64,000 bases of DNA from contig JANQQU010000003.1 of the NCBI GenBank assembly GCA_028284905.1, forward strand, positions 126,001 to 190,000, given 5' to 3'. Under the pieces are notes generated by a model. That model was not told the origin of the DNA and ran no database searches. It saw only the letters and a program-made list of their open reading frames with translations. This document shows positions 1 to 64,000 of the stretch, piece by piece (position 1 is the stretch's first letter; the number at the start of each line of letters is the position of its first letter). The DNA comes from Calditrichia bacterium. GTDB lineage: Bacteria; Calditrichota; Calditrichia; RBG-13-44-9; J075. Made by a program: the position numbers and the translations under genes.

Positions 1-1
1 G

Positions 2-838
2 GCGCTTTTTAAACATGCCATCCAGGCGGTGGAAGATTTCGAAAAAGCCGCTGAGAAAGATGTTAAGATCGTTCTCCATGTTGCCGACCCGGCCAATGCG
101 GAATGGATGATCGATGGATTCATCAGTTATGGCGTTACGAATTTTGACATCATCGGGCTATCCTACTACTGGGCCTGGCATCGCCCGACAACGACAGCAC
201 AGGCGGGAGATGTCATCCGCACGTTTCGCCGCCTCTATCCGGAGAAAGAAGTCATCGTCGTGGAAACCGGCTATATCTGGACAACGGAATGGAAAGACCA
301 GGCGCCAAATATCATCAGTCATACTCACCCCGATTATCATCCTCCCACCCCGGAAGTTCAAAGGGATTGGTTAATCGAACTGACCCAGACCATCATCTCA
401 AATGGTGGCAGCGGTGTAATGTACTGGGAGCCCGCCTGGGTCTCCAGCAATTGCTTTACCCCCTGGGGACAAGGATCGCACCAGGAACATGCCACTTTTT
501 TTGATTTCGATAACCAACTTCTTTTACCGGGCGGCATCGAATGGATGCAGCACGACTATGACAAATCACCACCTGCCGATACCAGCAGAGCCGGGGACTG
601 GATTCAAATCTTAACCAACAGCTTCTCCGGGGATTTTACCATTCGCCAGCATACGGAAACGCCGCAAAAAATTACCTATACCGTTACAAATGATGAAGGG
701 AAGGAGATCCTTAGCAGTAGCACATCTTCTGAGGTAAGAGCAAAGGTAACGGATGTGCCCAATGGCATCTATCTCATCTCCGTTCTTCATGATGGGAAAG
801 TTGTTAAGTCGAAACAGATGAATTTGGGACATGGATAA
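2..838 (+). CDS. Glycoside hydrolase family 53-like endo-beta-1,4-galactanase, C-terminal part
   Basis: The frame is open from the left edge, so the N-terminus lies outside the window. The visible part carries the second half of a GH53 TIM barrel: 'FDIIGLSYYWAWH' followed by 'EVIVVETGYIW', where the Glu of VVETGY matches the GH53 nucleophile, and then 'GSGVMYWEPAW'. GH53 enzymes cut beta-1,4-galactan side chains of pectic arabinogalactan. After the barrel, about 80 residues ending in 'VPNGIYLISVLHDGKVVKSKQMNL' resemble a type-A secretion/sorting tail, which suggests export by a type IX-like system. The catalytic acid/base region is not visible. The next gene starts 91 bases downstream, so operon membership is unclear. 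Confidence 0.85.
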   Translation, partial: ALFKHAIQAVEDFEKAAEKDVKIVLHVADPANAEWMIDGFISYGVTNFDIIGLSYYWAWHRPTTTAQAGDVIRTFRRLYPEKEVIVVETGYIWTTEWKDQAPNIISHTHPDYHPPTPEVQRDWLIELTQTIISNGGSGVMYWEPAWVSSNCFTPWGQGSHQEHATFFDFDNQLLLPGGIEWMQHDYDKSPPADTSRAGDWIQILTNSFSGDFTIRQHTETPQKITYTVTNDEGKEILSSSTSSEVRAKVTDVPNGIYLISVLHDGKVVKSKQMNLGHG

Positions 839-850
839 AAGCAGGTAGCT

Positions 851-872
851 GTTGGCAGTTGATAGTGGCAGT
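851..872. repeat. Copy of a GTGGCAGT-type intergenic repeat
   Basis: A short stretch with 'TTGGCAGTTGATAGTGGCAG'. Similar text recurs at 27898-27935 and 36567-36658, always between genes. Too short and degenerate to define an element boundary. Confidence 0.35.
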
Positions 873-929
873 AAAAAAACTGATGCGATTAATGTGGTAA
901 ATTACTAAATCTCCAATTGATGAAATTCT

Positions 930-1619
930 GTGGATAAAATTCGAACTATTTACGACAACCTTTGGCAGGATGCACTTGTTCAATTTAATGCCAATACCTG
1001 GCAAGTCGATCCTTATATCAATGCGCAGCAAGATAATCGGCGGGGATTGACTTTGCTTGCCCGCCTCTCCCCGGGTGTTACCAGCCGTGTGTCGAATTTT
1101 CTCTCTGCGCTGCGCAAGATTGAACCCAATCAGTATTTCTATCCGGCCGCCGATTTTCATCTCACCATTCTTTCCATTATTAGCTGCTATGCCGGTTTCC
1201 AGCACAATCCCCAATTAGATGAAGCCTACATTGCCAGGATTGGGGAATGCCTCGCCGAGCTTCCGCCACCTAAAATCCACTTTCAAGGGATCACCGCATC
1301 ACCCGCATGTGTGATAATCCAGGGATTTCCCGCTGATGAGAATCTGCAAATCCTGCGCGACCGGCTGCGCAACAAATTCCAAAGCGGCCCTCTTCCCACG
1401 GCAATAGACGCCCGATATCCCTTGATTACTGCCCATTTAACAGTGATGCGTTTTCAAGCCGCGCCAGAAAATCTGCCGGCATTTATTGAGATGCTCCAAA
1501 AATACCGGGCGCACGATTTTGGCCAGCAACGACTCAATCACCTGCAATTTGTCGCAAATGACTGGTATCTCAAGCATTCTGATACCAAAATCCTTCATAA
1601 TTACACTTTATCGGACTAA
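930..1619 (+). CDS. 2H phosphoesterase superfamily protein (2'-5' RNA ligase-like)
   Basis: A 229-residue protein with the two H-x-T motifs that define the 2H phosphoesterase fold: 'DFHLTILSI' near residue 72 and 'TAHLTVMRF' near residue 170. Family members act on cyclic phosphodiesters at RNA ends or on cyclic nucleotides; the substrate here cannot be told. No signal peptide is seen, so it is probably cytoplasmic. The start is a GTG without a convincing ribosome binding site; the ATG seven bases earlier is followed at once by a stop, so GTG is the only good choice. The neighbours are secreted proteins and do not indicate a partner. Confidence 0.75.
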   Translation: MDKIRTIYDNLWQDALVQFNANTWQVDPYINAQQDNRRGLTLLARLSPGVTSRVSNFLSALRKIEPNQYFYPAADFHLTILSIISCYAGFQHNPQLDEAYIARIGECLAELPPPKIHFQGITASPACVIIQGFPADENLQILRDRLRNKFQSGPLPTAIDARYPLITAHLTVMRFQAAPENLPAFIEMLQKYRAHDFGQQRLNHLQFVANDWYLKHSDTKILHNYTLSD

Positions 1620-1731
1620 CCCGAACGTCACCGGAATCACCGTTAAAGACCGTAATTACCCGAAATTGGGTACAGACTATTCGCCAGCTCCTTTCTTAGG
1701 TTAAAGAAACTTTATTCTGAAAGGAGATAGC

Positions 1732-2970
1732 ATGAACAGATTGTCACCATTTTTTGGCCTTACCCGGGAAATCTTCTCCAGTAAGAATGCCCGGCGTTTT
1801 TTCTTTTTGCCATTAATCGTTACAGCCCTCATAATCGGTGATGGGCAGCTCCTCGCGCAATCACAGCTTTACGATTTGTATGTTAGCAGCGCAGCCACTA
1901 ATTCGGTGAAGTTGTATAACGGTGAAACCGGTGCATACATCAAGGATTTTGTTGCGGCCGGTGCCGGAGGACTGGATGATACTCAGGAAGTCGTTTTTGG
2001 CCCGGATGGGCATCTTTATGTTACCGGATTCGGTAATAACCGGATCAAAAAGTATAATGGGCAAACCGGGGAATTTATCGAGAACTTCAGTAAGAACTAC
2101 TCTCTGGTCAGTCCGGCAAAGATGACCTTTCGCTACGAAGATGGTTTGATTTATGTTAGTCAGTGGGGCGGTAGCCGCAAGGTTGCCCGTTTTCGGATTG
2201 ATGATGGCGAGTTTGTCGATGAATTCACCTCGGTTGGTGTTCCCGGCAATTGCGGCTTTGCCTGGGATTCTGATGGCAATCTTTATGTCGCCGGCTGGGG
2301 TTCCAACGGGAATGATGGCCTGGTTCAAAAATTCGATACTTCCGGCGTTCTCATGCAAACTTTTGTCCCTACCAGTGAGGTCGACGGGCCGGTCAACTGC
2401 TGGTTTGGTGAGAATGGGGATTTATTTGTGCAGGACTGGACCCGGGGCAATATCGAACGCTTCAGCGCTGATGGCACCCCTCTTGGTACCTATATTTCTA
2501 ACCTCGTTCGCACCGAAGGATATGACTGGGACGAGCATGGCGATCTCTATCTCTGTGACTGGTTTCAGGATCGTATAAATCGCTATGATTCGCAGGGGAA
2601 TTTCCTGGGCATTTTTGCAGACGGTGGCGGACTGGATACGCCGAATGGACTGGTTTTTGGCCCAAAATATATGCCGGTTGGCATCGAAGATGATGCGACC
2701 TTGCCGCAGGTTTATGAACTGAGCCAGAATTACCCCAATCCATTTAATCCTTCTACGACAGTTCGTTTTGCCATTCCGGAAGCGGCCCGGGTATCGGTTG
2801 AATTGTATACCGTGTTGGGGCATAAAATCCGCACAGTGGTGGATCGGCAAATGACACCGGGCTGGCATTCCATCAATATCGACGGTAGCGATCTCGCCAG
2901 CGGCATTTACCTTTACCGCATTCGCGCAAATGATTTTAGCGATGTAAAGAAAATGATCCTCATGAAGTAA
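1732..2970 (+). CDS. Secreted NHL-repeat beta-propeller protein with C-terminal sorting domain
   Basis: A 412-residue protein. It opens with a basic region and a hydrophobic segment (about residues 22-42) ending in 'LLAQSQ', a likely signal peptide. Residues about 43-310 hold repeated 'VFGPDGHLYVTGFGNNRIKKY'-type blades characteristic of NHL propellers, such as 'AWDSDGNLYVAGWGSNG' and 'WDEHGDLYLCDWFQDRI'. The last 85 residues contain 'YPNPFNPSTTVRF' and end 'SGIYLYRIRANDFSDVKKMILMK', the type-A sorting/FlgD-Ig-like tail. The protein is probably exported across the outer membrane or displayed at the surface; its ligand is unknown. 'AAAGGAG' sits seven bases before the ATG. Confidence 0.85.
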   Translation: MNRLSPFFGLTREIFSSKNARRFFFLPLIVTALIIGDGQLLAQSQLYDLYVSSAATNSVKLYNGETGAYIKDFVAAGAGGLDDTQEVVFGPDGHLYVTGFGNNRIKKYNGQTGEFIENFSKNYSLVSPAKMTFRYEDGLIYVSQWGGSRKVARFRIDDGEFVDEFTSVGVPGNCGFAWDSDGNLYVAGWGSNGNDGLVQKFDTSGVLMQTFVPTSEVDGPVNCWFGENGDLFVQDWTRGNIERFSADGTPLGTYISNLVRTEGYDWDEHGDLYLCDWFQDRINRYDSQGNFLGIFADGGGLDTPNGLVFGPKYMPVGIEDDATLPQVYELSQNYPNPFNPSTTVRFAIPEAARVSVELYTVLGHKIRTVVDRQMTPGWHSINIDGSDLASGIYLYRIRANDFSDVKKMILMK

Positions 2971-3002
2971 GTTATCACCGCAAAACCTCTCATGTTGTGA
3001 AG

Positions 3003-3049
3003 AACAGGCCAGTGACAGGCAGCATCTGCCAGCATTGGCCTGTTTAATA
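3003..3049 (+). terminator. Intrinsic terminator after the NHL propeller gene
   Basis: Arms 'AACAGGCCA' (3003-3011) and 'TGGCCTGTT' (3036-3044) pair perfectly, with a smaller inner hairpin around 'GGCAGCATCTGCC', followed by a T/A-rich tail. It lies 32 bases after the preceding stop codon. The rest of the 340-base gap, up to 3310, holds nothing I can name except the ribosome binding site of the next gene. Confidence 0.7.
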
Positions 3050-3310
3050 ATTACATTTCATGATAGAAATTATCAGCCCGCCATCTTCATTTTAATTCTC
3101 CTGCAAAGCTAACCTTGTTTCCGGAAAAAATTAGTAATAACTTCCCGCTAAATATCGAAGACAAAACTCAGCAGATGTTTAAAGATCACCAGCGCACCCG
3201 ATCTTTTATTGCCTTCGCAACATATTGATCTTTACTGCGTGTTTCAATGGATGGGGTAGATGCCTCATCGTTAGCTCTCTCAAACTTTATTAGATTTACC
3301 GGAGGAAAAA

Positions 3311-3697
3311 ATGCACAGTGTTCCTTTCCGTATTCCCTCACTTTATTCAGACCTTGCCGAAGCAGACGGTATTGCCTCCCTGGAAGGAAAATCATTATCC
3401 CTGGAAATTCAGACCAAAGATGCATTTATCGGCGTGCTAAAATCGGATGTTAAAGAAATTAATGTGCCGGTATCTGAACTGCGGGAAGTAAAATTCGAAT
3501 CGAAATGGTTTTCCAATAAGCTGATCATTCGCGGGCGGAAGATGAATTCCCTGGCTGCAATTCCCGGCTGTGATAAAGGCGAATTGATCCTGAACATCGC
3601 CCGGGCCGATAAGGACAGTGCAAAAGCGTTTGCGACCGAACTTGATCTGATGATTCAGGAAGCCAAACTACATAAGATGAATAGCGAGGACAGCTAA
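3311..3697 (+). CDS. Conserved hypothetical protein, possibly PH/GRAM-like fold
   Basis: A 128-residue soluble protein with no signal peptide. Alternating short beta-like stretches ('SLSLEIQTKDAFIGVL', 'EINVPVSELREVKFES', 'NKLIIRGRKM', 'GELILNIARAD') end in an amphipathic helix ('AKAFATELDLMIQEAKL'). That order (seven strands and a final helix) resembles bacterial PH-like domains, but I do not recognise a named family. 'CCGGAGG' lies six bases before the ATG and fixes the start. It stands alone between a terminator and the ThuA-like gene. Confidence 0.6.
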   Translation: MHSVPFRIPSLYSDLAEADGIASLEGKSLSLEIQTKDAFIGVLKSDVKEINVPVSELREVKFESKWFSNKLIIRGRKMNSLAAIPGCDKGELILNIARADKDSAKAFATELDLMIQEAKLHKMNSEDS

Positions 3698-3761
3698 GTG
3701 ATTGCAGGATCTTAGCTTAATTTTTCAGTATGATCTTTGTCTTTTTATTCTGGAGTGATAA

Positions 3762-4544
3762 ATGCGAACTTACCACTTTTTCACAATGCCAAAACGAAGA
3801 CTAACCAGCTTACTACTGGCCGCAATAATCATCGCGTGTTCCTTGCCATGTGCGCAGCTTTTTGCAAAGAATGATTCGGATTCGTTAAAACTGATCGTAG
3901 TAACCGGCGGCCCGACGCTTCGCCACCATATTAATTTAGTGCCGAGCAGCTTTTATACTTTGTTCGAAGGATACGACAATATTCAATGGGATCACGCTTC
4001 TTCGGATGAAGCGGCCTTTCAATCCGAGGAACTCGCCAATTATGATGTTTTGGTGATGTATAATCGCAGTGATTCTCTGTCGGCCACATCAATGGAGAAT
4101 CTAAAATCCTTTCTTGAAAGTGGTAAAGGTGTTGTTATTCTTCACCATGCGCTGGGCAGCTATAATGATTGGGAATGGTGGTGGCGGGATGTCGTTGCCG
4201 GCAAATATCAGATGAAGGATACGGATGACTTTCCGAAATCCACCTATAAATTAGGCGAACGTATTTCCGTTAGTGCCGTGGAAAAACATCCGATTACCGT
4301 TGAGATGGAAGCTTTTGAATTTCAGGATGAAACATATAAAAAGCTCTGGATATCGCCTGAGGCACAGATACTTTATAAAACCGATAATCCAACCAGCGAC
4401 GGACCAGTTGCCTGGATCAGTCCATATGCCAATTCCCGGGTTATCGTTTTGCAACCGGGCCATACCAACGTCGCACATAAAAACAAATATTATCGAGCAT
4501 TAGTGCATAGAGCTATCATCTGGTCAAGCGGGAACTCAGAATAA
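3762..4544 (+). CDS. Exported ThuA-domain protein (trehalose-utilisation/glutamine amidotransferase-like fold)
   Basis: A 260-residue protein. An N-terminal hydrophobic segment (residues 15-34) ends in 'IIACSLPCAQLFA'; 'IIAC' could be a lipobox, so it may be a lipoprotein rather than a free periplasmic protein. The rest follows the ThuA pattern: 'LIVVTGGPTLRHH', 'YDVLVMYNRSD', 'LKSFLESGKGVVILHHALG', a 'WWWRDVVAGKY' stretch, 'HPITVEMEAFEFQDETYK', and a final 'RVIVLQPGHTN' and 'ALVHRAIIW'. ThuA-like proteins are linked to sugar degradation, but the exact reaction is not known for this branch. 'TGGAG' precedes the ATG. The serine-hydrolase gene follows after about 70 bases and may be co-transcribed. 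Confidence 0.8.
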   Translation: MRTYHFFTMPKRRLTSLLLAAIIIACSLPCAQLFAKNDSDSLKLIVVTGGPTLRHHINLVPSSFYTLFEGYDNIQWDHASSDEAAFQSEELANYDVLVMYNRSDSLSATSMENLKSFLESGKGVVILHHALGSYNDWEWWWRDVVAGKYQMKDTDDFPKSTYKLGERISVSAVEKHPITVEMEAFEFQDETYKKLWISPEAQILYKTDNPTSDGPVAWISPYANSRVIVLQPGHTNVAHKNKYYRALVHRAIIWSSGNSE

Positions 4545-4616
4545 CTTCCAGTGAAATTTTTTGAACCCGCATCAACCCCAATTTTGTATTCAAAAAGAAT
4601 GATTGCCGGAGGAATT

Positions 4617-6656
4617 ATGGATTTAGCCAAACTACCATTCTCTCAAATTCGACATTTTCTGATTTTGTTTCTGATCTGCATTTTCACAGCAACTGTAGCG
4701 CAGGAAACTGCGGCTGTATCTTCCGGTCTTCTGCAACTGAATCTCGTGAAGAGTGATTCTTTACCTGCCCAGACGCCCCATGCATACACTCTCGATTTGC
4801 AAGCGGATCAGTTTGTCTTCGGCCAGGTGAATCAAATCACCGTCGATGTTGTCGTAACTGTTCAGGGCCCTGATGGCGAAACACTCCATACTTTTGATAA
4901 TCCTGCCCGCGGACCGGAACCGTTTCATTTTACCGCGACGGAAAGCGGTGAATACAATATCGAAGTGAAGCCCTTTCAAGAAGAGAGTGGCAAGTATACG
5001 ATTGAAGTTAAACGCCTGGAACCCCTCGCGAAAGATCCCGCCAAACGGGTAGACCAGTTGATGACAGTACACACCAATATGGAAAGCCCCGGGGCAGTGA
5101 TTGCCGTTGTTGAAAAAGGGGAAATAGCTTTTGCGCAAGCGTATGGTCTGGCCAATTTAACCTATCAATTGCCGTTTACAGTAGAGACACTGAACAATAT
5201 TGGCTCTACCTCGAAACAATTCACCTGCTTTGCGATCGTACTGCTTGCCCGGGATGGAAAGTTAAGTCTGGATGATGACATTCGGACACACATCCCAGAA
5301 TTAAAAGATTTTGGTAAAACTGTCACCCTGCGTCATTTAATGACCCACACCAGCGGCTATCGGGAATTCCTCAACCTGGTCAGCATGGCCGGCCGCAGGC
5401 TGGATAAGGGAGATTACATTTCCCGGGATGAACTGATTGCCATCGTGCAGCGCCAACCGGAATTACAGAACGACCCCGGCAAGGAATGGAATTACAACAA
5501 TACTGCCTTCGGATTGCTGGCGATGGTAGTTGAGCGCGTCAGCGGAGAAACTTTTCCCGATTGGATGAAAGAAAATGTTTTTAAACCATTGGGGATGAAC
5601 AATTCTTTCGTGCGTAGCCATTCCATGGAAGTAATCCCCAATAGTGCCCAGGGCTATGTCGGTAACAGCGATGGCGGCTTTGATGAAGGGCGCGACCTCT
5701 CCGCAGCGATGGGCGCCGGCGCCATTTACACGACGATTGGGGACCTGGCAAAATGGATCAAAAACTTCAAAACGGAAACCGTTGGCGGCAAAGGTGTTTT
5801 TCAGGAAATGACGACGCGATTTGTTATTGAGGAAGGAGATACAACCGCTTACGCACTCGGTTTATTTGTAGATGAACACAATGGTCTAAAGAGGATCCAT
5901 CATGGCGGGGCGGATCTCGCGCATCGTTCGATGCTCGCTTATTATCCCGAGATTGATGCGGCGATCATTACCCAGAGTAACAGCGCTTTATTTCCGCGTA
6001 ATCTTGCCTCGGAAATCGCCGAACTATTTTTTAAAGCGCATATGACCACTGAAGAAGAAGGGACTGTCGCAGTAGCAGATTCTACCCCATTCAATCCGGA
6101 GGAGTATGATCCGGAAAATTTTGACAAGTTTGTCGGGCAATACGAGCTGGAAGCAGCGCCCGGATTTATTCTCGATTTCACCCGGGAGGAAGACAAGTTC
6201 TATTCGCAGGCCACCGGGCAGGCGCGCCTGGAAATTGTGCCGACATCGGATTCGACCTTCAAGTTGCTGGTGGTAGAAGCCAGTCTTACCTTTCATAAGG
6301 ACAAGGATGGCAAAGTTGAGACATTGACCCTGCATCAAAATGGTAATCATTTGGCAAAACGAGTGCAGGAGGCGCCCTGGGCACCGGATCCCGACGAATT
6401 GACCACGTATACTGGCCAATACTTCAGCAGTGAACTGGAAACTTTTTATGAACTGGTAGTAAAAGACAGCAATCTGGTAGTTCAACACCGGCGAATGGAC
6501 GACATCTCGCTCACACCGGCGAAAAAGGATAATTTTCGAGCCGGTTATCCGATTGCAGAACTAAACTTCATTCGCAATGACGCCGGGGACATAACCGCAC
6601 TGGAAGCATCCAACGGGCGGACCCGGGGCATACGGTTTAAGAAACAGAATCAATAA
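4617..6656 (+). CDS. Exported serine hydrolase of the class C beta-lactamase/penicillin-binding fold
   Basis: A 679-residue protein starting at the ATG after 'GGAGG' (4608-4612); an upstream in-frame GTG at 4551 has no such site. A signal peptide covers about residues 1-30 ('FLILFLICIFTATVAQE'). Residues 35-140 form a beta-rich domain resembling a pre-peptidase-type module. The catalytic domain has the serine motif 'STSKQFT' (S-x-x-K), 'YNNTAFGLL' (Y-x-N) and 'HHGGADLAHRS' (H-x-G). Two repeated C-terminal beta domains ('FDKFVGQYELEAAPGF', 'LTTYTGQYFSSELETFYELVV') match the DUF3471-type tail. Such proteins are usually periplasmic esterases or peptidases; the substrate is unknown. Confidence 0.88.
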   Translation: MDLAKLPFSQIRHFLILFLICIFTATVAQETAAVSSGLLQLNLVKSDSLPAQTPHAYTLDLQADQFVFGQVNQITVDVVVTVQGPDGETLHTFDNPARGPEPFHFTATESGEYNIEVKPFQEESGKYTIEVKRLEPLAKDPAKRVDQLMTVHTNMESPGAVIAVVEKGEIAFAQAYGLANLTYQLPFTVETLNNIGSTSKQFTCFAIVLLARDGKLSLDDDIRTHIPELKDFGKTVTLRHLMTHTSGYREFLNLVSMAGRRLDKGDYISRDELIAIVQRQPELQNDPGKEWNYNNTAFGLLAMVVERVSGETFPDWMKENVFKPLGMNNSFVRSHSMEVIPNSAQGYVGNSDGGFDEGRDLSAAMGAGAIYTTIGDLAKWIKNFKTETVGGKGVFQEMTTRFVIEEGDTTAYALGLFVDEHNGLKRIHHGGADLAHRSMLAYYPEIDAAIITQSNSALFPRNLASEIAELFFKAHMTTEEEGTVAVADSTPFNPEEYDPENFDKFVGQYELEAAPGFILDFTREEDKFYSQATGQARLEIVPTSDSTFKLLVVEASLTFHKDKDGKVETLTLHQNGNHLAKRVQEAPWAPDPDELTTYTGQYFSSELETFYELVVKDSNLVVQHRRMDDISLTPAKKDNFRAGYPIAELNFIRNDAGDITALEASNGRTRGIRFKKQNQ

Positions 6657-6921
6657 AGATTAACCGGCGAGGAAGTAATAAGACGAGCTCTCCTCGCTCC
6701 CGAAGTGTTCCTTTTATTACTCTTGAGATTAAGCACTACACCGCTTCATGATATTAGTGATCTTTACATTCGGAATCTATCACATTACCGTTGGCACTTG
6801 CACCAGTGGGCGATTACCTACTGATCATGTAATTTACTTATTCTTCTCCTCTTGAAACGCACTTTATCTTCAAACATAAAGAACAAACAAACATGTTTCA
6901 CAAAACAATTGGGAGAATTTC

Positions 6922-8226
6922 ATGAATAAAAAACTGTTTAAGATTTTTCTACTGTTGCTTTTTACTTTTGCAACGCCAGCTGTGGCAGAGTCCCCCGACG
7001 ATATTCTCAAGAAATACCCGGCAGAATTTCGTGGCGATAAAAGCCTGTTGCATTCCGCCGCCTATCAGGCCTGGCAATTTACGCCGGATCTGCCAATGCC
7101 ATTTCTGGAAAGTGCAGATACTTACGTGATCCAGGAAGTATTCTGCGAGATGTTTGAAACCACCAACAACACCTGGAACAACGAAACACTGACCCAGCAT
7201 TCTTATACCTCCGCCGGCAAAATAGATACGATTTATACCCAAAACTGGTGGAACGGTAACTGGAATGATTACGAACGCTCATCTTATTTTTATGACCCGC
7301 AAAACGGACGGCTTATCGAAAGAATTTTTGAAAGCACCGTCATTACCGGCAGCTGGCAAAATATTTCCCGCTCCACCCGCGAGTATGACAGCCAGGGACG
7401 GGATTCGATCATCACTAACGAATCCTGGGGTAATTTGGGCTGGGAATTATCCAACCGACAAGTCTATACTTACGACAACCTGAGCCGCTTTACCATCATC
7501 CAGTTCGAAAGCTGGGACGACTTTAGCAACACCTGGGCGGTGATGTCCCGCAATGAATATTTTTACGACGGGAATACTAATGTGATTACCGAGTTTGTTA
7601 ACGCCGGTTGGAGCGGAACGCAATGGGAAAATATTTCCCGTACCGTTAATACTTATAATGGCGATGGTAATTTTGAGGAAATTCTAATCCAAATTTGGTT
7701 TAGTAACGACTGGTTCAACAATACCCGATTTGGCTACAGTTATGATAGTAGCGGCTATCTTATTCAGGTCGATTATCAGCAGTGGGATAATGTTTCTACC
7801 TGGAACGATTTTATCCGAACGCTTTATACGAATGATACCAATGGCCTGGAAATTATGTCCCTGGAAGAATTTTGGGTGAGCAATACCTGGATCGGCAACG
7901 AGCGCTGTACCAATACCTGGCAAATGCTCGTCACCGGCATCGAGGATCCTTCAGCGACGATTATCGACAATTATGATTTACACAATTATCCCAATCCGTT
8001 TAATCCGGAAACAACCATCAGCTTTACCCTGCCAGCGACTGAGCAGGTAACCCTTAAGGTTTATAACCTGCTCGGGCAGGAAGTCGCCACTTTGTTGGAA
8101 GGTGTTAAGGAAAGTGGTAATCACAAGATAAAATTCCAGGCGAACAATCTTCCCAGCGGCATCTATTTTTATCAGTTACAAACAAAGACAGCGTCCTTGA
8201 CTCGCAAGATGTTCCTAACCCGCTAA
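6922..8226 (+). CDS. Secreted tandem-repeat protein with C-terminal sorting domain
   Basis: A 434-residue protein with a clear signal peptide ('FKIFLLLLFTFATPAVAES'). Residues about 85-335 consist of repeats of roughly 45 residues built on 'YFYD..GR....ESW....W.N.SR..Y.YD', for example 'SRSTREYDSQGRDSIITN' and 'SRNEYFYDGNTNVITEF'. The pattern is reminiscent of YD/RHS-like beta repeats but shorter, and rich in Asn and Trp. The tail from residue 350 ('NYPNPFNPETTISFTLPATEQVTLKVYNLLGQEV') is a textbook type-A sorting domain ending 'LTRKMFLTR'. I cannot assign a function beyond a surface or secreted beta-repeat protein. 'GGGAG' precedes the ATG. The 265 bases upstream hold only a weak 7-bp hairpin (6667-6697). 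Confidence 0.8.
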   Translation: MNKKLFKIFLLLLFTFATPAVAESPDDILKKYPAEFRGDKSLLHSAAYQAWQFTPDLPMPFLESADTYVIQEVFCEMFETTNNTWNNETLTQHSYTSAGKIDTIYTQNWWNGNWNDYERSSYFYDPQNGRLIERIFESTVITGSWQNISRSTREYDSQGRDSIITNESWGNLGWELSNRQVYTYDNLSRFTIIQFESWDDFSNTWAVMSRNEYFYDGNTNVITEFVNAGWSGTQWENISRTVNTYNGDGNFEEILIQIWFSNDWFNNTRFGYSYDSSGYLIQVDYQQWDNVSTWNDFIRTLYTNDTNGLEIMSLEEFWVSNTWIGNERCTNTWQMLVTGIEDPSATIIDNYDLHNYPNPFNPETTISFTLPATEQVTLKVYNLLGQEVATLLEGVKESGNHKIKFQANNLPSGIYFYQLQTKTASLTRKMFLTR

Positions 8227-8355
8227 TTGAGGTTAGCGATGAAAATATCGTGTCGACTAAAAATGATCATGCTGATGATATTTGTGATGTTTTTTGTTTA
8301 ATATTTCAAAAAACGTTAGTATCATTTTTCCAACCAAATTTGAAAGGAGCTACCA

Positions 8356-8628
8356 ATGGTTACTGTATTTATTCGACACAAGGTTGCAGATTTTGATGCT
8401 TGGAAAAAAGGCTATGATGCCGACTCACCCACTCGCGATGCTGCCGGGATTCAGGAAGTCGGTATCTATCATGAAAATGGCGATACCAATATGATCATGG
8501 TAGTCATGAGCGCCCCTAATGCGGATGTCATCAATGGCATGCTATCTTCACCGGATATGGCGGAAAAAATGAAAAACGCTGGCGTAATATCTCCCCCGGA
8601 AGTTTGGTTTGGCGAATCGCTGGGATAG
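8356..8628 (+). CDS. Small dimeric alpha/beta-barrel (ABM-like) protein
   Basis: A 90-residue protein, 'MVTVFIRHKVADFDAWKKGYD...', with the layout of the antibiotic-biosynthesis-monooxygenase/stress-response dimeric barrel: a first strand 'VTVFIRHKV', helix 'DFDAWKKGYDA', strand 'VGIYHENGDTNMIMVVMSA', helix 'VINGMLSSPDMAEKMKNAGV' and a final strand. Members range from heme or quinone monooxygenases to proteins with no known activity; no catalytic residue can be claimed. Start supported by 'AAAGGAG' seven bases before the ATG. Single gene. Confidence 0.7.
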   Translation: MVTVFIRHKVADFDAWKKGYDADSPTRDAAGIQEVGIYHENGDTNMIMVVMSAPNADVINGMLSSPDMAEKMKNAGVISPPEVWFGESLG

Positions 8629-8641
8629 GTTTATTTAAAAA

Positions 8642-8660
8642 CCGGCGTTTTTTGCGCCGG
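8642..8660 (-). terminator. Likely terminator of the minus-strand electron-transfer cluster
   Basis: 'CCGGCG' (8642-8647) and 'CGCCGG' (8655-8660) form a stem. Read on the minus strand it is followed by a run of T (complement of the A-run before 8642). It lies 178 bases past the last minus-strand stop (8838), with REP-like repeats between. It also sits just after the plus-strand gene ending at 8628 and could act weakly there. Confidence 0.5.
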
Positions 8661-8663
8661 ATT

Positions 8664-8800
8664 AAACGAAATCGGCCCAATGGGCCTTAACCATCCTTCG
8701 CGAACAAAACATAGCCCTGCAAGGGCGACATATCTAAGCCCGGGACGCCAGCCCCGGGCTTATCCAACAAAAATTGTTAAGCCCTGTAGGGGCGACATAG
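8664..8800. repeat. Cluster of REP-like palindromic repeats
   Basis: Three related units: 'GGCCCAATGGGCC' (8673-8685), 'AGCCCTGCAAGGGCGACA' (8713-8730) and 'AGCCCTGTAGGGGCGACA' (8780-8797), plus an 'AAGCCCGGGA...CCCCGGGCTT' hairpin (8736-8761). The same units recur at 34089-34443 and 42865-43043. Confidence 0.75.
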
Positions 8801-8837
8801 TTGCGCCTTACCCATAAAGAAAACCACCCAATACAGA

Positions 8838-11135
8838 TTAATCACCAATAATTTCCACCGTAACCGGACCGGATGGGCGCGCCATGCAGGCCATCCGGCA
8901 TTTTCCCGCTTCCAGATCACAAATATCTTCAATGGTGGCAATTTCTTCATCATCCGGCGCGAGAAGATTTTCCGCCCCGGCAATGATGCGAATCGGATCG
9001 CTGCCGCAGCTGCCGGCGCGGCATTCCGCTTTAATGGCAATCCCATTCCTTTCCGCGATCTCGCAAATGCTTTCCCCTTTTCGAAAGGGAATAACCTTGC
9101 CGCTATTTTTAAAGGTGATTGTCAACGCGGCAGCACCTTTTCCTGTTGCCGGGAGTTCTTTCGCGGCAGCGCCATTTTTTTCCGAACGCGTATCGGTCTG
9201 CCCATTTTTCAACTCAATTTCCCGGCTTTCCGGAATATTGAATCTCAGCAACTGCTTCCCGATGCGAAAACGATCTCCCGGCTGCAGAATCCTCGATTTA
9301 TCAATCTTAATAAAAGTGCCGTTCAGGCTATTCAGATCGCGGACAATCAGTTTCTCTTTCTCCGCCAAAATAGAAAGGTGACGGCGGGAAAGCATCATAT
9401 CTGCCGCATCCAGGGAAATATCCGGCGCTTCCCGCCCGACAACGATGGTTTTCTCCGGCAATGGGTATTCTTGCAACAGCTTTCCTTGGCGATTAAAATG
9501 AGCCATGCGATAATGCCCATTTTCCCGATTAAAATGTAAAGATTGCCCGCCCAGGCGGAGAACACTTCCCACATTTAAATTGTGAGGTTTGCCACCTTCC
9601 ACCCTAAAATAAATGCCGTTCTCACTACCAGCATCCTGCACGATAAGGCTCTGCTCTTTTACGATAACTGTCACGTGATGCATTGCCAATGAGGTATCTT
9701 CCGGAAAGGAAATGTCACAATTGTTCCGGCCCATCGTCACCGCTTTGCCTGCTGGCAAGAGATAGGATTCACCATCAATGTTTTCCCCCAGGCAACGAAT
9801 CAAACAAGCTGTATTCCGGGAGGGCTGTAATGGACTTTCCACTTGTTTGCCTGTCTGATTTGCAGGCACATGTGAGGGAAGCGCATCTGCAATGGGCGAG
9901 ATTATCTTTTGTTCTGTCCGTTCGGTAAAGGCGATATTCAGTTCGATCTTCGTTTTACCAGCCAGCCTTTGCGCAATCACCTCACTAACCAGTAGCCCAT
10001 CCAGCAAGGCAGATTTAATATTCCCGGGATGTTTTACTTCCCGGAATTTCGCCGGATCGCCCTGAAAATTATGGGTCACCAGATAGACCTGGCTGAGGGT
10101 ATCGCCTATCAGGTAAACGTTGGGCAGGCAAGTTTCCAGATAAGGCGTAACCACCATGCGTTTTTTCTGTTTCGGTCCGCCGGCCATCATATGGATGCCG
10201 AGGTTGCCGAGAAAATCCCGTGGTAAATCCTCCCCAATGCAGGCGATTACTTTATCTTTGGGAAACTCCAGGTTAAGGGATTCCACTGGTCGGTCGGCAA
10301 TCTCCCGGCGATCAACGCGCACCGTCAGATATTCCTGGCGATCTGCTGCAGTAATTACTGCCAGCGGTTCACTTTCCGGGTAATAGCGAATATTTCCGTT
10401 TTTAATGTAGGCTTCGAAAAAAACATCAGACAAAGCGGCAGACACCCGGGGCATCTTGGCTCCGCGATACGACCAGTAGACCGCACTGGAATCGCCGCTG
10501 CGAATCTTAGCGTTGGAGATGGCAATAGCCGCCTCCGCAGCTGAGGTGCCTCCGCCGATGATGCATACCGGCGCACCGAGGTAATTGCGTGCATCAGCCA
10601 GACGATGGGCGATTCCCTCGCTATTCCCGGGAATATCAAAACGCCGGGGAAAACCACGTCCAATCCCGAGCACCACTTGCTTCGCCAGATAAACCTGATG
10701 TTTTAAAGTATGATGATTTTTTACCTGCACTTCCCAAATGCCATCGCTGCGCTGCTTTAGTCCGATCAGCTCTATCCCGATTTGCGCCGGAATGCTGAAC
10801 TCATAATAGTAGCGCTTCCACAATTGGTGCATTTCATCTTTATCGATTGGCGAGAAATGCAGCCGGGAGAAAATCTGCCCGCCTTTTGGAAAACCACGCC
10901 GGTCGCCACCACCATAGTCTGGAAGAATCGGTTTTTCCTTTGCATAATCGCGGATGCGGCGGAGAATGTCGTCGAAGTCGATCACCAGTGCCTTGATGCC
11001 CAGTTCCTTTGCCCGAAAGGCAGCAGCAGTACCAGCTGGTCCGCCACCGACGATGAGCATATCCCAAACTTGCGGTATTTCCGGTGATGTTTTCAGTTTC
11101 AAAAAGCCATCTTGTTGCATTGATAAATTTTCCAT
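8838..11135 (-). CDS. Fusion protein: FAD/NAD(P) oxidoreductase - FHA - FHA - 2Fe-2S ferredoxin
   Basis: A 765-residue protein starting at the ATG six bases after 'GAGG' and one base past the preceding stop. Residues 24-400 are a two-dinucleotide-domain flavoprotein: 'MLIVGGGPAGTAAAF' (about 26-40) for FAD, 'CIIGGGTSAAEAAI' (about 191-204) for NAD(P)H, and 'VYLIGDTLSQVYL'. Residues about 455-535 and 560-635 are two FHA domains ('VTMGRNNCDISF', 'SENGIYF'; 'VVGREAPDISL', 'SRRHLSI', 'SLNGTFI'), which bind phosphothreonine. Residues about 671-765 are a plant-type ferredoxin, but the loop reads 'CRAGSCGSDP': the expected third Cys is Asp. Additional Cys occur at about 739, 746 and 750. No signal peptide: cytoplasmic. 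It probably moves electrons between NAD(P)H and the membrane part of this cluster under control of the linked kinase. Confidence 0.85.
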   Translation of the reverse strand: MENLSMQQDGFLKLKTSPEIPQVWDMLIVGGGPAGTAAAFRAKELGIKALVIDFDDILRRIRDYAKEKPILPDYGGGDRRGFPKGGQIFSRLHFSPIDKDEMHQLWKRYYYEFSIPAQIGIELIGLKQRSDGIWEVQVKNHHTLKHQVYLAKQVVLGIGRGFPRRFDIPGNSEGIAHRLADARNYLGAPVCIIGGGTSAAEAAIAISNAKIRSGDSSAVYWSYRGAKMPRVSAALSDVFFEAYIKNGNIRYYPESEPLAVITAADRQEYLTVRVDRREIADRPVESLNLEFPKDKVIACIGEDLPRDFLGNLGIHMMAGGPKQKKRMVVTPYLETCLPNVYLIGDTLSQVYLVTHNFQGDPAKFREVKHPGNIKSALLDGLLVSEVIAQRLAGKTKIELNIAFTERTEQKIISPIADALPSHVPANQTGKQVESPLQPSRNTACLIRCLGENIDGESYLLPAGKAVTMGRNNCDISFPEDTSLAMHHVTVIVKEQSLIVQDAGSENGIYFRVEGGKPHNLNVGSVLRLGGQSLHFNRENGHYRMAHFNRQGKLLQEYPLPEKTIVVGREAPDISLDAADMMLSRRHLSILAEKEKLIVRDLNSLNGTFIKIDKSRILQPGDRFRIGKQLLRFNIPESREIELKNGQTDTRSEKNGAAAKELPATGKGAAALTITFKNSGKVIPFRKGESICEIAERNGIAIKAECRAGSCGSDPIRIIAGAENLLAPDDEEIATIEDICDLEAGKCRMACMARPSGPVTVEIIGD

Positions 11136-11136
11136 G

Positions 11137-11601
11137 TTATACCTCGAATGTATCTCCGAATTGCGTTTCCTTGGGATCATCTTTTCGGCGAACAACAGGC
11201 AAATCCGGTGTTACAAACTCAGCGCTATCAGCGATTGTTTGCCTTTCTGCGGCTGTCGCCGCCCCTTCCATTTCGTCAGCAGCTTGCCTCAATGGTTGTT
11301 TCGCTGGCATATGGAAGATGAAATCATAGACACCTGCGAAGGATATGACATGCAGCTTCCCAAGTTTTTCTTTCTCATAAACCCGAACGCCGTCAATCGC
11401 AGTACCATTTTTACTGCCGAGATCCTCAATGAAAAAGGCCTGCGCTGCGTCATCGAAAAAAATCCGAGCATGTTTTTTGGAAATGGTTGCGGCGGCGATT
11501 TCTATCATGTTCTCTGCGGTCTTGCCAATCGTCGCATGAGTACTGATGATAAATTTTTTTCCAGAGAAATCTCCGGTTTTTGCGAAGAGGAATGCTTTCA
11601 T
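11137..11601 (-). CDS. Single-domain FHA protein
   Basis: A 154-residue protein starting at the ATG of 'MKAFLFAKTGDFSGK', which has 'CCGGAG' upstream; a longer frame exists but its extra codons run into repeat DNA. Residues 1-90 are an FHA domain with 'ATIGKTAENMIEIAAATISKKHARIFF' and 'FIEDLGSKNGTAIDGVRV', the S-K-K-H and K-N-G-T loops that read phosphothreonine. The remaining 60 residues are acidic and low in structure, with 'ADEMEGAATAAERQTIAD', and may carry phosphorylation sites. It is translated almost directly into the FAD-FHA-ferredoxin protein (one base between stop and start), so it is likely an adaptor between the cluster's kinase and that oxidoreductase. Confidence 0.82.
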   Translation of the reverse strand: MKAFLFAKTGDFSGKKFIISTHATIGKTAENMIEIAAATISKKHARIFFDDAAQAFFIEDLGSKNGTAIDGVRVYEKEKLGKLHVISFAGVYDFIFHMPAKQPLRQAADEMEGAATAAERQTIADSAEFVTPDLPVVRRKDDPKETQFGDTFEV

Positions 11602-11615
11602 AATTAAACTCCGGT

Positions 11616-12020
11616 TTTTTTGTGTGTTGGGAAAAAGCTGGCTGAACCTTAAGCTTGCCATCCAGCCCAATCTTGGTTTTGAGTGGTATGGTTCCGCTCC
11701 CGTCGGTCGCTAATGGCTCCGCTTCGCTGATGGTTGGTTTGGGGTGTTGGGTAAAAGCTGGTAGTGCCTGATTTCCGCTTCCCAGCCCATCTATTATTTT
11801 GAGTGGCATGGTTCCGCTCCCTGTGGTCGCTCATGGCTCCGCTTCGCTAATGGTTAAAAGACACTAATTAGTTTAACAATTAGCGACCGACAGGGAGCGG
11901 AGCCATTTCCACGGAGTAATTCTGAACAGAATGAACCACGATCATTTACCCAATTCTCTCAGCGCCACTAAATATCCCCAACCATCAGCGACCGACAGGG
12001 AGCGGAACCATTTCCACGGA
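11616..12020. repeat. Degenerate 120-bp tandem repeat plus inverted copies inside the electron-transfer cluster
   Basis: Bases 11616-11735 and 11736-11855 are two imperfect copies with a period of 120 bp, sharing 'TTGGGNAAAAGCTG' and 'GGTTCCGCTCCC..GGTCGCT.ATGGCTCCGCTTCGCT'-like text. Inverted copies of the same core occur at 11877-11909 and 11984-12015 ('AGCGACCGACAGGGAGCGG'). Small open frames cross the unit but have no start signals. The 489-base gap between the FHA gene and the TPR-like gene consists almost entirely of this material. Confidence 0.75.
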
Positions 12021-12090
12021 GTAATTCTGACCAGCAAACTCAAGCATCAATTTCCCACCGCGCCTCAGCACCACCAAACCAATCCCCCCC

Positions 12091-12735
12091 TCACCTCGGT
12101 CCGTTTCTGCCATTATTCCCGTTACCACCATTGCCATCGTTGCCGTTATTACCGCCTTCCCCATCCGGCCCGCCATTCATCGCCAGCGTTACCAGTGCTG
12201 CGACAATTCCGCCGGTAGCGCCGCCAATCAAAATCCATTTGCTAATGCCACTGCTGTCGCTGCCTTCTTTGGTTGTCACATCGCCGGGGAGCTTTATAGG
12301 AATAATTCGGGATTCCGTTTGCGACGCTTCCCGGGCTGTTTCCTGTTTTACTGTATTGACCAATTCGACGAACTGGCGAGGATCGTTCTCTGCATCAGGC
12401 TTATAGTCCGGGACCATCGCTAATAAATCCTCGACAGAGGCTCGCGCGGCTTCCGGATCGTTATTCGCCAATTGGCTGAGGCAGAGTAGTTTGCAAGCAC
12501 GAATTTTCAGATCTCCGTCCAGCTTTTCCTGCTGCAGGCAATACTGAATTTGCTCAATCGCCGCTTCGAAATACCCTGTAAAGTATTTCTCTTCCGCGCT
12601 GTTTAAATGCGCTTCGCACATGCCATCCTTTTCCCCGGCGAATGCTGTTAATGATGTAAATAGGAACAGAATGCATCCAATACGGATCATCTGTGCAATC
12701 AAGTGATGGCCGATTGGCCTTTTTAAGTGTTGCAT
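12091..12735 (-). CDS. Exported TPR-like protein with C-terminal membrane segment and Gly/Asn-rich tail
   Basis: A 214-residue protein with 'GGAGG' six bases before the ATG. Residues 1-35 are a signal peptide ('RIGCILFLFTSLTAFAGE'). Residues 40-120 are helical and TPR-like ('AHLNSAEEKYFTGYFEAAIEQIQYCLQQEKLDGDLKIRACKLLCLSQL' pattern of A/L/Y spacing). A hydrophobic helix 'WILIGGATGGIVAALVTLAM' (about 166-185) is followed by a tail of about 28 residues almost purely Gly, Asn, Asp and Pro. No family name is recognised. It sits between the kinase and FHA genes and shares their direction, so it may be a periplasmic partner of the PEGA-domain kinase. The glycine-rich tail is unusual. Confidence 0.7.
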   Translation of the reverse strand: MQHLKRPIGHHLIAQMIRIGCILFLFTSLTAFAGEKDGMCEAHLNSAEEKYFTGYFEAAIEQIQYCLQQEKLDGDLKIRACKLLCLSQLANNDPEAARASVEDLLAMVPDYKPDAENDPRQFVELVNTVKQETAREASQTESRIIPIKLPGDVTTKEGSDSSGISKWILIGGATGGIVAALVTLAMNGGPDGEGGNNGNDGNGGNGNNGRNGPR

Positions 12736-12772
12736 GTAAACCTCCAGGTTGTGATTAAGTTTTGTGGGTTTG

Positions 12773-12841
12773 CCCCCTCTGTATCTCCCCTTTCAAGGGG
12801 AGACATTCATCCCCCCTTTGGAAAGGGGGGACACAGGGGGG
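12773..12841. repeat. Nested C/G-rich hairpin between kinase and TPR-like genes
   Basis: Inner hairpins at 12785-12802 ('CTCCCCTTTCAAGGGGAG') and 12811-12830 ('CCCCCCTTTGGAAAGGGGGG', a perfect palindrome) are enclosed by outer arms 'CCCCCTCTGT' (12773-12782) and 'ACACAGGGGGG' (12831-12841). It fills most of the gap between the two minus-strand genes and could act as a transcript processing or attenuation point. Confidence 0.75.
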
Positions 12842-12850
12842 ATCGATATC

Positions 12851-14794
12851 TCATCGCACCGGCATTCTCTCCAAAACAAACCTCAACGGCGCCACTAAAT
12901 CGTCCTCTAAACTGATCACCTTCTCCCCATCTACCAGGCGATACCCCTTCCGGCGCACCTCAATTTTATGACTTCCGAAACGCAAGGGCATTTTCACCGG
13001 GGTAGAATATTCGCTCGGCTGTCCATCAATAAAAACATCGCCCATCAACGGTTTTTCATTTTCATCAAAGGCGATGATGCGCACGTCGAATGTCCGGTTA
13101 AAATCTGCGGCCAGTTCCAACTGCCGTCCGGCGACAACGGTGATCCTTTTCTCCCAACTGCCATACATCGGATGGGTCGCCCGAACGGTATAGTGCCCCG
13201 GAGAAAGTGTCGTTTGGTAGGCGGAGTGAGTGTTTTCCTTACAGAGCTTCCCATCGATGTAGATAGAACCGTAGGGAAGCACCAGAATGCTGACATCGCC
13301 GCGGCGCGATTGCAGGTTTACCGCCAGCTCTGCCTGAATACCGTTTTTTACCGTCACGATATCACTAAACGCCTGGTATCCCGTGCGGCGTAGATTTACC
13401 TGATAATCGCCCGGCAGAAGGTCGGGGATAAGCGCCGGAGATTGTTTTCCGGGCAGCTTTTTTCCGGCCAGCCAAATTTCCGCGCCGGACGGGATGGTGC
13501 GCACTTGCAGACTCCCTTTACGTTCAGCTGTGCTGCTTATCCTTCTCTGCGAGCGTCTTTTGCTGCGCCGCTCTGCCTGTAATTGAAAATTGATTGTCAT
13601 TGTGCTATCTGCGGCCAATGCAATGGTCGTATCCCGGGTGAAGTAATTGTGTTTCTCGATGCGAATGTGCGCGCTATCTGCAAAGGCAATCTCCCGGTCC
13701 CAAATCGGTGTTACGCCAAGAATGTTCCCATTGAGATAGACGAATGCATTATCAGGATCGGAATTTACCGAGAGCGAGCGGGTTTCTCCGGCACTTAGCT
13801 GGAAGAAGTTCATGAATGATATGTGCGCATCCATTGCCCAGCCGATGGCTATAAGCACCAAAGAACAAATAACAATAAGCAAACGCCGAGATACTCGGGT
13901 AGAGAACCTGGGAGATGAGCGAATTTTTCTGGAGAAATCGGTAATATCCTCCATAACGGTTGTTGGCTGTATCGCTGCCAGCGCCTGGCGCATCTCCCGC
14001 ACCGACTGAAAACGCTTTTCCGGCTTCTTGCGAATCGCTTGAAGAATGACGCGGGCCAGTGCTTTCGGCAGCTCCGGTATTTTCCGCCGGGGCGACAAAA
14101 ATTTACCGCTGAAAATTTCCTGCTGAATCTCATGTGCGGATAGTCCTTCCTTGAAAGGCAAGGTGCCGGTCAGCGCTTCATAAAAGGTGATACCGAGTGA
14201 ATAAACATCACTGCGTTCATCCGCCAGTTTTAGATTTTTCAGTTGTTCCGGGGAGGAATAAGCCAGCGTGCCGCCGCTAAAACCGGTGTTGGTAATGCGC
14301 GGGTCATGATTCATTCGGGCGATGCCGAAATCGCTCACCTTCACACTGCCGTCGTTACTGAGCATAATATTTCCCGGCTTGATATCCCGATGGACAACGC
14401 CCTTTTCGTGGGCATGCTCGATGCCCTTCAGGATGTAATCAAAAAGTATTAGCGCCTGCTGCCAGGGAATGGGGCCGCTCTCGCGAATCTGCGCCGCGAG
14501 GGTTTGGCCGGGAATGTATTCCATCACGATAAACATCCCCAGCTTGCTTTCCCGCAGTGCATGGACATCAACGATGTTCGGATGCTTCAGGCGCGCCTGG
14601 GAGATGCCTTCCTTGCGAAATTGGCGCACGAAGGCCATATCTTCCAGGAAGCGGATGTTCATCATCTTCAACACCACTTCCCGCTGCAATTCCTCATCGA
14701 ATGCTTTGTAGACGGTGCCCATACCACCGCGCCCGAGCACTGCGATGATGCGATAGTTTTCGATAAGTTTGCCGTTTAATAAAACGTCTACCAT
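12851..14794 (-). CDS. Transmembrane serine/threonine protein kinase with PEGA domains
   Basis: A 647-residue protein. Residues 12-275 are a Hanks-type kinase: 'LGRGGMGTVYKAFD' (P-loop), 'VVLKMM' (catalytic Lys), 'VVHRDIKPGNIML' (HRD loop), 'KVSDFGIAR' (DFG) and 'GTLAYSSPEQL'. After a juxtamembrane linker, one membrane helix lies near residues 306-324 ('LLIVICSLVLIAIGWAM'). The outer part has at least three PEGA-type beta units ('SVNSDPDNAFVYLNGNILGVTPI', 'VRTIPSGAEIWLAGKKL', 'VFIDGQPSEYSTPVKM'), often associated with the cell wall or surface. The start overlaps the end of the decaheme gene by 7 bases. Its likely targets are the FHA-binding partners encoded just downstream. Confidence 0.9.
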   Translation of the reverse strand: MVDVLLNGKLIENYRIIAVLGRGGMGTVYKAFDEELQREVVLKMMNIRFLEDMAFVRQFRKEGISQARLKHPNIVDVHALRESKLGMFIVMEYIPGQTLAAQIRESGPIPWQQALILFDYILKGIEHAHEKGVVHRDIKPGNIMLSNDGSVKVSDFGIARMNHDPRITNTGFSGGTLAYSSPEQLKNLKLADERSDVYSLGITFYEALTGTLPFKEGLSAHEIQQEIFSGKFLSPRRKIPELPKALARVILQAIRKKPEKRFQSVREMRQALAAIQPTTVMEDITDFSRKIRSSPRFSTRVSRRLLIVICSLVLIAIGWAMDAHISFMNFFQLSAGETRSLSVNSDPDNAFVYLNGNILGVTPIWDREIAFADSAHIRIEKHNYFTRDTTIALAADSTMTINFQLQAERRSKRRSQRRISSTAERKGSLQVRTIPSGAEIWLAGKKLPGKQSPALIPDLLPGDYQVNLRRTGYQAFSDIVTVKNGIQAELAVNLQSRRGDVSILVLPYGSIYIDGKLCKENTHSAYQTTLSPGHYTVRATHPMYGSWEKRITVVAGRQLELAADFNRTFDVRIIAFDENEKPLMGDVFIDGQPSEYSTPVKMPLRFGSHKIEVRRKGYRLVDGEKVISLEDDLVAPLRFVLERMPVR

Positions 14795-16413
14795 GATGAT
14801 TCAACCTTTAAAAATGGGTTGCTGTTATGCGATTTATTCGGGTGAAACTGGTGACAGGTAATGCATCGGTTGCTTGCCGCCTCTTTCGTATGGCAGCTGT
14901 AACAAGTTTCGATCGCAGGGATGTTCTGGATGGCGGCATTATCCGCAGCTGCCGGAATGTCGCTTTCCTCGCTAAACGCATCGAAGTCGATTTCCTGATG
15001 GCAATCGAGGCAGGCGCTCTGTAGCACATGAGCCTGGTGATTAAACTCCGCCCGGCCAAGTACCCGCTGATCTTTCTGCACCCGCAGGATAGTGGCATTT
15101 TCCACTACATGGCAGGTTTGGCACTCGGCAGTCAGCACATCGACAAACTGGCGGTATTTCCCAAGCCGCTTTTCCGATTTCTGAAAAGACGTTGCCATCT
15201 CCGCGCTGCCGAGAGCGAACTTGCGATAATCCAGTTGGGTATTGGCGGGATTGCGTAACAGCTTCTTCAGCAATTGCAATTCATCGCTGATCCGTTCGAG
15301 ATCATCCTGTACCTGTTGGGAGGGATGGGAGTGCAGTTCGCGCAGCTGTGCCTCCAACTGGCGGATCGCTTCCTGATACAATTGGGTGGATTGATTACGA
15401 GCGACATCGCCGCTGCTTTCCAGCAGGTCCGCCAGCCCGGCCTCCGGAAACATTTCCATCCGCAGCAAGCGCAGATTGTGGAGCACCCAGGGATCTTTAT
15501 GTTCGAGGATTTGCTTGACGATGGTATTCCCGAAAGTTTCGTACGCCACCGGATTGGCGACCTTCGCCCAGGCAGTGCCCGGCTGGCGGGATTTCCCAAT
15601 CGCCTTCAGCGAAAGCACCCCGGGCACGCCTTTTTTCCGCTTGCTTTTCAGGGCAAGTTCTGCCGTCGGTGTGGGATTGGTAATGCCGAGGTGGCAATCG
15701 TTGCAGGTATGCTCAAAAGAAACCGGCTGAAAGTTTTTCCCGCCCGGCTGCGGTTGATGGCAGCTGATGCAGGCTGCTTCCCGGGTTTCCACCTTCCCGC
15801 GGCGGAGCAACTCCTTCACGTGAAAAATGTGGGTAAATTTCAAATTGGCGGCATCATCGATCTTTTCCCGGGCAAACTGAAACTGCGGATGTTCCTCGTT
15901 GAAAGAACCGTATTGGTGGCAGGTCAAACACTGTGCATCACTAACATTGATGATCGACGCCTCTCGCCCGTTATGCTCCTGGTGGCAGGAATAGCAGGCG
16001 GTCTCTTGCTTGCTGATGCTATCCCGGACCGTCGTCCGACGCCGGTCCGAGGAGCGATAAAGATAATGCCCGGCAAACTCGTGGGCGCGCACTTCCCCGC
16101 TGGCATCTTTGTGGCAGGAAAGGCATTTGTTGTCATCCACGCCAGCCATAATCCCTTCGCTGAGCGATAAGCCGGTATGGCACTTCATGCAATCGTTGCC
16201 GAAGTTGGCATGCCCCGATGAGAGCGGCCCGTTGGCGACAATAGTGCCATCCTCGCCGAGAAATGTCATTAACAAAATGCCCAATATCAGCAAGGCGATA
16301 GCGACGGCAACAATCGGCAACATCCACCCCGCTGCAGGAGTGATGTAGTGATTGGCAACCGGCAGACGAATGCCGGAAAAAGCCCCTTTATCTTTTTTAC
16401 GTTTCTGCGTCAT
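14788..16413 (-). CDS. Membrane-anchored decaheme c-type cytochrome
   Basis: A 541-residue protein with ten C-x-x-C-H heme sites, at Cys of about 75, 97, 140, 162, 215, 237, 431, 468, 504 and 517. A single hydrophobic helix (about 31-52, 'LPIVAVAIALLILGILLMTFL') after a basic N-terminus anchors it in the inner membrane with the hemes outside. The first six and last four hemes are separated by a 190-residue heme-free region that is largely helical and probably coiled ('LYQEAIRQLEAQLRELHSH...LERISDELQLLKKLL'). It resembles NrfB/doubled-CxxCH-type electron carriers. Four bases separate it from the cytochrome-b-like gene, so the two probably form a quinol-to-cytochrome unit. Confidence 0.9.
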   Translation of the reverse strand: MTQKRKKDKGAFSGIRLPVANHYITPAAGWMLPIVAVAIALLILGILLMTFLGEDGTIVANGPLSSGHANFGNDCMKCHTGLSLSEGIMAGVDDNKCLSCHKDASGEVRAHEFAGHYLYRSSDRRRTTVRDSISKQETACYSCHQEHNGREASIINVSDAQCLTCHQYGSFNEEHPQFQFAREKIDDAANLKFTHIFHVKELLRRGKVETREAACISCHQPQPGGKNFQPVSFEHTCNDCHLGITNPTPTAELALKSKRKKGVPGVLSLKAIGKSRQPGTAWAKVANPVAYETFGNTIVKQILEHKDPWVLHNLRLLRMEMFPEAGLADLLESSGDVARNQSTQLYQEAIRQLEAQLRELHSHPSQQVQDDLERISDELQLLKKLLRNPANTQLDYRKFALGSAEMATSFQKSEKRLGKYRQFVDVLTAECQTCHVVENATILRVQKDQRVLGRAEFNHQAHVLQSACLDCHQEIDFDAFSEESDIPAAADNAAIQNIPAIETCYSCHTKEAASNRCITCHQFHPNKSHNSNPFLKVESSW

Positions 16414-16417
16414 CGGC

Positions 16418-17251
16418 CTAGTACCAGAATATCGAATAGAGGTGAAAGATTAAGAGAATGATCATCGCCAACGATAATGGCGCATGCAGAAAAAGCCAGC
16501 AGCGCAGCGCGCGTTGCAAGGTGTAATGGGCATCTATTTCCAGCTTCGTTTTGTAATATTCCGTCAGCAACGCCAGCTGGGTTTTTCCCCTATCATCAAG
16601 TAGACTGTGCAGGTAGTTGAACTGGCGCATCCGGGTTTGAATGCCGCCGGTGATGTCGAAGAAGTAGATCAGGCGCGGCTGTGGTCCCTGCAGCGCAGTG
16701 GCGATATTGCGCCGGTAAAAATCGCTGAGCGGCGCTTCACAACCCCGCACCAGCACTTCGGACTTTTGGCGAATATCGCCGATCAGCTCGGGAATTCTTT
16801 CGTAGATCACCTCGATGGAAAGCCCGGAAGCAAGAATTTTCGGGAGCCATTTCTGCAGCAGCGTGCCGAGCAAACCACTGGCACCCATCCAGATGCTCAG
16901 TGCCCACAGCGACCAGGTAATGATGCCGGATGGCACCCGGAATCCGCTGTGCATCAGCACCAGCAGTAAAAAGATCCCCCCGCCGTAGATGTGGCATTGC
17001 AGCCAGGTTTGGCTACTCCCCCAACGCTGCTGCAAGGTGCGTCGCCGGTAACCGTAGAGAATTGCCGCCAGTAGCAAGAGTGCGGCCAGGATGCCGTAAA
17101 AAACTCGCCAGCTGGTTTTTGCCGACATCTCCCAAAAGGTTTGCCCGAGCAGGTAAATGCCGCTCATACCAGCGAAGGCAGCGACGAACCCCAGCAGCAT
17201 TAACGGCGACTGCACGTAGGGGCGCAGATAGATGGTCAGTTCCCGCAACAT
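16418..17251 (-). CDS. Cytochrome b-like integral membrane protein
   Basis: A 277-residue protein with about five membrane helices: near 15-35, 47-65, 82-103, 108-130 and 250-275. Histidines placed for axial heme b ligation occur in the third helix ('WLQCHIYGGGIFLLLVLMHSGF', His pair 14 residues apart) and the last ('LFLHAPLSLAMIILLIFHLYSIFWY', His pair 14 apart), as in di-heme b561/NarI-like subunits. The 100-residue loop between helices 4 and 5 is soluble and helical and contains a conserved-looking 'RGCEAPLSDFYRRNIATALQGP'. It starts one base after the Fe-S protein stop. The probable role is to pass electrons between the cytoplasmic Fe-S protein or quinones and the decaheme cytochrome. Confidence 0.8.
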   Translation of the reverse strand: MLRELTIYLRPYVQSPLMLLGFVAAFAGMSGIYLLGQTFWEMSAKTSWRVFYGILAALLLLAAILYGYRRRTLQQRWGSSQTWLQCHIYGGGIFLLLVLMHSGFRVPSGIITWSLWALSIWMGASGLLGTLLQKWLPKILASGLSIEVIYERIPELIGDIRQKSEVLVRGCEAPLSDFYRRNIATALQGPQPRLIYFFDITGGIQTRMRQFNYLHSLLDDRGKTQLALLTEYYKTKLEIDAHYTLQRALRCWLFLHAPLSLAMIILLIFHLYSIFWY

Positions 17252-17252
17252 A

Positions 17253-18914
17253 TCAATCCCGTCCCAGCAAGTTTTGAAATTCAGTAATATTATTGATGCG
17301 AATCGCGCTCCCTTGCGGGCAGTTATTCACACAGGCCGGTCCCTCATTACTGGTGTAACAGAGGTCGCATTTACTGGCCACTTTCCGCTCCCGACCACGA
17401 AGATGTTCCGGCAACGCATTCTCCGGCCAGCGGCTGTCGGTCTCGTGCATCACGATCGCATCGTAAGGACATTTATTCGCGCAGTTGCTGCAGCCGATGC
17501 AAAGCTGTTCGTTCACTTCCACCACATCCCCGACGTTCGCGCGACGGATCGCTCCGGTAGGGCAGCCGATTAAACAGACCGGATCTTCACAGTGATAGCA
17601 GGAACGGGCGATGAGAAAATTCCCAAACTTTTCTCCTTCCCGCACAAAGCGAGGACGTCCATTATGGGTGGCCGCACAGCCACGCACGCAATCGTCGCAG
17701 CGTACGCAGGTTTCCAAATCGATCAGCAAAATGCTGTTTCCTTCCACCAATCCTTTCCGCAGGGAGAACTGGATTAGTTCGGATTGATCGAGATGCTTCC
17801 GGCTGTAGCCGCTCTCTTTTATCCGGCGCACCGCATCCGCCCAGAGCCGCCGTTCGACCTGCGGCGACTGGATCATCAGCTCGCTAAAATCCTTCCGGGA
17901 TATTTTGATCAGCTCCGAATAGGCGACGGAGGTGATCGTCCAGAGCCAATTTTCCATACCTTCCAGCAGCAGCTCAACTTCTCCGATGGTCATCCCCTTG
18001 GAGAGATAATTCACCGTTGCCATACTGCTGCCGATGGTTTGCGAGACTTGCAGATTACCGGAGCGCAGCAGGTAAAAGGCATCCACTGCTTCGCCTTCCG
18101 TCACCAGGGTTTTTCCCGGGGAAAGGGAGATTAGTTCGGCGCGATCTTTCAATTGGTTGATCAAGGTTTCGTCGCAGTCCTGCAATAGTGGGGTAGCGCG
18201 CAGCTGTGCGGCGAGGAAACGTTCGCGGTAAATCGCATCACTTTTTTCTTTGAACTGCGTGGACTGCTGCTTCATTTTTCTCAAGGCCGGGAGGCGAATC
18301 TGGCAAAGCAGGCTGTCCGTTTCCGCTTGCACAGTCACCGACTGCGGCCAGCCATTCAGCGCCCCGATTTCCCCAAAGATGTCGCCATTCTTCAGCTGAA
18401 AAGTTTCCCCGGCCTGCAAGTTGAATGCGACCGTGCTAAGGGCGGCAATTTCCGGTGCTGCTTCCAGCGCGCTAATTTTTTGCTGGAAGACGGTCTGGTC
18501 CATCACCAATGGTTGATCCTGCGCCGGCGCTTTTCCCAGGCGAGTGGCAAAGATGGGGCGATTCGCGCCATCACCATTCTCCCGCGTTTTTAACAGCGAT
18601 GCTTTTAAGTTGCCGCGGATGACGTAGAACATCAGATCTACATAACTGCCTTCCTCAAACAGCACCGCGCCGCCTCGCCATTGGGCAATGGAAATATCCG
18701 GGCTGATCTCTTCGAGAAACTCATCCGGGTAATTCTGGAAAAGGGGCAGCGACTTCAGCTGCTTCACGCTCAGCTTCCCGGAGAATCGCAAAATGCTCTC
18801 GTTGCCCTGGTAGTTGCTCCAGCGATCCCGATGCTGCTGCACCCGCACCCAATGCGTGCTGGCAGCGGCATTTTCGTTTGGCCCGGGCTTATTTTCGGCG
18901 ATTGGATTTTTCAT
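17253..18914 (-). CDS. Fusion of two cyclic-nucleotide-binding domains and a four-cluster [4Fe-4S] ferredoxin
   Basis: A 553-residue cytoplasmic protein. Residues about 55-230 and 240-365 are two cNMP-binding beta-rolls ('GGAVLFEEGSYVDLMFYVIRG', 'FGEIGALNGWPQSVTVQA'; 'GKTLVTEGEAVDAFYLLRSG', 'IGEVELLLEG'). Residues about 395-535 hold sixteen Cys in four [4Fe-4S] motifs: 'CVRCDDCVRGC', 'CYHCEDPVCLIGCP', 'CIGCSNCANKCP' and 'CDLC...CVNNCP', the layout of DmsB/NrfC/HybA-type electron-transfer subunits. The canonical cAMP-phosphate Arg in the beta-roll is not obvious in either roll, so the ligand may differ or be lost. It overlaps the preceding cytochrome gene by 26 bases and is followed by the cytochrome b-like gene, its probable membrane partner. 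Confidence 0.88.
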   Translation of the reverse strand: MKNPIAENKPGPNENAAASTHWVRVQQHRDRWSNYQGNESILRFSGKLSVKQLKSLPLFQNYPDEFLEEISPDISIAQWRGGAVLFEEGSYVDLMFYVIRGNLKASLLKTRENGDGANRPIFATRLGKAPAQDQPLVMDQTVFQQKISALEAAPEIAALSTVAFNLQAGETFQLKNGDIFGEIGALNGWPQSVTVQAETDSLLCQIRLPALRKMKQQSTQFKEKSDAIYRERFLAAQLRATPLLQDCDETLINQLKDRAELISLSPGKTLVTEGEAVDAFYLLRSGNLQVSQTIGSSMATVNYLSKGMTIGEVELLLEGMENWLWTITSVAYSELIKISRKDFSELMIQSPQVERRLWADAVRRIKESGYSRKHLDQSELIQFSLRKGLVEGNSILLIDLETCVRCDDCVRGCAATHNGRPRFVREGEKFGNFLIARSCYHCEDPVCLIGCPTGAIRRANVGDVVEVNEQLCIGCSNCANKCPYDAIVMHETDSRWPENALPEHLRGRERKVASKCDLCYTSNEGPACVNNCPQGSAIRINNITEFQNLLGRD

Positions 18915-20994
18915 ATATTTCCTCTAAACGCTGTTTCAGAATGAGTAATATCTCTTCGACGGAGGCATCGGGTGCAATCTCCGGGAATTCACTGAGTTTG
19001 ATGGTGGAGGCATGAGACGGCCAGGGACTGATTTTCCGGCGGATCGCATTGAGCTTGCGGGCACGGGCTTTCCGAATGCGGGTAATCTCCTGCGCTTTGC
19101 CGGGACTGTAGAGATTGACAGGATTGACGGAAGGTATTTTTCCGCGGGAATTACGCACTTTTGCAAAGGCCGATTTTAGTGCACTGGCTGACAATTCCGG
19201 TCCTTCCCAGTGGCGGACACGGCGATTGCCATCCACGAAATCAAACCCTTCCCCCGAAGGATGTCCGGAGGCCAGCAAACGCTGATCGGTGATGTAATGA
19301 CATTCCGCGCAATTGGCGGCGCGCACCTCGGCATCTTCCAGCTGCTTCATCCCCAGTTCGGCGGAAATTTCGTAGCCACGATCCTTATCCTGATGAGGCT
19401 TTTTGTAATCCTTCCCAGGGCCATGGCAACTCTCGCAACTCACGGCAATACGCACTTCGCGGAATTCCTTCCCGGTAATGACGGTGCTATGGCAGTCCAT
19501 ACAAATCGTGCTGCCACGGGTGAGGTTATCAATGGACACGCCATAGTTTGTAGCGATACGCAACACCTTCTCATCCAGCGCATTGAACGGTGCGAGCGAG
19601 GTATTGTGAAAATTCTCCTTCAGCCAATCGACCTGCGATTCGTGGCAGTTACAGCCCTGCGGACCGATGGTAGCGAAGATGGTTTCCGGCCGCAGCTTTC
19701 GCTTGAGCGGATACGGATTTCCCTTCTCTTTCTGTCCGCCAACGGAAGATACAGATGTGTTTCTGCTACTACTGCTATGAGCAATTTCCAGCCGCGCCTT
19801 TTGCTGGCGGGACACTTTGTCCGGCAGACCGTTCATCAGGGAATCGATGCTGGCGAATGTTTTTCCATCATGCTTCTTGAGCAATTGTTTGGCGGAGGCC
19901 TGAATCGCATCCGCTGCCTTGAGCAGCGCGGCCTTATTATTCAGGGAAACATTAACCGCTTTATAAGTGCGGATCATCGCGGCAATTTCCGGTATAGATT
20001 GCCGGTCGATAATTGCCTGCAGCTCATACACCGCATCGCCGATGCGATTGGTCATGTTCTCAAAATATTCTCCGGCAATTGTCGCTTCCGCCGCGCCGCG
20101 CAGACTGAATTCCAGATCGAGCGCCCGCCCGGTGATGAAAAGCAGGCGCTTGCGGGGCGGAGGAATTTTTGCGTTTTCCTTTCCATCGGCGAAGAGGAAC
20201 GATTGCAGGAAATTGTGGCGAATCTTCCCGATTTTTTCCGGCAGATGGAAATTCGTGGTGCCGGTGCTATGACCCCCGACATTCACCAGTTTCTCATGCG
20301 GCACGGTATGACACTCGAAGCAATTCGCCACCACATCATAGATGCCGCCCGGCCGGAGCATCCCGGCCTTTTTCGTTGCGTCCAGACGCAAGCGGCGATG
20401 CTCGGCGCTCTCCTGCGCTTTCTTTTCCCCGAAAGCGGCCGAGCCGCGAATCCCGAAATCACTGTGCAGCGGCTCCCACTCTTTTGCTTCCCCATGGCAG
20501 GATTCGCAGGAGACCCCGGCGACGGCAATCAGCTTACCGGCTTTCTGATTCGGGGTGTAATGGCATTTCAGGCAGAGGCTTTCCCGCTTTACCAGACTAA
20601 AGCCCATCTTTTTCACGATACGCTGCGCGGCGTCTTTTTTATGCAACTCGTTAAAGCCGGTGGCATGCGGGGTTTTCTTCCAGACCTGAAACTCGGACTT
20701 ATGGCACTGGCTGCAGGGATCGATATCAATATCACGCACAAGGATTTTTTCAACATCCTGCCGCAGATAATTTTCCCGCTCGCCCGTTTGCGCCACAGCA
20801 TTTGCTCCCAGCAGCCCCATCCAGAAAAGGCAAAAACCGGCCAACACGATTCGCTGATTTGCAATCAAACACCCCAAGCGCACCAGCCACCAGAAAACAG
20901 CTAACCAGCAACTAGCCAACCAGAAACAACGCCTACCATTCACCACTGCGGCGAAGGCAAAGCTGGCAATTCTATCGTGCTTCCGGTAGATCAA
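18889..20994 (-). CDS. Secreted multiheme cytochrome with duplicated tetraheme module and one atypical CxCH site
   Basis: A 701-residue protein overlapping the barrel gene by 4 bases (ATGA). Seven C-x-x-C-H sites lie at Cys of about 94, 141, 163, 225, 498, 520 and 562. The two halves are repeats: 'C-H..W' / 'CLKCHYTP' / 'CESCHGEAK' / 'CFECHTV..GGHSTG' and 'CNCHESQVDW' / 'CMDCHS' / 'CESCHGPGK' / 'CAECHYI..SGHPSG', each like a cytochrome c554-type tetraheme unit. In the second copy the first site reads G-C-N-C-H (Cys 448, 450), one residue short of a heme motif. The N-terminus has two hydrophobic stretches; the first (about 22-45) comes from repeat-like DNA, so the true start may be nearer the second ('VLAGFCLFWMGLLGANAVAQT'). 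Confidence 0.85.
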   Translation of the reverse strand: MIYRKHDRIASFAFAAVVNGRRCFWLASCWLAVFWWLVRLGCLIANQRIVLAGFCLFWMGLLGANAVAQTGERENYLRQDVEKILVRDIDIDPCSQCHKSEFQVWKKTPHATGFNELHKKDAAQRIVKKMGFSLVKRESLCLKCHYTPNQKAGKLIAVAGVSCESCHGEAKEWEPLHSDFGIRGSAAFGEKKAQESAEHRRLRLDATKKAGMLRPGGIYDVVANCFECHTVPHEKLVNVGGHSTGTTNFHLPEKIGKIRHNFLQSFLFADGKENAKIPPPRKRLLFITGRALDLEFSLRGAAEATIAGEYFENMTNRIGDAVYELQAIIDRQSIPEIAAMIRTYKAVNVSLNNKAALLKAADAIQASAKQLLKKHDGKTFASIDSLMNGLPDKVSRQQKARLEIAHSSSSRNTSVSSVGGQKEKGNPYPLKRKLRPETIFATIGPQGCNCHESQVDWLKENFHNTSLAPFNALDEKVLRIATNYGVSIDNLTRGSTICMDCHSTVITGKEFREVRIAVSCESCHGPGKDYKKPHQDKDRGYEISAELGMKQLEDAEVRAANCAECHYITDQRLLASGHPSGEGFDFVDGNRRVRHWEGPELSASALKSAFAKVRNSRGKIPSVNPVNLYSPGKAQEITRIRKARARKLNAIRRKISPWPSHASTIKLSEFPEIAPDASVEEILLILKQRLEEIYEKSNRRK

Positions 20995-22424
20995 AACTTC
21001 ACCTGAAATTCCAAACGGCCGCCAAACTGCAGACGATCATTTTGCTGAAAATCAGATGCGGGACTGCTGAAGTCGTACGCTGAAAATCCATCCAGTACCA
21101 ATACCAGCCGGCGGCCGATGGCGCTTTGGTAGCGCGCGCCAAAGGCGACCGCCCTTTGACCGGTATTGTCAGTAGCATAGCGGCTGCCTGCTTCCAGGAT
21201 CAGCTGTTTGCGATTATGGGCGAAAAACATCTGGTAGCCCAATGCCCCGCCGAAGGAGTTATCGGCGAAATTATTCAGCGCCGAGCCGTATTGCCCCAGC
21301 CCCACAGCACTGTAGAGGATGCCGGTGCGACCGAGCGGTCCGCCTGCCGCCGGCGCACGGGCAGCGGAACGAAAGCGGTTTATGCCCCAGTATCCGTTCA
21401 GATAGAGATGATTATGCGTGCCATAAGGCACCCGGGAGATTTCTCCGAAAAGCACCAGGCCATTGCTGTTGAAATCCGTTTCCAGACCGATGGGATGAGA
21501 GCCAACCACCCGAAAAGAGGTGTTGAAATGCCCAAGCCGCTGGACGGCATCTATTCCCCAATAGATGCCGTCTCCAGCAGTAGCATCCCCATTAAGATAG
21601 ATGAGGTCCGCCGCCACCGTGCTGCCCGGCCAGTCGGTTTCCGTGAAAAGGCCAAACATCGAAGCGCTGTTGTCTTCGAAGTTCATCCCGGGTGTAGATG
21701 TGCGATGGAGCTCGTTCCAACCGTAGAGCAAGGTCAGGCGAGTGTTTACGGTGGAAGGCGGTTTCAGATTGATGGTTGTTACCCCGATTGCATCGACAAC
21801 ATCGTTGATCAGCAGTCCTTCCTGAAAGCTGAGCAGCTGACGGCCAACGGAAAAACCGAGATCGAAATGACGGGTATCGTTTTTATCCAGAAAAGGAAAG
21901 AGCTCCCCGAAATCCCCTTCGAAAAAGAATGTCGTGATATTGAAATTCGTTCGTTCCTGAAAGCTGCTGTTATCATTATTCGATCCGAAATTTAATCCGG
22001 TAAATTGACCGTTTTGCTGCAGCGGTTGAAAGCCGATCAACAGCCGCTCGGTGAAGGTCAGGTAAAGATTCGCGAAGAGATTCAGTCCGTTTGACCATTC
22101 CGATACGGCGTTACTGCGCGCCGGATTGAAATGCTGCAATCCGCTGCGATAGTTCCCGAAAACTACTAGATACGGTTGCCAGACGGCACCGGTCGGCAGC
22201 TGAAATCCTTTCGGCAAGTTACCATTTCCCAGAAAACGATTCGGCCACTCGAATAACGGAGGTGTTCGCCCGGGAAAATCCTCCAGCTGCAGCGGAATGG
22301 GCACATCGGACAAACGGCTGTTGTGGCCGTCATCCCCATCTTTTTCTTCCGCACCCAGGTAGGAAACGGTGACGGTAAACATTAACATCATCAACAACAT
22401 CAAAGCGAGGAAAATCGTTCTCAT
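20991..22424 (-). CDS. Outer-membrane beta-barrel (porin-like) protein
   Basis: A 477-residue protein with signal peptide ('FLALMLLMMLMFTVTVSYLGAEE'), followed by many alternating amphipathic strands rich in aromatic residues ('PYLVVFGNYRSGLQHF', 'NLYLTFTERLLIGFQPL', 'TRLTLLYGWNELHR', 'HLYLNGYWGINRF') and ending in 'RLQFGGRLEFQVKF', the terminal-Phe signature of outer-membrane barrels. I do not recognise a close named family. Its start overlaps the stop of the pentaheme cytochrome gene (ATGA), and its stop overlaps the start of the next cytochrome gene. A barrel flanked by multiheme cytochromes is the arrangement of known porin-cytochrome conduits, so it probably holds a cytochrome in the outer membrane. 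Confidence 0.82.
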   Translation of the reverse strand: MRTIFLALMLLMMLMFTVTVSYLGAEEKDGDDGHNSRLSDVPIPLQLEDFPGRTPPLFEWPNRFLGNGNLPKGFQLPTGAVWQPYLVVFGNYRSGLQHFNPARSNAVSEWSNGLNLFANLYLTFTERLLIGFQPLQQNGQFTGLNFGSNNDNSSFQERTNFNITTFFFEGDFGELFPFLDKNDTRHFDLGFSVGRQLLSFQEGLLINDVVDAIGVTTINLKPPSTVNTRLTLLYGWNELHRTSTPGMNFEDNSASMFGLFTETDWPGSTVAADLIYLNGDATAGDGIYWGIDAVQRLGHFNTSFRVVGSHPIGLETDFNSNGLVLFGEISRVPYGTHNHLYLNGYWGINRFRSAARAPAAGGPLGRTGILYSAVGLGQYGSALNNFADNSFGGALGYQMFFAHNRKQLILEAGSRYATDNTGQRAVAFGARYQSAIGRRLVLVLDGFSAYDFSSPASDFQQNDRLQFGGRLEFQVKF

Positions 22425-24484
22425 TGGGCATCTCCTTTCGGGCTGGTGGCATTATCCGCGGCGATGATCCGGCTGTCCTGCGGAGAAAACCGGCCGATTT
22501 CCAGGGGCAGGGTACGATCGTATAAAACCAGTTGTCCGGCGAGCACGGCATCGGCCACTTCCCGCGGGGACATGTTGTAGTCGAAGCCGACTGACTGGAT
22601 TTCGAAAATCAGGTTTACCGGGACCATCTGGCAAATGAACTTCACGTTGAGTTGATAAGGACCTTCGCTACCGGCGAGCAGGGAACGATCCACCTTATAC
22701 TCCGGCCAACGGCTGGCCAGTGGGGGAATCACCTGGCGATGTTTGCGCGCACCGACCGGACGGCCAAGCAACAAGGTCGAGCGGGTGGAAGGACGGACAA
22801 ACGGCAGCGGATCCGGTGAGTAGTTCACCGCCAGCACCTGCTCCCGTTCGCCGCCGCGATTCATCCGTACCAGGAAGCGCGATTGCAGGCTGAAGAGCTG
22901 ATCGTCCAGGGGCAGTTTGCCATCATGGACGTAGAGGGAGTGGAGGTCGCGCACATCGCCGTTCGGATCGAGATCGCCGGATTGAAACACCACTTTCCCG
23001 TTTCTGTCCGTCACCGTCACGCGCAGGTAGAAGAGGCGCTCGGCATCGAAGCCGGTCGGCACGCTGTGCCCGTTCGTACCATTGCTGACTTGCACTTTGA
23101 ACTTGATGCCATTGCGATCAACCTTGTCTACAACGACATCGCCGAGCACAATCCCGGCACGAAGCACCTGGTAGCGCTCCTGATTGATCCTCTCCAGCAA
23201 GGCCAGGTTAGTTTCGATGATATCCCGCGCTTCCACCCGGTCGTCCCGCGTGCCCCAGCGGAAGTTGTCCAGATCCACTTGCGCGTGTTCGAGGATGTCA
23301 TTCTTGTAATCGACGATCTTGAAATTGCCGGTTTTCGCCAGATGTTTCAGAAAATTTTCGCGGGTGGTCATTTCATTATTATTCAGCTTTTTCAGGCGAT
23401 CCAGAATGGAGGTCGGCACCCGTTGTTTCAGAAGATTAGTGAAGGAGATATCGCGCAGTTGATAAGATGGAAATTCCCCGCCAGCGGAGATGCCATCCTC
23501 GAAAGCATCAGTGCCCCAGCCGGCCGCGTAGTCGAACTGCAGCCATTCCCGCAGGGTCGCCACTTTCTGCGCTTCCACATTATGGGGAAAGATGCCCGGG
23601 TGCACGATGGAATAATCCGGCCCGGCAAACATGTGATTGGTACGTTTGCGCGGCGGGGTTGGTTTACCGCCAACAACTGCTGCCGGCTCGTGGGCGTAGT
23701 TATCTTCCCCGAGGAAAACGCCGGGAACCTTCCCCATATGGCAATCCTGACAGGTAACACCTTCCCGCGCCGCCGGCGAGGTTTTGAAATCGCTGAACGC
23801 TTCTTCCAGACGAAATCCGTTGAAAAGATTGACATCGTGGCAGCTGCCGCAAAATGCCGGAGTAACCAGATAGAAAGATTTTTCCACCTCGCCATGCACC
23901 GGCCGCCCGGCCCGACCACGCTCCGGCTGAATGTTGTATTTCCCGCTTTCGATCGCTTCGGCAAGATTATCATTGCCGCGCGTGCCGTAGACTTTATCGA
24001 AAATGTCGCCTTCTACCAGCGCCTGCCGACCGCTGATTTTTCCATAGGGTTTATTGACGCGATGGCAGGAAATACAAGTGATCCCTTCCCGCGAAGTCGG
24101 GTGACGGTCGAGGTTAGACATAAAGATCGGCTCTTCCAGGTTCATGCCGACCGGGGTATGGCAGCGGATGCAAAAATCGCCGTTAGTGCCATTGGTCCGT
24201 TTAACGATCTCGGCATGCATCGCATTGAACACCGGACTTAGCTGCGCATAGGCATGGGCGGAAACCGACCACTCCTCGTAATGACTGGGATGGCAGGTTT
24301 TACAAGTTGAAGCGGATGGAAAGCGGCTTTCGGCAAACAGTGCTTCGTGGGCGGCCTTAGCATCGAGGCTATCCTGCCGGGCGAATAACAAGGCAGGTAT
24401 CGACAGCGCGAGAAGCAGCAGCCATGCAACCAAAGCCCGGGGGCTGCAGATGCTTGTTCGCGGACCCGAATGATATATAGACAT
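22421..24484 (-). CDS. Secreted pentaheme c-type cytochrome, first gene of the cluster
   Basis: A 687-residue protein with signal peptide ('LVAWLLLLALSIPALLFARQD'). Five C-x-x-C-H sites are at Cys of about 61, 105, 137, 212 and 245; the first is followed by 'HYEEWSVSAHAYA', typical of cytochrome c554/NrfA-like multiheme proteins. The remaining 440 residues lack heme sites and form an alpha/beta region with 'VSNGTNGHSVPTGFDAERLFYLRVTVTDRNGKVVFQSG', a beta-sandwich-like C-terminal part. It has 'AGAGGAT' upstream of the ATG. It is the first gene after a 506-base intergenic region, so the cluster promoter should lie there. Location, periplasm or surface, is undetermined. Confidence 0.87.
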   Translation of the reverse strand: MSIYHSGPRTSICSPRALVAWLLLLALSIPALLFARQDSLDAKAAHEALFAESRFPSASTCKTCHPSHYEEWSVSAHAYAQLSPVFNAMHAEIVKRTNGTNGDFCIRCHTPVGMNLEEPIFMSNLDRHPTSREGITCISCHRVNKPYGKISGRQALVEGDIFDKVYGTRGNDNLAEAIESGKYNIQPERGRAGRPVHGEVEKSFYLVTPAFCGSCHDVNLFNGFRLEEAFSDFKTSPAAREGVTCQDCHMGKVPGVFLGEDNYAHEPAAVVGGKPTPPRKRTNHMFAGPDYSIVHPGIFPHNVEAQKVATLREWLQFDYAAGWGTDAFEDGISAGGEFPSYQLRDISFTNLLKQRVPTSILDRLKKLNNNEMTTRENFLKHLAKTGNFKIVDYKNDILEHAQVDLDNFRWGTRDDRVEARDIIETNLALLERINQERYQVLRAGIVLGDVVVDKVDRNGIKFKVQVSNGTNGHSVPTGFDAERLFYLRVTVTDRNGKVVFQSGDLDPNGDVRDLHSLYVHDGKLPLDDQLFSLQSRFLVRMNRGGEREQVLAVNYSPDPLPFVRPSTRSTLLLGRPVGARKHRQVIPPLASRWPEYKVDRSLLAGSEGPYQLNVKFICQMVPVNLIFEIQSVGFDYNMSPREVADAVLAGQLVLYDRTLPLEIGRFSPQDSRIIAADNATSPKGDAQ

Positions 24485-24652
24485 GGTAACATCCTCTGGG
24501 AGTTACAATGTGACTATTATACCCGCATATGTTTTTGATTCGCCACTGCAAAGCCTTGCAGCGCGGATCGGAAGCACCATCATTAAGAGATTAGAAGCCG
24601 GATTTTTTAAAAACTTGTGGTCTGTTTTATTTTTTTTTGTGGAAGGGTTTTC

Positions 24653-24687
24653 AGCCACGGATGGCAAGGGTTTCCACGGATGAAATT
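24653..24687. repeat. Half copy of the GCCACGGAT intergenic repeat
   Basis: 'CAGCCACGGATGGCAAGGG' followed by 'CCACGGATGAAATT'; matches one arm of the inverted elements at 45885-45963 and 63470-63565. Confidence 0.5.
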
Positions 24688-24712
24688 AATGGTACTGTTT
24701 GATGCTTGTTGG

Positions 24713-24770
24713 CTCTGGTTCCTAAACTCCCGAGACTGTGTAAAAAGTTTCGGGAGTTTGGGAACCAGAG
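24713..24770. repeat. Long inverted repeat upstream of the electron-transfer cluster
   Basis: Two 21-base arms (24713-24733 and 24750-24770) pair with one mismatch around a 16-base loop; the arms contain 'GGTTCC.AAACTCCCGA'. There is no T-run after either arm, so it is not a standard terminator. It lies in the 506-base gap (24485-24990) between the divergent cytochrome cluster and the GWxTD gene; the rest of the gap holds a half repeat and no gene. Confidence 0.75.
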
Positions 24771-24990
24771 GAAATAACGAGTAACGAACACCATTTTTCA
24801 ACACTGAACTCTAAACTCTGAACTCTAAACCTCGAATCCTGAACTTTTCTTCCCCAAAAGCGTTTTCAATATACTTTTCAACAGAGCAGCTGTTTGATTA
24901 ATGAAGTGCCGCTCATTTTTAAACCGGTAATTTACCTTGCATTCAAAAGCGGGCAATTTGTATATTTTTCAGATTATACAGGAGATTTAG

Positions 24991-26274
24991 ATGAAGAAAC
25001 TTATTTGGCTGATTTTATTACTATCCTTCTGCGCTACCGCGCAAACCTCACCATATAAAGAGATTTACGAAAAGCCTTTCTTCAAAGGAACATACCCCCA
25101 AAAAATTCCTGTATTATTCCGCCTCTATCCGGTGTATCAATCGAATGACATGTTCGATGTTTACGTGCCTGTTGAGATAGGATACAACTATCTGCAATTC
25201 CTTCGGGAAGGAGACAAATATTACGCCGAAGTAGAAATAGAACTGGCGATCAAACGGCAAGGTGAAGATGAAACCCGTTTAAAAGTGTTCCGGACCGCGA
25301 TAACCACGGAAGATTTTGCTGCAACCAATAGCAGAACCCGTTTTCATTCTGCTATGGATTCATTGCGGCTTTCATCCGGTAGTTACCAGATCTCCATGAA
25401 ATACCGGGACCTGAATGGCTCCCGTAGACTTTCTTCCGGGCAGCGCCTCACTCTAAAAAGCCCCGGGCCACTCTACAGCAGCCCGCCGTTGTTTGTCGAT
25501 ACCAACGACGAATCGCATACGCTATTGCCTGAGGTAAAGGGACTGCCCTCACCGATTCAAATCCATTGGGATTTCAACCGGAATCTCAGTTTTTTCCTGC
25601 AGATCCATCGGGAAGACAGCAGCATGGCCGTGCCGGCTTATGTGGAACTGCTCGATGCCGAAGAGGGCAATATTCTCCATCGCGTCGATACCGTGCTCAC
25701 CAATCAACAATCGAAAGAGTACCTGCAAATTGATATCCCCGCCAGCAAGTTACAGGAAGGGGCGCATCGTTTGAAGACGGTGTATAAATTCGCGGATGAC
25801 TCTCTGCGTAAAATCCTCCCATTCCAGATTGTCTGGTTCGATAAGCCGGTTAGCCTGTGGGATTACCAACTGGCTGTGCAGCCCTTGCAGCACATCATCG
25901 ATGCGAAGGACTACAAAGAGTTACTCAAGGGGAACAACGAGGAGAAACGCCGAAAACTTCGTTCCTTCTGGGAAGAACGGGACCCGACAAATGGCACTCC
26001 TTATAATGAACTTAAGAAAGAGTTTTATACCCGGGTAGATTCAGCGATTATCAAATATTCCAACCGGCGCACGCTTGGCTGGAAGACCGATCCGGGAATG
26101 ATTTACATCTCCATGGGCCCTCCGGATAAGGTAGAAGATCAAAGCCTTTCGCCGGTCACCCCTTATATGCGCTGGACATACATTCTCGATGATAAGCAGA
26201 TGACCTATACATTTCGGGCAATGGATGGCCGGAAAGAATATGAACTGACAGATTCGGAAGAAAGTGCGTTGTAG
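24991..26274 (+). CDS. Exported GWxTD-domain protein
   Basis: A 427-residue protein with signal peptide ('MKKLIWLILLLSFCATAQTS'). Residues 20-300 are beta-rich ('FDVYVPVEIGYNYLQFLREGDKYYAEVEIELAIKRQGEDE') and the C-terminal part contains 'RRTLGWKTDPGMIYISMGPPDKVED', the motif that names the GWxTD family. This family is common in Acidobacteria, Calditrichota and relatives, has no assigned activity, and is usually periplasmic or envelope-associated. 'AGGAG' stands before the ATG. The next gene's ATG follows the stop directly, so they are co-translated. Confidence 0.85.
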   Translation: MKKLIWLILLLSFCATAQTSPYKEIYEKPFFKGTYPQKIPVLFRLYPVYQSNDMFDVYVPVEIGYNYLQFLREGDKYYAEVEIELAIKRQGEDETRLKVFRTAITTEDFAATNSRTRFHSAMDSLRLSSGSYQISMKYRDLNGSRRLSSGQRLTLKSPGPLYSSPPLFVDTNDESHTLLPEVKGLPSPIQIHWDFNRNLSFFLQIHREDSSMAVPAYVELLDAEEGNILHRVDTVLTNQQSKEYLQIDIPASKLQEGAHRLKTVYKFADDSLRKILPFQIVWFDKPVSLWDYQLAVQPLQHIIDAKDYKELLKGNNEEKRRKLRSFWEERDPTNGTPYNELKKEFYTRVDSAIIKYSNRRTLGWKTDPGMIYISMGPPDKVEDQSLSPVTPYMRWTYILDDKQMTYTFRAMDGRKEYELTDSEESAL

Positions 26275-27300
26275 ATGGCGGAGCAAATTGTAAAAATCGG
26301 AGTTGTTGGCGTCGGCCACCTTGGGCGATTGCATACCATGCAACTGAAAGAAGTCGCAGCAGCCAAACTCATGGGCATCTTCGATATCGATGCTGATCGC
26401 GCTCAGACAGTTGCGGATGAGTTTGGCGTCCCCGTCTATAACAGTTTTCAACAATTACTGGATGATGTTGATGCGGTCAGTATCGTTACGCCGACAACCT
26501 CTCATTTCGATTTTGCCCGGCAGGCCCTGGCAGCCGGCCGCCATACCTTTATCGAAAAACCGATGACAGAAACAATCGCCGAAGCGGATGAATTAATCCG
26601 GCTCAGCGATGAGAAGAATCTGCATATCCAGATTGGTCATATTGAGCGATTTAATCCGGCAATCATGGCTCTGGAACCTTTCAATATTAACCCACTGTTC
26701 ATAGAAGCGCATCGCATGGCGAATTTCAATCCACGGGGTACCGATGTCGCTGTCGTTTTCGATCTGATGATTCATGATATCGACCTGATCCTGAGCTTCA
26801 TCAAAAGTCCGGTGAAGGAAGTACATGCCAGCGGGATGTCCATCATCTCCGGCACGGAAGACATCGCGAACTGCCGGTTGCTCTTTGAAAATGGCTCGGT
26901 CGCCAATGTCACCGCCAGTCGCATATCGGCAAAAAAGATGCGCAAGATGCGTATCTTCCAGCCGCAGGCCTACATTTCTATAGATTTTCTGGATGGTAAA
27001 TCGGAAATCTATTATATTGATGCCGACGGTAAGAAGCTGGCGAATTCCGATTTTGCTTTCTCTTTGGGTGAAATTGAGTCCGGGTTGGAAAAAAAGGAAA
27101 TCCGCTATACCCGTCTGCAAAAAGCGGACATCAACCCTTTGCGTCATGAGCTGGCACTATTCTGTCAATCGATTTTAACCGGCACGCCCCCATCGGTGAC
27201 CGGCCGGGATGGCCGGAGAGCCTTACAGGTCGCACAGCTTATCATGAAGAATATCGATGAACATACAAAAGTCGTCCAACAGCATTGGCAAATTCGGTAA
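26275..27300 (+). CDS. Gfo/Idh/MocA-family NAD(P)-dependent oxidoreductase
   Basis: A 341-residue protein. The Rossmann start 'KIGVVGVGHLGRLHTMQL' and 'VSIVTPTTSHFDFARQALAAGRHTFIEKPM' (E-K-P motif), then 'GHIERFNPAI' and 'DLMIHDIDLIL' (catalytic His region), identify a sugar oxidoreductase. The 'GHIERFNP' signature is shared with UDP-GlcNAc 3-dehydrogenases of the GnnA/WlbA type, which feed 2,3-diamino sugar synthesis for lipid A or surface glycans; that assignment is inference because no aminotransferase or acyltransferase partner is nearby. It begins at the base after the GWxTD stop and its end overlaps the methyltransferase-like gene by 44 bases. Confidence 0.85.
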   Translation: MAEQIVKIGVVGVGHLGRLHTMQLKEVAAAKLMGIFDIDADRAQTVADEFGVPVYNSFQQLLDDVDAVSIVTPTTSHFDFARQALAAGRHTFIEKPMTETIAEADELIRLSDEKNLHIQIGHIERFNPAIMALEPFNINPLFIEAHRMANFNPRGTDVAVVFDLMIHDIDLILSFIKSPVKEVHASGMSIISGTEDIANCRLLFENGSVANVTASRISAKKMRKMRIFQPQAYISIDFLDGKSEIYYIDADGKKLANSDFAFSLGEIESGLEKKEIRYTRLQKADINPLRHELALFCQSILTGTPPSVTGRDGRRALQVAQLIMKNIDEHTKVVQQHWQIR

Positions 27301-27850
27301 GTTTTACTTCCGTTACCGTGGCTTCACTCCTTACCCCATCGTATTAATATTCCTCTTTTTTTCTACTCCAACACAAATGACATTCGTTTACGGGCTAACG
27401 ATTATGCTTTTCGGAGAAATTGGGCGCGTATGGTCTGTCGCCTACATTGGCAAGGAAAGCCGCTGCCGCGCCGTTGCTGCGAACAGCCTAATCACTGCCG
27501 GTCCGTATGCACATACTCGCAATCCGATTTACCTCGCCAATATGATCATGTATAGCGGGGTGACGATCATTGCGAATATCTGGATGCCCTGGTTTTTATT
27601 AATTGTCTGGGGCTACTTTGGCTTTCAGTACTATTGCATTATTCAGGTAGAGTCTGCTGCTCTAATGGAAATATTCGGAAATAAGTTCGAACAATATAAA
27701 GCATCCGTACCCGCTTTTATTCCCTCCTTTACCCCTTTTTCCGCACGCGAGCAAATCTCTCCCAATTACAAAACTGCGCTGGTTTCAGAAAAAAGTACCC
27801 TGCTCGGTTTTGGGGCGATGGTGCTCTGGTTATTCTTTCGGATGGGTTAA
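27257..27850 (+). CDS. Membrane methyltransferase of the isoprenylcysteine/phospholipid type
   Basis: A 197-residue protein with four to five membrane helices ('PYPIVLIFLFFST', 'FVYGLTIMLFGEIGRVWSV', 'LANMIMYSGVTIIANIW', 'PWFLLIVWGYFGFQYY'). It has the ICMT/PEMT signatures 'LITAGPYAHTRNPIYLANM' and 'VESAALMEIFGNKFEQYKASVPAFIPSF', where R-N-P-x-Y and the F-G-x-x-Y-x-x-Y-like ending form the AdoMet and substrate site. Bacterial members methylate lipids or unknown substrates. The start overlaps the oxidoreductase by 44 bases in another frame; a shorter start inside the protein is possible but would remove conserved N-terminal residues. Confidence 0.8.
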   Translation: MNIQKSSNSIGKFGKFYFRYRGFTPYPIVLIFLFFSTPTQMTFVYGLTIMLFGEIGRVWSVAYIGKESRCRAVAANSLITAGPYAHTRNPIYLANMIMYSGVTIIANIWMPWFLLIVWGYFGFQYYCIIQVESAALMEIFGNKFEQYKASVPAFIPSFTPFSAREQISPNYKTALVSEKSTLLGFGAMVLWLFFRMG

Positions 27851-28357
27851 GCGCATTTCATCTAGAACCAGACTCAAGTTTCAGTTATGGTCGCCGCTTT
27901 TTACTGCCAACGGCCACTGCTACTGCCACTATTCCACATGATATTGGGATATTAACTCACTGCTTCACCAGTGCCCTATCTTTAACATTCTGTGAACAAT
28001 CGGAAAACTTTTGTTAATAAATCGTTAGAGAAATGCGGCGCATTTTATCTTTCACCCGCTTATCATGGAAGCAGTATGTAACAAGCCATGCATCCGGGCA
28101 AGTTGCCCGGCAAGCGCTCTGCAAGAAAACGTCGAATGAAGGATCTAAATCATTGAAAAATTGCACAGAGAAAAAAAGTGTAAAAAAATACCTCCTCAGG
28201 TAAATGAATTAAAAAGAGATGACGTCTAACTATCAAATGCCGAAAAACTCCTCAAGAAACGGCATCAATTTTAACCGCAACAAACACAGGAGTACGAATA
28301 TAGCCAATAGCTACTGAAGAACAGACTTTGCCTAAATCAAGTTAAGGAGGTATTTCT
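27851..28357. other. 507-base intergenic region before the peptidase-propeller gene
   Basis: No gene is visible. It holds a GTGGCAGT-type repeat in inverted orientation (27898-27935), a short hairpin 'CACTGCTTCACCAGTG' (27959-27974), and a palindromic 'CCGGGCAAGTTGCCCGG' (28094-28110). The last 15 bases carry 'AAGGAGG' for the next gene. No riboswitch or tRNA shape was found. Confidence 0.5.
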
Positions 28358-31342
28358 ATGGTAAGGTTCCAACATCTACCGAAGATGGTAGCATTTGCAC
28401 TATTCGCACTTCTGTGCTCCTCACCTGTTTTTTCCCAGGCGGGATTTCAGTTTGGTCAAAATAAAGTTCATTATAAAAAGTTTGACTGGGCAGTATTCCG
28501 TACGGAGAACTTCGATGTGCACTATTATGCGGAAATGAAAGAATCCGCACACGACGCCGCCCGCATGGCCGAGCGCGGCTACGAGTATCTCAGCAAAGCC
28601 CTCAATCATAAGATTGAAAATCGAACTCCGCTGATTCTCTATGCATCTATTAACGATTTTCAGCAGACCAATACTGTGCAGGGTTTTCTTGGTAATGGTA
28701 CTCGCGGCGTCACCGAAAGCCTGAAAAGGCGTGTCGTTATGCCTATGACCGGCTCTTATCGGGAGTTCAACCATGTATTGGTACACGAACTGGTACACGC
28801 CTTTCAGTATGATATTATGTTCGGCAAGGAATCCAACAAGCGTTTCAATCCGCCCCTGTGGTTTGTGGAAGGGATGGCCGAATATCTCTCTATCGGACTT
28901 ACAAACACAACCCGGATGTGGGTACGCGATGGTTTCGAACATGATCATCTCCTGACTGTCGATAAACTCAACAGCACTTTCGACATCCGCGTTTATCGCC
29001 TCGGTGAATCGCTCTGGCATTACATCGGCGAAAACTATGGCAAGCCGATGGTTGGGGTCGTCTTTAAAGAAGCAGCGCGCACTGGTAATGTAGAACTGGC
29101 CCTGAAGAAGAATCTCGGGAAAACTTCGAAAGAGTTGACCGAAGCCTGGCATAAATATGCGAAGACGGTAGTGCTTCCCAATGACAGCACGCTCACTTCT
29201 CCTGATGAATTGGCAGAGCTGCTTACTTCCCAGAAAAGCTTCTATCACCGGATGAATATTACGCCTGCAGTGAGCCCCGATGGCCGCCATATAGCCTACG
29301 TCAATAATCAGGATCTTAATGAAGGTGTCTACATGCTCAGCAAAGATGAGAATGGCAAGATTACCAATAAGGAACTGGTTAGCGGCGGCACCAGCAAGCG
29401 TTTCGAAGCACTGGGATTTTTTGAAACGTCCATTGGCTGGTCCCAGGATGGTAATCGCATTGCCTTCGTTTCCAAGTCAGGGAAAGATGACGCGATCTAC
29501 ATCATGAATCCGCATACTCGTAAGCAGCTCAACCAGTTTGCTTTCGCGGAATTGAACGGCTTGCTTTCACCATCTTTTTCTCCCGATGGCAAGCGCATTG
29601 CTTTTGCCGGCATGACCGGTGGCGTGTCCAATCTCTACATTCTTGATCTGCAGACAGAAGAACTAAAGCAGCTCACTGATGATCGTTTCACTGTTTATCA
29701 TCCGCAGTGGTCGCCGGATGGCAGCAGCATTGTATACTCGACCGACATGGGTGAAGGCACCGATGAAGATCGCCTGCTTTTCGGAGACTACGACTTGGCT
29801 ATCTATGATCTGGAAAGCAATCAGGTGCGGTTGCTGCCGACGCTTTCCGGTAATGTGCACAGTCCGCAATGGTCGCCGGACATGCAGCAATTGGCTTTTG
29901 TTTCCGAACATCGCGGTATTCCTAATATTTACCTGATGGATATTGCCAGCGGAAACATCAGCCCGGTAACCAACTTCAAGAATGGCGTTGCCGGTATTAC
30001 CGCTACTACTCCGGCAATCAGCTGGTCGCTTAATGGCAGCACGCTGGCATTTTCATTCTTCAAGAAAAACAGCTGGCAGATTTACAGCATGGATATGGAA
30101 AAAGTGCTCGAAAATCAGGAGAGCACGACACCGCAGCAGCATATTGCCAGCCTGACCAGCATCATGGTGAGCGAAGGCGATAGCAGTGAAACAACGTATG
30201 TCGTTAAGGACACTATGTGGGTGCCGGCAATGCCGGACCAAACCACGCTCTACAGCAAATATGACCTGGCCAGCGTAGATTCCGTGGAAGCCCGAAATTA
30301 CAGTAAGAAATTCAAGCTGGACGCAGTCGGTGTCGGTGGTGGCTATGATACCTTCTGGGGCGCAAGCGGCGGAGCCTCTTTCCTCTTCAGTGATATGCTC
30401 GGCAATAACAATCTCTTTCTTTCCACCGCTCTGCGCTTTTCCGATCCGAGATTTATGGATGCTTCACTCACTTATTTCAACCAGGGCGGCCGCCTCAACT
30501 GGGGTGTGCAGGTCTATCAGCAAAGCTACAATTACTTAACCGGGGGAAGCTTTTTTACCCTGAATAGTATTCGTAACACTTATCGTGGCTTTAACACGCT
30601 GGTATCCTATCCGTTCAGCCGCTTTGCCCGCTTCGAAATCAATGCCGGCGTTACCCGCATTGATCAGGACTTCGTAGTGGAAGATTTCTCCAGCGGCCGA
30701 CTGGACCGGGAAGATTTTGACCTCGGTAAATTCGACTTTGCCCAGGCCGGCGCCGCCCTGGTTTTTGATAATACCACCTATGGCTATATTGGTCCGCTGA
30801 GTGGTAGTCGCAGCCGATTTCAGGTGCAGACAGTTACCGGCGATCTGAAGTTTAACGAAGTGCTCGTCGATTATCGCCGCTACTTCAAAACTTCATCCCG
30901 CTCGACGATTGCCTGGCGCCTGCTTGGTGCTTCGAACTTCGGTGAGAATCCGCAAATTTACAGCATCGGTGGTCCCTTCACCTATCGTGGTGCGGATTAT
31001 AATGAGTTATTCGGCAATAATTTCCTGGTACAGAATCTTGAATTTCGCTTCCCGGCGCTGCCCTTCCTGCCCGCCCAGTACGATTTCTTTAGCGCGGCCG
31101 CTTTTATGGATGCAGCAGCAGCCTGGGGCACCGATATACCTGGCTTCTCCTCTGAAACTTTTCAACCTTTCACCAACTCCGCGGAGACGGGCTTCCGCCT
31201 TAATGATTTAAATGCAGCCTTTGGTGTTGGTGCGCGGTTTAGCCTGGGATATTTCCTCTTGAAATACGACCTGGCCTGGCCGACAGATTTACAGTCGGTT
31301 AGCAGTCCGGTTTCCAGGTTCTCCATCGGAACGTTCTTTTAA
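28358..31342 (+). CDS. Giant exported fusion: peptidase MA-like metalloprotease - PD40 propeller - surface-antigen barrel
   Basis: A 994-residue protein with signal peptide ('MVAFALFALLCSSPVFSQA'). Residues about 45-270 include 'LVHELVHAFQYDIM' (H-E-x-x-H zinc site) and 'PPLWFVEGMAEYLSIG', the third-ligand region of peptidase MA-type gluzincins. Residues about 285-620 carry TolB/PD40 blades ('VSPDGRHIAYVNNQ', 'FSPDGKRIAFAGMT', 'WSPDGSSIVYSTD', 'WSPDMQQLAFVSEH'). From about 660 on, strands such as 'NLFLSTALRFSDPRFMDASLTYFNQGG' and 'GPFTYRGADYNELFGNNFLVQNLEFRFP' match the D15/BamA surface-antigen barrel, ending in '...RFSIGTFF'. This suggests an outer-membrane barrel with a periplasmic propeller and protease. 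'AAGGAGG' supports the start. Confidence 0.88.
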   Translation: MVRFQHLPKMVAFALFALLCSSPVFSQAGFQFGQNKVHYKKFDWAVFRTENFDVHYYAEMKESAHDAARMAERGYEYLSKALNHKIENRTPLILYASINDFQQTNTVQGFLGNGTRGVTESLKRRVVMPMTGSYREFNHVLVHELVHAFQYDIMFGKESNKRFNPPLWFVEGMAEYLSIGLTNTTRMWVRDGFEHDHLLTVDKLNSTFDIRVYRLGESLWHYIGENYGKPMVGVVFKEAARTGNVELALKKNLGKTSKELTEAWHKYAKTVVLPNDSTLTSPDELAELLTSQKSFYHRMNITPAVSPDGRHIAYVNNQDLNEGVYMLSKDENGKITNKELVSGGTSKRFEALGFFETSIGWSQDGNRIAFVSKSGKDDAIYIMNPHTRKQLNQFAFAELNGLLSPSFSPDGKRIAFAGMTGGVSNLYILDLQTEELKQLTDDRFTVYHPQWSPDGSSIVYSTDMGEGTDEDRLLFGDYDLAIYDLESNQVRLLPTLSGNVHSPQWSPDMQQLAFVSEHRGIPNIYLMDIASGNISPVTNFKNGVAGITATTPAISWSLNGSTLAFSFFKKNSWQIYSMDMEKVLENQESTTPQQHIASLTSIMVSEGDSSETTYVVKDTMWVPAMPDQTTLYSKYDLASVDSVEARNYSKKFKLDAVGVGGGYDTFWGASGGASFLFSDMLGNNNLFLSTALRFSDPRFMDASLTYFNQGGRLNWGVQVYQQSYNYLTGGSFFTLNSIRNTYRGFNTLVSYPFSRFARFEINAGVTRIDQDFVVEDFSSGRLDREDFDLGKFDFAQAGAALVFDNTTYGYIGPLSGSRSRFQVQTVTGDLKFNEVLVDYRRYFKTSSRSTIAWRLLGASNFGENPQIYSIGGPFTYRGADYNELFGNNFLVQNLEFRFPALPFLPAQYDFFSAAAFMDAAAAWGTDIPGFSSETFQPFTNSAETGFRLNDLNAAFGVGARFSLGYFLLKYDLAWPTDLQSVSSPVSRFSIGTFF

Positions 31343-31363
31343 AAATCCCATCATCCCTCCCGT

Positions 31364-31400
31364 CCGGGGCAGGTTTACTGCCTGTCCCGGGCATATTTTA
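31364..31400 (+). terminator. Intrinsic terminator after the peptidase-propeller gene
   Basis: Arms 'CCGGGGCAGG' (31364-31373) and 'CCTGTCCCGG' (31381-31390) pair with one mismatch around 'TTTACTG', followed by 'GCATATTTTA'. It is 22 bases past the stop. Confidence 0.6.
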
Positions 31401-31454
31401 AAGGATGAAATGATTATGTAGCATGATAACAGAAATTCCCTCATCAATACCCCA

Positions 31455-31492
31455 CAAGGCAGGGTGAGCCCTCCATCCCTCGCCCTGCCTTG
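31455..31492. repeat. Unassigned hairpin
   Basis: Arms 'CAAGGCAGGG' (31455-31464) and 'CCCTGCCTTG' (31483-31492) pair perfectly around an 18-base loop; no T-run follows. Confidence 0.6.
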
Positions 31493-31577
31493 AAAGGGGT
31501 GAATATAGATCTTGTTAGCTGAATTATTTGGCTGGCAGTCGTTTCAGAAATATTTCCCATATTGTCCCCTCATCCCT

Positions 31578-31614
31578 GACCGGCGCTGTGTTGTTTGCAG
31601 CGCCGGTCTTTTTT
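31578..31614 (+). terminator. Strong intrinsic terminator-like hairpin
   Basis: Arms 'GACCGGCGCTG' (31578-31588) and 'CAGCGCCGGTC' (31598-31608) pair perfectly, followed by six T. No gene lies directly before it, so it may terminate a leftover transcript or an unrecognised small RNA. Confidence 0.75.
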
Positions 31615-31640
31615 GGTTTAAGGCGCTTGTATTGGTATCT

Positions 31641-31669
31641 TTAACCCTGAGCTTTTTGCTCAGGGTTAA
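31641..31669. repeat. Perfect 12-bp hairpin
   Basis: 'TTAACCCTGAGC' (31641-31652), loop TTTTT, and 'GCTCAGGGTTAA' (31658-31669). The 480-base gap 31343-31822 consists mainly of this series of four hairpins and holds no gene I can support. Confidence 0.65.
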
Positions 31670-31822
31670 GGGGGGGCGGTCCTGTGGACCTTAGGGGTAT
31701 CTCTGCTGGGAACTTTTGGTGGTGAAAGGTGTTTTGCTTATTATTGTAGTCTAATTATGGAAATATCTAAAATTGGGCTCCTTCGTAACATTTATTCAAA
31801 CACTTGCATCAGAGAGGCAGAC

Positions 31823-32941
31823 ATGAGCGACTGGAAACCATTCAAACTATATTATGGCACTGAGCTGGCAGAACTGCTGGGCGGTAAGATTAGCGCTGTT
31901 TATCCCCAATTTCCTCATAGCGAGTTTGTGAAATATGTCGATGAGCGCGTCGAGCCATTAGAGCTGAAAGCCCGGGTGGCAGTTATCGCCGAAGGTCTGC
32001 GTCAGTCTTTGCCAGCCGATTACCCGGAGGCGGTCAACATTTTACGGCAAACTCTCGGACCGCCATTATCTTCCACAGAAGGGATGTTCAACGAAGGCTA
32101 TTATTGGATGCCGGTCGCTTATTTCGTTGAGAAATATGGCCTGGATCATCTCAGCGAATCGCTTGATGCTATTTACGAAATCACCCAGCGCTTTACTTCG
32201 GAATTTGCTATTCGCCCATTTCTGAAACAATATCCGGAAGAAACACTGGCAACCGTACGGGGTTGGGTGAAAGACCACAGCGAGCATGTCCGCCGGTTGG
32301 TGAGTGAGGGCTTACGTCCGCGCCTGCCCTGGGGAGGCTACCTGGAGATGTTTATTCAAAATCCCGATCCATTGCTGGAAATTCTCACTCAGTTAAAAAA
32401 TGATCCTTCCCCCTATGTTCGTAAATCGGTTGCGAACAATCTCAATGATATCGCCAAGGACCACTCCGGAAAAGTACTCGCTTTACTGGGTGACTGGCAA
32501 CAAAACGGTAGCGAAGAAACCCGTTGGATTGTTCGCCATGCCCTGCGCTCTTTAATCAAGAAGGGGGATCCGGTCGCATTACGCATTCTCGGCTATCGTA
32601 GTAATGCCGATGTTGCTTTGGAAAATTTGTCTCTCAGCCCGGAAAAATTACCACTCGGCGAAGCGCTCTCATTCAATTTCATCCTTGTCAATAATGACAG
32701 CACTGAAAATAATCTAATGATAGATTTCCTGATTCATTTTATGAAAGCGAACGGGAAGACGCAGCCAAAGGTATTTAAGCTGACCACTCGATCGATATCC
32801 CCGGGTGAGAAGATCGAGATCAGCAAAAAATTTCCGATCAAACCGGTGACTACCCGGAAATATTATCCCGGGAACCACCGGCTGGAGATTCAGGTGAATG
32901 GCCGGATATTGGGTGGCCAGGATTTCGAATTGTTAACATAA
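31823..32941 (+). CDS. AlkC-like DNA alkylation repair protein with C-terminal Ig-like domain
   Basis: A 372-residue protein starting at the ATG of 'MSDWKPFKLYYG', with 'GAGAGG' five bases upstream; an in-frame ATG at 31757 lacks such a site. Residues about 30-270 are HEAT-like helical repeats typical of AlkC/AlkD glycosylases ('YWMPVAYFVEKYGLDHLSESLDAIYEITQRFTSEFAIRPFL', 'SEHVRRLVSEGLRPRLPWGGYL', 'PYVRKSVANNLNDIAKDH', 'WIVRHALRSLIKKGDPVALRILGY'). The final 95 residues are beta-rich and Ig-like, as in AlkC rather than AlkD. The AlkC family removes 3-methyl-type alkylated bases; substrate preference cannot be read here. The gene stands alone between hairpins. Confidence 0.85.
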   Translation: MSDWKPFKLYYGTELAELLGGKISAVYPQFPHSEFVKYVDERVEPLELKARVAVIAEGLRQSLPADYPEAVNILRQTLGPPLSSTEGMFNEGYYWMPVAYFVEKYGLDHLSESLDAIYEITQRFTSEFAIRPFLKQYPEETLATVRGWVKDHSEHVRRLVSEGLRPRLPWGGYLEMFIQNPDPLLEILTQLKNDPSPYVRKSVANNLNDIAKDHSGKVLALLGDWQQNGSEETRWIVRHALRSLIKKGDPVALRILGYRSNADVALENLSLSPEKLPLGEALSFNFILVNNDSTENNLMIDFLIHFMKANGKTQPKVFKLTTRSISPGEKIEISKKFPIKPVTTRKYYPGNHRLEIQVNGRILGGQDFELLT

Positions 32942-32953
32942 CACCAATATTCC

Positions 32954-32981
32954 GTAGAGACGATTCATGAATCGTCTCTAC
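32954..32981. repeat. 28-bp perfect palindrome
   Basis: A palindrome whose half is 'GTAGAGACGATTCA'. It sits between the AlkC-like gene and the protease gene, 13 bases past the stop. Similar 'GTAGAGACG' palindromes are common intergenic elements in several bacterial phyla. No T-run follows. Confidence 0.85.
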
Positions 32982-33015
32982 AACAATTGCCAAAAAACAA
33001 AAAACGAGGCATAAA

Positions 33016-34035
33016 ATGCAATTTTACGATTATATAAAAAATGACAATGATAGTACATACCCCGGGGAAACCAGCCCGGCAACGGATGGCCATTTGCTGG
33101 ATGCCTATTCCCGGGCGGTTACAGCTGTCGCCGCGCAGGTCAGTCCGTCCGTAGTAAAGATTGATGTGCAGCTAAAGCAAGCAGCCAAAAAGGGACGGCG
33201 CACACGCGGTAGTGGTAGTGGCAGCGGCTCCGGCTTCATTTTCGACAAGTCCGGATTTATCCTCACCAATAGTCATGTGATCAACAATGCGGCAAAGCTC
33301 TCCGTCACGCTTTCCGATGGACGAGAATACCGCGCGCGCCTGGTCGGGGATGATCCCGCGACCGACCTCGCCGTGCTCCATATGGACGCTCCGGAGATCA
33401 GCGCGGCTCCTCTGGGAGATTCCCAGTCGATCCAGGTGGGGCAGTTGGCAATTGCGATCGGTAACCCCTACGGATTTCAGTGCACCGTTACCGCTGGCGT
33501 GGTTAGCGCGCTTGGCCGCTCCATGCGTTCCTACTCCGGACGCTTGATCGATGACATTATTCAAACGGACGCTGCGCTTAATCCGGGCAACTCCGGCGGA
33601 CCGCTGGTGGATTCCCAGGGAAAAATCATTGGGGTAAATACGGCGGTCATTTTACCGGCACAGGGTATTTGCTTTGCCATTGCCGTAAATACAGCGCGCT
33701 ACATTTCCGGAGAATTGATTCGGAATGGCCGCATTCGACGCAGTCGCATCGGTATTGCTGCACAGACGGTTAAGATTCATCCCAATCTGGTTCAGTTTCA
33801 CGAACTCACCCACGATCATGGCGTCCTTGTTCTCGATGTGGATGATGACAGTCCGGCAGCCACTGCCAGCCTTGCCGCCGGGGATATGATTGTTGCCCTC
33901 GATGATGTTCCGGTCAGCGGTATTGATGATCTGCATCGTTTGCTCAGTGCAGAGAAGGCCGGTCAGCCCCTGATGATCCAGGTGTTGCGTAAACGCAGCA
34001 TTCTCAAACGCCTGGTTATTCCGGAAGCATCTTAA
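33016..34035 (+). CDS. HtrA/DegP-family (S1C) serine protease with one PDZ domain, apparently cytoplasmic
   Basis: A 339-residue protein. The trypsin-like triad is visible: His in 'ILTNSHVINNA', Asp in 'DDPATDLAVLHMD' and Ser in 'LNPGNSGGPLVDSQG'. A PDZ domain follows (about 240-335: 'HGVLVLDVDDDSPAATASLAAGDMIVALDDVPVSG'). A Gly/Ser linker ('GSGSGSGSGF') precedes the protease core. No signal peptide or membrane helix is seen at the N-terminus ('MQFYDYIKNDNDSTYPGE'), unlike DegP/DegS, so it may act in the cytoplasm or need another export route. 'GAGG' lies eight bases before the ATG. Confidence 0.88.
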   Translation: MQFYDYIKNDNDSTYPGETSPATDGHLLDAYSRAVTAVAAQVSPSVVKIDVQLKQAAKKGRRTRGSGSGSGSGFIFDKSGFILTNSHVINNAAKLSVTLSDGREYRARLVGDDPATDLAVLHMDAPEISAAPLGDSQSIQVGQLAIAIGNPYGFQCTVTAGVVSALGRSMRSYSGRLIDDIIQTDAALNPGNSGGPLVDSQGKIIGVNTAVILPAQGICFAIAVNTARYISGELIRNGRIRRSRIGIAAQTVKIHPNLVQFHELTHDHGVLVLDVDDDSPAATASLAAGDMIVALDDVPVSGIDDLHRLLSAEKAGQPLMIQVLRKRSILKRLVIPEAS

Positions 34036-34088
34036 ATTGTAATTGATAGAATGATCTCATCTATTGCAAAATAGTCAGGATTTGTTTA

Positions 34089-34443
34089 CAAATTTACAAG
34101 GCCCAATTATGTCGCCCCTACAGGGCTAAATATTTTTTACTTTTTTGGCTATAAATATGACATCCCGCTGGGACTATTTCTGAAATTATTATTAATGAAG
34201 TGCTTGCAAGGCCCATTAGGGCGAATTATTAATTTGTATATCTGTTTCAAATTAAAGGCCCTATAAAACAGCATATTTATAGCCTTGTTGTTATTTTATA
34301 TCTATAGCCCTGTAAGGGCGAAATGTTTATAGCCCAGTTTTATTTCTTATATTCTATAGCCCTGTAGGGGCGAAATATTTCTTCAATTTTTGAACACATA
34401 ATTATCAAGATAAGCCATAGCCCGGATGATTTTCCTTCGGGCA
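34089..34443. repeat. Large cluster of REP-like palindromic repeats
   Basis: Six or more units in both orientations: 'TGTCGCCCCTACAGGGCT' (34110-34127), 'ACATCCCGCTGGGACT' (34159-34175), 'AAGGCCCATTAGGGCGAAT' (34208-34226), 'AGCCCTGTAAGGGCGAAAT' (34305-34324), 'AGCCCTGTAGGGGCGAAAT' (34357-34376), and a 'GCCCGGA...TTCGGGC' hairpin (34420-34442). They fill the whole 431-base gap before the aldo/keto reductase gene; no gene is present. Confidence 0.8.
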
Positions 34444-34466
34444 AAATCGATAAACGGGAGAGAAAA

Positions 34467-35504
34467 ATGCGTTACAAACTATTAGGCCGCAGTGGATTAC
34501 GTGTATCGGAATTGAGCCTTGGCACCATGACCTTCGGGGAGGAATGGGGCTGGGGAGCGGATAAAGCCGAGAGTAAAAAGGTTTTCGACGCTTACGCCAA
34601 TGCCGGCGGCAATTTTATCGATACCGCTAATCGCTACACCGAAGGCACCAGCGAGAAATACGTTGGGGAGTTTATCGCCGCGGATCGCGAACATTTTGTA
34701 CTGGCAACCAAATTTACCCTGTTTACCCGCCATGGCGATGTGAACGGTTCCGGGAATCATCGCAAAAATATGGTGCAGGCGCTGGATGCCAGTTTAAAGC
34801 GCCTCAATACCGATTATATCGATTTATACTGGCTGCATGCCTGGGATTTCACTACGCCGGTGGATGAGGTAATGCGCGCGCTCGATGATATGGTGCGCGC
34901 CGGAAAGGTGCACTATATTGGAATTTCTGACACACCAGCCTGGGTTGTTTCCCGTGCTAATACCATGGCCGAGCTACGGGGCTGGACGCGCTTCGTCGGC
35001 CTGCAAATCGAATACAGCCTTATCGAGCGGACTCCGGAGCGGGATTTACTCCCAATGGCGCGCCAGCTGGATATCGCCGTAACGCCCTGGGCCGCGCTGG
35101 GTGGCGGATTGCTGACCGGCAAATACAGTAGTAAGATGAAGGATGATTCTCCGAAACGGATGAAAGAAGGTAGCCTGCGCCTCAATGACAAAAATATGAA
35201 AATTGCGGATACTGTTATCGAAATTGCTGAAGAGGTTGGCTGTTCTCCTTCTCATGTAGCCATCAATTGGGTGCGGCAGCAGCCCGGCGTGATGGTCCCG
35301 ATCATCGGCGCGCGGAAGCTTGCCCAAATCGAAGATAATCTGCAGGCCCTTGATCATTCGCTTTCTGATGAGCAGCTTCAGAAGCTAAATGCAGTGAGCG
35401 CCATCGAAATGGGATTCCCCCACGATTTTCTTTCCCGGGATAATATTCGCGATATTGTTTTCGGCGGTACTTATGACCAGATAGATAACCATCGGCAGCG
35501 CTAA
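34467..35504 (+). CDS. Aldo/keto reductase
   Basis: A 345-residue NADPH-dependent (beta/alpha)8 reductase. The family start 'MRYKLLGRSGLRVSELSLGTMTFG' is followed by the catalytic tetrad: Asp in 'GGNFIDTANRYTEG', Tyr in the same stretch, Lys in 'FVLATKFTLF' and His in 'DLYWLHAWD'. Cofactor-binding 'PIIGARKLAQIEDNL' is near the C-terminus. The sequence is close to the YdhF/YajO-like group that reduces aldehydes or ketones; the substrate is unknown. 'GGGAG' lies before the ATG. Single gene ended by a terminator. Confidence 0.9.
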   Translation: MRYKLLGRSGLRVSELSLGTMTFGEEWGWGADKAESKKVFDAYANAGGNFIDTANRYTEGTSEKYVGEFIAADREHFVLATKFTLFTRHGDVNGSGNHRKNMVQALDASLKRLNTDYIDLYWLHAWDFTTPVDEVMRALDDMVRAGKVHYIGISDTPAWVVSRANTMAELRGWTRFVGLQIEYSLIERTPERDLLPMARQLDIAVTPWAALGGGLLTGKYSSKMKDDSPKRMKEGSLRLNDKNMKIADTVIEIAEEVGCSPSHVAINWVRQQPGVMVPIIGARKLAQIEDNLQALDHSLSDEQLQKLNAVSAIEMGFPHDFLSRDNIRDIVFGGTYDQIDNHRQR

Positions 35505-35531
35505 CAGTAATTCCCCACCAGAAACATTTCC

Positions 35532-35582
35532 CTTTCCATTTATCCTTTGACAGGTACAGGATAAATGGAAAGACTTCTTTTT
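35532..35582 (+). terminator. Terminator of the aldo/keto reductase gene
   Basis: 15-base perfect arms (35532-35546 'CTTTCCATTTATCCT' and 35558-35572) with an 11-base loop, followed by 'ACTTCTTTTTG'. It lies 28 bases past the stop. Confidence 0.7.
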
Positions 35583-35685
35583 GTCGGTAAAACATTTATA
35601 TTTATGAAGAAAAGAATTTTTGTGTTACAGAAAGACATACTGACTTGAACTTAGCAGCTTTGCAAATTTAAAGGAGCCTGGCGTT

Positions 35686-36561
35686 ATGAAACCGATTCTC
35701 AACTCTCTTTTCTTCTTCGCGATTATTCTCTCTACAGCATTATTCGCCCAGGCGCCTCCGGGAACGGAAATATTCCTGGCGCCAATTTCTCTGAAAGATG
35801 GTCAATTACAGGTGGGTACGGCAAAGAATATTACTGCCCGTGCTGGCTACGATAACCAACCGGCATTTAATGCAGATGCCAGCAGCATCTATTTTACCCG
35901 TATTCCGGACACAACCCAGGCGGACATTTATCGCTATGATATTGCCAGTGGCACCACCGAAGCAGTTATTAATACTGCGGAGAGTGAATTTTCTCCCACG
36001 CCACGGGATAATTTCTTTTCCACGGTGCGGGTAGAGGCCGATGGTACTCAACGGCTTTGGGGATTTGATTTTGATGGGACACAACCCAGCCTGATTCTGA
36101 AAGATGTGCAACCGGTCGGATACCATGCCTGGATTACCTCCGATCATGTAGCACTTTTTGTGCTCGGCCAGCCCCACAAACTCTTTCTGGCAAATACCAG
36201 AACCAGCCGGGCAGATTCCATCACGAACAACATCGGACGCTCAATTCATAAAATTCCCGGAAAAGACGCTGCCAGTTTTACTCAGCCGGCCAGCGACAGT
36301 ACCTGGTGGATTCGTTCTTTGGACATCAGTACTGGGGAAATGACTAACATCGTAGAAACACGTCCGCAAACCCAGGATTATGCCTGGACCTCAGACGGCA
36401 GCATTTTGCTACCGACCGGTAATCAACTCTATTATTTTAAACCCGGCGAAAGTGACAGTTGGCAGTTAATTAAAACTTTTGAGGATCCTGCAGTGAAAGG
36501 GTTGTATCGAATTGCAGTGAGCCCGAAAATGGATTGGGTTGCGTTGGTGGGATCGGAATAA
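35686..36561 (+). CDS. Exported TolB-like PD40 beta-propeller protein
   Basis: A 291-residue protein with signal peptide ('FFFAIILSTALFAQAPP'). Blades of PD40/WD40 type follow: 'DNQPAFNADASSIYFTRIPD', 'AESEFSPTPRDNFFSTVR', 'QDYAWTSDGSILLPTGNQLYYF', 'YRIAVSPKMDWVALVG'. It lacks the Pal-binding N-terminal domain of TolB, so it is a stand-alone periplasmic propeller of unknown partner. 'AAAGGAG' precedes the ATG. Confidence 0.78.
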   Translation: MKPILNSLFFFAIILSTALFAQAPPGTEIFLAPISLKDGQLQVGTAKNITARAGYDNQPAFNADASSIYFTRIPDTTQADIYRYDIASGTTEAVINTAESEFSPTPRDNFFSTVRVEADGTQRLWGFDFDGTQPSLILKDVQPVGYHAWITSDHVALFVLGQPHKLFLANTRTSRADSITNNIGRSIHKIPGKDAASFTQPASDSTWWIRSLDISTGEMTNIVETRPQTQDYAWTSDGSILLPTGNQLYYFKPGESDSWQLIKTFEDPAVKGLYRIAVSPKMDWVALVGSE

Positions 36562-36566
36562 AAGAG

Positions 36567-36658
36567 AGTGGCAGTGATAGTGGCAGTGGAAAAATTTGTC
36601 ATTTTTTAGGCAAAACAAGGGGATTTTTTCCTGTCGAGTGCTACTGCCACTGCCTACC
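36567..36658. repeat. Inverted pair of GTGGCAGT-type repeats
   Basis: 'GTGGCAGTGATAGTGGCAGT' (36567-36586) and its partial inverse 'GCTACTGCCACTGCC' (36640-36654) surround A/T-rich DNA at the convergent junction between the propeller gene and the minus-strand gene ending at 36654; may act as a bidirectional terminator. Confidence 0.5.
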
Positions 36659-37256
36659 GTTTTCCAATACGTTCATGTCCGCCTTTAGTAATTTTGAACA
36701 GATTAAAAACGAATGCCTCATCGAAACCGAGGGCGATATAAATTTTCTTCTTACCGCTGCCGAGAAATCCTTTCCGGGGCAGCAGTTTATAGGAATTACC
36801 TTCGATATAATTGATCAGAAACAGGAGTGGTATAGCGGTTACGAGATAACGACCGACAGCTTCATTTTTTTGATGGATTTTGTATAGTGTGTGAAAGATT
36901 CCCATCTCGCTGTACTGAAAAATCGGATCATACTCATTCCAGGCAGGCCAGTCGGGATCATCCGCATCCCATTGGGGCGAGCCGCTCAGATAAAACTCGA
37001 AGGTTTCCGCTTCCCCCTCAAACAATCCAAAGTAAAGGGCATGGATGTGGCGGGGGACCGGATCCTGCTTGATCGCTTTCACCAGCCACTTTTGAAACTG
37101 GAAATAGGCGGCTTTAATGGGCAAGCTATTTATCTCGTCCAGGGAAAATGTACTATCCAGCAGTTGCACATCGCTTACCAGTCGCTTTTTCATTTCCCCG
37201 ATTTTTACCGGTTGATCAGTCAAGGTTACCAAAAGGTCATAAGATTTGTCGTGCAC
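36654..37256 (-). CDS. Hypothetical protein
   Basis: A 200-residue protein from a GTG start with a weak 'GAGAG' upstream; an ATG 21 codons later is an alternative. The sequence is rich in aromatic residues ('YFQFQKWLVKAI', 'HIHALYFGLFEGEAETFEFYLSGSPQWDADDPDWPAW', 'GIFHTLYKIHQKNEA') without signal peptide. The pattern resembles small alpha/beta proteins of the immunity/SMI1-like kind, but I do not recognise a family. It is followed on the same strand, after 74 bases, by no clear partner; the histidine-kinase gene lies upstream and could be co-transcribed. Confidence 0.55.
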   Translation of the reverse strand: MHDKSYDLLVTLTDQPVKIGEMKKRLVSDVQLLDSTFSLDEINSLPIKAAYFQFQKWLVKAIKQDPVPRHIHALYFGLFEGEAETFEFYLSGSPQWDADDPDWPAWNEYDPIFQYSEMGIFHTLYKIHQKNEAVGRYLVTAIPLLFLINYIEGNSYKLLPRKGFLGSGKKKIYIALGFDEAFVFNLFKITKGGHERIGKR

Positions 37257-37329
37257 AGGTTCTCTCTCAAAATAGTGTTAATTTTCGCATGGAGAATGTA
37301 GTGTATAATTACCATTTTCTTCAAACGGA

Positions 37330-38874
37330 TTATGTTTTTGATAAGGGTAATTTCACAATAAACGTCGTGCCTTCCCCGGCTTTGCTTGTCACTGTTAGCA
37401 TGCCGCCATGTCCCTGTGTTATAATATCGTATGACAGCGATAACCCTAAACCGGTACCAGCCCCGGTCGGTTTGGTGGTAAAAAAAGGTTCGAAAATTTT
37501 TTCCTTTATTTCCTCCGGAATACCGCAGCCATTGTCGCTGATCCGGATCTCAAAAGCATTATCAAGCAATATTGTTTTTACTTTGACTGTCGGTTGATCA
37601 GCACTGTTTGCTTGAGAAAATTTCTCTTCAACCGCGTCGAAGGCATTGTTTAACAAGTTTAACAATACCCGGCCAATCTCCTGTGCTTTTACCACTATTT
37701 CTTTTACCGATTCATCATAGTCGCGCTCAATCTCTACACTAAATCCCGGCTTTGCCGCACGCTTTCCGTGGAATGCCAGATTTACATACTCTTCGACCAG
37801 ATTGTTAATATTCGTAGACTTCCGTGCACTACTGCCGCCGCGGGCATGCTGCATCATTGATCTGACAATAGCATCGGCACGCCGGCCATGTTTGGCAATC
37901 GCAGCTGCGTTTTGTTTTAAATCTGTCAAAATCTCATTGATGTCTTCTTCCCCGGCTTCAATCGCTTCTGCTAATTCCTCAGCAAGTTCTTCACTAAGCA
38001 CAGCAAAGTTATTCACAAAGTTCAAAGGGTTTTTAATCTCGTGAGCGATACCGGCCGTCATTTGTCCCAGGGAAGCCATTTTTTCGTTATGGATAAGTTG
38101 TGCCTGTGCCGCTTTCAATTCTGTCAGTGCGTTTTCAACTTCCCGGGCGCGCATTTCCGCTGCCTTTAAATCCATATAGCGCCGATAGGTCAAACTCAAT
38201 ACAGATGTAAATCTGCGAAAAATTTGCCGGGTTTCTTCGGACAACGCTTCCGCCGTCCAGGCAAAAACAAACCCTTCTTTAAAATAGAAATAGTTACCAT
38301 AGTGGGCGGCATCTTCCGGGAAATCCCGTACGGCAATCTGCGCCTTTAGTACCTGGTAATACGGTTCTATGTCCGTGCCTTTTAATACCGGGTAGTATTC
38401 TTGCTGACTTTCCCAATGGGCAAAAATATTTTCCAACACCGGGTGGCCCAGCTGTTTAACATCGCCAAGAATTTTGAAGGAATCTCCCTGATGAGTGGCA
38501 TTGGTAATCGCCAGGGTCCAGGAGCGCGTTTTTTCATCTATTTCCGCCACGCCACAACGAATTGGCAATACGCCAAGTTTTTTTAACTCTTTAAAAAAGA
38601 CATTCACAGTATCGGATAAATCGTCTGAGCCATGCATGGCCATAGCACGGGCACGCACCTGTTCCAGCGCAGTCTCAATTTGCACTCCGCGCTCCAGTCG
38701 CTTAATTTCTTTTCGTGCCTCTGTCAGGGCTTTCTTCAGATGCTCATCAGTTTCTTTTGTGGGCTTTTTCAATTGTCCATCTTCTGATTTGTTAGAATCC
38801 CAAGACTTGTTGGCTAATGATTTCCCGGAGTAATTCTCAGGCAAATTTTGGTGCCATATTTCCCGGTAACACAT
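37330..38874 (-). CDS. Cytoplasmic sensor histidine kinase
   Basis: A protein of about 514 residues if started at the ATG at 38874; the frame stays open further upstream only through hairpin repeat DNA, so this start is preferred although no ribosome binding site is seen. A coiled stretch ('LKKALTEARKEIKRLERGVQIETALEQVRARAMAM') leads to a GAF-like sensor region (about 90-260). Then follow the HisKA box 'HNEKMASLGQMTAGIAHEIKNPLNF' with the phospho-accepting His, and the ATPase boxes 'LLNLLNNAFDAV' (N), 'ISDNGCGIPEE' (G1), 'FEPFFTTKPTGAGTGLGLSLSYDII' (F/G2). No membrane helices. No response regulator gene is adjacent; the Ser/Thr kinase-TPR gene is upstream. Confidence 0.85.
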   Translation of the reverse strand: MCYREIWHQNLPENYSGKSLANKSWDSNKSEDGQLKKPTKETDEHLKKALTEARKEIKRLERGVQIETALEQVRARAMAMHGSDDLSDTVNVFFKELKKLGVLPIRCGVAEIDEKTRSWTLAITNATHQGDSFKILGDVKQLGHPVLENIFAHWESQQEYYPVLKGTDIEPYYQVLKAQIAVRDFPEDAAHYGNYFYFKEGFVFAWTAEALSEETRQIFRRFTSVLSLTYRRYMDLKAAEMRAREVENALTELKAAQAQLIHNEKMASLGQMTAGIAHEIKNPLNFVNNFAVLSEELAEELAEAIEAGEEDINEILTDLKQNAAAIAKHGRRADAIVRSMMQHARGGSSARKSTNINNLVEEYVNLAFHGKRAAKPGFSVEIERDYDESVKEIVVKAQEIGRVLLNLLNNAFDAVEEKFSQANSADQPTVKVKTILLDNAFEIRISDNGCGIPEEIKEKIFEPFFTTKPTGAGTGLGLSLSYDIITQGHGGMLTVTSKAGEGTTFIVKLPLSKT

Positions 38875-38892
38875 TTTCAGTAATAATTCTGC

Positions 38893-39090
38893 AACCCCTT
38901 CAGGGTTAGTAAAGAGGTGTCTCAACCGAGGGGCGCCCGAAAAGCGCCCCTCGGTTGAGGTCTGTAACGCCTTTGGCGTATTAATACCGCGAAGCCCCAA
39001 AGGGAGAACCGGTTACATGTTTTAACCCAGGGCTGGAGGTCTTTCCAGCCCTGGGTTAAAACAACATAAGAATCTTACCCTGAAGGGGTT
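38893..39090. repeat. Composite of nested perfect hairpins between two signalling genes
   Basis: Outer arms 'AACCCCTTCAGGGT' (38893-38906) and 'ACCCTGAAGGGGTT' (39077-39090) enclose a 16-bp perfect hairpin (38921-38936 with 38944-38959, arm 'CTCAACCGAGGGGCGC'), a small 'ACGCCTTTGGCGT' hairpin (38967-38979), and an 18-bp perfect hairpin (39019-39036 with 39045-39062, arm 'GTTTTAACCCAGGGCTGG'). No gene lies in this 297-base gap. Confidence 0.85.
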
Positions 39091-39171
39091 CCACAAAAGG
39101 TCCCGCAAATTATAAAGAACCTACAAAGATCTTCTCGAACCCAGAAACCTCGGCAAAGGAAGCTTAGTCAG

Positions 39172-41994
39172 CTACAGTGCACTTTCCAGCCGCTGCAAGC
39201 GGACAGTTGCTTCGATAACTTCGGGAATCCCCGCATCACCCTCTCCCCAAAGTTCGAGAAAATGACGATAATGACGAATCGCCTCCTGTGGCCGTCCGGT
39301 GTTCTCGCAAATATCACCCAGCCACCAGTAGCTTTTCGACTGCAGATAAGGCGTTTGATGTAAAGGATCGATGGGCAATAAATGCCATTCGCGGGATTTC
39401 AGGATCGTCTGCTCAGCCAGTGAATATGCACCGGCTTTCCAATAACATTCCGCCAGTATCAGAATAAATGCACCTTTGACATAATCAGGCGAGCGCTCAT
39501 CTTTCAGTAATACGTTTTCAATAAGCGTATTCAACTTTTCACAATTCCCTTTGAGTGCATCAAGAACCACCGGAAGAATATGCTTGCTACGGGTATGGAA
39601 CTTGTCATTTATGGCTGCAATCATTTTTTCTTCGCCAACTCTTGTCAGGTTTATAGCAACCACTTCCCAGAAGAAAGGAACTGTGGTAATATAGTCCGGT
39701 GTTGCATTACGATTTAAATAATCGACTGTCTCGACCAACTGTTCGCGATCATTCAGCACCGTCCCCAGCAAAGTGCATTTATCCAGATATATTTCATAAA
39801 GGGCCGTATTCATTCCTTTTTCAGCGGCCAGGGCAATCCCTTTATCGAGCGTATCTATTGCAGCTTGAAATTTGCCCCTGGCGGTCAGTAAACTGGCGAT
39901 CGCCTTCCGGACATAGGTTGTATCGTGGGAAGAGCGGGCGAATGCAAGTGTTTCTGACAATATATTCTCAGATTGCTGATAATCTTTCTGCATAAATTTT
40001 GCTGTTGCCCGGGCTGTATTTAGCAGTATGTCGTTCGGCGCTGCTTTAAGCGCATCCTCAATTGCAAGGACCATTTTGCTTGTGTCATTCGCAAAATATT
40101 GGGGGCGGGTATAATAGCCGACAACAACCTCTTTATAATGAAAACGGGCACGCTGATTATCCGGATCAAGCTTCAATACTTTCTGAAAATATTTAAAAGA
40201 GATATCCAGCTGCCGGCCATGATAAGCCAGATCACCAATATTGAGCAGCATCTCCTTATCATTCGGATAAATTTTTTCCATTTCCTGCAATGCCAGCACT
40301 GCGGCTCCCATCCCTTGTTCCAGACGAATCTTTTCTGCTCGCAGGCGTAGGCTTTCCTTCTCCGGCATCTGTTCGATGTATTTTAAAGCCTTCTTTAATG
40401 GTGCATCCCAAAGCGTTTCCTGAGACCACCCCATCGCGTAAGCCTTCCGATAATATGCCAGTCCGAAAGTGCTATCCAGTGCAATCGCCTTATCGAAGGC
40501 AGCGATCGCTTCGGGGAATTTCAGTTTATCAAGTAATGCTTCACCCTGAAAATAGCTTTGATAAGCTTCCAGATTGGGCGTGGTTACTTCTGCGACCTGT
40601 TGAGTGGATGCAAGAATTTCAGCTTCGTTTTCCCGCAATTGCTGGCGGGCTTCCGCAGAAAGGCGATCAATAATACCGGGAATCGCTTCCTGTCCTTCAT
40701 CGCGCGCGCTAAGGGTGAAACGGTATTCCCCGCTTTGCGGATCAAGCACTTTTAGATCAATGGAATAGACTTTTCCGAATTTACGAATCGAGGGCAGGAT
40801 TAATGCCTGAATATTGGCATGACGACAAATCTCCCGGCCAAGATTTTCATCGACAACCGTTGCTTCTGCCTGTCCGATTTGCTGAAGTACATCGAACATG
40901 CGGGAGCGGGACATCACCGCTAGTTTGCGGGATTGTTCCAGGGAAGTAATCATCATGCCGGAAAGGGCATCCAGTTCTGTTTCTCCGGTGTGGTTCAGAA
41001 AATCCGCAATGGCCACCGGTATCCGAACATCACCTTCCGGCGGCTTTTCTGTTTCGCGCATTAAGTACAGAGTAACGGCAACGATCGACAGAATCGCGAC
41101 AATGATCGGAAAAACAAGCGATCGACGCGCCGTTACATCCTGATCCTGACGATCTGATTTCTCGACGGTATTTGTTGACGTATTTGATGCCGCTGGATTT
41201 TTCAGATCGGCGAGCAGTTGATCAAAATTGGCATATCGTTCCGCCGGATCCTTGGCCAGGCAGCGATCGATAATTCTCTGCAGCCTGGCAGCATCAGCAA
41301 TTTTTTCCGCTGGTAAGGCGGGATGCGCTTCATTCAGGATACTGTAGATAATCGCCTGACTGTAGGTGTCGCCAAAAGGTAACTGACCGGTAAGCATTTC
41401 ATATAACACAACGCCAAAGGACCAAATATCTGTACGCGCATCGACCGGCTTTCCCTGTGCCTGTTCCGGGGACATGTATGCAGCTGTACCGAGAGTCGAA
41501 CCAATTTCCGTCAGTTGCGGGTTACCCTGCATTTTCGCCAGACCAAAATCCATCACCTTCACTTCACCGCCGCTGGCAATCATGATATTGGCAGATTTTA
41601 TATCACGATGAATAATATTCTTTTCGTGAGCTCTTTTTAAACCGCGGGCGATTTGTTCGGCAATTGTCAGGATATCTTCGCTGGCAAGCGTTGCATCCGC
41701 AATCAGGGCTTTCAACTCCTGCCCTTCGATATACTCCATTACGATAAAGGTCTCATCATCTACGGATTCGATGGCATGGATAGTGGCAATATTCGGATGA
41801 TTCAATGCTGCGGCAGATTGCGCTTCGATCTCGAAGCGTTTGCGGGCATCGGCAGAATTGGCAACTTCTCTGGGGAGGAACTTAATAGCTACCGGCCGTT
41901 TCAGTTTCTCATCTTCCGCCCGGTAAACCACGCCCATCCCACCGCGGCCGAGTTCTTCGACAATCCGGTAATGTAGTATGGTTCTGCCGATCAT
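39172..41994 (-). CDS. Serine/threonine protein kinase - TolB/FlgO-like - TPR protein
   Basis: A 940-residue protein. Residues 8-270 are a Hanks-type kinase ('LGRGGMGVVYRAED', 'VAIKFLP', 'IIHRDIKSANIMI', 'KVMDFGLAK', 'GTAAYMSPEQAQG'). One membrane helix lies near 296-315 ('LVFPIIVAILSIVAVTLYLM'). Residues about 325-455 match the TolB N-terminal/FlgO-type domain ('PVAIADFLNHTGETELDALSGMMITSLEQSRKLAVMSR'), and the remainder is a long TPR array ('AIAAFDKAIALDSTFGLAYYRKAYAMGW', 'DISFKYFQKVLKLDPDNQRARFHY'). This architecture is frequent in Gemmatimonadota, Acidobacteria and Calditrichota. Targets are unknown. No ribosome binding site of note. Confidence 0.9.
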   Translation of the reverse strand: MIGRTILHYRIVEELGRGGMGVVYRAEDEKLKRPVAIKFLPREVANSADARKRFEIEAQSAAALNHPNIATIHAIESVDDETFIVMEYIEGQELKALIADATLASEDILTIAEQIARGLKRAHEKNIIHRDIKSANIMIASGGEVKVMDFGLAKMQGNPQLTEIGSTLGTAAYMSPEQAQGKPVDARTDIWSFGVVLYEMLTGQLPFGDTYSQAIIYSILNEAHPALPAEKIADAARLQRIIDRCLAKDPAERYANFDQLLADLKNPAASNTSTNTVEKSDRQDQDVTARRSLVFPIIVAILSIVAVTLYLMRETEKPPEGDVRIPVAIADFLNHTGETELDALSGMMITSLEQSRKLAVMSRSRMFDVLQQIGQAEATVVDENLGREICRHANIQALILPSIRKFGKVYSIDLKVLDPQSGEYRFTLSARDEGQEAIPGIIDRLSAEARQQLRENEAEILASTQQVAEVTTPNLEAYQSYFQGEALLDKLKFPEAIAAFDKAIALDSTFGLAYYRKAYAMGWSQETLWDAPLKKALKYIEQMPEKESLRLRAEKIRLEQGMGAAVLALQEMEKIYPNDKEMLLNIGDLAYHGRQLDISFKYFQKVLKLDPDNQRARFHYKEVVVGYYTRPQYFANDTSKMVLAIEDALKAAPNDILLNTARATAKFMQKDYQQSENILSETLAFARSSHDTTYVRKAIASLLTARGKFQAAIDTLDKGIALAAEKGMNTALYEIYLDKCTLLGTVLNDREQLVETVDYLNRNATPDYITTVPFFWEVVAINLTRVGEEKMIAAINDKFHTRSKHILPVVLDALKGNCEKLNTLIENVLLKDERSPDYVKGAFILILAECYWKAGAYSLAEQTILKSREWHLLPIDPLHQTPYLQSKSYWWLGDICENTGRPQEAIRHYRHFLELWGEGDAGIPEVIEATVRLQRLESAL

Positions 41995-42091
41995 TCAGAG
42001 CGCCTTTTTCGCTGAGGAATTATTTGCATGATTGGAAAGTTAATATGGCGGCAGCGGATATACAATTCTTAATTAGGCGCGGCAGACGAGA

Positions 42092-42802
42092 TTAATATTT
42101 GATATCATCTTTCCCGACGCTTTGTCCGATATGGCCAACCCGTTTCCCCATCATGTAAAATTCCCCACTACCGGCGGTCATACCGAAGAAGGGCACATTG
42201 GCGACCTGCAATCTTTCATTCTCATCACAGACATGGGGGAGGACTGCAGTGGCGGCAACATTGGCGAGGAAAAGGGTGCGGTCCGGAGGGGCGGGAATGG
42301 TATTGAAGATCTCGCATTCGACATGGATCGGCGATTCTTCAATCGTCGGTGCATCTACCTTGTTCGCTTGTCCACGCGTTAGACCAGTGACTGCGAATTT
42401 ATCCCCGCCTTTCCGGGAGTTCATATCGGCACGATCAAAGGCATCGACCATGGAAGCAACCGGCACGTTGAGCACAAACTGGCCATGTTTTTTTAGCAGC
42501 GCCAGCACGAAGTGAGTTTCGTGCACGCTAATGGCTACCTGCGCTGGATTGATGTTAATAACAAATGTCCAGACCACACTAATTTCCGGCGCATCTTCTG
42601 TTTCGCCATTGACACTTAACAAAATTGCCGGGGCCGGGGGAATCATCGGTCGGGGTTGAGAGAGCAATTTTCTATCCCCAGACGTATTTGGCGCACTCGC
42701 ACCTTTGGCGATTTCAATGCCGCCGAGACCGGCAATGGCCGTCAAAGCTGTTGACTGCTTTAAAAAACTTCTTCGGTTCATTTTTTCCCGGAAATTTTTC
42801 AC
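42092..42802 (-). CDS. Tat-exported flavin reductase-like (FMN-binding split-barrel) protein
   Basis: A 236-residue protein. The start is the GTG at 42802, because 'AAAGGAG' lies five bases before it. The N-terminus contains 'MNRRSFLKQSTALTAIAGLGG', a twin-arginine signal (R-R-x-F-L-K), so the protein is exported folded, presumably with its flavin. The rest ('PAPAILLSVNGETEDAPEISVVWTFVININPAQVAISVHETHFVLALLKKHGQFVLNVP') is the flavoredoxin/NADH:FMN oxidoreductase-like split barrel of about 170 residues. Family members bind FMN and transfer electrons or reduce ferric chelates. Export of this fold is unusual. No partner gene is adjacent; REP-like repeats lie upstream. Confidence 0.8.
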   Translation of the reverse strand: MKNFREKMNRRSFLKQSTALTAIAGLGGIEIAKGASAPNTSGDRKLLSQPRPMIPPAPAILLSVNGETEDAPEISVVWTFVININPAQVAISVHETHFVLALLKKHGQFVLNVPVASMVDAFDRADMNSRKGGDKFAVTGLTRGQANKVDAPTIEESPIHVECEIFNTIPAPPDRTLFLANVAATAVLPHVCDENERLQVANVPFFGMTAGSGEFYMMGKRVGHIGQSVGKDDIKY

Positions 42803-42864
42803 AGTTGCTCCTTTGCCTTGATTGCTAGATTTACATTGCTTTGATTTTATCGTTCCACGAGAGA

Positions 42865-43043
42865 ATATGTCGCCCCCATGGGGCTCAATAGACATTTGGG
42901 TATTTTTTTAGCTATAGATATGTCGTCCCTACGGGACTTATTTTGTATAAAGCTAGACTTTAATCATTTTGAGCGCCCTGTAAGGGCGGAATATTTATAG
43001 CTATTAGAATCTGTTGAGATCTAGCCCTGTAGGGGCGGCATAT
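42865..43043. repeat. Cluster of REP-like palindromic repeats
   Basis: Four units of the family also seen at 8664-8800 and 34089-34443: 'TATGTCGCCCCCATGGGGCT' (42866-42885), 'TATGTCGTCCCTACGGGACT' (42919-42938), 'GCGCCCTGTAAGGGCGGAAT' (42972-42991) and 'AGCCCTGTAGGGGCGGCAT' (43023-43041), the first two opposite in orientation to the last two. They make up most of the 365-base gap 42803-43167. Confidence 0.8.
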
Positions 43044-43118
43044 TCTCTCGTTTACGGAAATGTAAAAGTGTATATAGGCCGATCCAGAATTAAAGGTTTA
43101 ACGCTCACTTACACCTTA

Positions 43119-43153
43119 GATCCGTGAAAATCAGTGGCCATCAGTGGCTATTA
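43119..43153. repeat. Partial GCCACGGAT-family repeat
   Basis: 'GATCCGTGAAAATCAGTGG' followed by 'CCATCAGTGGCTATT'; matches the right arm of the inverted element at 45935-45963. Confidence 0.45.
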
Positions 43154-43167
43154 AAACAAATCTCTTC

Positions 43168-44424
43168 TTAACGGGACTTATAAACTTTACCATCCTTCAT
43201 TACAAAACGCACATTTTTTAAGGCCCAAATATCTTCCAGAGGATTTTCCTCCACAGCAATAATATCCGCGGCCAAACCTGCCTTGATTGCGCCCCGCACA
43301 TTTCCCACGCCGCACAATTCTGCAGCATCAGTAGTCATTGCCCGCAGCATGTCCGCAGGAGAAATGCCGGCGGCCTGCCAACTTTCCAAATTCACCAGCG
43401 CCATTTCGCCCCGGGTGCGATCGCCAACTTCATAGAGGGCATCGCTGCCATAAACCAAATTCACGCCAATCCGCTGCGCGCGGCGAAGGCGATCAACGAG
43501 GATGTCATGACGACTGCCGCCACCAAACAACTCCAACACCCAACGCGGCATTTCCGTACCAACCAGGGCAACATTATTCGCTTTCGCCAGTTGAAGCACT
43601 TCATTACTCATTTGAGTGCCATGTTCAATAGAAGCGACACCAGCAGCAATCGCATTAATCGCCCCGGCTTCGGTATGGCAATGAGCGGCAACTTTCAATC
43701 CGGTTTTCGCGGCTTCATCCACGATCAACTTCAAATCTTCTGCCGAGTAGATATAGGGCTGATCGTCGACAACCACCTTGATTACTCGCGCCCCAAAATG
43801 GATGTTCTCCCGTACTGCTTTCAAAATTTCATCACGGGTATCCGCATGGAAATACTCAGGCACACCAGCCTCCGGCCGTTCGGCATGTAAATGCAGCTGA
43901 CCGCCAAACGGTGCAATAATTCGCCCGGAATTAATAATCGTTGGTCCGGGAATCAATCCGTTTTCAATCGCCCGGCGTAGTTCACTATCTGCATAATTTC
44001 CGGCATTGCCTAAATCCCGCACCGTGGTGAACCCAGCCGCGAGCATTTCCGCTGCTTTTGCCACACCGGTTAGCGCACGATAGGTTGTCGAATTTTGCAA
44101 GGTATAGGAAGTAAATCTTTCCGTTACCTGTCCCTGCCAGCTTTCATCGAGATCGACATCGGTGCAAAGATGGGTATGGGAATCGAACAAGCCGGGCAGT
44201 ACATGTTTATCGGACAAGTCGATAGTGGTTGCTTTATCCGGAATTACCAGCGCACTTCCCACTGCTGTTATCATCCCGTTCTCGATCAGGATTGATTGGT
44301 CATTGGCAATTTCCCCCGATGCCGGGTCGATCAGCTTCCCGGCCTTGATAACAATAACTTGCGCGTTTAAGAATTGAGGGATAAAAATAAGACAGATTAA
44401 AAACACCAGAGAGAATATGCGCAT
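43168..44424 (-). CDS. Exported amidohydrolase (imidazolonepropionase/prolidase-like)
   Basis: A 418-residue protein with signal peptide ('FSLVFLICLIFIPQFLNAQ'). The metal site of the amidohydrolase superfamily is visible: 'LFDSHTHLCTD' (H-x-H), a Lys in 'ARVIKVVVDDQ' likely to be carboxylated, His in 'VAAHCHTEAG' and 'ASIEHGTQM', and Asp in 'LVYGSDALYEVG'. It resembles the group of exported Xaa-Pro dipeptidase-like amidohydrolases; the substrate, probably a peptide or cyclic amide, is unknown. 'AAGGAG' precedes the ATG. Single gene. Confidence 0.87.
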   Translation of the reverse strand: MRIFSLVFLICLIFIPQFLNAQVIVIKAGKLIDPASGEIANDQSILIENGMITAVGSALVIPDKATTIDLSDKHVLPGLFDSHTHLCTDVDLDESWQGQVTERFTSYTLQNSTTYRALTGVAKAAEMLAAGFTTVRDLGNAGNYADSELRRAIENGLIPGPTIINSGRIIAPFGGQLHLHAERPEAGVPEYFHADTRDEILKAVRENIHFGARVIKVVVDDQPYIYSAEDLKLIVDEAAKTGLKVAAHCHTEAGAINAIAAGVASIEHGTQMSNEVLQLAKANNVALVGTEMPRWVLELFGGGSRHDILVDRLRRAQRIGVNLVYGSDALYEVGDRTRGEMALVNLESWQAAGISPADMLRAMTTDAAELCGVGNVRGAIKAGLAADIIAVEENPLEDIWALKNVRFVMKDGKVYKSR

Positions 44425-44519
44425 CGTTTTCTCCTTCCGGATCGCTATTCAGTATTAAACACGTTTTAAGCGCAGGAACTTTCCAGTTCCATCTAAATTC
44501 AATATTCCAAGATAAACGG

Positions 44520-45677
44520 CTAATAAATTTCAAATTTCGCCAGGCGTCCATCTAACGCGCCGCTGACAAGGGGAATTTTTCGCGAAGGCTTCAGGCCAAT
44601 CGCGCCGATCAATTTTCGCTCCCCAAAATAGATATAGGCCACGCTGCCTTTGCAATGCTGTTTGAGATGATCGCCAAGTTTTTCGTACAATTCACCAACA
44701 ACATCGCTATTCCCCATACGAATGCCGTAGGGTGGATTGGTAACAATCACTTTATCCTGTAAATCTTTCAACTTTAGTGCGTCGGCTACTTTTACTTTAA
44801 TACGATCGCCGTACATCAAATGGCGATTATTGTATTTTGCTGCAGACACCGCCTTGTAAGAACTATCGCTCCCGGCAATCAATCCGGAAGGGAGCGGCCG
44901 TATTTGCTCGGACATTTCCAGTTGCACCGCCTCCCACTCATTCTGATCGTAATCGGGGAGATGTTTAAATCCAAAATTTTTGCGCTGATAATTGGCTGGC
45001 AGGCGACAGTAATGCATTAACGCTTCACTGAGAAGTGTCCCGGTGCCGCACATCGGGTCATAAAGTGGACGGCTCCCATCCCAGCCAGAAAGGCGAATAA
45101 TAGCTGCCGCCAAAGTTTCCTGCATTGGCGCGACATCGGTCTTCTTCCGATACTGCCGTTTATGTAATGCACCGCCGGCAACATCGAGGCTAATCGTGGC
45201 GCGATTATTTTCCAGATGCAGATTTAGCCAAACATCTGGCGTCTCCCGGTCGACGGAGGGGCGGTAGCGGTATTTTTCCCGGAAATAATCGGCGATGGCA
45301 TCCTTCAGGCGCAAGGCGGCATATTTGGAGTGGTGAATTTTGCTATTCGACACCTGGGAGAAGATCGCAAAGGTTTGTTTAAAAGTGAAGATTTGATCCC
45401 ACTCAATCTTCTTCGCCATTTTGTACAGTTGATCGGTATGATTTGCGGGAAAGCTCGCCAGCGGCGCCAGCACTCGGCTGATCAGGCGGGAGGCATAATT
45501 GATGCGATAGATCGTCTTCATATCCGCATCGAAATAGAGTCCCCGGTAGGCGGTATCAATATTAGTGGCACCAAGTTCCTCAAGCTCCGCTTTACCATAT
45601 TCTTCCATGCTGCCGGTAATCTGGGCAAAAAAACGGCCTTTATGCTGATATTCAAAATTTTTCACGTGAAAAAGCAT
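44520..45677 (-). CDS. THUMP-domain RNA (guanine-N2) methyltransferase, RlmL N-terminal type
   Basis: A 385-residue protein with THUMP domain (about 45-160, 'INYASRLISRVLAPLASFPANHTDQLYKMAKKIEWDQIF') and an AdoMet-dependent Rossmann methyltransferase: 'LYDPMCGTGTLLSEALMHYC' (motif I), 'AGSDSSYKAV' (acidic loop) and 'VIVTNPPYGIRMG' (N-P-P-Y catalytic motif). It matches the RlmL/YcbY N-terminal half or TrmN, which put a methyl group on guanine N2 in 23S rRNA or tRNA; 23S rRNA G2445 is the likely target by length and motifs. A parS-like palindrome overlaps its first codons. Confidence 0.87.
   Translation of the reverse strand: MLFHVKNFEYQHKGRFFAQITGSMEEYGKAELEELGATNIDTAYRGLYFDADMKTIYRINYASRLISRVLAPLASFPANHTDQLYKMAKKIEWDQIFTFKQTFAIFSQVSNSKIHHSKYAALRLKDAIADYFREKYRYRPSVDRETPDVWLNLHLENNRATISLDVAGGALHKRQYRKKTDVAPMQETLAAAIIRLSGWDGSRPLYDPMCGTGTLLSEALMHYCRLPANYQRKNFGFKHLPDYDQNEWEAVQLEMSEQIRPLPSGLIAGSDSSYKAVSAAKYNNRHLMYGDRIKVKVADALKLKDLQDKVIVTNPPYGIRMGNSDVVGELYEKLGDHLKQHCKGSVAYIYFGERKLIGAIGLKPSRKIPLVSGALDGRLAKFEIY
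45658..45673. other. Degenerate parS-like palindrome at the start of the rRNA methyltransferase gene
   Basis: 'TTTTTCACGTGAAAAA' is a perfect 16-bp palindrome differing from the parS consensus TGTTTCACGTGAAACA at the symmetric positions 2 and 15. It codes for 'FHVKN' near the protein start. Two kilobases from the three better sites. Confidence 0.35.
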
Positions 45678-45884
45678 CCTGTCATTACAATTCTCATTCT
45701 CCGCTCAATTAACGGGTTTATAAGAAAGCAGGCAAGCGCTCAGTAACTTAGTCGACGATTTACAGCGCACACACCAAAACCCAATAAACCCATTATAAAC
45801 AAACACTTAAAAACCAAACGCCAATAACACCATCGTGAGTAATCATTTGTTTTTAAACAACTTACAAAGAATATTTGTTGATCG

Positions 45885-45963
45885 GCCACCGATGAACACG
45901 GATACACACTGATTCAAATTTCTCAAAACATTTCATCCGTGAAAATCTGTGTTCATCTGTGGC
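45885..45963. repeat. Inverted GCCACGGAT-family element
   Basis: Arms 45885-45913 and 45935-45963 (29 bases each) pair with few mismatches; the left arm starts 'GCCACCGATGAACACGGAT', the right ends 'GTGTTCATCTGTGGC'. The rest of the 389-base gap 45678-46066 is A/T-rich with no gene visible. Confidence 0.75.
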
Positions 45964-46066
45964 TTAAAAAATCATACTAAACCATGAAGGAAGGCTAAGG
46001 ATTACCAGACGCACAAATCGGAATTTTAAGCGCATCAGAAACTGCCCTTAAACCGTATATTAAAGC

Positions 46067-46720
46067 ATGGATATTTTTCTACTTCCGAAAAGGAATGGCC
46101 GCTATCAAATTTACTCGAAGGCAGTTGCGGAAATTTTCAATGCATCAATGTCCGCAGCAGGGGAGAACGCAAAAAAACCGACAGCGCTTCCGGAAGAAAC
46201 CAATGATGGTCCACCACCCACCGCAGAAGCCCCCTCGACTGCCCGGCGAATTTGGCAGGCTTTAAAAGCGGGCTATATGACTTTAACGAAAGATCAACGC
46301 CGCCTGGAATCCACCCTGAAATCTCTCAACGAATCGGGCGACATTCAGCTGCACTACCCGGCAGCGCTCGATTCGAAGACAGCGCTGGAGATTTATCAAA
46401 CGCTCATTAGCGCCCAGGTAGACAAACATCGCAAGTGGCTGATCGTCGATGGGGCGCTTTTACCTTTCAGTGTAATTCTCACCTTAATTCCCGGACCGAA
46501 TGTGATTCTGGCATATCTTGCCTGGCGTACGCTCGGGCACTATCGATCTCACAAACATGCCAAGGGCTCACAGGCGAAGGAATATTTTGATTTTTATCCG
46601 GAAGCTGCCCTGGATGATTTACAAGAGTTGGTTGAAAGTCGCTGGATTCTCAAGCGAAAGGAAAAGATCAATCTCATTGGGGAGCGAATGAATATCCCGG
46701 ACCTGGCGAACCACTATTAA
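46067..46720 (+). CDS. Mit_KHE1-like (mitochondrial K+/H+ exchange-related) domain protein
   Basis: A 217-residue protein. After a Pro/Ala-rich linker (about 35-65) comes a helical region and one hydrophobic segment with 'LLPFSVILTLIPGPNVILAYLAWRTLGHYRSHKHA', which fits the short membrane hairpin and 'P-G-P-N-V' signature I associate with the Mit_KHE1 family, otherwise known from fungal and plant mitochondria. The N-terminus 'MDIFLLPKRNGRYQIYSK' is also typical of that family. Bacterial function is unknown. No ribosome binding site is obvious. NudC follows nine bases after the stop, so the two are likely co-transcribed. Confidence 0.6.
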   Translation: MDIFLLPKRNGRYQIYSKAVAEIFNASMSAAGENAKKPTALPEETNDGPPPTAEAPSTARRIWQALKAGYMTLTKDQRRLESTLKSLNESGDIQLHYPAALDSKTALEIYQTLISAQVDKHRKWLIVDGALLPFSVILTLIPGPNVILAYLAWRTLGHYRSHKHAKGSQAKEYFDFYPEAALDDLQELVESRWILKRKEKINLIGERMNIPDLANHY

Positions 46721-46729
46721 AGGCTATCT

Positions 46730-47539
46730 ATGAAAAATCGTTTTTTACCATCTGCAACGCCGCCGCCGCAACCGGCAGCAGCACCATTATACTTTCCATT
46801 TCGGGACGGTAAGCTGCTGGCGCCAGCCACAATAGGGAAGCAGCTGCTGAGCACTACAACATTTCAATTCAATCCCGGGGATTATCCGCAACAATATTTA
46901 GGAATGCTCGACAACCATCCCTGCTTCAGCGTTCAGCTTTCAACAAGCTATCTGATCCCGGAAGGATATGCTTTTTCTCATCTACGGAAGCTTTTCTTTG
47001 CAATGCCGGAGCTCCTCGCAATTATTGCCGGAAGAGCGAAGCAAATTGCCGACTGGGATGAAACTCACCGTTTCTGTGGGCGCTGTGCAACGCCGACGGT
47101 GCAACTACCGAACAACCATACAAAAGAATGCCCCAACTGCGGCCTGACTAGTTTTCCCCGTCTGGCACCGGCAATCATCGTGCTGGTTAATGATGGCGAG
47201 AAACTTCTTCTGGCGCGGTCGCCCAGATTTCCGGAAGGCATGTATAGCACACTGGCAGGATTTGTGGAACCGGGGGAGACTTTGGAAGAAGCAGTTGCCC
47301 GGGAAATCAAAGAAGAATCGGGCATCAGCGTAAAGAACATATCCTATTTTGGCAGCCAGCCCTGGCCGTTCCCACACTCATTAATGATTGGCTTTTTTGC
47401 AGAATATGCCGGGGGAGAGATCATCCTGGAGGACGATGAAATAGAAGATGCTCGCTGGTTCCGAAAGGATGCGCTTCCGGCAATCCCTCCAAAGTTCAGC
47501 ATTGCCCGTCGTTTGATAGACACATTCCTTAGCAGATAA
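46730..47539 (+). CDS. nudC: NADH pyrophosphatase / RNA NAD-decapping Nudix enzyme
   Basis: A 269-residue protein with all NudC hallmarks: a zinc ribbon ('FCGRCATPTV' and 'ECPNCGLTSFP'), the Nudix box 'GFVEPGETLEEAVAREIKEESGI' (catalytic Glu cluster) and the NudC-specific 'SQPWPFPHSLM' immediately after it. The enzyme hydrolyses NADH to NMNH and AMP and removes NAD caps from RNA. It follows the Mit_KHE1-like gene by nine bases and ends at a strong bidirectional terminator facing mnmG. Confidence 0.93.
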   Translation: MKNRFLPSATPPPQPAAAPLYFPFRDGKLLAPATIGKQLLSTTTFQFNPGDYPQQYLGMLDNHPCFSVQLSTSYLIPEGYAFSHLRKLFFAMPELLAIIAGRAKQIADWDETHRFCGRCATPTVQLPNNHTKECPNCGLTSFPRLAPAIIVLVNDGEKLLLARSPRFPEGMYSTLAGFVEPGETLEEAVAREIKEESGISVKNISYFGSQPWPFPHSLMIGFFAEYAGGEIILEDDEIEDARWFRKDALPAIPPKFSIARRLIDTFLSR

Positions 47540-47560
47540 TTACTGAACAACTAAAAGCAA

Positions 47561-47590
47561 AAAGGCTTCGCCAGAGCGGCGAAGCCTTTT
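47561..47590. terminator. Bidirectional terminator between nudC and mnmG
   Basis: 'AAAGGCTTCGCC' (47561-47572), loop AGAGC, 'GGCGAAGCCTTTT' (47578-47590), flanked by A-run on the left and T-run on the right; serves both convergent genes. Confidence 0.85.
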
Positions 47591-47606
47591 CAAAAACACT
47601 CAATAT

Positions 47607-47622
47607 CGTTTCACGTGAAACG
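47607..47622. other. parS: parS centromere site
   Basis: 'CGTTTCACGTGAAACG' is a perfect palindrome with the 14-base parS core GTTTCACGTGAAAC recognised by ParB (Spo0J). It lies just past the 3' end of mnmG. Confidence 0.85.
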
Positions 47623-47636
47623 TTTTTTAGCAAAAA

Positions 47637-49535
47637 TCACCCGGAAACTGTTTCACGTGAAACACCTCCGCGCTGTTTATGGGCTTTTTCCACGTAAACC
47701 ATCAGGATTGCCAGATCACTCTGACGCACACCGGATATCCGCGCTGCCTGTCCCAAGGAGACCGGTTTAATCTGCGCGAGCTTCTCCTGACTCTCCGCCG
47801 AGAGGGAAGTAATGGTAAAATAATCGATCCACTCCGGAATAGGGGTATTCTCCATTCGCTTGAACTTGTCGACCAGTTCCTGTTGGCGCTTTAGAAAACC
47901 GTCGTATTTCAGAACGAACTCAACTTCGGTCAGCGTTGCGGACTGATAAGGCGTTTCTCCATCCTCGCTTAAAAGACTGAGAAAGTTCTCAAGTTTCACT
48001 TCCGGACGCTTCAGCAATTGCCGCAGGGGAGTGGTTTGTTTGATCTCCGAATTGCTTTTCCCGTTGGGGAAGGCATTGAAGATTTCCGGAGAAACCGAGC
48101 GCGTCATCACCTTTTCGGTCAATTCTACGATCTCTGTCCGGCGCTGAATCATTCGTGCGTGGGTTTCGGCGCTCAGCAATCCAACCTGGCGGCCGGTATC
48201 CATCAAACGCAGATCAGCATTGTCATGCCGGAGCAGCAAACGAAACTCTGCGCGGGAAGTAAACATGCGATACGGCTCGAGGATCGTTTTATTGATGAGA
48301 TCGTCGATCAGCACACCAATGTATGCCTCGGAGCGATCAAGAATGATCTGCGGACGACTCAGCAACTTCTGAGCAGCATTAATGCCGGCCATCAATCCCT
48401 GCGCTGCGGCTTCTTCGTAACCGGAAGTGCCGTTAATCTGTCCGGCAAAGTAAAGATTGCCGACCAGCTTGGTCTCCAGGGTTGTATGCAGCTGATAGGA
48501 AGGGAAGAAGTCATATTCCACCGCGTAGCCCAATCGCAGGATCTGCGCATTCTCTAATCCAGTAACTGTGCGAATCGCTTTTTCCTGCACATCCGCCGGC
48601 AAACTGGTGGAGAATCCATTGACGTAAACTTCCGGATCATTAAAGCCTTCCGGCTCGAGAAATATCTGATGGCGATCCTTATCGGCAAAGCGCACCACTT
48701 TATCCTCAATAGATGGGCAGTAGCGGGGGCCAATACCGGTAATGGTGCCGGTGTAGATCGGCGAGCGATCGAGACCACTTTTCAGAAATTCATGGGTCTG
48801 CGGATTGGTATAGGTAATAAAGCAGCTCAACTGCTCTCGCTGAATCTCCTTGGTTTCAAAAGAGAAGGGCACCGGGGGATCATCCGGTTTTTGCTCTTCG
48901 ACCTGATCAAAATCGATGCTGCCGATATGAATCCGCGGCGGCGTACCGGTTTTCAAGCGCCCGGTGGCAAATCCCAAATCGACGAGATTCTCGGTGAGCC
49001 CTTTCACGGCCTGCTCGCCGGCCCGCCCGCTGGCAAGATTATTCAATCCAATATGAATGCAGCCATTCAGAAAGGTGCCGCAAGTAAGGATGAGCGCCCG
49101 GCAGGGAATACTGCTGCCATCTTCCAGCACTGCCGCAGAAACAGCACCGTTTTCCGTTTTCAGTCCACTAACCGATCCGGCAATGACAAAAAGATTCTCC
49201 TGGGCAAAAACCCGGCGCTGCGCTTCCAGCATATAAGCATTGCGATCCGCCTGCGCCCGCGGCGACCATACTGCCGGTCCTTTCGACTTATTGAGCATCT
49301 TGAAATGGATGCCGGTGGCGTCGATAATTTTTCCCATTTCACCGCCCAGCGCGTCGATTTCCCGCACCAGGTGTCCCTTCGCCAATCCACCAATGGCCGG
49401 ATTACAGGACATTTTTCCGATGGTTTCTTTTTTCAGGGTAACCAGGGCGGTCTTTAACCCCATGCGCGCTGTTGCCAGCGCTGCTTCTATACCGGCGTGA
49501 CCTCCACCGGCGATAATGACATCATATTTTTCCAT
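47637..49535 (-). CDS. mnmG: tRNA uridine-5-carboxymethylaminomethyl modification enzyme, FAD subunit
   Basis: A 632-residue protein starting at the ATG of 'MEKYDVIIAGGGHAGIEAALATARMG'; a frame extension of 13 codons to 49574 would be encoded by a parS site and is rejected. FAD site 'GGGHAG'; family motifs 'GPAVWSPRAQADRNAYM', 'TCGTFLNGCIHIG', 'RLKTGTPPRI', 'RYCPSIEDKVVRFADKDRHQIFLEPEG', and 'GLMAGINAAQKL'. With MnmE it builds the cmnm5 group at the wobble uridine of tRNAs. The last codons read 'GVSRETVSG' because a parS site is embedded there. Between mnmG and mnmE lie 133 bases with palindromes; usual origin-proximal context. Confidence 0.96.
   Translation of the reverse strand: MEKYDVIIAGGGHAGIEAALATARMGLKTALVTLKKETIGKMSCNPAIGGLAKGHLVREIDALGGEMGKIIDATGIHFKMLNKSKGPAVWSPRAQADRNAYMLEAQRRVFAQENLFVIAGSVSGLKTENGAVSAAVLEDGSSIPCRALILTCGTFLNGCIHIGLNNLASGRAGEQAVKGLTENLVDLGFATGRLKTGTPPRIHIGSIDFDQVEEQKPDDPPVPFSFETKEIQREQLSCFITYTNPQTHEFLKSGLDRSPIYTGTITGIGPRYCPSIEDKVVRFADKDRHQIFLEPEGFNDPEVYVNGFSTSLPADVQEKAIRTVTGLENAQILRLGYAVEYDFFPSYQLHTTLETKLVGNLYFAGQINGTSGYEEAAAQGLMAGINAAQKLLSRPQIILDRSEAYIGVLIDDLINKTILEPYRMFTSRAEFRLLLRHDNADLRLMDTGRQVGLLSAETHARMIQRRTEIVELTEKVMTRSVSPEIFNAFPNGKSNSEIKQTTPLRQLLKRPEVKLENFLSLLSEDGETPYQSATLTEVEFVLKYDGFLKRQQELVDKFKRMENTPIPEWIDYFTITSLSAESQEKLAQIKPVSLGQAARISGVRQSDLAILMVYVEKAHKQRGGVSRETVSG
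47649..47664. other. parS: parS centromere site inside the 3' end of mnmG
   Basis: 'TGTTTCACGTGAAACA' equals the Bacillus parS consensus at all 16 positions and is a perfect palindrome. It encodes V-S-R-E-T in MnmG. Confidence 0.92.
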
Positions 49536-49551
49536 TTTATAAACCGTTAAG

Positions 49552-49567
49552 TGTTTCACGTGAAACT
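49552..49567. other. parS: parS centromere site upstream of mnmG
   Basis: 'TGTTTCACGTGAAACT' matches parS at 15 of 16 positions with the full core palindrome. It lies 17 bases before the mnmG start codon (minus strand). Confidence 0.88.
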
Positions 49568-49571
49568 TTTT

Positions 49572-49605
49572 CAATTCGGAATTCCGAATTCGGAGTTCCG
49601 AATTG
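49572..49605. repeat. AATTCGGAATTCCGAATT palindrome and inverted repeat
   Basis: An 18-bp perfect palindrome (49573-49590) overlaps a larger inverted repeat with arms 'CAATTCGGAA' (49572-49581) and 'TTCCGAATTG' (49596-49605), directly beside the parS site and between mnmE and mnmG. Could be a transcript terminator after mnmE, but no T-run is present. Confidence 0.7.
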
Positions 49606-49668
49606 GATAGGTTGTTAATCTAAAGAAGATTCTCTGCTTGCTACACGCTTCTGTAAACTTTGCTGAAT

Positions 49669-51060
49669 TTATTTCCCAATGCAAAAGTTCGCAAAGATAT
49701 GATTCAGAACGTCTTCCGAGGTGGTTTCCCCGGTAATTTCTCCCAGGCTATCCAGGGCGAGGCGAATGTCGACGGCAAGAATTTCTTCCCCGGCGGCAAT
49801 CTCGATAGCGGAGAGGGCGTTTTCCAGACTACCGATAGCCTTCTCTAAAGCCAGCTTATGACGGGCACTGGTAACAACGACTTCTTCCGATTCAATGCTG
49901 ACATCATTAAACACCTGCGCTTTGATCGCCTGTTTCAAATCGTCGATGCCAGTGCTGGCTTTTGCGGAGATTTTAATCAACGGCAATTCCAGTGCAGCAA
50001 GCGCTGCGGTCACCGTGTTATCTTCACCTAAATCTATTTTATTGATCACCGGAATGACATGCAGCGTTTCCCGGTGATTGTCAATCAGTTCTAACAGCAC
50101 CTTATCATCTGCGGCCAACGGTTCATTGCCTTCGAAAATGCATAAGGCAACGTCGGCAGTTTCCATCTGTGCCAATGCGCGCTCTACGCCGATGGCTTCA
50201 ATCTGATCCTCGGTATCGCGAATACCTGCGGTATCCACTGCCTGCACGGCCAGGCCATCCAGCTCCAGATTCGCTTCGATGTAATCCCGGGTAGTGCCGG
50301 GAATATTGCTGACAATCGCCCGATCCTTTTCCAGAAAGGCATTCAACAAGCTGGATTTACCAACATTGGGTTTTCCCAAGATAAGCAGCTTTATCCCTTC
50401 CTGCAGCAGACGTCCATAGTCATAGGTGTCGAGAAAGCGGCAGATGCTGGTAATCGTATCCTCGATTTTCCGGCGCATTTCTTCCATCGGCATCACCTCG
50501 ATGCCTTCTTCGGAGAAGTCCAGATTGATTTCCAGCAGCGATAGATAGCTGAGAATTTCATCCTTGATCTTAAAAACCCGTTCAGACAGACGTCCTTCCA
50601 GATGACGTAAAGACTGGGTTAGGCTCTGCCGGGAACGAGCACTGATAATGCCGGCGACTGCTTCTGCTTGGGAGAGATCCATCTTGCCATTCATAAAAGC
50701 GCGGAAAGTAAATTCTCCCGGCTCGGCGATGCGTGCGCCATTATTTACCATTTGAGCAATAATTCGGTCAATGATCAACGGGTTGCAATGGCAGCTGATT
50801 TCCACAACGTCTTCCCCGGTATATGAAGCCGGGTTCCGGAAATACGTGGTAACCACCTGATCGATGACGGCCTCATTACTGCGATCGATAATTTCGTTAA
50901 AGATCGCCCGCCGCGCATCTTCCGCGGTGATCGGCCGCTTCAAAGCGGGATTTATCGCTGCAAGACTTTCGCTGCCGCTTAGCCTAATAACAGCAATGGC
51001 GCCATTCCCCAACGGAGAAGATAGCGCCACAATAGTATCATCTTCTGGCAGATATTTCAT
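49669..51060 (-). CDS. mnmE: tRNA modification GTPase
   Basis: A 463-residue protein: N-terminal tetrahydrofolate-binding domain ('DTIVALSSPLGNGAIAVIRLSG', 'YTGEDVVEISCH', 'EPGEFTFRAFMNGKMDLSQAEAVAGII'), helical domain, and inserted G domain ('GKPNVGKSSLLNAFL', 'DTAGIRDTEDQIEAIGVER', 'NKID'). It ends in 'ILNHIFANFCIGK', with the invariant Cys of the C-terminal C-I-G-K motif. It pairs with MnmG in wobble-uridine modification. It lies 19 bases downstream of yidC. Confidence 0.96.
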   Translation of the reverse strand: MKYLPEDDTIVALSSPLGNGAIAVIRLSGSESLAAINPALKRPITAEDARRAIFNEIIDRSNEAVIDQVVTTYFRNPASYTGEDVVEISCHCNPLIIDRIIAQMVNNGARIAEPGEFTFRAFMNGKMDLSQAEAVAGIISARSRQSLTQSLRHLEGRLSERVFKIKDEILSYLSLLEINLDFSEEGIEVMPMEEMRRKIEDTITSICRFLDTYDYGRLLQEGIKLLILGKPNVGKSSLLNAFLEKDRAIVSNIPGTTRDYIEANLELDGLAVQAVDTAGIRDTEDQIEAIGVERALAQMETADVALCIFEGNEPLAADDKVLLELIDNHRETLHVIPVINKIDLGEDNTVTAALAALELPLIKISAKASTGIDDLKQAIKAQVFNDVSIESEEVVVTSARHKLALEKAIGSLENALSAIEIAAGEEILAVDIRLALDSLGEITGETTSEDVLNHIFANFCIGK

Positions 51061-51078
51061 CTTATAATCCGTTCAGGA

Positions 51079-53016
51079 TTAACGTTTCTTTTTCCGCGAC
51101 CTTGATTTTGATTTCTGACTGCTGGTAGCCGGCTTCCGGGTTGCGGTTGCCTTCTTACCATTTTTACTGGCCGTCGCGGCCGCTTTTGCCGGCTGTGGCG
51201 CAGCAGGCATGTTCTTCTTGATCATCCGCGTCTGCAGTGCGGTTAGCACATTAAATACGGCGTAATAAAGGTTCAGGCCAGAGGGAAATGTATAGAATAC
51301 GAAGATCAGAATAACTGGCATAAAATAAACCAGCGCCTTCTGCTTCGGATCGGTCATGGTTGCTTTCGACTGGAGAATCATTGTTGCGCCCATCAGTAAT
51401 GGCAGCACACAAAGGCTATCACCCAGAAAGGGTATGGAGAAATCCAGCTTGGCCAGCACATCCGGCTTGGAAAGGTCGGTAATCCAGGCAACAAACGGTT
51501 CGCCGCGCAGCTGAATGGTTGAGCGGAACACGATAAACAAGGCAATCAGCAATGGCATCTGTAAAAGCATCGGTAAACAGCCGCCAAGCGGATTAAACCC
51601 TTGTTCTTTATAGAGTTTCATTATTTCTTTCTGGTAACGCTGCGGATTATCCTTATGCTTTTCCTGAATCTCCTTCATCAACGGCTGTAATTCCTGCATA
51701 CGAGCAGTTGATTCATAACTTTTCTTTGTTAGCGGATAAAGGATGATCTTGATAATGATCGCAAAGAGAATAATGGCAATGCCATAATTCGGAATAAAAC
51801 TATGCAGAAACTTAAACGCCGGTAAAACCATGTAGATGGTAAAGATGCGGAAAATGCTCTCATACCAGCCATTGTTCATTACCAGGTCGTCGAGGCCGAC
51901 ATTATATACGCCGAGCGGCTCCACATCCAACGGACCGAGATAAACGGTAAACTTGTCTTCGTAAGCATTACCCAGATTGCCCGGTAAATTTCGATTCAAC
52001 GATACCGAATAGTTTTTCACCAATAGTTCGTTATCATTGGAGAGCTTCACATTATGGGCATATCCACTCAATGTTGCGTTCTGAGATTTCTCGGCCGCTT
52101 CCGGCACAATCGCTGCGACAAAGTATTTAGTTCGCACAGCGACCCAATCCACTTTGTTTCCGGAAGGTGATTCTTCCAGTTCTTCTTCATCGGTAACATC
52201 GAGGGATTCTAATTCGCCATCGAGATAGGCATTGGCATTTGAATAAGTAAAGTCTTCGGAAGCATTTTCCTCAGTGCTTTCCATGCCGTTTTCCCAATTC
52301 ATCGAATACCACTTATAACCGATAAATTTGTCCAGATTTTCAAATTTTACGGAAATATCAAATCCATAGCGATCGTGGTAGAAAGTGTATTGAGTCACCA
52401 GGCGACCATCATCCAGCGGTAAATAAAACTCTATAGTCCGCTGCGGGTTGTCTTCGCTCAGAGAAATATTTGTTTCGTTAACCAGGTCCGTATGTAAGGT
52501 ATAATCGGAAAGGTGAATCATTTTGCCATTGGGATCGACGATCTCGACATCCAGGCCCCGTCGTTCGATACGGGAAATATCTTCTGCAGTTAACAGGAAT
52601 TCATTGCCCGAGGCAAGATTCACATTGCCTACTTTGGTAGAGTCGTCGAAGTGGTAATCATACTGTTTCAGATACCAATCGACAATGCTGCCGCCGCGGG
52701 CGTTGGAGAAGGTTGCTTTGACAACTTCATTTTCAAAGTGAATCACCTTGAGAAGGGTGTCGGACTGAATACCTTCATTGATTGTCGTTTGAGTTTCCGT
52801 GCTCAGCGAGGTTTGATCCTGAGTGCGGTCTACAATAGTCGCACCGGCATCATTATTCTGCGGCGCAGGCGCGTCCGTCGGCTGACTCATTACCTGTCCG
52901 CTGGAATCCGCAGGGAACTGATTGGTCTGATCCGGCAGGGGGGGCTGATTAAAGAGTATCCAGAAAAATGTCAGCATCAAGATCAGCAGAATGCCTGTTG
53001 TCGTGTTCTTATCCAT
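51079..53016 (-). CDS. yidC: Membrane protein insertase
   Basis: A 645-residue protein: N-terminal helix ('TGILLILMLTFFWILFNQPP'), acidic periplasmic domain of about 300 residues ('VIHFENEVVKATFSNARGGSIVDWYLKQY'), and the conserved insertase core of five helices starting at 'FLHSFIPNYGIAIILFAIIIKIILYPLTKKSYESTARMQEL' with the 'GGCLPMLLQMPLLIALFIVFR' segment. The C-terminal tail is unusually long and basic ('KNGKKATATRKPATSSQKSKSRSRKKKR'), suited for ribosome contact as in some other lineages. YidC inserts proteins into the inner membrane alone or with SecYEG. It is in the conserved rpmH-rnpA-yidD-yidC block. Confidence 0.96.
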   Translation of the reverse strand: MDKNTTTGILLILMLTFFWILFNQPPLPDQTNQFPADSSGQVMSQPTDAPAPQNNDAGATIVDRTQDQTSLSTETQTTINEGIQSDTLLKVIHFENEVVKATFSNARGGSIVDWYLKQYDYHFDDSTKVGNVNLASGNEFLLTAEDISRIERRGLDVEIVDPNGKMIHLSDYTLHTDLVNETNISLSEDNPQRTIEFYLPLDDGRLVTQYTFYHDRYGFDISVKFENLDKFIGYKWYSMNWENGMESTEENASEDFTYSNANAYLDGELESLDVTDEEELEESPSGNKVDWVAVRTKYFVAAIVPEAAEKSQNATLSGYAHNVKLSNDNELLVKNYSVSLNRNLPGNLGNAYEDKFTVYLGPLDVEPLGVYNVGLDDLVMNNGWYESIFRIFTIYMVLPAFKFLHSFIPNYGIAIILFAIIIKIILYPLTKKSYESTARMQELQPLMKEIQEKHKDNPQRYQKEIMKLYKEQGFNPLGGCLPMLLQMPLLIALFIVFRSTIQLRGEPFVAWITDLSKPDVLAKLDFSIPFLGDSLCVLPLLMGATMILQSKATMTDPKQKALVYFMPVILIFVFYTFPSGLNLYYAVFNVLTALQTRMIKKNMPAAPQPAKAAATASKNGKKATATRKPATSSQKSKSRSRKKKR

Positions 53017-53023
53017 TACTTGC

Positions 53024-53251
53024 TTAATCCTTATTTGTTTTCGTTGGTACCGGATCTACACCACCGGGATGAAAAGGATGACATTTGGCGATTCGTTTTA
53101 TCGATAGCCAACCGCCTCTAAATACACCATGCCTGCTTACAGCTTCAATCGCATAATGGGAACACGTAGGATAAAATCGACAAGAAGGGGGGAAGAGCGG
53201 CGAGATCAGATATTGGTAAACCCGGATTATTCCGATGACAATATACTTCAT
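53024..53251 (-). CDS. yidD: Membrane protein insertion efficiency factor
   Basis: A 75-residue protein with the family core '[29 protein letters not shown]' (C-R-F-x-P-x-C-S-x-Y-A) and '[10 protein letters not shown]'. It sits between rnpA (4-base overlap) and yidC (seven-base gap), the standard arrangement. It helps YidC-dependent insertion. Confidence 0.93.
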
Positions 53252-53580
53252 TTCTTGGCTACCATGTCGCCGATTTCTCTTTCCAAACTGGCATAGCTAT
53301 TCTTGAATCTCTTCACTAAAATGGCGACTTCCCGGCCTTCAAACCAGGAAGGGTGCTTGCGGTAAATTTCACGAACAAGACGTTTCATGATATTCCGCTG
53401 GACAGCATGACCAATCCGTTTCGGCGTCAAAACCGCAAACCTGCGTTTATCTGCAGGTCTGTCGTAAATATTTATTGTTCGTCCGGATAACTTACGTCCA
53501 TTGACCAGTAAGGCTTTTATTTCAACTCCCTTTTTGATCATCCGTGAACGGGGGAGGGTGAAATTTGAACGATTATCCAC
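53248..53580 (-). CDS. rnpA: Ribonuclease P protein component
   Basis: A 110-residue basic protein with the RNase P signature '[16 protein letters not shown]' and '[12 protein letters not shown]'. It binds the RNase P RNA for tRNA 5' processing. The start is the GTG at 53580, which overlaps the last eight bases of rpmH; no downstream start keeps the family N-terminus as well. It overlaps yidD by four bases. Confidence 0.93.
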
Positions 53581-53713
53581 TAACTGTTAAACGCTTACGG
53601 CCTTTTGCCCGTCGTGCAGAAATAATTCTGCGGCCACCTTTGCTTGCCATTCTTGCGCGAAAGCCATGCTTGTTCTTGCGCTTGCGATTGTGGGGCTGAT
53701 ATGTCCGTTTCAT
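53573..53713 (-). CDS. rpmH: 50S ribosomal protein L34
   Basis: A 46-residue protein reading '[20 protein letters not shown]' at its N-terminus and '[10 protein letters not shown]' at its C-terminus, the standard L34 sequence and length. 'GGAGG' lies nine bases before the ATG. Its end overlaps the rnpA start by eight bases, so the two are translationally coupled. It is the first gene of the minus-strand block. Confidence 0.96.
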
Positions 53714-53792
53714 ATGACTTTCCTCCAGTAATTCTGATTATTTTCGAGCCGATAAATAAAGTAAAAAAAAAATGTCAAGTCAATATGTTAAA

Positions 53793-53828
53793 AGGAATTT
53801 TAAAATTCCTATCCGGGAATATATTCCC
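53793..53828. promoter_or_regulatory. Two adjacent palindromes in the rpmH-parA intergenic region
   Basis: 'AGGAATTTTAAAATTCCT' (53793-53810, 18-bp perfect) and 'GGGAATATATTCCC' (53815-53828, 14-bp perfect) lie in the A/T-rich 264-base divergent gap. They may be operators of the two divergent promoters or part of an origin region; no DnaA-box cluster was seen with them. Confidence 0.5.
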
Positions 53829-53977
53829 TGAAACAACTTTTTTGTAGTTTTTTTCTAAAAATTTGGCATTCCCGGCAATGTATAAATATGAAAGCTTACG
53901 GAACTAAAAAACATTGCTTTGTCGGGAATTTCGACCTATTATTTAATTTGCAAACCAAATCTCAGGGGATTTCTCGA

Positions 53978-54970
53978 ATGGGGCAAACCGTTTCATTTAT
54001 CATCCAAAAGGGCGGCTGCGGCAAAACGACGACGACGGTTAACACGGCAAGCTACCTGGCAGAACAAGGCTATAAAGTCCTCGCTGTGGATATGGATCCG
54101 CAAGGCAACCTCAGCCAGCATTTCGGTTACGATACCGATTCTTTAGAATATACCCTTCTTCATCTATTTCTGAAAAAGAAAGAATTTGATGAAGTTGTCC
54201 TCAAGCGCAGCGACAATCTGCACATTCTCCCAAACAATATCGAAATGGTCTCAGCGGAGTTTACCCTCTACAAATCCTTTTCCCGGGAATATATTTTGCG
54301 GGACCTGCTCGCGCCTTATAATAATGTATACGACTTTATTTTGATCGACTGTCCACCGAACCTTGGTATTCTTTCACTCAATGCGCTGGTCGCCAGCAAG
54401 GAATTTATTCTGGTTGTTTCCCCGGAGTTTTTCCCGATGCGTGCGATTAAGCCGCTCTATGAAACCTATCTGATGGTGAAAGCAAAACTGAATCGCACCC
54501 TGAAGTTCAAAGGGGTTGTGATGACCATGTGCGACTTTCGTACTAAGCACTCGCAGGAAGTTCGTAAAATTCTCAAACGGAACTTTCCGCATAAGCTCTA
54601 TCAAACTTATATCCGCAATAGCGTATCTCTGAAAGAAGCATCTTCCCACGGAAAGAGCATCTTCGAATACCATCCCAGTTCCAATGGCTCTTTTGACTAT
54701 CAGAATTTTGTAGAAGAATTCCTCCGTGATCATGAACCGGCGCAGAAAAAGAAAGCGTTTTATGAGGAGCACTTTCAGCAACTGCCGGTAGATGAAAAAA
54801 CTGAAATTCTCGATTTTGCCAAACAGAACCTCTCCAATTACAATCGCAGCCGGCTGGATGAAGAGGAAGACGAACCGATTCTGCGGGAAGCGCTAATTCT
54901 CGAACGAAATAAATTGCTGGAAAAACTATTCCCGTACCGGGAACATTCGATGAGTGCAAAAGGCAAATGA
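53978..54970 (+). CDS. parA: ParA/Soj-type chromosome partitioning ATPase
   Basis: A 330-residue protein started at the ATG that follows 'AGGGGA' by eight bases; an upstream in-frame ATG adds 30 residues not found in the family. Deviant Walker A 'QKGGCGKTTTTVNTA', 'LAVDMDPQGNLSQHFG' (Walker A') and 'DFILIDCPPNLGILSLNAL' (Walker B) are canonical. ParA moves ParB-parS complexes during chromosome segregation. The C-terminus has an extra acidic and charged stretch of about 70 residues ('FEEHFQQLPVDEKTEILDFA...RSRLDEEEDEPILREALILE'-like), longer than Soj. No parB follows; instead the PorV-like gene overlaps by four bases. Confidence 0.9.
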   Translation: MGQTVSFIIQKGGCGKTTTTVNTASYLAEQGYKVLAVDMDPQGNLSQHFGYDTDSLEYTLLHLFLKKKEFDEVVLKRSDNLHILPNNIEMVSAEFTLYKSFSREYILRDLLAPYNNVYDFILIDCPPNLGILSLNALVASKEFILVVSPEFFPMRAIKPLYETYLMVKAKLNRTLKFKGVVMTMCDFRTKHSQEVRKILKRNFPHKLYQTYIRNSVSLKEASSHGKSIFEYHPSSNGSFDYQNFVEEFLRDHEPAQKKKAFYEEHFQQLPVDEKTEILDFAKQNLSNYNRSRLDEEEDEPILREALILERNKLLEKLFPYREHSMSAKGK

Positions 54971-55779
54971 AACTGATTCACTGGTTGGCCCTGTTCCTCC
55001 TGTTTTACTTTCCGCTTTATGGGGGATTTGATAATCCCGCCTTCAGCGCTCGCAGCGCAGCCTTGGCAAATGGCTATCCGGCATCCACCGCCGGCCGGGA
55101 TGGATTTCTCATCAACCCCGCCCTGAGCAGTTACGCCAGCGGATTTTACGCCGCGCTTAGCCATAGCCGTTTGTATGGATTAAAGGAATTACAATATGCC
55201 GGCGGTACAGTCGTTCATCCAGTAGGACCTTTCGGAGCGGCTTTTTCAATTGAAAACCTTGGCAGCAGCTTGTATCGGGAAACCAGTCTGACATTAAACA
55301 CATCTAAATCATTCCTAAACAATTATTTAAGTGTCGGTTTTTCTCTGCATTACTATCAAATATCTGTTGCACATTATGGAAACAGCAGCGCCGCCGCTTT
55401 AAGCCTTGGATGCCAGTACCGGGTGTTGGAAAATCTTTACATTGGCGCGGCGTTGACAAATATTAACCGGCCGGCGCTCAATGGCTACCGGGACGAAATT
55501 CCGCAAGTGACCCGATTGGGCTTGCAGTATCAAAACTCATCAACGTTTATTACTCACTTATCAATAGAAAAAGACAGCTGGTATCCTCCGGAGGTTACCA
55601 TTGCTGCTGAGTATATAATGTATAAGGGCCTGGCCCTGCGCAGTGGCTTCTCTTCGGAAATATCCCGGCCATCCCTGGGAATTATGCTGCACGTTTCCCG
55701 AATTGAAATAGACTATGCCCTGCAACATCATTTTGAATTGGGCAATACTCATTTTATTGGTATTGCTTTTCGCTCATAG
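54967..55779 (+). CDS. PorV/PorQ-like outer-membrane beta-barrel protein
   Basis: A 270-residue protein with signal peptide ('LIHWLALFLLFYFPLYG'). The N-terminal 'PAFSARSAALANGYPASTAGRDGFLINPALSSYASGFYAALSHSR' matches the conserved opening of the PorV/PorQ (UPF0164-like) barrel family, followed by alternating amphipathic strands and an end '...HFIGIAFRS'. PorV-type proteins shuttle cargo for type IX secretion; since this genome encodes type-A sorting tails, that role is plausible but not shown. The start overlaps the parA stop (ATGA), an odd pairing. Confidence 0.75.
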   Translation: MKLIHWLALFLLFYFPLYGGFDNPAFSARSAALANGYPASTAGRDGFLINPALSSYASGFYAALSHSRLYGLKELQYAGGTVVHPVGPFGAAFSIENLGSSLYRETSLTLNTSKSFLNNYLSVGFSLHYYQISVAHYGNSSAAALSLGCQYRVLENLYIGAALTNINRPALNGYRDEIPQVTRLGLQYQNSSTFITHLSIEKDSWYPPEVTIAAEYIMYKGLALRSGFSSEISRPSLGIMLHVSRIEIDYALQHHFELGNTHFIGIAFRS

Positions 55780-55799
55780 TTTTAACATAGAATAGTTGT

Positions 55800-56966
55800 A
55801 TGTTTCGAATCCGATTTTTTATCTTACCATTTATCGCTTTGCTGACCTTCACCGGTCTGGCACAGAATGATGCCCAGCAGCAGCTGAGTAAGATTCGCAG
55901 TGAAATTGCCAATCTGCAATCACAGCTCCGCCGCTCGGAATCCACGCTAAAAACCTCACTGGCAGAATTGGAGAATTTTGACCGGCAGACCAATTTACAG
56001 CAACAGGCACTGAAGGTCTTGCAAAAAGGGATTCAGGATAGCCGTTCAGCGATTGGGCGGTTAAATAAACGGATAGATGTCACCAATGAACAAATCGCTG
56101 AGCTGAAGGCGCTTTTTAAGAAACAGATTCAATTCAGCTACAAATACACGCGCGGTAATGAGTTGGAGTGGCTGCTCGGGGCAGAAAATTTTAACCAGGC
56201 GCTGGTCCGCTACCGTTACTTTCAGGCGATTTCCGAAAGCGGCCGGCGCTTACACGACCGGCTGCAAAAAAAGCGCAGCAATCTGGTGCAGTTACAGAAC
56301 CAGCGTAGCGAGGAGTTGGCTCAGCAACGGCTGTTCGCCAGTGAGAAGGAAAAAGAGCAAAACGCACTGCAAAGTAAAATCGCTGACCGCCGGCAGCTGA
56401 TTAGCAGCATAAACCGGGACAAATCGCTGTTGGAAAAAGCGCTGGCGGAAAAGAATGAAAGTTTTCGCAAGCTACAGGGAATGATCGGAAATTTGGAAAG
56501 AAACCGGGGGCAGCGGGATATGACGCCGCAGCAAAAAATAGAATGGGATAAAATTAAAGGTCAGTTTGCCAAGCAGAAGAAAAAATTAAACTGGCCGGTT
56601 TCCGGGCAGATCATTAACAAGTTCGGCCGTTACAAAAATCCCAAATTAAAAACGATCCAGGTCAACAACGGCATCAATATCAAGGCGCCGAAGGGAGAGG
56701 CGGTGCGCTGTGTTTTTTCCGGAGCCGTCAGCGTTATTACCTATCTTAGCGGATATGGCAATACGGTAATCATTGACCACGATAATGGCTACTACACCGT
56801 CTATGCTCATCTCGATGAAATTTTCGTCAAAAAATTTGAAGTGATCGATGCCGGAACCATTATCGGCACGATTGGCGAATCCGGCTCTCTTGACGGCGCC
56901 ATGCTTCATTTCGAGATCTATGGCAATAACCAGGCACAAAACCCACAAAGCTGGCTGAAAAAATAG
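55800..56966 (+). CDS. EnvC-like murein hydrolase activator (coiled coil plus degenerate LytM/M23 domain)
   Basis: A 388-residue protein with signal peptide ('FILPFIALLTFTGLAQND'), long coiled coil (about 25-255, 'SEIANLQSQLRRSESTLKTSLAELENFD', 'NALQSKIADRRQLISSI') and C-terminal LytM domain (about 280-388). In the domain, the usual first zinc ligands 'H-x-G-x-D' are replaced: the sequence reads 'NNGINIKAPKGEAV', while 'YAHLDEI' and 'LHFEIYG' keep later His residues. Loss of ligands fits the EnvC group, which activates amidases at the division septum rather than cutting murein itself. It starts 20 bases after the PorV-like gene. Confidence 0.87.
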   Translation: MFRIRFFILPFIALLTFTGLAQNDAQQQLSKIRSEIANLQSQLRRSESTLKTSLAELENFDRQTNLQQQALKVLQKGIQDSRSAIGRLNKRIDVTNEQIAELKALFKKQIQFSYKYTRGNELEWLLGAENFNQALVRYRYFQAISESGRRLHDRLQKKRSNLVQLQNQRSEELAQQRLFASEKEKEQNALQSKIADRRQLISSINRDKSLLEKALAEKNESFRKLQGMIGNLERNRGQRDMTPQQKIEWDKIKGQFAKQKKKLNWPVSGQIINKFGRYKNPKLKTIQVNNGINIKAPKGEAVRCVFSGAVSVITYLSGYGNTVIIDHDNGYYTVYAHLDEIFVKKFEVIDAGTIIGTIGESGSLDGAMLHFEIYGNNQAQNPQSWLKK

Positions 56967-57008
56967 AGATGATTTGAATATCTCAAAATAATTTTACAAC
57001 TTCACTCT

Positions 57009-57743
57009 ATGAAAAAACAACGGTGGTTTTTCCGGATACTCTTTCTGCTGCTCCCATTCCTTCTCCAGGCCAGTGAAACGTCCTACTTGCAGCCACTTGG
57101 TTTTTCATCGGATGGATGTTTTTACGCCTTTGAGGAGTATGGTGTTTTCGCCGGCAGCGGTGCCCCTTACAGCTATATTTTCATTTTAGACGTCGAGAAT
57201 AATGATTATGCCGTTAAGCCGTTACGCCTGCAAGGCAGTGAAGACCAGACAGAGCCTTTAGAAAAAATTCGCGCCGCTAATTTATCCACCGCTTCTTCGC
57301 ATCTGGAAAAATATGGTATTGACGCTGCCAATAGCGGAGAATTATTGCTGTACCATCCCATTACCGATTTAACCCGGAATGATACCCGCCAGGATATTTC
57401 CGTCGCAGACCGCCGGGTAAAATTCGTCGAAAGAGATTTCTCCACCCACGATGTGTTTACCAAATACGAAGTTATTCTCAAACATATGTCAACAGATAAA
57501 CGATGTCCCTTATCTAATAAGCCGGCGCAAATGTTTCAATTGAGTTTGACAACCGCCGAAAAGGAAAAAATACTTCAGAAGGATTCACGCTTACCCGCCT
57601 CCCGGGGATGCGTACTGTCTTATCGTATAGAACGAATTGTCAGCTACAAGCAAAAGTTAGTAGTCTTTTTACATACATGGATACCGGGTTTCGAAGGTTT
57701 TAGTATTCGATATCTCGCCGTCAGTGGAACATTGAAATTTTAA
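57009..57743 (+). CDS. DUF2259 predicted secreted protein
   Basis: A 244-residue protein with signal peptide ('FRILFLLLPFLLQASET'). 'LGFSSDGCFYAFEEYGVFAGSGAPYSYIFILDVENNDYA' is the DUF2259 opening. The family has no assigned function; it is periplasmic. The start has no strong ribosome binding site. It follows the EnvC-like gene by 42 bases and may share its transcript. Confidence 0.75.
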   Translation: MKKQRWFFRILFLLLPFLLQASETSYLQPLGFSSDGCFYAFEEYGVFAGSGAPYSYIFILDVENNDYAVKPLRLQGSEDQTEPLEKIRAANLSTASSHLEKYGIDAANSGELLLYHPITDLTRNDTRQDISVADRRVKFVERDFSTHDVFTKYEVILKHMSTDKRCPLSNKPAQMFQLSLTTAEKEKILQKDSRLPASRGCVLSYRIERIVSYKQKLVVFLHTWIPGFEGFSIRYLAVSGTLKF

Positions 57744-57794
57744 TAATAGATTTTTTCTTTTATTGCTTCTTACTGAAAAACTGGAGGGTCTTCC

Positions 57795-59141
57795 ATGACT
57801 ATTCGTCCGGGACATTTTGTAGCATTATTCGGTGGCGCTTGTGCTGGCTCCGAAGCGGCTTACCAATTGGCTAGCCGTGGGATTTACGTAGCGGTATTTG
57901 ATCAACAGGCATTGCCTTATGGAAAAATTGAAGATGGTTTGCCTAAATGGCACGTCAAACTCCGCAACAAAGAAGAAGGTAAAATCGACAACAAACTATC
58001 GCATCCGAACATCTTTTTTGTACCAAAAACCCGCCTGGGAGAAGATGTACAATTTGATGATATTGTCAATAATTGGGGATTCAGCGCAGTGCTGCTGGCC
58101 AGTGGTGCCTGGCGGGATCGCCCCCTGCCGGTAGACGGGGTCGATAATTACCTGGAGAAGGGCTTTTATTATCAGAATCCATTTGTCGATTGGTTCAATC
58201 ACAATCACGAGCCGGATTATAATCGCTTTCAGTATGACGTTGCTGACGAAGCGATTGTCGTCGGCGGCGGCCTGGCCTCGATTGACGTGGTAAAAATCCT
58301 CATGCTGGAATCCACCGTCCGGGCGCTGAAAGAAAAGAAGGGCATCGAAACCGATGTCATTACCCTGGAGCATAAAGGCATTCCGAAAACCCTGGAAAAA
58401 ATGGGCGTCGATTTTGCGGATCTTGGCGTAAAGGGATGTACATTGTATTACCGCCGCCGTAATATGGATATGCCCCTGAGCACCATGCCTCCCGGCGCTA
58501 CCCCGGAAAAAGTTGCAAAAGTGCAGCAGGTCCGGGAAAAAATTCTCCGACTGGCGATGGATAAATATCTCTTCAAATTTCATCCCTGCTCGAAGCCGAT
58601 CGGCCTGATTACCGATAATGGGAACTTGAAAGGATTGAAGTTCGAGTCTACGGAGATCGTTGACGGCCGGGTAAAATCCATCCCAAATAGTGAATTCTCC
58701 GTGGAAAGCCCCTTGGTCATCTCCTCAATCGGTAGTATTCCGGAACCGATTCCCGGCATTCCCACCAAAGGGGAACTGTTTATTATTTCCGATGAAGATA
58801 CCGGTAAGCTGGACGATTACGAGCATGTCTTTGCCCTCGGTAATGCCGTTACCGGCCGCGGTAATATCCGTGAGTCCGAGCTGCATTCCCGGAAAGTGAT
58901 TCATCATGTCATGGATAATTTCTTTCACTGGTCGGAAGAAGACTACCAGCAGGCAGAAAGCGCCGGTTGGGAATCAGCGACGAAAAATGCAAAGCAAATT
59001 CGTTCCGTTTCGGAAATTGAAGGCTTGATTAGCCGCATTAAAGAACGGCAAACTGCTGTTGGTTATGACGGCAATTACACGGCCTGGGCAGATCAGCATC
59101 GTCCGGTACGCTTGGAAGATATGACCGCTGGTCACGAATAG
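57795..59141 (+). CDS. Ferredoxin-NADP reductase/adrenodoxin reductase-like flavoprotein
   Basis: A 448-residue FAD- and NAD(P)-binding protein. The FAD site reads 'VALFGGACAGSEAAYQLASRG' (a variant of G-x-G-x-x-G), then 'GFSAVLLASGAWRDRPLPVDGVDN', the NAD(P) site 'EAIVVGGGLASIDVVKILM' and 'VFALGNAVTGRGNIRESELHSRKV'. This order matches the adrenodoxin reductase/glutamate synthase small-subunit group, without their Fe-S domains. Substrate and partner are unknown. 'CTGGAGG' nine bases before the ATG fixes the start. It is followed by a strong terminator. Confidence 0.82.
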   Translation: MTIRPGHFVALFGGACAGSEAAYQLASRGIYVAVFDQQALPYGKIEDGLPKWHVKLRNKEEGKIDNKLSHPNIFFVPKTRLGEDVQFDDIVNNWGFSAVLLASGAWRDRPLPVDGVDNYLEKGFYYQNPFVDWFNHNHEPDYNRFQYDVADEAIVVGGGLASIDVVKILMLESTVRALKEKKGIETDVITLEHKGIPKTLEKMGVDFADLGVKGCTLYYRRRNMDMPLSTMPPGATPEKVAKVQQVREKILRLAMDKYLFKFHPCSKPIGLITDNGNLKGLKFESTEIVDGRVKSIPNSEFSVESPLVISSIGSIPEPIPGIPTKGELFIISDEDTGKLDDYEHVFALGNAVTGRGNIRESELHSRKVIHHVMDNFFHWSEEDYQQAESAGWESATKNAKQIRSVSEIEGLISRIKERQTAVGYDGNYTAWADQHRPVRLEDMTAGHE

Positions 59142-59196
59142 ATCGTATAATATTTTTGATCTGCCAAAGACTTTTGAAAATTCCTGTAAGTTCTGT

Positions 59197-59232
59197 TACT
59201 GCCTGCCTAACCCGCAGGCAGTAGTTTTTTAT
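59197..59232 (+). terminator. Intrinsic terminator
   Basis: Perfect 10-bp arms 'TACTGCCTGC' (59197-59206) and 'GCAGGCAGTA' (59214-59223), followed by 'GTTTTTTATT'. It ends the flavoprotein transcript. Confidence 0.85.
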
Positions 59233-59270
59233 TAGGGTCTGGCTAAAAACGACAACTCAAAAGGACAACT

Positions 59271-60278
59271 ATGATATCTTTGCAACAATTCTTCCGAAGC
59301 CTATTACTTTTTTTAGCAGGCTTCTCCACCGTTCTTCTTTCCCAACCGGAAGGTTATGAACAAATTATTCCTCGGGGCAGATTAGCTGCCGTAACCCAAC
59401 CCGTTTTTGTGACGGCAGCAGAGGCGGAGATCGCTGCGGAAACCTGGGTGCTCGGCGTTTACATCGATGGAGAAGCCCGGGCCTACAGCCTTAACTTGCT
59501 CAACGCCCACGAAATCGTAAACGACTATTCCGGCGATCTCAAATTTGCCGCTGTGTGGTGACCGCTGGCGAATGCTGCTGTCGTGTACAGCCGGGAATAT
59601 GACAATCGTGTTTTTACCCTGGAGCCCTCCGGTGGACTAAAAAATAGTTCGCTGATTATACAGGACCAGGAAACAGACAGCTACTGGTCGATTATGACCG
59701 GCACTGTGCTGGAAGGAGAAATGAAAGGCACCAAAATGGTTGAGCTGCCCATCGGAGAAAAAATGCAGTGGAAACACTGGCAAGAAAAATATCCGGCAAC
59801 AAAAGTGTTATCGATAGAAGGGCGCGAAGATACCAAACCGGGCTATCAACGCTACTTTGCCTCCGATATGGGATTTCGCAACTCTACCGCCAGCGACACC
59901 CGCCTGGCGACCAAAGCGCCGATCTTTGCATTTCATTTTCAGGGAAAAAGCTACGCGGTTGCCCATAAAGATTTTAGCGATGGGAAAACCTTTGTTATTG
60001 GCAATAAGCAAATTTTTCTCTTCCGCCCGGCTGGCTCGGAAATGTTTCTCTCTACCAATGCGTTTATCGCTGACAAAGGAGATTTCGCAGAAAAAGACGG
60101 TAGCTGGATTCACCTGAGCAGCGGCAAAGCATTTGCCCCGCAGAGTAGAAAGTTTATTGGGAATGGGGACACGAATCCGGAAAGTTTCAACGGCTTTGAT
60201 ACCTTTTGGTATAACTGGAGCCTGAATAATCCGCAGACAGCCATTCTTGGTACCGCGGATGCCAACGCGCGGAAATAA
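59271..60278 (+). CDS. DUF3179 protein, probable selenoprotein (in-frame TGA at codon 97)
   Basis: One frame of 335 codons is interrupted only by TGA at 59559-59561. Before it: signal peptide ('FFRSLLLFLAGFSTVLLSQPE') and 'EARAYSLNLLNAHEIVNDYSGDLKFAAVW'; after it: 'PLANAAVVYSREYDNRVF', 'SSLIIQDQETDSYWSIMTGTV' and 'GFDTFWYNWSLNNP'. DUF3179 proteins read 'VTWCPLC..AVVYDR' here, so TGA stands exactly at the first conserved Cys. The second Cys is Ala. A hairpin of SECIS type follows the TGA. Selenocysteine (residue 97) is therefore likely; a nonsense mutation is the alternative, but no other damage is visible. 'AAGGA' lies before the ATG. Function of the family is unknown; an exported redox role is inferred. 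Confidence 0.78.
59562..59594 (+). promoter_or_regulatory. Putative bacterial SECIS element
   Basis: Downstream of the TGA, 'GCTGT' (59577-59581) pairs with 'ACAGC' (59587-59591) around the loop CGTGT, and 'CCG' (59562-59564) with 'CGG' (59592-59594) with a 12-base bulge on the 5' side. The loop begins 21 bases after the TGA and contains G-U, as needed for SelB. Confidence 0.5.
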
Positions 60279-60306
60279 TATTTTGTTGGCACTAATGGGC
60301 TTATTC

Positions 60307-60338
60307 ACATTCATCCTGAGCTTGTCGAAGGGTGAATG
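60307..60338. repeat. Short inverted repeat 'CATTCATCCTGAGCTTGTCGAAGGGTGAATG'-type
   Basis: The sequence around 'CATCCTGAGCTTGTCGAAGG' is an imperfect hairpin with arms 'CATTCA.CC' and 'GG.TGAATG'. The same text is widespread between genes of many bacteria. Lies after the DUF3179 gene. Confidence 0.6.
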
Positions 60339-60415
60339 GAGGTTGTCATTGATATCGACCATTTAATTTCGGCCTCAATAAAAACCGCTCACTTCTTTTT
60401 ATAAAATTTCTCATT

Positions 60416-60452
60416 TTCACTATTTGTTTCACTTTTTGAAACAAATAGTGAA
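60416..60452. promoter_or_regulatory. Long palindrome upstream of padR, candidate operator
   Basis: 15-base perfect arms (60416-60430 'TTCACTATTTGTTTC' and 60438-60452) around the 7-base centre ACTTTTT. It lies 44 bases before the PadR start codon, where an autoregulated promoter would be. PadR regulators commonly repress their own operon by binding inverted repeats. Confidence 0.55.
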
Positions 60453-60496
60453 TTCTTCCGTTTTCTTCTCCATCCTAAAGATTGGAGAAGCGCAAA

Positions 60497-60820
60497 ATGG
60501 TACCACTGACCCGCATCGAAGAAATAATATTACTTTCCGTTTGGCGACTGCAGGGCGATGCCTATGGCCTGGCGATTCGCCGGCATGCCACGGAATTACT
60601 GAACCAGCAACTTTCCGTCAGTGCCGTTTACATTCCCCTGGAACGTTTGAAGAAAAGAGGTCTGTTGCGCAGTTGGGAAAGCAGCCCTACCGAGAAGCGC
60701 GGGGGGCGGCGGAAGCGCTTTTTTGCCATCACCAAGGATGGTTGGCAGGCACTGAATCAATTACGGCATATGCAGCAGAAAGCCTGGGATAACCTCCCGC
60801 CCCTGGCATTCGAGGATTAA
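60497..60820 (+). CDS. PadR-family transcriptional regulator
   Basis: A 107-residue winged-helix protein from the ATG eight bases after 'GGAGAA'; an in-frame TTG five codons earlier overlaps that site and is rejected. 'RIEEIILLSVWRLQGDAYGLAIRRHATELLNQQLSVSAVYIPLERLKKRGLLRSWESSPTEKRGGRRKRFFAITKDGWQAL' is the PadR DNA-binding domain, with the short C-terminal helix of subfamily 2. Its stop is one base from the permease start. PadR-permease pairs of this kind are common in Acidobacteria and Bacteroidota and probably control the permease. Confidence 0.88.
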   Translation: MVPLTRIEEIILLSVWRLQGDAYGLAIRRHATELLNQQLSVSAVYIPLERLKKRGLLRSWESSPTEKRGGRRKRFFAITKDGWQALNQLRHMQQKAWDNLPPLAFED

Positions 60821-60821
60821 T

Positions 60822-63434
60822 ATGAGAACACATCCGCCTAAAATAGCCAATTGGATTCTCTCTGCATTTATGGCTGCCGACCATCAGGCAATCATTGGAG
60901 ATATGGTCGAAGAGTTCGAAGATAATTGCGAACAGAATGGCCGTTTCTCCGCATCATTTCGCTTTTGGCTGCAAACCCTGCAACTCGTCCCCTCAATGTT
61001 GATCATGCAAATTATCTGGAGTCATATCATGCTCAAAAATTACCTGGTTATTGCCTGGCGCAATATTCGTAAACACAAAGCCTTTTCTGCGATCAATATT
61101 ATCGGTCTGGCGATTGGCATGCCGGTTTGTTTGCTGGTCATTATCATCGTCCACCAACAGCGGCAGATGGACCGATTCCATCACGCGCCGGAAGATATTT
61201 ACCGGGTAATCACCAATGCGGCGGACAAAACGATTGGCTATCGCAATGACGTTGCCAGCACGCCGGGGAAATTATTGCCGGCACTGCGTGATCAGTACAG
61301 CGGCATCGAAACAGGCGTGCAGCTAAGTAGCTTCTATGGAAATGCGCTGATCGATAATCAACCAATCGCCCTGCGTGGCTTTTATACCGATGCAGCCTTT
61401 TTTGAGTTATTTAATTTCCCTTTGGAAAAAGGCGCCGCTAATACCGCATTAACAACCCCCTATTCGGCTATTATATCCCGGGAAGCGGCCCAGCGACTTT
61501 TTCCGGATGCCCCGGCCTACGGCAATACGCTCACTTTTTCTTTTGGCGAAGTTAAAATTACCGGTATTCTGGCAGACTTACCGGACGGTGAATGGAGCCA
61601 TCTCGCGGCGGATATACTGGTTTCCCAAGCAACGATAGCCGCACTTGGCGCACGCGGTTACCGGGTGCCGGATGCGAATGATTGGCAATACCATTCCACA
61701 TTTTACACTTACCTGCGTCTCGCACCACAAACATCGCCGGATGAGATAGAAAAACATCTCGCGGCTATTAATCAGGCCAATCTGCGGGAATCAGATCGTT
61801 TTGTTTACCATTTCTCATTACAGGCATTGCAGGATATTCCCTTTGGACTGGAACTGGTGAATAAGGTTGGTCGGGTAATGGAAAACTTTGCCCTCTACCT
61901 TTTTCTGATTATCGGCACCATCGTCATGCTGCCGGCGGTGTTTAACTACATTAGCCTTACTGTCGCCCGTTCGTTGAAGCGGGCAAAAGAGATAGGGATT
62001 CGCAAAGTAACCGGCGCGAAGCGTTCGCAAATTATCGTTCAGTTTTTTGTAGAGTCGATGATCATGGCCTTATTGTCCTTGCTGCCGGCCACCCTCATCT
62101 TGTATTGGCTACTCCCCTACTTCAACCAGTTTGATTTTGCCGAATATGTTGTTATCGACTGGACAACCGACTACTCAATCTACCTATTTTTCATTGGGTT
62201 TGCCCTGCTCGTCGGGCTACTCGCCGGGCTGATCCCGGCCTTTTCCATTTCCTCGATGAAACCGGTGAGTATTCTTCGTGGCATTTCCAAAATCAAAGGG
62301 TTTTCCGCCTTGCCATTACGGAAGGTATTGCTGGTCATCCAGTTTACCCTGGCGATATTTTTTATGACGATCACGAATCTGGTATACCAGCAAGTGCAGT
62401 TCATGATGAATGCTGATTATGGGTTTAACATGCAAAATGTTCTCAGCGTCGATTTGCAGGATACCTCATACGACCGTTTTCGGGAAGCGTTGCTCAGCCA
62501 TAGCGGCATTGAGAGCGTCTCGGCAACATCGGCAATGATCGGGCGGGTATATGCCTTTCCGGATTTCCCGGTGCGCCTCGCAACATCGCCCGATCCACAA
62601 AAAATGGTCCGATTTAGCATCGACAATTACTATCTGGACGATTTTGGTTATGTGTTCCTGGCCGGCAGAAACTTTTCCGACGCATTTGGCAGCGATACTG
62701 CCTCGGCGGTAATCATCAACGAAACTGCCGCCCGGCGCCTGGGCTTTACTCAACCGGGCGATGCCATCGGGCAAGCACTGCTGTTCGGTGAAAATCAAGA
62801 GAAGCGGATTATCGGGGTGTTAAAGGATTTTCATTATTCCCGATTACACACAACCATCGCCCCGGTATTGCTGGAATGGCAACCAGCAGATCTAGGTAAA
62901 GTGATGGTACGCATTCAGCCGGGTAACTTGCCGGAACGGCGCCATGCAATCGCCAGCGCCTGGGGGAAAACCAGTGCGGAAGGGCGCTTACTCAATTATC
63001 AATTTCTCGATGACTTCGTCCTTGGGGCATATAATGATAGCAGGGATATTGCCACATTTCTGGCGATTATTTCCGGGTTGGCAATTTTTATTTCCTGCCT
63101 GGGATTGCTTGGTATGGTGATCTACAATGCGGAAACGCGTATGAAGGAGATCGGCATCCGGAAAGTACTTGGCGCCAGCATTGGCAAATTGGTGATGCTG
63201 CTTTCCCGGGATTTCATTATTCTCCTGACAATAGCGATCGTTATTGCAAGCTCACTGGCAAGTCTCTTTATTGCCAATGTGTTTATGGCACAATTTACCT
63301 ACCGAATATCACTGGGCCCGTTACTCTTTTTGAGTGGCATCAGTATTGTTGTAATTCTCGCTGTCTCAACGATTGCTTTTCAAACTTTGAGGGCGGCAGC
63401 AACGAATCCGGTAGCGGTATTGCGGAATGAATAA
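60822..63434 (+). CDS. Prefix-domain-containing FtsX/MacB-type ABC transporter permease
   Basis: An 870-residue protein. Residues 1-65 form the prefix domain ('PPKIANWILSAFMAADHQAIIGDMVEEFEDNC') that precedes such permeases next to PadR genes. Then a MacB-like unit: first helix ('RNIRKHKAFSAINIIGLAIGMPVCLLVIII'), periplasmic domain (about 110-340), an FtsX block of three helices (about 350-480, 'RAKEIGIRKVTGAKRSQIIVQFFVES'), a second MacB periplasmic domain (about 505-745) and second FtsX block ending 'ATNPVAVLRNE'. It has eight or so helices and no ATPase domain, so it needs a partner encoded elsewhere. Exports or mechanotransmits for unknown substrates. Confidence 0.9.
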   Translation: MRTHPPKIANWILSAFMAADHQAIIGDMVEEFEDNCEQNGRFSASFRFWLQTLQLVPSMLIMQIIWSHIMLKNYLVIAWRNIRKHKAFSAINIIGLAIGMPVCLLVIIIVHQQRQMDRFHHAPEDIYRVITNAADKTIGYRNDVASTPGKLLPALRDQYSGIETGVQLSSFYGNALIDNQPIALRGFYTDAAFFELFNFPLEKGAANTALTTPYSAIISREAAQRLFPDAPAYGNTLTFSFGEVKITGILADLPDGEWSHLAADILVSQATIAALGARGYRVPDANDWQYHSTFYTYLRLAPQTSPDEIEKHLAAINQANLRESDRFVYHFSLQALQDIPFGLELVNKVGRVMENFALYLFLIIGTIVMLPAVFNYISLTVARSLKRAKEIGIRKVTGAKRSQIIVQFFVESMIMALLSLLPATLILYWLLPYFNQFDFAEYVVIDWTTDYSIYLFFIGFALLVGLLAGLIPAFSISSMKPVSILRGISKIKGFSALPLRKVLLVIQFTLAIFFMTITNLVYQQVQFMMNADYGFNMQNVLSVDLQDTSYDRFREALLSHSGIESVSATSAMIGRVYAFPDFPVRLATSPDPQKMVRFSIDNYYLDDFGYVFLAGRNFSDAFGSDTASAVIINETAARRLGFTQPGDAIGQALLFGENQEKRIIGVLKDFHYSRLHTTIAPVLLEWQPADLGKVMVRIQPGNLPERRHAIASAWGKTSAEGRLLNYQFLDDFVLGAYNDSRDIATFLAIISGLAIFISCLGLLGMVIYNAETRMKEIGIRKVLGASIGKLVMLLSRDFIILLTIAIVIASSLASLFIANVFMAQFTYRISLGPLLFLSGISIVVILAVSTIAFQTLRAAATNPVAVLRNE

Positions 63435-63469
63435 TGGGAAGTGTTAAGAATGGTGGCTTTTATTAATCA

Positions 63470-63565
63470 GCCACGGATTGCACAGATTTACACTGATAAA
63501 AAGTAAACACAGTCATTATACAGTAAAGCCTTTTAATATCAGTGCTGATCTGTGTAATCCGTGGC
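63470..63565. repeat. Inverted GCCACGGAT-family element
   Basis: 29-base arms (63470-63498, 63537-63565) match at 25 positions; left arm begins 'GCCACGGATTGCACAGAT'. It lies at the convergent junction between the permease and the glycosyltransferase genes and may stop transcription from both sides. Confidence 0.8.
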
Positions 63566-63579
63566 CTTATAGAATGTTC

Positions 63580-64000
63580 TTACTTTTCAGGCAAGGCTTC
63601 ATCCAGACGATTTTTCAAGTAAACATTAATTAGCTGTTGATAGGCACGGACTTTTACAGCAGATTGCGCTTTTGCATTCGGTGAAATCAGCAGTTGCCGT
63701 AGCTTTTCCCAAACAATTTTACCGGTGCAGGAGAGGATGATTCCCCAGCGGTAACAGAACACCTCCCAGCCAGGGCGATGTTTTCGGAAATAGCGCAAAC
63801 TGGCAATAAAATGAAGCACATAGCTTTTCTCTCGAAACTCCCGAATACTGGCACCACTGTGATGGATAATTTCCGAGAGGCCAAAGTAGCAGGCTTTTTT
63901 CCCTTTGTCAGCGAGCCGACGACAGAGGTCGAATTCTTCCCCGTATAATACAAAAGCTTCATCAAATCCACCAACGCTGCGAAAATCGTCACTACGGAGC
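63580..64000 (-). CDS. Family 2 glycosyltransferase, C-terminal part
   Basis: The minus-strand frame runs open to the right edge, so the N-terminal catalytic half is outside the window. The visible 139 residues begin 'LRSDDFRSVGGFDEAFVLYGEEFDLCRRLADKGKKACYFGLSEIIHHSGASIRE'-like, the conserved 'G-G-F-D-E-x-F' and 'E-x-D-x-x-x-R' region of GT-A rhamnosyl/glycosyltransferases, with the catalytic-base Asp/Glu, and end in a helical tail '...LKNRLDEALPEK'. Such enzymes build surface polysaccharide. An ATG at 63819 is internal, not the start. Confidence 0.82.
   Translation of the reverse strand, partial: LRSDDFRSVGGFDEAFVLYGEEFDLCRRLADKGKKACYFGLSEIIHHSGASIREFREKSYVLHFIASLRYFRKHRPGWEVFCYRWGIILSCTGKIVWEKLRQLLISPNAKAQSAVKVRAYQQLINVYLKNRLDEALPEK

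Follow-up and report, generated by a model that had tools for sequence, protein, structure and literature searches.

A divergent DUF3179 gene in a Calditrichia genome that probably encodes a lone-selenocysteine protein

Described DUF3179 proteins and the gene in the window

Proteins of the DUF3179 family (pfam11376) are listed among the prokaryotic selenoproteins with the motif UxxC/T (PMC9312934, PMC13188914), an assignment that PMC9312934 credits to Zhang and Gladyshev 2007; these two lists bear out the suggestion, made in the first-pass annotation of the DNA considered here, that some DUF3179 entries are labelled as possible selenoproteins. The 64-kb window, by which we mean the whole stretch that was analyzed, harbors a gene of the same Pfam family, whose probable selenocysteine (Sec) likewise lies in a UxxN motif of the family's kind. 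In the published type, however, the third residue after Sec is Cys or Thr; the window protein has Ala at this position and is of a UxxA form that lies outside the published motif. Since DUF3179 is an already listed selenoprotein family, Sec in the window gene is not new in itself, and the gene is a divergent branch of a known family rather than a new one.

DUF3179, for which we take the RefSeq name to be '(seleno)protein', also includes Cys-type members (CPLC, CTLC, or CPLT at the site), one of them in the same genome (G000:C85:37613-38503). These share the two-lobed domain and the residues H80, E81, N84, S120, G121, D132, and W139, invariant as in the window protein, whereas Sec is replaced by Cys, the SECIS pairing is missing, and the identity to the window protein amounts to only 19-26 %. 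A short, one-lobe Sec form (~220 aa, motif YUPL[VIER], Calditrichota) has the Sec position and the SECIS-like hairpin in common with the window gene, but matches its first lobe only and constitutes a separate supported clade. In the literature searched, which was incomplete and did not comprise the 2007 source paper, no description of either the UxxA clade or the one-lobe Sec form was found. The host genome (G000) also has two one-lobe genes with TGA and hairpin (C10:16715-17176, L054; C39:42986-43381, L055). In a relative (L056; G003:C6:313500-319500), three short DUF3179 genes lie in tandem, two of them with TGA; the first gene of this cluster has AVYSGFF at the site, hence neither Sec nor Cys, and seems to be degenerate. 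Moreover, a very divergent DUF3179 relative (L057; G003:C21) has a TGA within LTFUVVCNSG, which corresponds to UxxC.

The gene and its putative Sec site are located in the window as follows:

59271..60278, + strand: probable DUF3179 selenoprotein gene, ATG at 59271 to TAA at 60276-60278, 335 codons, two-lobed domain
59559..59561, + strand: in-frame TGA, codon 97, very probably read as Sec, aligned with the invariant family Cys
59568..59570, + strand: codon 100, Ala (from sequence and alignment), at the second-Cys position of CPLC members

The TGA is the only one in the whole 335-codon frame, which has no other defects and is preceded by a Shine-Dalgarno-like AAAAGGA just 5' of the start. The read-through translation matches PF11376 (DUF3179) with E=2e-46 and 159.2 bits over residues 40-323 (profile positions 6-292 of 292), exceeding the curated Pfam cut-off of 27 bits. 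In the alignment, the column of the TGA holds Cys or TGA in 23/23 full-length homologues, and the window protein does not contain a single Cys residue. The first-pass annotation, which had described one frame with a lone TGA at codon 97, its coincidence with the conserved DUF3179 Cys, the replacement of the second family Cys by Ala, and a resulting lone Sec, was accurate in each of these respects, and the lone Sec even proved to be a feature of the whole UxxA clade (see below). Gene calling with TGA as stop splits the gene into fragments of 96 aa and 231 aa; UxxA-type genes are easily missed because gene callers that treat every TGA as a stop cut them. Within the 64-kb window, the DUF3179 gene is the only real gene that is open for at least 80 aa on both sides of a TGA, a second match of this kind being explained by the ordinary termination of a 553-aa gene.

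Conservation of the TGA and the selenocysteine machinery

Among the Calditrichota orthologues first found (51-56 % identity), 5/5 have the TGA at the same codon. On its 5' and 3' sides alike, the first two codon positions vary less than the third. A scan of GTDB genome contigs, which was unbiased toward TGA or Cys because its patterns came from other parts of the protein, raised the AAVWUPLAN members to ~30 species, with TGA in all of them, and further sampling (~400 Acidobacteriota, ~400 Planctomycetota, and ~400 genomes of one gammaproteobacterial order) yielded more TGA members. According to a maximum-likelihood tree of 89 DUF3179 proteins, the UPLAN/UxxA lone-Sec clade is monophyletic (support 95/100), with 39 UxxA members, one SxxS member, and not a single Cys member (n=40). 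Position 100 is Ala in the window protein and all 39 Sec members, and the clade is devoid of a conserved resolving Cys. A comparison with relatives, proposed by the first-pass annotation as a test for a pseudogene, revealed a TGA retained at this very codon and no random stops.

The hosts of the clade are labelled as belonging to ~seven phyla, i. e., Calditrichota, KSB1, Acidobacteriota, Gammaproteobacteria, Planctomycetota, Latescibacterota, and Krumholzibacteriota; since the named hosts are all MAGs or uncultured bins, single phylum placements may be binning errors. One member (L091), for example, is labelled Deltaproteobacteria, yet falls within the Acidobacteriota sample. The sole non-Sec member of the clade (L102/L175; Planctomycetota, G084) has Ser (TCT) in the motif SPSSN, and its genome keeps selB. 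Cys together with Ala at position 100 (CPLAN/CPLAD) occurs in three Planctomycetota genomes (L176-L178), two of which were placed in the tree, both outside the UxxA clade. With Cys97 and Ala100, these proteins indicate that the single-chalcogen arrangement exists with Cys, too.

The host genome (8.55 Mb, with Calditrichota MAGs as close relatives) was also searched for the genes of Sec synthesis and insertion, another check put forward at the outset, and selA, selB, selC (tRNA-Sec), and selD are all present, the set that characterizes a selenoprotein-producing bacterium. SelB has 665 aa and reaches 349.5 bits with both frame pieces (cut-off 242); the adjoining selA is split at contig ends, with pieces on C46 and C28, and the tRNA-Sec has a UCA anticodon (73 bits). 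The selD gene (C21:22816-23739) carries an in-frame TGA of its own (motif CAGUASKIGPGD) and is hence a selenoprotein gene as well. Within the same class, selB was found in 13/13 genomes with a TGA-bearing DUF3179 gene (split over two contigs in G010) and a TGA-bearing DUF3179 gene in 0/10 genomes without selB (Fisher p=0.016 across the class, a value that ignores relatedness). The six genomes of family f6 have no selB over the cut-off, and their DUF3179 copies are all of the Cys type. Among 26 UxxA-bearing genomes tested, selB exceeds the cut-off in 21 and is present as two pieces in one more; it went undetected in the other four, all of them MAGs, which we read as genome incompleteness.

The hairpin and the decoding of UGA

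Shortly downstream of the TGA, the following element was identified:

59575..59593, + strand: SECIS-like hairpin, stem 59577-59581 with 59587-59591, outer pair 59575-59593, loop CGUGU at 59582-59586

Its 5-bp stem starts 16 bases after the TGA, and the distance from the TGA to the loop is 20 nt. A small hairpin beginning 21 bases after the TGA had already been proposed by the first-pass annotation; its presence is corroborated by covariation, but the start has to be moved to that of the best-supported stem. Numbered from the T of the TGA as position 1, the recurrent pairs over 55 unique Sec genes are 17:35, 18:34, 19:33, 21:31, 22:30, and 23:29 as well as the loop pair 24:27, while pair 20:32 is often broken and many members hence have an internal mismatch in the stem. 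Pair 21:31 is Watson-Crick in 55/55 of these genes and occurs in three types (C-G, U-A, and A-U); position 21 being the third base of a codon, the synonymous codon choice there follows position 31. Covariation is likewise seen between the loop positions 59582 and 59585, which are 24 and 27 in this numbering. In most members, they coincide with the third bases of Val (or Ala-Val) codons; these synonymous sites are Watson-Crick in 49/52 cases as compared to 37 expected from shuffling. For the structure as a whole, covariation amounts to 0.339, versus 0.163 when shuffled, and slid pairings do not exceed 0.13 (47 sequences). In the non-Sec homologues (Cys or Ser, n=41), the pairs are mostly absent, with 21:31 in 16/41 and 24:27 in 13/41. 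A covariance model from which the window sequence had been left out retrieved the window hairpin with 50.5 bits (E=4e-13) as the only strong match in the window, and strong matches over the whole host genome were confined to the window gene and the two short DUF3179 genes.

The bacterial SECIS model (PMC13188914) comprises a loop of 3-9 nt located 16-37 nt after the UGA, an upper stem of 4-16 bp, a G among the first two nucleotides of the loop, an N1-N2 loop pair, and an MFE of at most -7.5 kcal/mol. The window hairpin agrees with this model in its loop (5 nt), stem (5 bp), spacing (20 nt), G at loop position 2, and C-G loop pair; the MFE is -8.8 for a 39-nt stretch, although the fold with this energy and the conserved stem are not identical in detail. 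Folding of 59562-59600, which had been suggested as a further check, was uninformative as to energy, the hairpin being no better than shuffles (z ~ +0.5). What speaks for the hairpin is the comparison between genes, by which a role as coding-region SECIS is well supported.

Sec insertion is very likely in view of the TGA at the family Cys, the Sec machinery, the clade-wide TGA, and the covarying SECIS-like hairpin, and we consider it nearly certain that UGA codon 97 is decoded as Sec to give a full-length, 335-residue DUF3179 protein. The initial proposal of Sec in place of Cys is thus favored by the machinery, the conserved TGA, and the compensatory changes in the hairpin alike. A pseudogene or sequencing error, with the TGA as true nonsense mutation or artefact, might be suspected as a single TGA interrupting a frame that is open elsewhere resembles a young nonsense mutation, but is refuted by the conservation of the TGA, given that the same codon recurs in 39 clade members from independent assemblies, with no other defects and with compensatory RNA changes, and has a negligible probability. 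Barely more probable is that the UGA is read as a non-Sec residue, by a reassigned code or near-cognate read-through. The frame would be open whatever residue the TGA gives; however, TGA terminates 7/39 window ORFs of at least 250 aa (some overlapping spurious frames counted), the genome has a complete Sec system, the hairpin fits the SECIS rules, and the aligned residue elsewhere is Cys. A reassigned code in particular was rejected on account of the use of TGA as stop in the window, the Sec system, and the SECIS-like hairpin.

The protein and the possible role of Sec97

The protein encoded by the full-length frame would consist of two lobes, and a further gene is situated directly upstream:

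59376..59885, + strand: first lobe, ~residues 36-205, with the probable Sec97 and most family-invariant residues
59886..60260, + strand: second lobe, ~residues 206-330, repeats the first lobe in diverged form and lacks the Sec/Cys motif
57795..59141, + strand: FAD/NAD(P)-dependent oxidoreductase-like gene, directly upstream of the DUF3179 gene

Family-invariant residues in the first lobe are H80, E81, N84, S120, G121, D132, T135, W139, Y192, and Y195. The halves are repeats according to hhalign of one against the other (probability 99.2, E=1.4e-19), and the AlphaFold2 model of the protein is confident, with a mean pLDDT of 91.9. Searches of the PDB by sequence and fold gave no informative relative (TM-scores of at most 0.2), and a fold search of BFVD returned one convincing match, the 236-aa protein A0A1V0SD44 of the giant virus Indivirus ILV1 (E=4e-8, probability 1.00, TM 0.39/0.54). 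This viral protein of unknown function provides no functional clue. Across 32 loci, no general conserved gene neighbor emerged; in three Calditrichota genomes, the FAD/NAD(P) oxidoreductase-like gene alone recurs close to the orthologue, any functional link to the DUF3179 protein being tentative. Elsewhere in the window, an Acido-Lenti-1 RNA (RF01687) was detected at 8713-8758 on the - strand (47.9 bits).

In the mechanism that we propose, SelB and tRNA-Sec would decode UGA codon 97 as Sec, directed by the coding-region SECIS hairpin with its loop 20 nt after the UGA. The N-terminus was judged by eye to be signal-peptide-like, from which we infer that the protein is exported; the full-length, 335-residue product would then act in the periplasm or at the cell surface. 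Here, the selenol of Sec97, which would be located at the probable active site, in the first of the two beta-rich lobes together with the conserved His80/Glu81, may serve as a one-selenol redox center, a role that we regard as reasonably probable. Since the UxxA clade keeps no resolving Cys, reduction of the oxidized Sec97 would fall to an external thiol or reductase.

On the other hand, Sec97 might bind a metal or cofactor, or have a structural role, instead of being a redox catalyst, which seems rather unlikely but deserves some weight. The UxxA clade has no conserved Cys partner, as would suit such a role, and some planctomycete relatives have Ser at the Sec site with the second Cys kept. 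However, CxxC and UxxC relatives suggest thiol/selenol redox chemistry at the same site, and Sec as a pure ligand is rare.

It is conceivable, albeit still somewhat doubtful, that UxxA represents an obligate selenoenzyme lineage, i. e., that a lone selenol within an exported fold of two lobes performs a chemistry for which Cys is no substitute, and that the gene, in passing between phyla, entered only Sec-decoding genomes and was lost rather than converted to Cys. If this holds true, the restriction to Sec-decoding genomes would follow from the inability of Cys to replace this chemistry.

What appears to be new is the UxxA clade with its lone Sec and no resolving Cys conserved, along with the one-lobe Sec form. 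With them, the DUF3179 selenoprotein motif, listed as UxxC/T, would come to include UxxA as well as UxxV/I/E/R, the latter in one-lobe proteins. Cys counterparts exist for nearly all selenoprotein families (PMC13188914); with 39 Sec versus 0 Cys members across ~seven phyla, the UxxA clade offers a natural test case for a chemistry that may need selenium.
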